The translations under genes and the position numbers were made by a program. A stretch of 24,540 nucleotides of DNA from a virus: positions 1 to 24,540 of IMG/VR virus record IMGVR_UViG_3300044641_007670; one strand, written 5' to 3'. Of the stretch, positions 1 through 24,540 are shown piece after piece. Below the pieces are notes generated by a model, which had not been told where the DNA came from, did no database searches, and saw only the letters and a list, made by a program, of their open reading frames with translations. Numbering within the stretch: the first letter of the stretch is position 1; each line of letters starts with the position of its first letter.

Positions 1-1136
1 ATAATTTGTTGTACAGCATCAGCTAAATCATTTATAATATCCATTAAACCTAAATACAGATCGTAAATGAGAATAAACGGTAAGGATACTAATGCGTCAA
101 TATCACTAATTAAACCGCCCAAATTAGCTGCAATAATGCTCGGTATATGCATTATGTTATCTAAATTATATTTCGTATAAGTAGCTTCCATTTTAGCAAG
201 AAACTCAGGGTTATTTCTTTCAATAACATTTCTTATAGAACCAGGTATTAACGTAATTGTACCGACAGGGTCTTGTACTAGACGAGAGAGATTACCTAAA
301 GTTTCACCTAAAAAATTTGAAACTGGTTTAAAGGTTTCGTTAACCGCGGCAATTTGATTACTTACCGATTGATCAATTGCATCTACTGCTCCTTGAAATC
401 TATTACCTTGTGTGGGTCCAAAAGGGTTTAAAGCACCACCTAAATTAAACCCGCCACCGCCCCCGCCACCCCCTATACCAGGCCCTCCTTGAGCTGCGCT
501 TGCAGCACCGTTTAAAGCAATTTCTTGAGCAAAAAGAGCCATTAAACGGTCTCTAGTAACTTTATCAAAACTTTGTAATGTTTCTACAAATTGCTGCGGA
601 GATGATCCTCCTTTACCAAACAACGCTTCAGCTATACCTGCAAGTCGTAGCTCATTATTTCTTTTGAGCATATCAATTTTTGCTTGTGTTTGTGCACTTG
701 CCGCAATTGCAGATCGAATAGTAGATTCAGGGCCTGCAGGTGTAGTATAACCAGATACACCGGTACCTGACTCCCTAGAGCCTCTTTGTTGAGGCTGAGA
801 ACTGCTTGATGAAGGACTACTTGGAGGTAACCTCATAGCTTGACTCATTTGTTCCGCTAAAGGTGTTGTTGCTGCAGCCCCAAACTCAGCTGCAGTGGGT
901 ATTGAAATATTTGGTACAAACGGATTCCCGCCAAGACTTATAGTGGGGGTAGGCCCTCTCGGTGTACCACCGGAAACACTTATACTTGGAGCCCCTGCTA
1001 CCCTATTATTTGAAGTAATTATTTGCCCTAAGTTACTTTCAGCTTCTGTAGCGTATCTTATAAATTTTCCAGAGGTATCAGTAATGGTTAAACGTAAAGT
1101 TCCAAGCTCTGTACCAAATTGTAACTGTTCTCCCAT
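1..1136 (-). CDS. Gly-rich probable virion protein, C-terminus cut by window edge
   Basis: An open frame of 378 codons runs from an ATG at 1136 to the left edge without a stop, so the C-terminus lies outside the window. I do not recognise the family. The N-terminal ~50 residues look folded (start MGEQLQFGTELGTLRL). Next come a Pro/Ser/Gly-rich linker with a run of Ser and Gln near residues 103-117, a mixed helical stretch, and a run of eight Gly (about residues 220-227, just after GPGI). The last visible part is strongly hydrophobic and helix-prone (for example IPSIIAANLGGLISDIDALV), suggesting membrane contact or a buried core. It is the last visible gene of the leftward structural series, after a 63-aa basic protein. 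The motif TTAAATAA lies 6 bases before the ATG and there is no Shine-Dalgarno sequence. A baseplate or tail role is possible but unproven. Confidence 0.7.
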   Translation of the reverse strand, partial: MGEQLQFGTELGTLRLTITDTSGKFIRYATEAESNLGQIITSNNRVAGAPSISVSGGTPRGPTPTISLGGNPFVPNISIPTAAEFGAAATTPLAEQMSQAMRLPPSSPSSSSSQPQQRGSRESGTGVSGYTTPAGPESTIRSAIAASAQTQAKIDMLKRNNELRLAGIAEALFGKGGSSPQQFVETLQSFDKVTRDRLMALFAQEIALNGAASAAQGGPGIGGGGGGGGFNLGGALNPFGPTQGNRFQGAVDAIDQSVSNQIAAVNETFKPVSNFLGETLGNLSRLVQDPVGTITLIPGSIRNVIERNNPEFLAKMEATYTKYNLDNIMHIPSIIAANLGGLISDIDALVSLPFILIYDLYLGLMDIINDLADAVQQI

Positions 1137-1142
1137 TATATA

Positions 1143-1150
1143 TTATTTAA
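1143..1150 (-). promoter_or_regulatory. TTAAATAA start-site motif (late-promoter-like)
   Basis: The minus strand reads TTAAATAA, 6 bases before the ATG at 1136. The same word occurs before several other minus-strand starts in this window. It resembles the T4 late promoter TATAAATA but is very close to the start codon; it could be a promoter or an AU-rich translation signal. Confidence 0.4.
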
Positions 1151-1168
1151 CTAGAGAGTCTAGTTAAA
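1146..1168. repeat. Perfect 10-bp inverted repeat between two genes
   Basis: TTTAACTAGA, a 3-base loop GAG, then TCTAGTTAAA form a perfect 10-bp stem between the stop of the 63-aa gene (1174) and the start of the next gene (1136). The stem is AT-rich and has no long T-run after it on the minus strand, so it is a poor classical terminator. One arm overlaps the TTAAATAA motif, so it could be an mRNA processing or stability structure, or an operator. Confidence 0.6.
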
Positions 1169-1173
1169 CAACA

Positions 1174-1365
1174 TTATCCTACCAATCCCTTAACCCAATC
1201 AACAGCTTTCTGCCAGTAAGATTTAACAACAGGAACTGTAGTAGCAGGGACATCAGCAACAGCTTCTACAGCTTCTACAGTTTCCTTTTTAACTCTCTTA
1301 ACTGTCTTCTTAAGAGTTGTTGAAGGTTTTTTAGTATATTTACGTTTTGTGGTATACTGTGCCAT
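1174..1365 (-). CDS. 63-aa Lys-rich small phage protein, unknown function
   Basis: A short complete frame with ATG at 1365 and stop at 1174. The N-terminal half is strongly basic (many KK and KR pairs in residues 7-28). The middle is Ala/Val/Glu-rich, and the C-terminus SYWQKAVDWVKGLVG could form an amphipathic helix. I do not recognise a family. Support for it being real comes from its tight fit between two same-strand genes, from AATAAATA 9 bases upstream of the ATG, and from an amino-acid pattern unlike random translation. A DNA-binding, capsid-interior or membrane-interacting role would suit the composition but is only a guess. There is no Shine-Dalgarno sequence. Confidence 0.7.
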   Translation of the reverse strand: MAQYTTKRKYTKKPSTTLKKTVKRVKKETVEAVEAVADVPATTVPVVKSYWQKAVDWVKGLVG

Positions 1366-1374
1366 AACTATTAT

Positions 1375-1382
1375 TATTTATT
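1375..1382 (-). promoter_or_regulatory. AATAAATA late-promoter-like motif
   Basis: The minus strand reads AATAAATA, 7 of 8 matches to the T4 late promoter TATAAATA, 9 bases before the ATG of the 63-aa gene. If used as a promoter, the mRNA leader would be only a few bases. Confidence 0.4.
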
Positions 1383-1387
1383 CTATT

Positions 1388-3355
1388 TTATCTGCTAATC
1401 TCTTCCCAGTCCATAGAAGCGTGAATATCTGCGCCGTTTGAATTAGCAACAGCAACAACAGAAAGTTCATATGGAGTTCCAGGGGTTCCGTTTAATGCAT
1501 CTCTTTCTAATTGGAATTTAAATAATGCCTCTTTAAGAATATCTACTGATGTCGAACCCTGATTAGAGCCATACATATAACCGGATGCTAATATTCTTCC
1601 CCCTGTATAAGTTCCTCCCCCAATCTTGTATTCTACAGCACTGTCAAGACCAGCATCAGTCCAAGTTCCTCCATTAGATGTACCACTAGCCCGTACCTGC
1701 CAGTTATAGGTTGCATTATTTGTAATACCTAAAAGTGAAATTGCAGTTAAGATTACAATTGCATCTAATCTATTCGGTACTGTTTTAAGACGGATTGACA
1801 GAACCGTATAAACCGTTCCTGCAGTTGTTAAATCAACAGGTGTTTGAACTGGTGTTCCCGCTGCTTGTTGTAACCCACGAAGTTCATAACCACCTTCAGA
1901 TATAACAGTAGAGCATACTTGTTTTAATGTTTTGGAGCTACCGGTTGCATCCTTATTAGTGATCTCATATCTCAGTGGCAGAGAGGCTGTGGTGATATAA
2001 GTTGAAGCAATTAAATTTGCATGGTGAAATGAATGACAGACAATAAATTTACCATTGATTACAAATCCTATTCTTACTGTCCCTAAACCAAGCCATTCGA
2101 TATCTGTCCACAAAATTTGTGCTTTAGTAATATCTAAAGTAAAACCAGAAGGTCCAGTTCCATCTAATTTGTCACCGTTCCAAGCTGATAAAGGTACTGT
2201 AGTTTCTGAAGAAGGAGAACCATTGACAAGAGTTCTTTCAACAAAACTCAATCTACCATCATCTAATTGTAGATATACGCCATTGTCTTGTCCGAAATAT
2301 CCAACTCGCTGTCTTAAATTCGTAGCAGAAGGAGCCATGACAAATGTGTTCATTACTAATAATGACTTGCCAGGTTGATAGGAGAATACTTTTGTTGTCT
2401 CTCTAATAACAGATGACCCAGATAAACCATTAACAGTCATTTCAATAAGACCTTGGTTCTGATTAAATGCATAAGTTCCACCAACTGCTGTTAAAGATGA
2501 CCAGAGATTATTGTCTCTATATCTATGACTTGAATCAAATAAAGTCATAGGGGAAGATGTTCTCAATCTTCCAAAGGCATCAAGCTGAGTTGCTTCCGGT
2601 GTTGTGGTAACTTCTGTAATTGGATTTAAGACAGTAACTGAACCAGAGATTGGTAAGGTTTGAGTTGTACTAATTGCTACAGTATTTGTTATTGTAGCAT
2701 TAACAGAAGTTACAGGATTTGTTACCGTTAAAGAACCTGAAACTCCAATTGTGTTTGTAACAACAGCATTAACAGAAGTTACGGGGTTAGTAACTGTAAC
2801 ACTTCCTGATATTGGCAAGGTCTGAGCTGTACTGATAGATACGGTATTTGTTATATTAGCATTAACAGCTGTAACAGGATTTGCAACTGTAACATTTCCT
2901 GATATTGATAATGTTTGAGTTGTACTAATTGCTACTGTGTTTGTTATAACAGCAGATAAAGGTGTTGCATTAGCTATTCTAACATCTAAAGCTGATAGTG
3001 TAGGATCAACATTGGCAAAATGACCTTGTTTATCTCCAATTGTTATATCATCAATGGTGGATTCTAAATCCTGAGTCAGTACTTGAAGACCGTTTCCATA
3101 ACCAGTAATCGATACAACATCTGCCACTCTTCCATCCTCATCTGAAATGTGTACTGAACCAATATTTACTTCCGAAGCAGAAAGAGTTACTTGAAGATCA
3201 GAAAAATTAGTAATATAAGAAGCCCTTGCATACATAAGTCTGCCTAAAGCTTGTCCTTCAATAGGTACCCAGGAATACGTATCAGCTATACCCGGATTAT
3301 ACGCTCTTGATGTACCAGCTGTAGCAGAAAGTATTGGGGTTAAAACTGTTGCCAT
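1388..3355 (-). CDS. Virion structural protein with NPVTxVNATITNTV-type repeats (fibre/decoration-like)
   Basis: A 655-aa protein. Residues 1-130 are a probable beta-rich head domain. Residues 137-252 hold four tandem copies of a Val/Thr/Ser-rich unit (ITNTVAIST...ISGSVTVTNPVTSVNA); three are 31 residues and the third is 23. Then comes the junction PEATQLDAFGRLRTSSPMTLF, followed by a long beta-rich C-terminal region to DWEEISR that looks lectin- or jelly-roll-like. From memory, the DAFGRLR.S.P.TLFDS junction is frequent in structural proteins of marine phages. The repeat probably forms an extended beta stalk, so a fibre, whisker or capsid decoration is the likely role. No catalytic motif was seen. 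The start ATG at 3355 is preceded by TTAAATAA at 5 bases with no Shine-Dalgarno sequence. The gene is transcribed away from the divergent plus-strand gene at 3391. Confidence 0.8.
   Translation of the reverse strand: MATVLTPILSATAGTSRAYNPGIADTYSWVPIEGQALGRLMYARASYITNFSDLQVTLSASEVNIGSVHISDEDGRVADVVSITGYGNGLQVLTQDLESTIDDITIGDKQGHFANVDPTLSALDVRIANATPLSAVITNTVAISTTQTLSISGNVTVANPVTAVNANITNTVSISTAQTLPISGSVTVTNPVTSVNAVVTNTIGVSGSLTVTNPVTSVNATITNTVAISTTQTLPISGSVTVLNPITEVTTTPEATQLDAFGRLRTSSPMTLFDSSHRYRDNNLWSSLTAVGGTYAFNQNQGLIEMTVNGLSGSSVIRETTKVFSYQPGKSLLVMNTFVMAPSATNLRQRVGYFGQDNGVYLQLDDGRLSFVERTLVNGSPSSETTVPLSAWNGDKLDGTGPSGFTLDITKAQILWTDIEWLGLGTVRIGFVINGKFIVCHSFHHANLIASTYITTASLPLRYEITNKDATGSSKTLKQVCSTVISEGGYELRGLQQAAGTPVQTPVDLTTAGTVYTVLSIRLKTVPNRLDAIVILTAISLLGITNNATYNWQVRASGTSNGGTWTDAGLDSAVEYKIGGGTYTGGRILASGYMYGSNQGSTSVDILKEALFKFQLERDALNGTPGTPYELSVVAVANSNGADIHASMDWEEISR
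2600..2947 (-). repeat. Four coding tandem repeats (31, 31, 23, 31 aa)
   Basis: Within the 655-aa structural protein, four units read ITNTVAISTTQTLSISGNV.., ITNTVSISTAQTLPISGSV.., VTNTIGVSGSLTVTNP.. and ITNTVAISTTQTLPISGSV... The third lacks the 8 residues around STTQTLPI, an in-frame 24-base contraction. Copies differ mostly by single substitutions, which suggests fairly recent duplication or recombination between copies. Confidence 0.85.
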
Positions 3356-3360
3356 ATTGA

Positions 3361-3368
3361 TTATTTAA
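3361..3368 (-). promoter_or_regulatory. TTAAATAA start-site motif
   Basis: The minus strand reads TTAAATAA 5 bases before the ATG at 3355. This lies in the 35-base divergent gap shared with the plus-strand gene at 3391. Confidence 0.4.
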
Positions 3369-3390
3369 GAGAATAATGTAGTATAAAGGT

Positions 3391-3927
3391 ATGAATATAT
3401 TTGTTACAAGTGAAGATCCGGTTGTTGCGGCACAAGAACTCTGTGATAAACATGTAAGATCCAAGATGCAAATTGAATCTGCTATTATGTTACAAAATTG
3501 TTTTACTAACGAACAATTACAAGATTCAAAATGCCCTAGAACTAAAACCGGAAAGGCCCGTAAAGCAGGTAAGGGATATGCCAAACATCAGTGTACACTT
3601 TGGACTATGGAGTCAAGAGCTAATTTTATGTGGCTTATTGAGCATGCTCTTGAGATGTTTGACGAAAGAGATTATCGTTGGCCGGACTCTAATCCGCATT
3701 TTACTAAAGAGTTTATTGAATGGTGCAAACAAAACAAAGACAAGACTATTCATACGAATAATAAGCCAACACCTTTCACTGTTGCTATCGCTAAAGATAC
3801 TGAATGCCGGAAGATAAAAAATTTTGATAAGCTTTCTGTTATTGAACAATACCGACAGTATATTATAAAAGACAAGCCTTTTGCTTCTTGGACTAAACGT
3901 GCCCGGCCCTTCTGGTATACAACTTAA
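3391..3927 (+). CDS. Conserved phage protein of the NIFVTxxDPxxAA type, function unknown
   Basis: A 178-aa protein on the strand opposite the structural genes. The N-terminus MNIFVTSEDPVVAAQELCDK, followed by HVRSKMQIESAIMLQ, matches a small-protein type I remember from many T4-like and marine phages (NIFVTD.DP..AA..L.DKH..KM..E.AQ.L); its function is unknown to me. Other visible features are a basic stretch (TKTGKARKAGKGYAKH), conserved-looking Trp residues (W51, W60, and near the end SWTKRARPFWY) and no membrane segment. Small size, basic character and opposite orientation suggest an accessory or nucleic-acid-related protein expressed apart from the late genes. The ATG at 3391 has AAAGG directly against it, too close for a normal ribosome site. 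The gene is followed 10 bases later by another small gene. Confidence 0.85.
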   Translation: MNIFVTSEDPVVAAQELCDKHVRSKMQIESAIMLQNCFTNEQLQDSKCPRTKTGKARKAGKGYAKHQCTLWTMESRANFMWLIEHALEMFDERDYRWPDSNPHFTKEFIEWCKQNKDKTIHTNNKPTPFTVAIAKDTECRKIKNFDKLSVIEQYRQYIIKDKPFASWTKRARPFWYTT

Positions 3928-3937
3928 GTATTTGTTG

Positions 3938-4231
3938 ATGGCAAAACATTCTTCAACTTATATTCCTTTGCCAATGCCTCCAACAACAAAGGATAAGTTT
4001 GCTATTTATCTATCTATAAAAGGCGAGATAGAAATGTTTCTTTATGACGGTAAACAGGTTTTTACCCCAGACTTTCCTGATATACCTATTGAAAGAATTG
4101 ACCTACCAGACGGTAGAACTATAAGACAAGAAACATTAGCTCGTCTCTGCCGTTACCTTATGACCCAGCAAACTGTTGAGTATAATAATGAGTTTAAGTT
4201 TTGGGAAGCATTACCTAACGATCCTTTTTAA
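3938..4231 (+). CDS. 97-aa hypothetical protein
   Basis: I place the start at the ATG at 3938 (MAKHSSTYIPLPMPP). An earlier in-frame ATG at 3881 would overlap the preceding gene by 47 bases, whereas 3938 leaves a 10-base gap after its stop at 3925-3927. The protein is mixed alpha/beta, with a Pro-rich start, a central KGEIEMFLYDGKQVFTPDFP that looks like a beta hairpin, and an ITR-like helix region (LARLCRYLMTQQ). I do not recognise the family and there is no membrane segment or signal peptide. It probably shares a transcript with the 178-aa gene and ends at the bidirectional terminator beginning right after its stop. Its function cannot be inferred. Confidence 0.7.
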   Translation: MAKHSSTYIPLPMPPTTKDKFAIYLSIKGEIEMFLYDGKQVFTPDFPDIPIERIDLPDGRTIRQETLARLCRYLMTQQTVEYNNEFKFWEALPNDPF

Positions 4232-4268
4232 AAAAGAAACTCCCGACCTTTCGATCGGGAGTTCTTTA
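4231..4268. terminator. Bidirectional intrinsic terminator between convergent genes
   Basis: AACTCCCGA (4238-4246) and TCGGGAGTT (4255-4263) form a perfect 9-bp stem with an 8-base loop. On the minus strand the stem is followed by TTTCTTTTTT, a strong U-tract that would end the capsid operon. On the plus strand it is followed by the weaker CTTTAAA. It sits exactly between the stops of the 97-aa gene and the major capsid gene. Confidence 0.9.
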
Positions 4269-4297
4269 AATCGTTGAGGTTTCCACCAATACCTGTA

Positions 4298-5770
4298 TTA
4301 GAGGTATGTAGCTGCTGTACCAGGTGTAAATGACTGACCCAAGCCGGTGCAGACTATCATGTGATAGTACAGTGAAGCACCGAAGATGTGGTCTACAACG
4401 CCGTAACGGGTTAAGAGACCAACACGTGGTGAGAAGTCATTTGGACCGATTGTACGTTGAACCATGACAGGGATATATGGGCAGTATACGATACCAGTAT
4501 CGTAGTACTCAGGGCCCTTATAACCTAACAGAGCATAATCAACTGTGCGTGGGCGTGGGTTGGCGTAGCCAGCGTTTGCGTAGCTTGCAGTTGTTTGTGC
4601 TTCTGTGCGTGTGTCACGATAGATCTGGAAGCGGCCACCTACTGAACCAACCTTAGCGATACCTACAGGTGCAGTATTTACTGAACCAGTTACAGGCATC
4701 CAGGTGAAGTTAGGAAGTGTCTCGAGGATTGCGCAGATACGAGGTGTAGCGATGATGAAGTTAGCAGCGCCACGACGGTTGCGGATAGCAACACGGTTAG
4801 CTTCAACAACAACTCTGTTGTAGAAGTCACGGGCACGCTCACCTGACCAACGGCCGTCAGCTGATACAGCTGACCATACTGAATAACCGACGCCAGCGCC
4901 AGCATTCAAGCATGTTTGGATCATACGAGCAATCATTTCGCGGTCGATTTCAGCTTGAATTTCATATGACATAGCATTTGTTAATTCAGCGTCGATATCG
5001 ATACCGTTCATGTTCTTCAGATCTTGTTCGAGTTCAACAGACCATTTAGCTGCGAGGCGGCGTGTGCCAGCTTCAACAGCGGTCTTTTCAAACGAGACAG
5101 TTACTTGTGGGATATTTGATGTGAGCTCAAATTGTGAGATAAGAGCTGCAACACCTGTATCTTCAGCGAGGAATGCTGACAGACCGCCGATAGAAGTGTC
5201 GTTAACACCTGAAAGCTTAGCACTGGATGTACCAGTGAAAGTTGTGTTCAGGTAGTTATAACCGATTTCTTTGCCGTCTGGGCCAGATGCACCAACAGGT
5301 ACAACACCAAGAGGTGCTGTAGCTGATGATGAGCCGTCGCCACCAGTACCTGAAGCATTACCGAGAGGTGTTGTTTCGTACTTGTAGCGCATTGCGAATG
5401 CTAAGCCAACAGGACCAGTCATAGGCTGTACACCCACGATCTCATTTGTGATGAGCTCAGGGAATGTACGGCGAATCATTGGAATGAGGACTTTTGGCAA
5501 ACGGGCGTCACCTGTTGCGTATGTATCGGCACTGAATTGGTTGGCTGTGTTTGAGCCACCGCCAGCAAATGAGTTAGGACCGAATACCCCGCCACTGTTG
5601 TAACTTTGCTCAAAGCACCATTTTTCTTGGTTCTCAAGAAGGATGGCTGTGTTTAAGCGTGTGTGCTCGTCGTTAATAGCTGCAACTTTGTCTGAAGTGT
5701 AATCCAATACTGGTGTCCACTTTTCAACTAAAGATTCAGCTCTGTTTTTATCGATGTGCAGAAGTTCCAT
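4298..5770 (-). CDS. gp23: Major capsid protein (T4 gp23-like)
   Basis: A 490-aa protein, close to T4 gp23 (521 aa), that would form the capsid hexamers around the gp22 scaffold. The clearest match is KVLIPMIRRTFPELITNEIV followed by GVQPMTGPVGLAFAMRYKYE (about residues 93-132); T4 gp23 has the same motif of an RR-x-P-x-LI stretch and GVQPM..P.G. The N-terminus also aligns, with an ENQEKW box at about residues 46-51 matching ENQEKD of T4, and this region is probably removed by gp21 during maturation. It is the last gene of gp21 - gp67-like - gp22 - gp23 and ends at a strong terminator. Unlike its neighbours it has a real Shine-Dalgarno sequence, and its coding sequence is visibly richer in G+C (29 of 60 bases at 4321-4380). 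Both fit very high expression. Confidence 0.97.
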   Translation of the reverse strand: MELLHIDKNRAESLVEKWTPVLDYTSDKVAAINDEHTRLNTAILLENQEKWCFEQSYNSGGVFGPNSFAGGGSNTANQFSADTYATGDARLPKVLIPMIRRTFPELITNEIVGVQPMTGPVGLAFAMRYKYETTPLGNASGTGGDGSSSATAPLGVVPVGASGPDGKEIGYNYLNTTFTGTSSAKLSGVNDTSIGGLSAFLAEDTGVAALISQFELTSNIPQVTVSFEKTAVEAGTRRLAAKWSVELEQDLKNMNGIDIDAELTNAMSYEIQAEIDREMIARMIQTCLNAGAGVGYSVWSAVSADGRWSGERARDFYNRVVVEANRVAIRNRRGAANFIIATPRICAILETLPNFTWMPVTGSVNTAPVGIAKVGSVGGRFQIYRDTRTEAQTTASYANAGYANPRPRTVDYALLGYKGPEYYDTGIVYCPYIPVMVQRTIGPNDFSPRVGLLTRYGVVDHIFGASLYYHMIVCTGLGQSFTPGTAATYL

Positions 5771-5782
5771 AGTTATATAATT

Positions 5783-5789
5783 CTCCTTT
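5783..5789 (-). promoter_or_regulatory. Shine-Dalgarno site of the major capsid gene
   Basis: The minus strand reads AAAGGAG 12 bases before the ATG at 5770, in a context (TTTAAAGGAGAATTATAT) similar to the T4 gene 23 leader. The flanking ATTCT and AGAAT could form a weak 5-bp hairpin with the site in its loop. It is the only clear Shine-Dalgarno sequence I see at a minus-strand start in this window. Confidence 0.8.
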
Positions 5790-5831
5790 AAAGAATAATT
5801 TTTTCGACCTTAAAAAGAGTATGAAAAATTA

Positions 5832-6800
5832 TTAGTGTCTAAGTTTTAACTTAGAACCGTCTAACTTTTTCATCTCGTTCAGATATCCGCCAACAGGAGA
5901 TTGATTCTCGACTATTGGTGTAGAAATGACCTCTTCTTGAGTCTCTTTTACTTCAGGGCGGTCCACGGCCTCAACGATCCGTGATGTGACCTTTTCCTTA
6001 GCATCTTCGACTTGTTCGGAGGCTTCTTTCTCGAACATCTCAACTACGTACTGATAGTTCTCTTGAATGTACTCAGGTGATTTACCTTTGAGTAACTTAC
6101 TGACATATGCCTTAGTACTTTGTGGCATATCTTTTGTCTTTTCTTCAAGCAAAATTTTGGCTTGAGCATTATTTAACTTTGAGTTAAGTGATGTGTTAGC
6201 CTCTAATGCTTCATTCAATTCCTTCTTCAAGGAATCGATTGTTGTCTTACCATCAATAAGAGCATCTTTAATCTCCCCATTGATAAATTCTTCGTTAATA
6301 CCAACAAGCTTACGAATTTCGTCAAGAACTTTGCGGGAGCGGATGTTCTCAACAGCTTCATTGACTTGCTTTGTAGGTACTACTTTTTCAAGATACAGAT
6401 CCATGTAATTTGAAATCTCATCCACTAAACGTGAACGGAAGGATTCTGCTTCTTCTTTTAAAGTTGTTTCATACTTACCTACTACAGTCTCTAACTTAGC
6501 TGTATGATCTTCATCGATCTTTGTAAGTACGGCTTTAAGCTTCTGGGCGTGATCAAAATCAATTGTCTCAACAAGCTTCTGAAGCTTGGCTGTGTGATCA
6601 GAATCGATTGACTCGATTAATGATTCGAGCTTAGCAGCGTGATCTTCGTCGATCTTTGTTGTTGCTGCTTCAACAGCAAGTTCTGCTCTTTGTTCTGCTT
6701 TTTCATTTACGGCAGCTTCGAATGCTTCGTGTACTGCGGTTAAAGTATCTTCTGTGATGAGATCTTTGAACTGTTCTTTGAGAATTGATTTGAAGTCCAT
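5832..6800 (-). CDS. gp22: Prohead core scaffold protein (T4 gp22-like)
   Basis: A 322-aa, highly charged, almost entirely alpha-helical protein directly upstream of the major capsid gene and downstream of the protease, the position of T4 gene 22 (gp22 is 269 aa). The scaffold forms the inner core on which gp23 assembles and is then degraded by gp21. Residues 50-109 hold four tandem 15-residue units (IDEDHAAKLESLIES, IDSDHTAKLQKLVET, and so on) typical of a coiled coil. A second helical part spans about 110-260, followed by a Glu/Val-rich linker. The C-terminus GYLNEMKKLDGSKLKLRH is short and basic, as expected of scaffolds that contact the capsid. The start ATG at 6800 has AATAAATA 12 bases upstream and no Shine-Dalgarno sequence. 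The extra repeats probably explain its greater length. Confidence 0.88.
   Translation of the reverse strand: MDFKSILKEQFKDLITEDTLTAVHEAFEAAVNEKAEQRAELAVEAATTKIDEDHAAKLESLIESIDSDHTAKLQKLVETIDFDHAQKLKAVLTKIDEDHTAKLETVVGKYETTLKEEAESFRSRLVDEISNYMDLYLEKVVPTKQVNEAVENIRSRKVLDEIRKLVGINEEFINGEIKDALIDGKTTIDSLKKELNEALEANTSLNSKLNNAQAKILLEEKTKDMPQSTKAYVSKLLKGKSPEYIQENYQYVVEMFEKEASEQVEDAKEKVTSRIVEAVDRPEVKETQEEVISTPIVENQSPVGGYLNEMKKLDGSKLKLRH
6474..6653 (-). repeat. Four tandem 45-bp coding repeats in the scaffold gene
   Basis: Four consecutive 15-residue units (residues 50-64, 65-79, 80-94, 95-109), each with the pattern I-D-x-D-H-x-x-K-L-x-x-x-(V/L/I). The invariant D.DH..KL core and hydrophobic spacing suggest a coiled-coil extension made by unit duplication. 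Confidence 0.85.
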
Positions 6801-6812
6801 ATTATTGTTGTA

Positions 6813-6824
6813 TATTTATTTATT
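6813..6824 (-). promoter_or_regulatory. Double AATAAATA late-promoter-like motif before the scaffold gene
   Basis: The minus strand reads AATAAATAAATA, two overlapping 7-of-8 matches to TATAAATA, with the nearer copy 12 bases before the ATG at 6800. Confidence 0.45.
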
Positions 6825-6833
6825 CTAAAAGGG

Positions 6834-6983
6834 TTAATTTTCTTCTTGATTTACGTAAGAACGGATTTTATTTTTTATTTTAGCCTCAACAGCATCTTGT
6901 AGAGCTTGTTGTGCTTCGGAGTAATCTTTGTTGGCAATCTTACCAATAAAGCCTGTAATTGTCTTTTGTTCTTCTTGTGTCAT
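6834..6983 (-). CDS. 49-aa small prohead core protein (T4 gp67-like)
   Basis: A short frame between the protease and scaffold genes: ATG at 6983, stop at 6834, starting MTQEEQKTITGFIGKIANKD and ending with a basic helix and NQEEN. The N-terminal pattern (hydrophobic helix, KD or ND turn, then AxxAL..A...K) resembles the start of T4 gp67, the 80-aa minor prohead core protein, but the long acidic tail of T4 gp67 is missing. Its ATG lies 3 bases after the protease stop, so translational coupling is likely. Role by position: an internal prohead core component cleaved by gp21. The coding nature is well supported by position and helical pattern; the gp67 identity is an inference from weak similarity and synteny, with gp68 as the alternative. 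Confidence 0.65.
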   Translation of the reverse strand: MTQEEQKTITGFIGKIANKDYSEAQQALQDAVEAKIKNKIRSYVNQEEN

Positions 6984-6986
6984 ATG

Positions 6987-7661
6987 TTAACCTAATTTAA
7001 TCTTGTTAATGAAACCAATCAAGGCTTCTCTTAAGAATGTATCAGTGCCATGTCTTGGCATGTTAGAAAGTTTTTCAGTAAGTTCTGCTTTAGCCTTAGC
7101 GGAACATTCAATAATACTCCCGTCAGGGCGGATCATATACTCTCTTGACTCCATGACAGATTCAAGCATAGCATTCTGTACTGAAGGCTGATGCACTACA
7201 TCAAGACAGATAAGATGGAAATTTGAAACGTGCTTGGCATCTGACATCTCTTGAATGTTACCTAAAGCGCGAGAAGAGATGCCCATTTTAATTCCGTCAG
7301 TAATAAGTGACTTAAGAAGTTGTCCCATTGGTGTATTGAGCACTTGGGACTTACCCATGAAGTAATTACCATTCTGTTTTAGTTCTGTAACAAGATGACA
7401 GGCATTAACAGGATTAACTTCAGTTGATTGTGGGTGATTCATCTCACCGATAGCTCTACGAGATTTAACCATCTCATCTGTATAACGGTTTACCTCTGTA
7501 ACCATCTCATCTAGTTTATAGATACGACCGTTTTGATTCTTTTGCTCGGCCATTAAGAACGGACCAGTGATGTAGAGTTTTTGTTCCCCTTGACGGTTTT
7601 TTTCCTCAATCATGAAATCAAGTCCGTCATGGATGTCTTCGACTAAAAATTTAAGTCCCAT
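6987..7661 (-). CDS. gp21: Prohead maturation protease (T4 gp21-like serine protease)
   Basis: A 224-aa protein, near the 212 aa of T4 gp21. It matures the prohead by cutting scaffold, core and capsid proteins. The herpesvirus-type serine protease signature is visible: GEMNHP with catalytic His at residue 76, and GISSRALG with the nucleophile Ser among residues 129-130. D154 in ICLDVV is a candidate third residue. The N-terminus contains ITGPFLMAEQKNQNGRIY, typical of the family. It is followed 3 bases later by the small core protein, then the scaffold and capsid genes, which are its substrates. TTAAATAA lies 9 bases before the ATG at 7661 with no Shine-Dalgarno sequence, and the upstream 66 bases are a divergent promoter region shared with the plus-strand membrane protein. 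Confidence 0.95.
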   Translation of the reverse strand: MGLKFLVEDIHDGLDFMIEEKNRQGEQKLYITGPFLMAEQKNQNGRIYKLDEMVTEVNRYTDEMVKSRRAIGEMNHPQSTEVNPVNACHLVTELKQNGNYFMGKSQVLNTPMGQLLKSLITDGIKMGISSRALGNIQEMSDAKHVSNFHLICLDVVHQPSVQNAMLESVMESREYMIRPDGSIIECSAKAKAELTEKLSNMPRHGTDTFLREALIGFINKIKLG

Positions 7662-7670
7662 ATGTTTCTA

Positions 7671-7678
7671 TTATTTAA
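7671..7678 (-). promoter_or_regulatory. TTAAATAA start-site motif before the protease gene
   Basis: The minus strand reads TTAAATAA 9 bases before the ATG at 7661. It is the likely head of the gp21 - gp67-like - gp22 - gp23 transcript. Confidence 0.45.
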
Positions 7679-7688
7679 GCTACTAGGT

Positions 7689-7719
7689 TATAATTTCTCA
7701 AGTTAAAATAGCATAAATA
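7689..7719 (+). promoter_or_regulatory. Plus-strand promoter candidates: TATAAT and CATAAATA
   Basis: In the 66-base divergent gap the plus strand has TATAAT (7689-7694), a consensus sigma-70 -10 word without a good -35. It also has CATAAATA (7712-7719), 7 of 8 to the T4 late consensus, 8 bases before the ATG at 7728. Either could drive the membrane protein gene; the sequence does not decide which. Confidence 0.35.
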
Positions 7720-7727
7720 TTGCTACT

Positions 7728-8606
7728 ATGTTTACAGCATTGTTAGCCTTTACGGCATTACTTGTAGCTGGGTGTGGTGCCTATTTTTCCGTACTCGGTA
7801 TAGCAACACTATTTTCTGGTCATTTCTGGCAGGTGGCTATTATGGCAGGATCTCTTGAACTGGGTAAATTAGTCGCCACCTCTTTCTTGTATCGTTACTG
7901 GAAGAAGATTATTTGGTTTCTTAAACTGTATATGATAGCAGCCGTACTAGTGCTCATGGTTATTACATCAATGGGTATTTTTGGTTACCTTTCATCAGGT
8001 TATCAAGTTAATGCAGGTAAGACTGAATTAATTGATAATAAGGTTTCTCTTATTGAACAACAAAAGACAAATATTAAAAATGAAATTGACCAGATTAACG
8101 CGCGTATTACTACGCTTAATGAGGCTCGTAAATCTCAAGAAGCTCGTCTCCCGCAAATGTCACGCCGCTCTGCAGCACCCGTCTATGAAGACATGGCAAG
8201 AGCTGCAGAAGAGATTAAAGGTCTAACAGCAAGAGCACAAGAACTTCAAACAACGGTTTTTGAAAAGGATAATGAACTTATTACATTGAGTAGTGAAGGT
8301 AACGAGGTACATGATATTGGTACTTTTAAATTTGTAGCTGAATCAGTTGGCTTACCTCTCGATACAGTTGTAAAGATTTTTATTATCTGTATTGTTTTAG
8401 TATTTGATCCTTTAGCTGTAGCTTTAGTATTAGCTTATAATATTGCTCGAGGTGGTTCGGTATTAAAAGAAACTAAAACAAAACAACTTTTAGTTGATGA
8501 ACCAATTCCTGCACAGCCTAAAACTAAAACAATTATAACAGAAGAGATTATTGAAGAGGTAGTTCCTGATTCAGGAAAGACGAGAAAGTATTCTTCAAAG
8601 CCCTAA
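7728..8606 (+). CDS. Phage inner-membrane protein with central coiled coil
   Basis: A 292-aa protein with three N-terminal hydrophobic segments (about residues 4-27, 33-55 and 64-90). A Glu/Lys/Gln-rich coiled coil follows at about 98-195, then a fourth membrane segment at about 212-240 (FIICIVLVFDPLAVALVLAY) and a charged, Lys/Glu-rich soluble tail. The segment pattern, including AIMAGSLELGKLVATSFLYR and MVITSMGIFGYLS, matches a membrane-protein type I remember from many marine T4-like phages; no function is established there as far as I know. It sits on the strand opposite the virion genes, so it is probably not a virion part. A role at the host envelope (lysis control, exclusion or membrane remodelling) is speculation. 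No holin or spanin signature was recognised. The endonuclease gene follows in the same frame, only 9 bases after its stop. Confidence 0.88.
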   Translation: MFTALLAFTALLVAGCGAYFSVLGIATLFSGHFWQVAIMAGSLELGKLVATSFLYRYWKKIIWFLKLYMIAAVLVLMVITSMGIFGYLSSGYQVNAGKTELIDNKVSLIEQQKTNIKNEIDQINARITTLNEARKSQEARLPQMSRRSAAPVYEDMARAAEEIKGLTARAQELQTTVFEKDNELITLSSEGNEVHDIGTFKFVAESVGLPLDTVVKIFIICIVLVFDPLAVALVLAYNIARGGSVLKETKTKQLLVDEPIPAQPKTKTIITEEIIEEVVPDSGKTRKYSSKP

Positions 8607-8615
8607 ATTAGATCA

Positions 8616-9404
8616 TTGTTTAGCTGCACGTTTTGCTTAAATAATTACGTGCAAAAAGGTACAGGGTTAACATACGAGCAACGTCAAGAGCGGTTTAATA
8701 GACACATTAAGCCATTAATATTACAAAATTTAACTGTATCGGAAATTACTAATCATATTAATTTAAAACCAACTCAAATAAGGGTTGAATGTAATAATTT
8801 TTGTTCAAAAGAACTTTTAAAATTATTACGGTATAACACTCGTAAAAGAGTAAATACTGTCTTAGGGGATAATGTTCGAAGAAAAGAAAAAAGCAAACAA
8901 AGATATTTTAAAATTATACAGCCTTTAATATGGGAAGGTTTAACAGCAATAGATATAACTAAAAAGCTAAAATTAAAAGCACCAAGTGTTGTAAGATTTG
9001 ATACTAGAAAGTATGGAACAGAAGAAGATAATATGCAGTTAAAGTTAAATGGTATTATTAAAAAAAGAAACACTTTAATAAAGCTTATTACTACAAAGAC
9101 TAGTAGACCAGAAAAAGATTTATATCAAATAGCATTAAGGTATTTTCCAACTGCTCAACACAAATACAAAATTTTAAGTGATAAAAATTATTTTTGGGAA
9201 CTTGATATCGCTATACCTGAATTAAAATTAAATTTTGAATATGATGGTTATCATTGGCACAAAAATCAAGAAAAAAGAGAATTAATAAGAGACAATTTCT
9301 TAAAACAGAATGGATGGAAGGTTTTTAGATTTAAATACGGTGAATCACCGTCGTATGATATATTAGAACAAGCATTTAAAGACCAAGTTCTTTCTCAGTT
9401 ATAA
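8616..9404 (+). CDS. Vsr/EDxHD-like homing endonuclease with duplicated helix-turn-helix
   Basis: A 262-aa frame starting at TTG 8616, the first usable start after the preceding stop; GTG at 8649 is an alternative. The C-terminal domain (about residues 160-262) has the Vsr-like nuclease pattern: SRPEKDLY, then WELDIAIPELKLNFEYDGYH with WH next, then RDNFLKQNGWKVFRFKY. Candidate catalytic residues are E166, D197, E208/D210, H213/H215 and D226. The N-terminal half carries two related helix-turn-helix units (about 26-60 and 96-132; LILQNLTVSEITNHINLK and LIWEGLTAIDITKKLKLK) and a lone CTFC pair at 4-7. It would cut a specific phage site and spread its own gene. The gene is very AT-rich, lies on the plus strand inside a structural region, and overlaps the end of gp4 tail-to-tail by 29 bases, all in line with an inserted mobile gene. 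No intron was seen. Confidence 0.85.
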   Translation: MFSCTFCLNNYVQKGTGLTYEQRQERFNRHIKPLILQNLTVSEITNHINLKPTQIRVECNNFCSKELLKLLRYNTRKRVNTVLGDNVRRKEKSKQRYFKIIQPLIWEGLTAIDITKKLKLKAPSVVRFDTRKYGTEEDNMQLKLNGIIKKRNTLIKLITTKTSRPEKDLYQIALRYFPTAQHKYKILSDKNYFWELDIAIPELKLNFEYDGYHWHKNQEKRELIRDNFLKQNGWKVFRFKYGESPSYDILEQAFKDQVLSQL

Positions 9405-9828
9405 TCTGAAATTCATATCCTTTTTTCTTGCACCAGGCCATGGCCGCTTCCCACTTTGCTCTATTCTTTACATACTCGGCTTGACGCCTTAATAATGATT
9501 TTGTGTTACGGCTTGGTTTTGGAGGCATCGTTTGAATAGAGGGTTTAATTTCTATAAGATATTTTTTGAGTTCGCCGTTTTTTGTTTTAAGTGTTATATT
9601 AGAGTCAACAAAATAACGAGAGACTTTACCAGTAAGAGGGTTTTGATAAGGAACTATAATTGATTCTGACCCCCAACTTATTACAGCTGGATTATAATCA
9701 CACCATCTAAAGTATTTTAATTCGTAAGAAGAACGGTAAAGAATAGGTAGAGTTCCTTTATACTTTTCCGGATGATTGGGTTTAAAAATACCCTGCTTAA
9801 ACTTTGATGTTCTTTTTCTTTGTAGCAT
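9376..9828 (-). CDS. gp4: Head completion nuclease (T4 gp4/gp50-like)
   Basis: A 150-aa protein, the same length as T4 gp4. In T4 it acts at the end of head filling, before tail joining. Family features are visible: KFKQGIFKPNHPEKYKG near the N-terminus, then ILYRSSYELKYFRWCDYNPA, ISWGSESIIVPYQNPLTGKV, a central LIEIKPSIQTMPP (E-x-K of a PD-(D/E)xK-type nuclease), and a C-terminal NRAKWEAAMAWCKKKGYEF with ITEKELG. I chose ATG 9828, which overlaps the stop of the preceding 90-aa gene as TAATG and points to translational coupling. A TTG two codons upstream is also possible. The 3' end overlaps the plus-strand endonuclease gene. Its placement right after gp13 differs from T4. Confidence 0.92.
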   Translation of the reverse strand: MLQRKRTSKFKQGIFKPNHPEKYKGTLPILYRSSYELKYFRWCDYNPAVISWGSESIIVPYQNPLTGKVSRYFVDSNITLKTKNGELKKYLIEIKPSIQTMPPKPSRNTKSLLRRQAEYVKNRAKWEAAMAWCKKKGYEFQIITEKELGL

Positions 9829-10100
9829 TACCAATTCTTACAAGAAAAGTATTTTGCAGTTCCTGGTTTAGCTGTTGAGCATTTGTGACGAGCTCTAAAT
9901 GATTTACGTTTTTTAGGATTTGACTTTTTAATTCTAAGATTAGGATCTCCATAATGCACTCTTTTTAACTTACCGTTTACTCGGGTGCAACGCATATACT
10001 TTTTATCTGAACGACTTGAAGGCATTTGCTTTGTAACCTTTGTGCATCTACCGCCTTTTGCTTCTTCTAAAATTTCTAATACAGTGTTATTAAAGTTCAT
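9828..10100 (-). CDS. 90-aa basic, Cys-containing conserved phage protein
   Basis: A small basic protein with four Cys residues (GGRCTKV, YMRCTRV, RHKCSTA, YFSCKNW). The core YGDPNLRIKKSNPKKRKSF followed by RARHKCSTA...YFSCKNW matches a small protein type I recall from many T4-like and marine phages, with no assigned function. The Cys spacing and basic character would suit a small metal-binding or nucleic-acid-binding fold, but this is inference. It lies between gp13 (8-base gap) and gp4 (TAATG overlap), so it is co-expressed with head completion and neck proteins and may take part in that step. There is no Shine-Dalgarno sequence or TAAATA motif before its ATG, as expected for an internal gene of an operon. 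Confidence 0.85.
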   Translation of the reverse strand: MNFNNTVLEILEEAKGGRCTKVTKQMPSSRSDKKYMRCTRVNGKLKRVHYGDPNLRIKKSNPKKRKSFRARHKCSTAKPGTAKYFSCKNW

Positions 10101-10108
10101 AATAGTAA

Positions 10109-10969
10109 TTATCCAATAAAGAACATCGCTCCGGTGACGTCTTCGTAAGTATTTTTTAATTCAGATTCTAAGGCGTCTCTTTCTGAAAGACCTTGAGACA
10201 TAAAGTCAGAGTAGTTTACTTGACCACCGCCAAAGAGATTTGTACCACCATATTTGCCTCTAACATTACCTACAATAATTTTGCAAAGAGCTAAGGTATA
10301 GCGGTATATCCATCTTTCGTTAATCAAATCTTTTATTGGTCTTTCCAAGTAACAACCCACAACACCGAGGTAAGATTGTTCTGGAATAGGTTCTGGTATA
10401 ATTCTTAAAACCTGACTTTTAGGGTCAAATCTGTAATGTGGAGTCATGGCAAGAACTTTATTTCTTGTATCAATAAAACCTTTAAGTACTTCCCAAGTTA
10501 TAAGATCAAATCCGAAGTTACCAATCATATAACTAGAATAGATTTGCTGTGCCATAGCTTGTTCTAAAGTGAATAATGTATTAATACCTGTTGTTTCGCC
10601 GTAGGTAAAAGAAAAACAATCAAGCACTCTTCTATAAGAATTTAAATCGTAATCGTATCCAGCTGATAAACCAGGGGTAATAGACTTGTACATTTCAGGT
10701 GTTTGATTTATAAGTGTAGCAACATCTATACCAACACCTCTTACATATTTTGTTGAATCAAAAATTAAAAACTCTTCTGTATACCCGGCATACTTTGTAA
10801 AGAATTCCATAGCTTGGGCAATACAATCATATATTTGTTCATTAGCTATTTCTACGTTAACTAAAGGTTCTCCCATTTGACGACGAATTCTATGAGCTAA
10901 TCCATCATAGCTTTTTATAATAGAATTAAAATTAGTAGATCCTGAGGTATAACGTGGTAATACGTTCAT
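10109..10969 (-). CDS. gp13: Neck protein (T4 gp13-like)
   Basis: A 286-aa protein (T4 gp13 is 309 aa). In T4, gp13 and gp14 form the neck closing the filled head and connecting the tail. Similarity rests on the N-terminal helix region IRRQMGEPLVNVEIANEQI followed by a helical stretch and EEFLIFDS, the pattern RxxLGEPxVxVExxDEQ seen in gp13-type proteins. Supporting features are the central LTPHYRFDPK-like strand region (MTPHYRFDPKSQVLRIIPEP), the ALCKIIVGNVRGKYGG helix, and the short hydrophobic end MFFIG. It lies directly downstream of the gp14-like gene (15-base gap). TTAAATAA precedes the ATG at 10969 by 4 bases. The assignment combines motif and context; a different T4-type connector protein is the main alternative. 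Confidence 0.78.
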   Translation of the reverse strand: MNVLPRYTSGSTNFNSIIKSYDGLAHRIRRQMGEPLVNVEIANEQIYDCIAQAMEFFTKYAGYTEEFLIFDSTKYVRGVGIDVATLINQTPEMYKSITPGLSAGYDYDLNSYRRVLDCFSFTYGETTGINTLFTLEQAMAQQIYSSYMIGNFGFDLITWEVLKGFIDTRNKVLAMTPHYRFDPKSQVLRIIPEPIPEQSYLGVVGCYLERPIKDLINERWIYRYTLALCKIIVGNVRGKYGGTNLFGGGQVNYSDFMSQGLSERDALESELKNTYEDVTGAMFFIG

Positions 10970-10973
10970 ATTG

Positions 10974-10981
10974 TTATTTAA
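10974..10981 (-). promoter_or_regulatory. TTAAATAA start-site motif
   Basis: The minus strand reads TTAAATAA only 4 bases before the ATG at 10969, in the 15-base gap after the gp14-like gene. If it were a -10 element the transcript would begin at or inside the start codon. Confidence 0.35.
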
Positions 10982-10984
10982 TTG

Positions 10985-11698
10985 TTATAGTTCTTTTAAC
11001 CCGCCATAGTAACCATAAATTTCAGTTTTTTCTTTATTAGGTAAAGTGTCCTGGTCGACAATACATTTTGCTGCTTTATCGTTTGATTGCTCGTATGGTT
11101 GTACCAATTCTTCAGGGTTAGCTCCTCCAGCTTCTCTTCCATATTCTTCATCATCATTAAATTGCACATTAAGGGGCTCTCTTGGTGCACCAGGCTCGTA
11201 AGAGTATTCCCAACGTTTACATTTTATAACCCAAATATAATGACCCATAAGTTGATTGGCATTAAATTGTAAATTTTGATCATCTCGCTCAGTTATTTCA
11301 TATACAGGTGCACCTCTACCGCCGGGTCTGTCTCCAGCTCCACCGTATTCTTTTAATTCAATTAAATCTCCAGCCTTAGGTTCTCTATATTCTCCAAATG
11401 TTTCTTGAAATGATGATAAATGTAAAACACAAGTCATATCACAATCAGCCATAATACCAAACTTTGAAAGCATAATAGCATCGTTTGTAATATCTGTTAA
11501 CATTAAGATTGGACCTGCAGACATAAAAGGTGTTGTAGGGTCTTCTCCGTAAAGATAATAATGAGTAGAAAGAGTGTAACCGTGGGTGTAGTATGTTACT
11601 TCTGCACCATAGTGTTCTATTTGCTCTTTCCAATAGCCAGAGATTAATGTTCTCTCGTTATCGTTTTTTGTTTTGTCGAGATAACGAACTCTTTCCAT
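10985..11698 (-). CDS. gp14: Neck protein (T4 gp14-like)
   Basis: A 237-aa protein (T4 gp14 is 256 aa), a partner of gp13 in the T4 neck. The similarity is in the middle: VTYYTHGYTLSTHYYLYGED followed by PTTPFMSAGP, LSKFGIMADCDMTCVLHLSSF, EPKAGDLIELKEYG and VYEITERDDQN. These follow T4 gp14's order of YYVPR..V..D...GED, FSNFGMQVQDEVTLSI, P.EGDLIYFP and FEINWV. A Gly/Arg loop (GGAGDRPGGRGAP) interrupts the GDLI strand region. The C-terminal third is acidic and probably flexible. The ATG at 11698 comes one base after the previous gene's stop, so coupling is likely. Confidence 0.82.
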   Translation of the reverse strand: MERVRYLDKTKNDNERTLISGYWKEQIEHYGAEVTYYTHGYTLSTHYYLYGEDPTTPFMSAGPILMLTDITNDAIMLSKFGIMADCDMTCVLHLSSFQETFGEYREPKAGDLIELKEYGGAGDRPGGRGAPVYEITERDDQNLQFNANQLMGHYIWVIKCKRWEYSYEPGAPREPLNVQFNDDEEYGREAGGANPEELVQPYEQSNDKAAKCIVDQDTLPNKEKTEIYGYYGGLKEL

Positions 11699-11699
11699 G

Positions 11700-12278
11700 T
11701 TAAATTTTTGTTAGTTTTGCAAGTCCTCTTTTTAAAGATGTTTTTCTTTTTTTAGAAGTTGGATCTTCTGTAAGATGACTTAAATCGGTTTTTGCTTCAC
11801 CTAAGAATCTTGGTTTTTTAATCCATTTTTCTGTAAACGGGTGATAGATAGCCGGGTATCTGTCTTTATCTAAATCTCTAATTGTAGGGATGTAATAGAT
11901 AGGGTGTAAGGTACCAGTAGCTAACCGTCCATTAATTTGTTTAATTGCTTGTAGAATTCGTTCCTTAAGCATATCATCTAAATTTGTTTTATTAATTTGA
12001 ACTAAAACGTTTATTGAGCATTTTTCAGATGAGTCTTTTTCTAGAACAGGGCCAATAATAAAATAATCCCAAACTCTTTTTCTTATACCCTCCCCTTCTG
12101 CTAAATTTATACGTTCAATATCTTGAAAAATTTGAGTTTTAACTTCAGGCTGTAATTTTGGATCTCCACCATCTGGTAAAAAGTACCACACACGAGGATC
12201 TAAAGAATTGGGGGAAATAGGATTTGTATGATATTTGAGGTATGTTTTACTAAGTTCCTCTTCAAACAGTTTCTTCAT
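11700..12278 (-). CDS. Possible degenerate nucleotidyltransferase-fold phage protein
   Basis: A 192-aa protein without a firm family match. Its layout follows a phage nucleotidyltransferase-like type I remember: a start box LDPRVW plus a 'PxV...' helix, then a strand-turn-strand region where active members have GS and a D-x-D pair, and later a 'Y....P.T..WIK.P' box. Here the boxes are LDPRVWYFLPDG (26-37), LQPEVKTQIFQDI (42-54), DYFIIGPVLEKDSSEKCSIN followed by VLVQIN (71-96), and YPAIYHPFTEKWIKKP (141-156). The GS is replaced by GP and the D-x-D by S-I-N, so catalysis is unlikely if the relation holds. The C-terminus is basic. It is the first gene after the terminator at 12304-12346 and heads the neck operon, with TTAAATA 6 bases before the ATG. 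Confidence 0.6.
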   Translation of the reverse strand: MKKLFEEELSKTYLKYHTNPISPNSLDPRVWYFLPDGGDPKLQPEVKTQIFQDIERINLAEGEGIRKRVWDYFIIGPVLEKDSSEKCSINVLVQINKTNLDDMLKERILQAIKQINGRLATGTLHPIYYIPTIRDLDKDRYPAIYHPFTEKWIKKPRFLGEAKTDLSHLTEDPTSKKRKTSLKRGLAKLTKI

Positions 12279-12284
12279 ATATTG

Positions 12285-12291
12285 TATTTAA
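12285..12291 (-). promoter_or_regulatory. TTAAATA start-site motif heading the neck operon
   Basis: The minus strand reads TTAAATA 6 bases before the ATG at 12278 and just downstream of the hairpin terminator, so a new transcript is expected to start here. Confidence 0.45.
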
Positions 12292-12303
12292 GCAATTCCC
12301 TAT

Positions 12304-12346
12304 AAACAGAAACGGCCCCTTGCGGGGCCGTCTTTAATTTCTGTTT
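12304..12346. terminator. Strong GC hairpin terminator with an outer AT stem
   Basis: ACGGCCCC (12312-12319), loop TTGC, GGGGCCGT (12324-12331) form a perfect 8-bp GC-rich stem. The outer arms AAACAGAA (12304-12311) and TTCTGTTT (12339-12346) are also complementary. On the minus strand the inner stem is followed by TTCTGTTTATA. It separates the acidic protein gene from the 192-aa gene. Confidence 0.88.
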
Positions 12347-12353
12347 AGACTTC

Positions 12354-13163
12354 TTATTTAAAGAATTCGCCTTTTTTAACTGTTGACTTAACTTCAGGCT
12401 TACCTTTTGGTGATTGAAGTGCTTTGTCGTGAGCTTTGGCTGGCTTTAATTCAGGATCTGATTCAACATCACCGCCATGGGCTTTACCGCCATGTGGTTT
12501 TATTGAGCCGACTTTATTATTTTTATTTTGAAGAACTTTACTCTTATCTCCGAGAGGCTTTAATTCTGTTGCTTCACCCATTGGTTTTTCTTCTTCTTTT
12601 TCTTCTGTTTCTACTTCTTCTTCGGGTGTTTCTTCATCTCCAAATTCTGATTCTACTTCGTCTTCTTTCTCGTCTCCAGCTTCTTCAGATACTTTGTCGA
12701 GAATGGATTGAAGTTTTGACATAAGATCTTTAAGATCAGAAACCAAATCAGACACTTCATCTGCTTTACCTTCGAGTTCATCAACCATTTCATCATTTGA
12801 TGTTGGTACTTCAACGTCCATTTCTACAGTACCCATTTCTTCTTCTCCAGGAAATTGCTCATTGATTGTTGCTTTGAAGAGTTTTTCAAAGGAACCTTCA
12901 AATGACTTTTTAGGTGCTTCTAATGAATCTGTTGTCATTGAAAGTTTTTTTGGTGCACCTGCTTTAACATCAGTACCTTCAGCTTCTTCGGGTGTTTTTA
13001 AATCTTTTTTAACTTTTTCTGTGCCACCACCGTGTGCTAAAGCTACTTTATCACCTTTAGCAATTTGTTGATGACCTGCAGGTACTACTACGTTTGACTT
13101 ATTTGCTTCTTCGTTAAGAAGAACTTTTGATTCGTAGATTTCTTCAAGAGGATTTTTCTTCAT
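12354..13163 (-). CDS. Acidic, disordered-like phage protein, possible head/core component
   Basis: A 269-aa protein dominated by Glu, Lys, Asp and Ser. The N-terminus (MKKNPLEEIYESKVLLNEEA) is helical. A central helix EMVDELEGKADEVSDLVSDL with DLMSKLQSILDKV (about 124-158) could form a coiled coil; it is followed by a very acidic run (about 160-195) and a basic, Gly/His-containing tail (KPHGGKAHGGD) ending VKKGEFFK. No family is recognised and no membrane segment is seen. The composition resembles internal prohead or core proteins of T4-like phages, which are often acidic and proteolysed, and its place between fibre and neck genes allows that; this is inference. AATAAATA lies 12 bases before the ATG at 13163, and a strong terminator follows the stop. 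Confidence 0.78.
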   Translation of the reverse strand: MKKNPLEEIYESKVLLNEEANKSNVVVPAGHQQIAKGDKVALAHGGGTEKVKKDLKTPEEAEGTDVKAGAPKKLSMTTDSLEAPKKSFEGSFEKLFKATINEQFPGEEEMGTVEMDVEVPTSNDEMVDELEGKADEVSDLVSDLKDLMSKLQSILDKVSEEAGDEKEDEVESEFGDEETPEEEVETEEKEEEKPMGEATELKPLGDKSKVLQNKNNKVGSIKPHGGKAHGGDVESDPELKPAKAHDKALQSPKGKPEVKSTVKKGEFFK

Positions 13164-13175
13164 ATGTTGTAATTA

Positions 13176-13183
13176 TATTTATT
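13176..13183 (-). promoter_or_regulatory. AATAAATA late-promoter-like motif
   Basis: The minus strand reads AATAAATA 12 bases before the ATG at 13163, 7 of 8 to the T4 late consensus. With the terminator downstream, this gene could be its own transcription unit. Confidence 0.45.
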
Positions 13184-13198
13184 CTATTTAGGCTATTT

Positions 13199-14017
13199 TT
13201 ATGCGTTTACAACTAACTGTTTTGCTATACTTTTACTACCTCTATATATTGTAAGAGCACCATTATTATTACCACTAGCAGCTAATAATATTGTTGTATC
13301 AGACGTTCCTACTTCTATATTTGTTATGATATTTGCTTGAAAAGGGCCAAAAACACCCACGGTATCTAACCCTGTAGGGACTAGTGTAATAACGCTATCT
13401 GTTCTTAATAGTGCTCCAGTCTTTACAGGGCTCGCCACGAAAGAGGCTGATAAATTTCTCGCTAAGATAATTGCAACAGCATTCAAGTTTGCAAAAAGAT
13501 TATCAGCAGAAAGTATAAAGCCTGTAGATGTATTTTCAGTTCTATAATAAATATCCCAGTTAATTTCGTAAATTCTGTTTGCACTTAAGTTAATAACATT
13601 GTTAGAAAATACAGGGGTTGTAGCACCTATGTTTCCTCGAGAACTTGTTGCATTAAGATAGTAATTTGTTTCTAAACTACTCGCACTAATATTATATGTA
13701 GTACCTGTCCAAGTGCTAGATAATGTATTTACAGTTTCATAGGTAGATTCCCAATTGCTTGTTAAAGCTCTTACACCTGTATCTACACTGCTAGACCCAC
13801 CTGTTGAATTAATTGTAACAACACCAGTGCCCTCTATAGGGCTAATTGTTACATTAGTGCCCGCTATTATTTGAGCTACTCCAGCACTACCCGATGTAAA
13901 AAAAGAACTTATTGTTTGACATGAGGTGTCAAGATTACTAAAATTTGTATTAATAGTATTTAAAGAATCACCAATATACTCATTATCATTAATTTCTGTT
14001 GTGTATGTTCTGGCCAT
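13199..14017 (-). CDS. Fibre-like structural protein with shared N-terminal anchor
   Basis: A 272-aa, Ser/Thr/Asn-rich beta protein. Residues about 5-32 (YTTEINDNEYIGDSLNTINT followed by NFSNLD) match the start of the neighbouring RCC1 protein and resemble the GDSL..IN.NF..L element I recall at the N-termini of many phage fibre proteins, presumably a particle-attachment or trimerisation element. Then IAGTNVTISPIEGTGVVTIN (51-70) is a common phage fibre stalk motif. The C-terminal ~150 residues form a beta-rich domain with no recognised enzymatic motif (ends KSIAKQLVVNA). The ATG at 14017 follows the RCC1 gene's stop by one base, so the two are probably translated together and may share an attachment site. 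Confidence 0.8.
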   Translation of the reverse strand: MARTYTTEINDNEYIGDSLNTINTNFSNLDTSCQTISSFFTSGSAGVAQIIAGTNVTISPIEGTGVVTINSTGGSSSVDTGVRALTSNWESTYETVNTLSSTWTGTTYNISASSLETNYYLNATSSRGNIGATTPVFSNNVINLSANRIYEINWDIYYRTENTSTGFILSADNLFANLNAVAIILARNLSASFVASPVKTGALLRTDSVITLVPTGLDTVGVFGPFQANIITNIEVGTSDTTILLAASGNNNGALTIYRGSKSIAKQLVVNA

Positions 14018-14018
14018 A

Positions 14019-15782
14019 TTATATATTAATTTGTACTAAACTTGGTATTGTTGTATTATCAGGTGCTGCATCAACACCTAATTGCCCGATACGCTCTCCA
14101 TCTGCTCCCCATGCTAAAACTTTCCCGGTATTTAAAAGAACTAAAAAGTTTGCAAAACGACCTACATCATTATTAGTGCTTCTAATTTCGACAGGGTAAC
14201 CTAAAGCAGGGTTAAATAAAACACGACGGAATGTTGAATTAATTCTTGTCGTAATACCACGACCAATTAGCCCTGTGCCACCGAAGCCTGCAGACCAAAG
14301 GTTATTTTGTGTATCTAAAACTAAAGTTGTTTTTTGTGTACCGTTACCCGCAACTACTACTTGTTTAACCTTTGCGCCTGCTAATAACCACGGCCAACTC
14401 GGATTAAATGTAACAGCTACTGTAGCTGTAGGTCTTCTTGCTTCACCTAAACCTAGTTGACCAGAAGAATTGTTACCCCAGCATTTTAATCTAAATCCGT
14501 CTTGTCCGTCTCTAATTAGTGCCCAACAAGTAATTGCTTGGGAGTCAGTATGGGTTGCAACATCTTCAATAAAATCTGAATCATCAAAACCTACTACTCG
14601 TGCAAATGAAATAAAGACGTTTGGAGTAGCATCTGCTTGTCCGCTACATGCACCACTAATATTTCTTCCTGCTGCATAAACAGTACCATCCTTTAAAGTT
14701 ACGAAAGTTGTTATATTGTCTTGTGTGCCACCAACGTGTATATTATTAACCTTATACCCAAAAGGTAAACCATTAATAAGTCGAAAGCTAGGTATATTTG
14801 CATTTGCTTGATTGTTATTACCTATACCTGCTTGACCATCTTGATTTCGACCTACTACATATAATTTGTCTCCTACGTCAACTGCAAAGGTTGTAGTAGC
14901 ATTTCGGTTGCCACCGGAAGCTATTTTACGCACCCTGCCACCAAAACCTCCTGCAGGAAAAGGGGTCGAGATAACTGCAGTTGTGTTAGATGCTAAAAGA
15001 CTTGCCTGATTGCGACCATTTGCCCCCCAAACAAACATTCTACCATCTTCAGTTAAAGCAAATATAGTAATTTGACTCGAGTTAGCACCTGACCCAGTAG
15101 AAAGCATTACGACCCGGTTACCCTCTAGTTTAGCTGCAGCATATCCTAGCGTAGGATTATCTGTTGTATTAATAGGAGTAGCGGTCTCTCCTACAACATT
15201 AATAAATTTAAAAACTGGTTCATTTCTTGTTGTTGTTCCTTGGCCAAGTTGCCCGAAACGGTTTTCTCCTGCTCCATACACCCGACCAAAAGTTGTAATT
15301 ACATATGTACAATTAAATTGGGAGTATACTCTATTAATACCTTCCCCTAATTCTAAAGGTGGATCAAAAGCAGCGATACGCGGGGTATAAACTCGCCGAT
15401 CTGCTAAACCCATACCTAATTCCCCGACTTTATTTTCTCCGCACGCTCTTAAAGATCCGTCGTCTAAAATAAAAAAGTTATTACGGCCTCCACCAGAATT
15501 ATCTCTTTGCTCTTCAAGACGGACAACCTTATATTGTTCAGCTCCAGGTATAACTATTTGAGATCTATTACCGTTTACTATTGCATTAACACCTCGACCA
15601 ACAAAGTTTAAAGTACCAACGTTCGTTCCTAATTGAACGCCCTCATCTTCAATAGTAACTCCAGTTTCTACTTGAAAATCACATATTGCTGTTTTTAAGG
15701 TTTCAAAATTACCGTTAATAGTAATTAAAGAATTACCGATACATTCATTACTTTGTATTGTTGTAATTTCAGGACAGGGCAT
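14019..15782 (-). CDS. RCC1-repeat beta-propeller fibre/adhesin protein
   Basis: A 587-aa protein. Residues 5-35 hold the same anchor as the 272-aa neighbour (NECIGNSLITINGNF). Residues 41-80 form a stalk-like GVTIEDEG...TLNFVGRGVNA element. From about 85 to the end, eight RCC1-type motifs of the form (V/L)xxxGxNxxGQLGxG are visible: at about 111 (RACGENKVGELGMG), 168 (VYGAGENRFGQLGQG), 249 (MFVWGANGRNQAS), 307 (LYVVGRNQDGQAGIG), 368 (VYAAGRNISGACSG), 432 (LKCWGNNSSGQLGLG), 495 (LWSAGFGGTGLIGRG) and 555 (VLAWGADGERIGQLG). Classical RCC1 has seven blades. No nucleotide-exchange role is expected in a phage; binding a surface ligand is more likely. A perfect TATAAATA lies 11 bases before the ATG. 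Confidence 0.88.
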   Translation of the reverse strand: MPCPEITTIQSNECIGNSLITINGNFETLKTAICDFQVETGVTIEDEGVQLGTNVGTLNFVGRGVNAIVNGNRSQIVIPGAEQYKVVRLEEQRDNSGGGRNNFFILDDGSLRACGENKVGELGMGLADRRVYTPRIAAFDPPLELGEGINRVYSQFNCTYVITTFGRVYGAGENRFGQLGQGTTTRNEPVFKFINVVGETATPINTTDNPTLGYAAAKLEGNRVVMLSTGSGANSSQITIFALTEDGRMFVWGANGRNQASLLASNTTAVISTPFPAGGFGGRVRKIASGGNRNATTTFAVDVGDKLYVVGRNQDGQAGIGNNNQANANIPSFRLINGLPFGYKVNNIHVGGTQDNITTFVTLKDGTVYAAGRNISGACSGQADATPNVFISFARVVGFDDSDFIEDVATHTDSQAITCWALIRDGQDGFRLKCWGNNSSGQLGLGEARRPTATVAVTFNPSWPWLLAGAKVKQVVVAGNGTQKTTLVLDTQNNLWSAGFGGTGLIGRGITTRINSTFRRVLFNPALGYPVEIRSTNNDVGRFANFLVLLNTGKVLAWGADGERIGQLGVDAAPDNTTIPSLVQINI

Positions 15783-15793
15783 ACAATTTTATA

Positions 15794-15801
15794 TATTTAT
15801 A
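15794..15801 (-). promoter_or_regulatory. Perfect T4 late promoter consensus TATAAATA
   Basis: The minus strand reads TATAAATA, identical to the T4 late -10 element, 11 bases before the ATG at 15782. A start site about 6 bases downstream would leave a leader of about 5 bases. Confidence 0.6.
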
Positions 15802-15802
15802 C

Positions 15803-18541
15803 TTAAGATTCATCAATGCAATTAGGGTCAAAATAATTTAACATAGACTTTAAGTTTTCCCAAAGATAATTTATATTTCTATTTATAACAGTTGAGGTTA
15901 CAATTTCATTTTGACCAATAAGAATTTGTTCTTTTGTGTATTTTGGTGGTTCAAAATCTTTGCATGAATTTAAGCCATAGATTAAAGAGTGTCTTAATAA
16001 TTCTATATTGTCCCAAAGTCTATGGAAACTACGGTTGTAAACCCAGTTTTGTATATACTCGTCTTTATGAATTAACAGTTCATTTAATGACCAATAAGTT
16101 TTTGGTAGATCTCCAACTATATTTTTTTGATCCATTACATCTATATATTTCAAGATTTTATCTCCAGAAATAATTAAAGTATTTCTATATTCATCTTGAT
16201 AGGCATCTCGAATACCAAAAGCACATTGTTTGTTATCAATTAAATATCCTGCAAAGGTTCCGGTTCTAAAATATCGCAGTACTGTGTTATCAAATATTAT
16301 ATATAAAATTTCTTTATTATAATTTGAATTAATTTTTAAAGGTTCTTTGTCTTGTATAATATTTGTAAAATCATATTCAAAATAAAACTCACCATTTGAT
16401 TTATATACTCTAACTTTATTTTTAGTTAAAACATGTATATTATTTTCACTATCAGCTGTCATACTAATAGGTGGGGTGCTACGTAGGCTATCATCTATAA
16501 TTGTTTGAAGCCAAGAACCTGTGTTTGAGTATTGCTTAACACATCTGTTACCGGTATCTGCTACCCAGACATTGTCTAAATTGTCTATACAAATATCATT
16601 AGGACGGGAGAATTTTGATGTAGATTTTGAAGTACCAAATCCGCCCCATGATAAGAATAATTCAAAGGGTACCGGATCAGTTAAATTAATATTGTATGAA
16701 GCTACTCTATTTAATGTGCCATCAATAACAAAAAGTTTATTAGTACTATCTAATGCTAATCCTCGTATATCTTTAAAAGCAAATAATTCATCAATTAACA
16801 TTCTCGAGGTTATAAAGGTTGCAGTATAGTCTGAAGATAAAACCTTTACTTCATTTTGTAAAGCCACATAAAGAATATTGTTGCGACTTACTATATCACG
16901 ATATATACAACGAGATACCGGGCTACAATTAACTATAGGGTTATAATATGTATTAATTTTGTTTATATTAACCTGCCAATCACCTTCATCGCATGCTGAT
17001 CCAACTAAAACAAGACCGTCCTTTGTGGTACATGGTTCAAAAATCCATTTTTTATTATATGCTCTATTCTTTTTTGTACTATCCCAGGTTATAGGAATAG
17101 TAGAAACATTTGATTTTCTTGAAATCCACTTCCAATCAATACAATATTTTCCAAGTCTATCAGGGTTTTGTACTGATGGTTTACAGGTATGTTGGTCCCA
17201 AGTACAGCAACTAGCTAAAGCGCCGGTAGTAGTAATTGTTGGAAAATTATCGTCAATAGCTTGTACATCATCCCATTTAACACCTATACCACCGTTCAAG
17301 CAATCTAGATCTTCCCAGGTATATGTCGGGCACTTATTTACAAACACCGGCACAGTGCCTAACCATCCATAAAATTCATCCGGTCCATCATTATAAGATC
17401 TGCCTCGAGTGTTAAGATATTCTAAGTTTTTATAGAATTTTTTAAATACAGAATTTATAGTATCTTCATTAACCCACTCATTAGGGGCAATATCAGGTTT
17501 TTCAGGCCATGGTAGAGTTAGTGGTGTTTTTTGTGTACGATAATTAGCAGTATCTATTATATCATACGTACCGATAACTTTTATTATATCAGTAAAGTTC
17601 GTAATAACGGGTACCCCGTTTGATGTTGCGAGGTAATAAACTGTACTTGTAACAGTTTTGTAACCAGGTATGTTATAAGTTGTAGATATATCATTATATA
17701 ACGTGCTACCCGATAGTGTAACAATTTGACCATTATCTAAATTAACAGTTATATAATCTACATTATTAAAGCCTAAAGAAATATTTTGGTAGTAAACCGG
17801 TGCACCTGTTAAAACATATCTATTAGATGTATAGAGACGAAAATCTCCACGAGATTCAAAACCACATATTCCTGCACCTTCATACAAATACTCTTTAACA
17901 TCCCAATCGAAAGGATAAGCAGAAATTGTAGTAAAAATTGTTTGGGTGCCCTGCAAATATAGGCCCATATTTTTGTAAATACTAAATGTATTTGGATTTA
18001 CACCACCTAAAAAGTATTGAAAATAATAATCAAAATCAGGATTACCTTCATCTCTATCTGAAGAAAGCTGCGTCTCAGTGACCCAATTTTCAGTCGAAAG
18101 AACCCATGTAAGTGGGCCGCCCCAACTATCATTTGGATCTCTCGCAGTGGCAGTAGCATTAGGTTCAAATAACCAAGTTTTCGGGTAAGGGCCCGGAGCA
18201 CTTGGTACTGTTCCAAATGCAGGGTCAGCGCTTGGAGCTGATAAACATATTGTTGTAGCCCATGAGGAGGGTTTACCTGTTAAGGTGCCTGAAATTTCTG
18301 TATAAGAAGGGGTAATTCCAAAAGGCTGAACTGTTACTGGCTCGGCTAAATGTTTAAATGTGCTCCATTTCCAATCCAAGTCGTATATACCATAACACCC
18401 ACCTATAACTTCACCTGCTTGACCTGATACCGAAAATCTTAAAGAGGCGGTATACTTTTTAAGTGTATCGTCTGTAGGAAGAAAATCAGGACATCTAATA
18501 AACCCTGTATTAAAAGTAGATGCCGGAGGAATGTAGCTCAC
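15803..18541 (-). CDS. Large structural protein with NHL-repeat propeller and Cys-rich centre
   Basis: A 912-aa protein starting at GTG 18541, which overlaps the TAG of the upstream gene by one base (TAGTG). The N-terminal half is beta-rich with a W/F-rich unit that recurs: LDWKWSTFK...KTWLFEPN (55-128) and IDWKWISRK...KKWIFEPC (468-504). Residues 404-545 are rich in Cys (thirteen by my count, including a CC pair). Residues ~545-805 look like an NHL-type propeller, the clearest blade being FSRPNDICIDNLDNVWVADT followed by GNRCVKQY (644-671). Others are DIRGLALDSTNKLFVID (591-607) and ISMTADSENNIHVL (692-705). Three helical units of the type N..(F/I)..LW.N(L/I) occur at 355-378, 832-858 and 884-905. 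Its role is probably adhesin or baseplate periphery; no enzyme motif was seen. Confidence 0.82.
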   Translation of the reverse strand: MSYIPPASTFNTGFIRCPDFLPTDDTLKKYTASLRFSVSGQAGEVIGGCYGIYDLDWKWSTFKHLAEPVTVQPFGITPSYTEISGTLTGKPSSWATTICLSAPSADPAFGTVPSAPGPYPKTWLFEPNATATARDPNDSWGGPLTWVLSTENWVTETQLSSDRDEGNPDFDYYFQYFLGGVNPNTFSIYKNMGLYLQGTQTIFTTISAYPFDWDVKEYLYEGAGICGFESRGDFRLYTSNRYVLTGAPVYYQNISLGFNNVDYITVNLDNGQIVTLSGSTLYNDISTTYNIPGYKTVTSTVYYLATSNGVPVITNFTDIIKVIGTYDIIDTANYRTQKTPLTLPWPEKPDIAPNEWVNEDTINSVFKKFYKNLEYLNTRGRSYNDGPDEFYGWLGTVPVFVNKCPTYTWEDLDCLNGGIGVKWDDVQAIDDNFPTITTTGALASCCTWDQHTCKPSVQNPDRLGKYCIDWKWISRKSNVSTIPITWDSTKKNRAYNKKWIFEPCTTKDGLVLVGSACDEGDWQVNINKINTYYNPIVNCSPVSRCIYRDIVSRNNILYVALQNEVKVLSSDYTATFITSRMLIDELFAFKDIRGLALDSTNKLFVIDGTLNRVASYNINLTDPVPFELFLSWGGFGTSKSTSKFSRPNDICIDNLDNVWVADTGNRCVKQYSNTGSWLQTIIDDSLRSTPPISMTADSENNIHVLTKNKVRVYKSNGEFYFEYDFTNIIQDKEPLKINSNYNKEILYIIFDNTVLRYFRTGTFAGYLIDNKQCAFGIRDAYQDEYRNTLIISGDKILKYIDVMDQKNIVGDLPKTYWSLNELLIHKDEYIQNWVYNRSFHRLWDNIELLRHSLIYGLNSCKDFEPPKYTKEQILIGQNEIVTSTVINRNINYLWENLKSMLNYFDPNCIDES

Positions 18542-21500
18542 TACTTCAATATTTTTTCTATATTTAAAAAGAAAGGGTACGGTAATAACTGACCAGTTGT
18601 ATCATTAAAGAAGTAGAACGGACCGGTAGATAGTATTACACCATCTGAAACTACTAAGTTTATGGGTACAGATGGATAATAGTCTAATTGAGTGGGTATA
18701 AAGACTCCGTATTTACCGTATGTAATACCCGCAGAAACTTCATATTTCAAAGTATCTTGTTCTATATTCCAAAAAAACTGTGTATTGCTTGGACCAGAAC
18801 CATCAGCACATAAGTTTATTAATTCAGTATGTCCTTCACCATAAAAACATGGACCAGGAGTTACTGTATAATTTTCACCGCCACCTATAGTAAAGGGCAG
18901 TGGGCCAAATGGCCCCACTTGTTGGCCAGATGATAAAAAGTAGTACTGCGGGTATGCAACAAAATCAGCTGTTAAAAATTGTGAAACAAAAATAACAGAT
19001 AGATCATTTGTAAGGGTGTGAGGAGTGTACCACGGTCTAAAGGAATCAAAAGTTGTATCTGCTGAAACAGTGACTTTTAGTGCGCTCATCATAGGTAAAT
19101 TTCCTACTGATAAAGAGCATATGGTAGTAAAAATTGTCGAAGATAAAAGAGGAACCTCTCTAAAGGGTTGTATTTGATTATTAAAGTGGAGAAAACTTTT
19201 AGTTGTGATAGATGTTCTTGGAGTATTAGCAGTACTTAAATATGGAACTGTAGGCCCTACAATGCCGTAGTTAAGTTGAGCGCCCCAAACAAATACATCA
19301 TCTTTACCTGCTGCATTTCCTGATACAGTAGTTTCATTCGTGGTAACTCCTAAAATAAGTTTATCAGTTTGTTGAGAAGTTAAAGTGAAAGAAGCGGTGC
19401 ATCGTCTCCAATCTCGAGCACCTTCTACCGGTATATCAATACTATTTACTCTACCTGTTGGTAGTAAATTTACTGAATAAAAAGGAAAATAATCTTTATA
19501 TCTTGTAAAGGTGCCTCCAATGAAAATTTGATCATCGTTTGCATTATTACCACTTAACACTATAGTATTAACTGAGTTACTAAATCCTTCAAGAGTATTA
19601 AAACTAGCATCTACAAGATTGTTAGATGTATTAATACGTAACAAATTATAATAAGGTGAAGACCCATAATTTGTAAAAGCACCACCAACATAAAGTCTGG
19701 AGCCGTCATTATTTAAAACTAAACTTTTAACAATACTTCCAGCTGCAAAACTATAATCGCTTATTTTGCCTCCAGTATTAGTTAAGCATATTAATCCGGG
19801 ACCTGCAGCTGCTCCATTTAAAGTACTAAAGTTACCACCAACATAAATTCGATCTCCTCCGGAGTTAATCACTATACTATTAACATATGTATTAATAGTT
19901 GTATCACCAAGACCGGGATTTAAACCAAGAGTGGTTAATCGTGTACCTTTATCGCTTGTTCTTACTAATTTTTGAGATCTACTAGAGCCTCTCCAATTAT
20001 TAAAGTCTCCACCAAGTAATATAGTTCCGGTTGTTGTAGTCGGGGCTTCAAATACCACGGTTCTAACACTTCTTCCAATACCAGCCCCTGTATTATTATT
20101 ATATGCTACCCCTGTACTAGTTGCTCCTCTAATATCATAAACGCTTGTTGGGACCTGGGCGCCGCTAGGGTATATAGGTATTATGCCGTGTCGAGGAGAT
20201 GCTCCATTATATGTACTAAAGGCCCCACCCGCAAAAATAATATTTCGTGTAGGATGATATTTAATAACATATACTTCACCGTTTGTACTACCAGTAAAAA
20301 ATGATGCAGAAGCCGGTTTACCAGCTCCCGGGCCTCCTCCGCCATTGCCTGTTAAGCAGGTAATATACGATACCGGGTTTCCGCGATACTCTGTAAATTT
20401 GCCACCGACATACATTACATCTGTACCTTTACCGTTTGATGATAATGCTATAGTGTTAACGAAGTTATTAAATCCTGATGGAGCGAAATTTTTTGTTTGT
20501 ACGTTGCCGCTAAGGTCCACTGCACAAATATAATTGACTGGTATATCATTACATTTAGTGAACTCACCACCAAAAAATATTGTTGAACCCGATAAAACTG
20601 CTACATTTACAGGTGCATCAAACTTAGCATTAAAAATAGCAGGGGATACTACTAAGTTTTCTAATTCAAATTTATCTATATTAACAGAGGTCCACTCACC
20701 AAAATTATACGCCACTTCTTGTTCTAAGTCAAAAATAGCATAGCCTTGGTTAAACCCTCCAAAATACAAATATTTACCACCTGAAGGGTAAGCAAAAACA
20801 GAATACGTATAATTTTGTGGTATTAAAGGACCTACATTCTTTGTAATTTCGTGTAAAACGTTTTTAATTGTACCAACATCAAATGTAATAGTATTATCAG
20901 TAGATGCTAAACCTAACTGAGATCGATCGATAGTAATGCCGTCTCCTACTTCAAAAAATCTTCCACCGTTTGTTATACCAATATTAGAAACTGTACTACT
21001 AGCAACACTAATAGTAAATACCGCACTTATACCGCTACCCGTTGTGGTATATTTTGTCATTGGTACAACGTATGAACTAGCATTAGCTAAAAACGTATCC
21101 GGTAAATCCGAAGAAAGAATATTAGTTATTGTATCTATTGTATTAAACGGAGTTGCACTTATAGGTACAAGCTTTGTTGCGGATAGCTTATTATCAGGGG
21201 CTACTCGAGAATCTGGAACAACAGTCATATTAGTAGCTGTTGTCCAGTTAGTGTTTCTAAAATTTTCGCTGTTGGTTAATAAATTTGTTAAGTTTAATAG
21301 AGAAGGGTTATAAACTGCAGATAGCCGAGCGTTATATAATGTATTATTTTGTTGAGCACGATAAAATACAGGGCTATAATCTGTATTTTCATAATTTATA
21401 TATAAAACTGGAGGCCTTATATTAGGAAAGGTATCATAAAATAAATCATATTTTGCTATACTTGTTATTTCTTCAACGGCGTTTAAATCTATATCCAAAT

Positions 21501-21828
21501 CAGCAAATCTTGCGCCTGATACCCAACCTGCGGATATAGTTGTGAATAATAGTTGATATTCTTCTGTTTGATAATCGTAAGTATCAGCAGATAATCTAAA
21601 GATCATACTACTAAGTAAACAAAAAAGTCCAGCAGATTCTGCAGGATATGCAGTGTTTGTAACAACGCTATGTGCCTGGATTAACGCATCATTAAAATAC
21701 CATTTTATAAATTCTTTGTCTTCTGTACCAAATGTAGTTTCTAGAAGAGCAACAGCTGATAACGATCTCACTATTGGTTCGTTATCATATCTTGCCGCAC
21801 TAATTTCTATGGTATCCAGAAGAGCCAT
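18541..21828 (-). CDS. Delta-60-repeat propeller inserted in a split jelly-roll; tail adhesin candidate
   Basis: A 1095-aa protein. Residues 1-175 are a helical/beta N-terminal domain of unknown type. Residues 182-400 start a domain I remember from many phage structural proteins (LLTNSENFRNTNWT, SATKLV, then NYTYSVFAYPSGGKYLYFGG and GYAIFDLE). Its second half (DWRRCTASFTLTSQ, then DDVFVWGAQLNYG) appears only at residues 806-855. Between them lie seven delta-60 (DUF5122-like) blades with the (Y/F)xGGxF(T/S/N) signature at about 417, 472, 530, 603, 661, 712 and 768. A smaller Gly-rich module (258-320) is also inserted in the first half. Residues 880-1095 form a beta-rich C-terminus. It was probably built by nesting domains and likely recognises the host. 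TTAAATAA lies 7 bases before the ATG. Confidence 0.85.
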   Translation of the reverse strand: MALLDTIEISAARYDNEPIVRSLSAVALLETTFGTEDKEFIKWYFNDALIQAHSVVTNTAYPAESAGLFCLLSSMIFRLSADTYDYQTEEYQLLFTTISAGWVSGARFADLDIDLNAVEEITSIAKYDLFYDTFPNIRPPVLYINYENTDYSPVFYRAQQNNTLYNARLSAVYNPSLLNLTNLLTNSENFRNTNWTTATNMTVVPDSRVAPDNKLSATKLVPISATPFNTIDTITNILSSDLPDTFLANASSYVVPMTKYTTTGSGISAVFTISVASSTVSNIGITNGGRFFEVGDGITIDRSQLGLASTDNTITFDVGTIKNVLHEITKNVGPLIPQNYTYSVFAYPSGGKYLYFGGFNQGYAIFDLEQEVAYNFGEWTSVNIDKFELENLVVSPAIFNAKFDAPVNVAVLSGSTIFFGGEFTKCNDIPVNYICAVDLSGNVQTKNFAPSGFNNFVNTIALSSNGKGTDVMYVGGKFTEYRGNPVSYITCLTGNGGGGPGAGKPASASFFTGSTNGEVYVIKYHPTRNIIFAGGAFSTYNGASPRHGIIPIYPSGAQVPTSVYDIRGATSTGVAYNNNTGAGIGRSVRTVVFEAPTTTTGTILLGGDFNNWRGSSRSQKLVRTSDKGTRLTTLGLNPGLGDTTINTYVNSIVINSGGDRIYVGGNFSTLNGAAAGPGLICLTNTGGKISDYSFAAGSIVKSLVLNNDGSRLYVGGAFTNYGSSPYYNLLRINTSNNLVDASFNTLEGFSNSVNTIVLSGNNANDDQIFIGGTFTRYKDYFPFYSVNLLPTGRVNSIDIPVEGARDWRRCTASFTLTSQQTDKLILGVTTNETTVSGNAAGKDDVFVWGAQLNYGIVGPTVPYLSTANTPRTSITTKSFLHFNNQIQPFREVPLLSSTIFTTICSLSVGNLPMMSALKVTVSADTTFDSFRPWYTPHTLTNDLSVIFVSQFLTADFVAYPQYYFLSSGQQVGPFGPLPFTIGGGENYTVTPGPCFYGEGHTELINLCADGSGPSNTQFFWNIEQDTLKYEVSAGITYGKYGVFIPTQLDYYPSVPINLVVSDGVILSTGPFYFFNDTTGQLLPYPFFLNIEKILK

Positions 21829-21835
21829 TTATAGA

Positions 21836-21843
21836 TTATTTAA
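21836..21843 (-). promoter_or_regulatory. TTAAATAA start-site motif
   Basis: The minus strand reads TTAAATAA 7 bases before the ATG at 21828, inside the 31-base gap after the LamG-like gene. Confidence 0.4.
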
Positions 21844-21859
21844 CTGTTTAAAATAAAAA

Positions 21860-24540
21860 TTACACCCATTCTATAGCAATTAATTCTGAATAAGTGGGTT
21901 TTATTTGTTCTACAGATTCTCTTATAGTTGATTCTATTAAAGAACGAGTGTTTTCATCAGTGGTATCAAGACCTGCAATTTTTATTTTAAAAAATGTACT
22001 TTTTGATCCTGGAGCTTTATGTTTAAAAAACCTATCAATAGCTTCTACATACTGAATTTGAGTAGTAGGTATATTCCAAAATATGTCTTGTGCTATAAAT
22101 TGAGCTCGAACAAACATATTTAAAAAGGTAGGATTAATAGCGTAGTCATATATTTTTATATTATCTATATAACCATCAAATATTAATGCGTGAGAGTTAA
22201 GTTCATTATTTAAATTATCAAACTTACCAGCTGGAGTACCAATAAATAAATCATTCTTTCGTAAATAACTTACGTTATAATTGCCTGGCAAAACTTTTTG
22301 ATCTCTTAAGCGAGTATCTACATATAACGATAGAGTTTGATTTTTATAGGTCCCTGTTATTAGATGCCATGAATCATTAGTTAGATATTGCACTGGAACC
22401 GAGACAGAAAATGTAGTTATAGGGGTACCCTTAATAGGTTTTTGAGCAGCTATTTTAAACTGCAATTGAGGGTTATTATTATATAACACTTTATTAAAAA
22501 TACGCTTCCATTCATATCCGGTAAAATCCCCTAACCCGTTAAAGCGCATTAAGCTTTTATCTTGTAGTTCGGGTGGTGATTGTTCAACGTTTGTTTTATC
22601 AGGTAGAATAGTAAATTTTTTGATATTACCTTCAAGAGTTACTTCATATAAAGTTTTATCATTATCATGATAAATTAAACAATACCACTCTTTTTCATTT
22701 TTAGAGCGATCATATGTGTAAATAAAACTTATATTTTTAGAGTCAAAACTATCTGATATGCCCGTCTCGAATGTTTGTAATATATTTTTAGTGGTTGAGC
22801 TTATTTTTGAAACAGAATTATTTTTATATAGTATCCAAATATTATTAAAAGGATCAATACCAATATTAGTACAATCTTCTATACCTGTTAGCTGTACGCC
22901 ATTACAGGTTAAAAAACCTGTATTATCAATTAACCATTTTTGATTAGTACTATCATATTTTACGTCTCTGCACGGAGATTCTGTAATAAAATTACCGTTA
23001 GTATCGTAAACAAATTTACCACCATAATCTACTGTAGTAGCTGTCAAGCTTAAATTCGGGAAACCAGATGCTTGAAATATGTTATTGTCTATCGTAATAA
23101 CTTCATTAAGGGCAAATAAACTACCACCTTCTGCTATATTAATAGTTTGAATTGCACTTAAACTATTAACTTCAACTATTAGAACAGCGCTTGCACCATT
23201 TCCGTTTGTAGTTATAGCTGATGAAGGAACCGTATATGAACCAGAAGCTATTTTAACACTTGTATTATATGAATATTTAAAATCTCTTAAAGAAAAATTA
23301 GTATTTTCACTATATGGTATTGAACTGACCCCTTGATATATTAAATTTGAGTCAAACAAATAAAGACTTTCGGTTGTTTGAAACAAGCTATAATTATTTT
23401 TATCAATTATAAATTGTTTGGGTTCTCCGTTTGTAATAAAAAGCTCACCGCTGCTTAATCGAGGAACTGCTAAAACATCCCCTATATGATTCATTTTATA
23501 AAATGAATTTGCACCGCCAACATCAAGAACTAATAATTCATGCTCACCGTTTATATTAACTTGTTTAGGTGAACTTAAATTAGTTGCTGTAAGTTCTGCA
23601 ATAATTGGTTGAGTGCTTTTATCTAAATAAACAAATCCCTCTTGATTAAACAAATATAAATGACCGTAAAATGTTTCTGGTACTACAAAGAAGGGATAAT
23701 ATTTTAAGTTATTATAAAAAATGCTATATCCACCGTAATTAAAATTACCAACTAATTGTGTTGCTGGTGCTGTTAACCAACTATCATTTTGTACCCAAAA
23801 ATTAAGAGTAAATTCGTTCTTTGAATTATATGTATCAGAGTAAAATACTCGAGCATCTATAAAATTATTATTTTTAAAATCTAAAACACTACGATCTGCT
23901 ACTTCTGGCTCATTTAAATTCAAAGCCCATTCGCTTTTAAAATTGTATATATAAGCTTTATTTTCATAAATTGATTCGTCTTTTGGAAATTCTGACCAAG
24001 ATTGAATATTAAGTTTTAAGGATGTGGATAGCGGTCCTGCAAAAGTATTAACTATTTCTTGAGCTGTTTTTTCGCCGCAATGATAATATTGATACCATAC
24101 TCCTGGTTCTAAATTAACTGTTGAAGGTATATCTTGAATAACTGGGTTGTTTATAGTATAGCTTTCATAGTTTGATTCACCGAGTAGAGCGTTACCATAT
24201 GTTATTTTACCAGGATTATAAAAACGATCTAACCATACTGGGGATTCCCCGGATAGAGAATATAACCAACTACACAGCCAAGTACCATCGGGTATATCAG
24301 TAGTTGTGCCCCATGGGGTAGTGTTGCCGTAGCCTCCTTGTTTTTTAAAAATACGGTCAGCCATGGCGGGTATTGGGCCTGGTGTTGCTCCTGCCCCAGC
24401 TAATTGACTTGAAGATAACTTTTGTGTATTAGTGAAGTAAGGTATATGGAAGTATGTTGCTTTATCTTTTTTAAAATTAATTTCTGAAACCTGAGATTGA
24501 TAACCTAAATGTATTTTATCGTAACCGCCTGTTTCGTTAG
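21860..24540 (-). CDS. LamG-like structural protein interrupted by propeller-like sequence, N-terminus beyond window
   Basis: The frame stays open from the stop at 21860 to the right edge. The ATG at 24364 is preceded by 58 in-frame codons without a stop (..NETGGYDKIHLGYQ..), so it is probably internal. Counting from that ATG: an aromatic N-terminal domain (TWLCSWLYS, VWLDRFYNPG), then the first half of a LamG/concanavalin-like fold (EFTLNFWVQ at 184, QLVGNFNYGGYSIFY at 203). Residues ~226-600 are propeller-like (for example CTNIGIDPFNNIWILYKNN at 498). The second LamG half follows: SWHLITGTYKNQTLSLYVDT (665-684), LFIGTPAG, and FDGYIDNIKIYDYAI (729-743). The C-terminus SESxxR-type helix and KPTYSELIAIEWV resemble ends of baseplate or fibre proteins. 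A small Gly-rich module (~376-446) is shared with the 1095-aa protein. Probably a host-contacting tail part. Confidence 0.8.
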   Translation of the reverse strand, partial: NETGGYDKIHLGYQSQVSEINFKKDKATYFHIPYFTNTQKLSSSQLAGAGATPGPIPAMADRIFKKQGGYGNTTPWGTTTDIPDGTWLCSWLYSLSGESPVWLDRFYNPGKITYGNALLGESNYESYTINNPVIQDIPSTVNLEPGVWYQYYHCGEKTAQEIVNTFAGPLSTSLKLNIQSWSEFPKDESIYENKAYIYNFKSEWALNLNEPEVADRSVLDFKNNNFIDARVFYSDTYNSKNEFTLNFWVQNDSWLTAPATQLVGNFNYGGYSIFYNNLKYYPFFVVPETFYGHLYLFNQEGFVYLDKSTQPIIAELTATNLSSPKQVNINGEHELLVLDVGGANSFYKMNHIGDVLAVPRLSSGELFITNGEPKQFIIDKNNYSLFQTTESLYLFDSNLIYQGVSSIPYSENTNFSLRDFKYSYNTSVKIASGSYTVPSSAITTNGNGASAVLIVEVNSLSAIQTINIAEGGSLFALNEVITIDNNIFQASGFPNLSLTATTVDYGGKFVYDTNGNFITESPCRDVKYDSTNQKWLIDNTGFLTCNGVQLTGIEDCTNIGIDPFNNIWILYKNNSVSKISSTTKNILQTFETGISDSFDSKNISFIYTYDRSKNEKEWYCLIYHDNDKTLYEVTLEGNIKKFTILPDKTNVEQSPPELQDKSLMRFNGLGDFTGYEWKRIFNKVLYNNNPQLQFKIAAQKPIKGTPITTFSVSVPVQYLTNDSWHLITGTYKNQTLSLYVDTRLRDQKVLPGNYNVSYLRKNDLFIGTPAGKFDNLNNELNSHALIFDGYIDNIKIYDYAINPTFLNMFVRAQFIAQDIFWNIPTTQIQYVEAIDRFFKHKAPGSKSTFFKIKIAGLDTTDENTRSLIESTIRESVEQIKPTYSELIAIEWV

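Follow-up and report, generated by a model that had tools for sequence, protein, structure and literature searches.

Four propeller genes of a T4-like phage probably belong to its outer baseplate and tail-fibre apparatus, in which the propellers of two proteins (P892 and P912) would be fixed parts while other proteins present exchangeable heads behind a shared N-terminal anchor. All four lie in the window, the 24.5-kb IMG/VR virus record analyzed here (Table 1), where T4-like structural genes occupy the left and middle of the minus strand and the propeller genes are transcribed just ahead of gp14. The capsid protein shares at most about 34% identity with those of cultured phages, with cyanophages as the best match; thus, the lineage is distant and uncultured. 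We compared the locus with about 40 relatives from IMG/VR (loci numbered L002 onward), and alignment-based scans found the 912-aa family at 39 loci and the 892-aa family at 54. A tblastn search of 50,697 phage records with P912, P892, P1095, and P587 gave zero matches.

Table 1. Features of the window, with coordinates, strand, and the basis of each assignment.
Feature	Position	Strand	Basis
Major capsid gp23	4298-5770	-	T4-like structural gene
Scaffold, protease gp21, head-closure protein	left/middle window	-	T4-like structural genes
gp13	10109-10969	-	T4-like structural gene
gp14	10985-11698	-	T4-like structural gene
P272, 272-aa second anchor protein, head differing from that of P587	13199..14017	-	anchor HMM E 1.7e-13
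P587, 587-aa anchor plus RCC1-propeller protein, putative tail fibre/spike	14019..15782	-	Pfam, PHROG
RCC1 propeller head of P587, residues 95-587	14022..15500	-	Pfam, motif spacing
N-terminal anchor of P587, residues 1-36, TTIQSNECIGNSLITINGNFETLK	15675..15782	-	shared 31-aa motif
P912, 912-aa conserved protein; C-terminal module of the ~2000-aa protein of relatives	15803..18541	-	
C-terminal helical repeats of P912, residues 811-907, candidate docking site	15821..16111	-	conservation
Fixed six-bladed NHL propeller of P912, residues 549-807	16121..16897	-	predicted model, fold match
P1095, 1095-aa protein; N-terminal module of the ~2000-aa protein of relatives	18541..21828	-	
P1095/P912 junction, 31-nt deletion; T_TTA_AAT at 18562-18568	18541..18568	-	
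Conserved scaffold part 2 of P1095, residues 900-1088	18565..19131	-	aligned in most relatives
Inserted domain of P1095, second half, about residues 795-890	19159..19446	-	
Optional seven-bladed DUF5122/Rax2 propeller of P1095, residues 381-778	19495..20688	-	Pfam, blade motifs
Inserted domain of P1095, first half, about residues 175-375	20704..21306	-	L049/L050 comparison
Conserved scaffold part 1 of P1095, residues 1-157	21358..21828	-	aligned in many insert-free relatives
P892, 892-aa LamG-plus-propeller protein, 5' cut at window edge	21860..24540	-	Pfam, model
Second half of P892 LamG, residues 688-803	22130..22477	-	Pfam
Fixed YVTN/WD40-like propeller of P892, residues ~280-675, inserted in LamG	22514..23701	-	model
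Clade-restricted sub-insertion in P892 propeller, residues 416-500	23039..23293	-	
First half of P892 LamG, residues 214-290	23669..23899	-	predicted strands + alignment

Two of the propellers are recognizable by Pfam and by their motifs. P587 falls into the RCC1 families (PF00415/PF13540), with matches to WD40_RLD (E 1.1e-43; 150.4 bits against a curated cut-off of 150), RCC1_2 (E 1.8e-21; 75.7 against 22), and RCC1 (E 1.9e-19; 70.4 against 21.7), RCC1-type glycine motifs from residue 115 to 499 at ~60 aa spacing, and a match to PHROG 4219 (E 2e-36). P1095 matches DUF5122 (E 1.7e-8) and the Rax2 propeller (E 2.8e-7), both over the cut-off, and carries exactly seven GGxF blade motifs between residues 420 and 771 with a spacing of 51-72; 2000 shuffles of P1095 gave a mean of 0.12 such motifs and a maximum of 3.

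The other two propellers come from AlphaFold2 models, built on alignments of 37-38 relatives. P912 has just one NHL repeat above the Pfam cut-off (E 1.2e-7). Its model (pLDDT 78.9, mostly >90 in the propeller region) arranges residues 549-807 as six four-stranded groups (24 strands), and this predicted structure matches the TRIM71 NHL propeller (Z 30.0, rmsd 2.4, 256 residues), placing it in the NHL fold. P892 reaches LamG in Pfam (E 2.5e-10) and no propeller family; in its model (pLDDT 79.8), a predicted propeller separates the two LamG halves and best matches the YVTN propeller 1l0q (Z 21.7, rmsd 2.6, 250 residues). The 834-aa ATG start listed for this edge protein is false, as relatives start 16 residues upstream of the window edge. 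A search of the PDB with the P892 profile returned antibody heavy chains (best E 3e-4), which we attribute to the composition of an over-represented family and not to homology.

A sequence-only reading of this DNA had described four adjacent genes with four different propeller architectures, and had proposed structure prediction as a check. The predicted models and their fold comparison confirmed propellers in P912 and P892, so that each of the four proteins has one: RCC1 and DUF5122 through Pfam and motifs, NHL and YVTN-like through structure. The four architectures reduce to three sequence classes, since the P892 and P912 propeller profiles are related (hhalign probability 94%, E 1.3e-7); the RCC1 and DUF5122 profiles match neither of them. 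The genes are four and adjacent in the window but three in relatives, where P1095 and P912 are fused.

Gene order places the block. In ten long relatives, gp25 lies upstream of it, and in both regions that could be read through, gp6 follows (phrog_219 E 3e-40; phmmer to P-SSM2 gp6 E 3.5e-23) and is itself followed by a gp7-position protein of ~1100-1360 aa with PKD and an NHL-like propeller. The full order is gp25-gp6-[~1100-1360 aa, propeller]-[~1670]-[~450, PKD]-[~305]-P892-P1095/P912-anchor proteins-P269-P192-gp14-gp13, with one to four anchor proteins per locus between P1095/P912 and P269. A fifth propeller thus probably lies just past the right window edge. P-SSM2 has the order gp25-gp6-gp7-gp8-...-gp13-gp14, and the interval there holds gp7, gp8, and unknown structural genes. 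With gp25-gp6 on one side and gp14-gp13 on the other, the synteny indicates that the propeller block is the baseplate-periphery/fibre interval of a T4-like phage, which agrees with the tail or baseplate setting first proposed from the sequence.

The P892 and P912 profiles gave no match in the P-SSM2 and phiM12 genomes, so it is gene order that supports the baseplate placement. A fold search for T4-like homologs of P892 and P912 (gp7-gp12, wac) had its output filled by propeller hits. The Pfam families Baseplate_J and Phage-Gp8 were not found in the 10 long relatives, the ~1670-aa and ~305-aa families had nothing significant in the PDB, and the ~1670-aa family had nothing significant among PHROGs.

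The propellers differ in how they are distributed among the relatives. The NHL propeller is kept in 83/83 P912-family ORFs and the P892 propeller in 82/83 P892-family ORFs, the exception being truncated (redundant copies counted in both). RCC1 occurs on at least five different host genes. The clade of the window carries it on the P587 anchor, L015 on an anchor of the P272 type, L029 on an anchor ORF that lies downstream of gp23, and L030 on another N-terminus; in L086 it sits inside a 1183-aa gene at the position of the ~305-aa gene. This last gene (L086:4577-8125) combines a YHYH domain (E 8e-32) with the RCC1 propeller (WD40_RLD E 3e-54). The P1095 scaffold occurs in nested states: alone, with the inserted domain, and with the domain and its propeller. 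Most relatives have only the ~370-aa scaffold, which aligns to residues 1-157 and/or 900-1088; L049 and L050 have residues 7-411 and ~802-1087 without the propeller; and in the window, L002, L003, L004, and L005, the inserted domain itself contains the DUF5122 propeller. In another clade, L084 carries a LamG domain plus DUF5122 at a different scaffold site. By parsimony on the P892 tree, RCC1 changed at least three times and DUF5122 at least twice, with at least two gains of DUF5122.

This distribution bears on the proposal that each of the four propellers is an interchangeable head for receptor binding on a common scaffold. The proposal holds for RCC1 and DUF5122, which are optional and relocatable and come and go among relatives, as the suggested comparison for propeller swapping would have it. 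The P892 propeller also evolves faster than its flanks (identity 0.34-0.36 vs 0.41-0.47 around it), and this lower conservation may reflect exposure to the host. However, the NHL and YVTN-like propellers are constant and related to each other, and we consider it unlikely that all four are interchangeable. Within the P892 propeller, the sub-insertion at residues 416-500 is missing from L004 and L006 and has an occupancy of 0.07 across 38 rows. A ~55-aa segment here (P892 ~433-488, about 23075-23242) is 45% identical to residues 230-285 of a 1963-aa protein of L004, and a segment of similar look lies near residues 255-315 of P1095; the proteins that share the ~55-aa segment are otherwise unrelated, and it is apparently a small mobile domain.

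The exchangeable heads are joined to an anchor that recurs across the family. P587 and P272, which has no Pfam match, have in common a ~31-residue N-terminal motif (ECIGNSL.TIN.NF), the profile of which matched 151 ORFs in relatives (internal in two of them). The anchored proteins number 68 after redundancy is removed, and their remainders form 23 head clusters. Pfam heads on the 53 that were scanned are RCC1 (6), Tail Collar (4), Gp53-like_C (2), pectate lyase (2), S74 chaperone (2), K1-lyase_C (1), and beta-helix (1), and the leading PHROG matches are mostly tail fibre or tail proteins. The anchored proteins therefore combine a constant N-terminal segment for putative attachment with exchangeable C-terminal heads. 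To judge from these sequences, RCC1 fills the slot that fibre or spike heads occupy elsewhere, and this sharing of the anchor is the strongest functional evidence. Searched against phage records, the anchor peptide gave chance-level matches only (E 4-6), and we found no solved relative of it. Three repeats of a helix motif in P912 (NE.V....IN..F..LW.NL..L; residues 352-384, 822-856, and 873-907) resemble one another by hhalign (93-95% in two pairwise comparisons and 34% in the remaining one). Their likeness to the anchor, suggestive by eye, did not hold up (hhalign 0.3-7%, no anchor-HMM match in P912).

Alternatively, the propellers could serve structure alone, as spacers or assembly discs of the kind found in the T7/SU10 nozzle, leaving recognition to other fibres. 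The structural core of the SU10 nozzle is a seven-bladed propeller with a fibre dock (PMC9509320), and two propellers of our block are likewise fixed. Yet RCC1 takes the anchored position that pectate-lyase, K1-lyase_C, and S74-type heads hold in other proteins, and its gain and loss resemble those of a specificity module, so we regard a structural role for all of the propellers as improbable.

Relatives L002-L005 encode the 1095- and 912-aa proteins as one fused ~2000-aa protein. The linker in the window has a 31-nt deletion that changes the reading frame and splits the two, and the stop TAG of P1095 overlaps the GTG start of P912 (TAGTGA). P912 is encoded alone in four other relatives with a start near the same residue, which makes the boundary a natural module edge. 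We also considered a programmed -1 ribosomal frameshift that would join the two frames into the protein of the relatives: the slippery heptamer T_TTA_AAT lies in frame ahead of the zero-frame stop, and ahead of the GTG, the -1 frame reads YRKNIEVVSY, which still matches YRNGIQVVSY of relatives. However, slippery heptamers are found at 1.3% of codons in the P1095 gene, giving about a one-in-five chance of one within the overlap, and no stimulatory RNA structure was found downstream (fold z +1.0). Support from the heptamer and the fold is thus not beyond chance, relatives have a single unbroken ORF by simple fusion, and the deletion, real or an assembly error, accounts for the split by itself. 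We doubt that frameshifting occurs here and rejected it.

We return to the reading of fixed propellers plus exchangeable heads. P892 and the P1095/P912 protein would be permanent parts of the baseplate periphery, their NHL and YVTN-like propellers serving as rigid structural or docking discs, for which the SU10 nozzle is a precedent (PMC9509320). The most conserved part of P912 is residues 811-907 (mean pairwise identity 0.55). P587 and P272, as fibres or spikes, would join the particle through the shared anchor with their heads at the other end; the RCC1 head of P587 most likely binds, or acts on, a host surface glycan or protein, and the DUF5122 propeller on the inserted P1095 domain would be a second optional head. 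Precedents for such recognition heads are phi11 Gp45 (PMC4901313), W70 RCC1 (PMC11370258), and the Rak2-like phages (PMC5259590). New heads could be gained when recombination replaces what follows the constant anchor or when a domain inserts into a loop of the scaffold, and their exchange would alter recognition by the phage and leave the machine unchanged. The virion location, anchor docking, and receptor binding are what we infer from the domains, gene order, shared anchor, and gain, loss, and relocation of heads.

Phage proteins with RCC1 propellers are also found in Vequintavirinae W70 and in Rak2-like GAP32 and 121Q (PHROG 4219), with many copies in 121Q (PMC11370258, PMC5259590), and Rak2-like phages encode both Kelch and RCC1 proteins (PMC5259590). 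That our RCC1 proteins are intracellular regulators is highly improbable: the PHROG category "DNA, RNA and nucleotide metabolism" is the sole support, whereas RCC1 shares anchor and position with tail-fibre heads, mass spectrometry detected three phrog_4219 RCC1 proteins in virions of W70 (PMC11370258), and GAP32 has an RCC1-like structural protein (PMC5259590). What differs here from W70, GAP32, and 121Q is that RCC1 lies within the baseplate/fibre interval of T4, behind a defined N-terminal anchor that lyase and S74 heads also use.

Other systems resemble parts of the block. The anchor-plus-head principle is already known, including from eCIS fibres with propeller heads: eBAP1-5 have a constant N-terminal anchor and many exchangeable C-terminal binding domains, some of them beta-propellers (PMC12923769), but the particle differs, and our ~31-residue motif is set beside eBAP by description only. 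phi11 Gp45 has a beta-propeller with a proposed glycan site in a baseplate receptor-binding protein (PMC4901313), although its propeller is five-bladed and the protein is a siphophage trimer with an N-terminal stem; in the T7/SU10 nozzle, a tail protein with a fibre dock and inserted domains contains a fixed propeller of seven blades (PMC9509320), but this is a podovirus nozzle. Both are likened to our proteins by description, not sequence. The T4-like block (gp25, gp6, gp7, gp8, gp9-12, gp13, gp14) shares gene order and identifiable gp25, gp6, gp13, and gp14, whereas P892, P912, and the ~1670-aa and ~305-aa genes have no recognized T4 homolog. The sequence-only reading knew of no earlier description of such a cluster. 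Propellers in phage virions were already known from W70 (PMC11370258), the phi11 receptor-binding protein (PMC4901313), and the SU10 nozzle (PMC9509320), but for the propeller density, the nested insertion, and this anchor, we found no description in the open-licence papers searched, only single propeller cases.

Several further features of the window concern its gene content and host. A plus-strand gene pair (7728-8606 and 8616-9404) breaks up the minus-strand structural block; one encodes a protein with N-terminal hydrophobic segments and keeps its position in relatives, and the other encodes a homing/HNH-type endonuclease that is missing from that spot in L002/L003. A 93-bp tandem repeat (2765-2948; 2 copies, 80% match) lies within the gene for a 655-aa virion structural protein (phrog_1645). 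Across 13 relatives and the window, leaders are A-rich; Shine-Dalgarno-like sequences precede 3/133 ATG starts in relatives, and gp23 is the clear exception among 12 window genes. The same test gave 5/19 for P-SSM2 and 9/21 for phiM12. This near-absence suggests a host that does not depend on Shine-Dalgarno sequences, such as Bacteroidota.

Altogether, it is possible, though we put this forward tentatively, that these phages form a T4-like lineage with a propeller-organized outer baseplate, in which duplicated NHL/YVTN propellers (in the gp7-position protein, P892, and P912) would form the docking discs of a fixed ring, on which swappable RCC1 and DUF5122 heads would be presented via an undescribed short anchor. 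The ~31-aa anchor is a concrete marker for finding exchangeable recognition heads across a large group of uncultured T4-like phages. RCC1 propellers, hitherto labeled chromosome-condensation regulators, appear here in the slot used by lyase-type spikes and S74-type fibres elsewhere in the family, and their role in phage virions is now directly testable.
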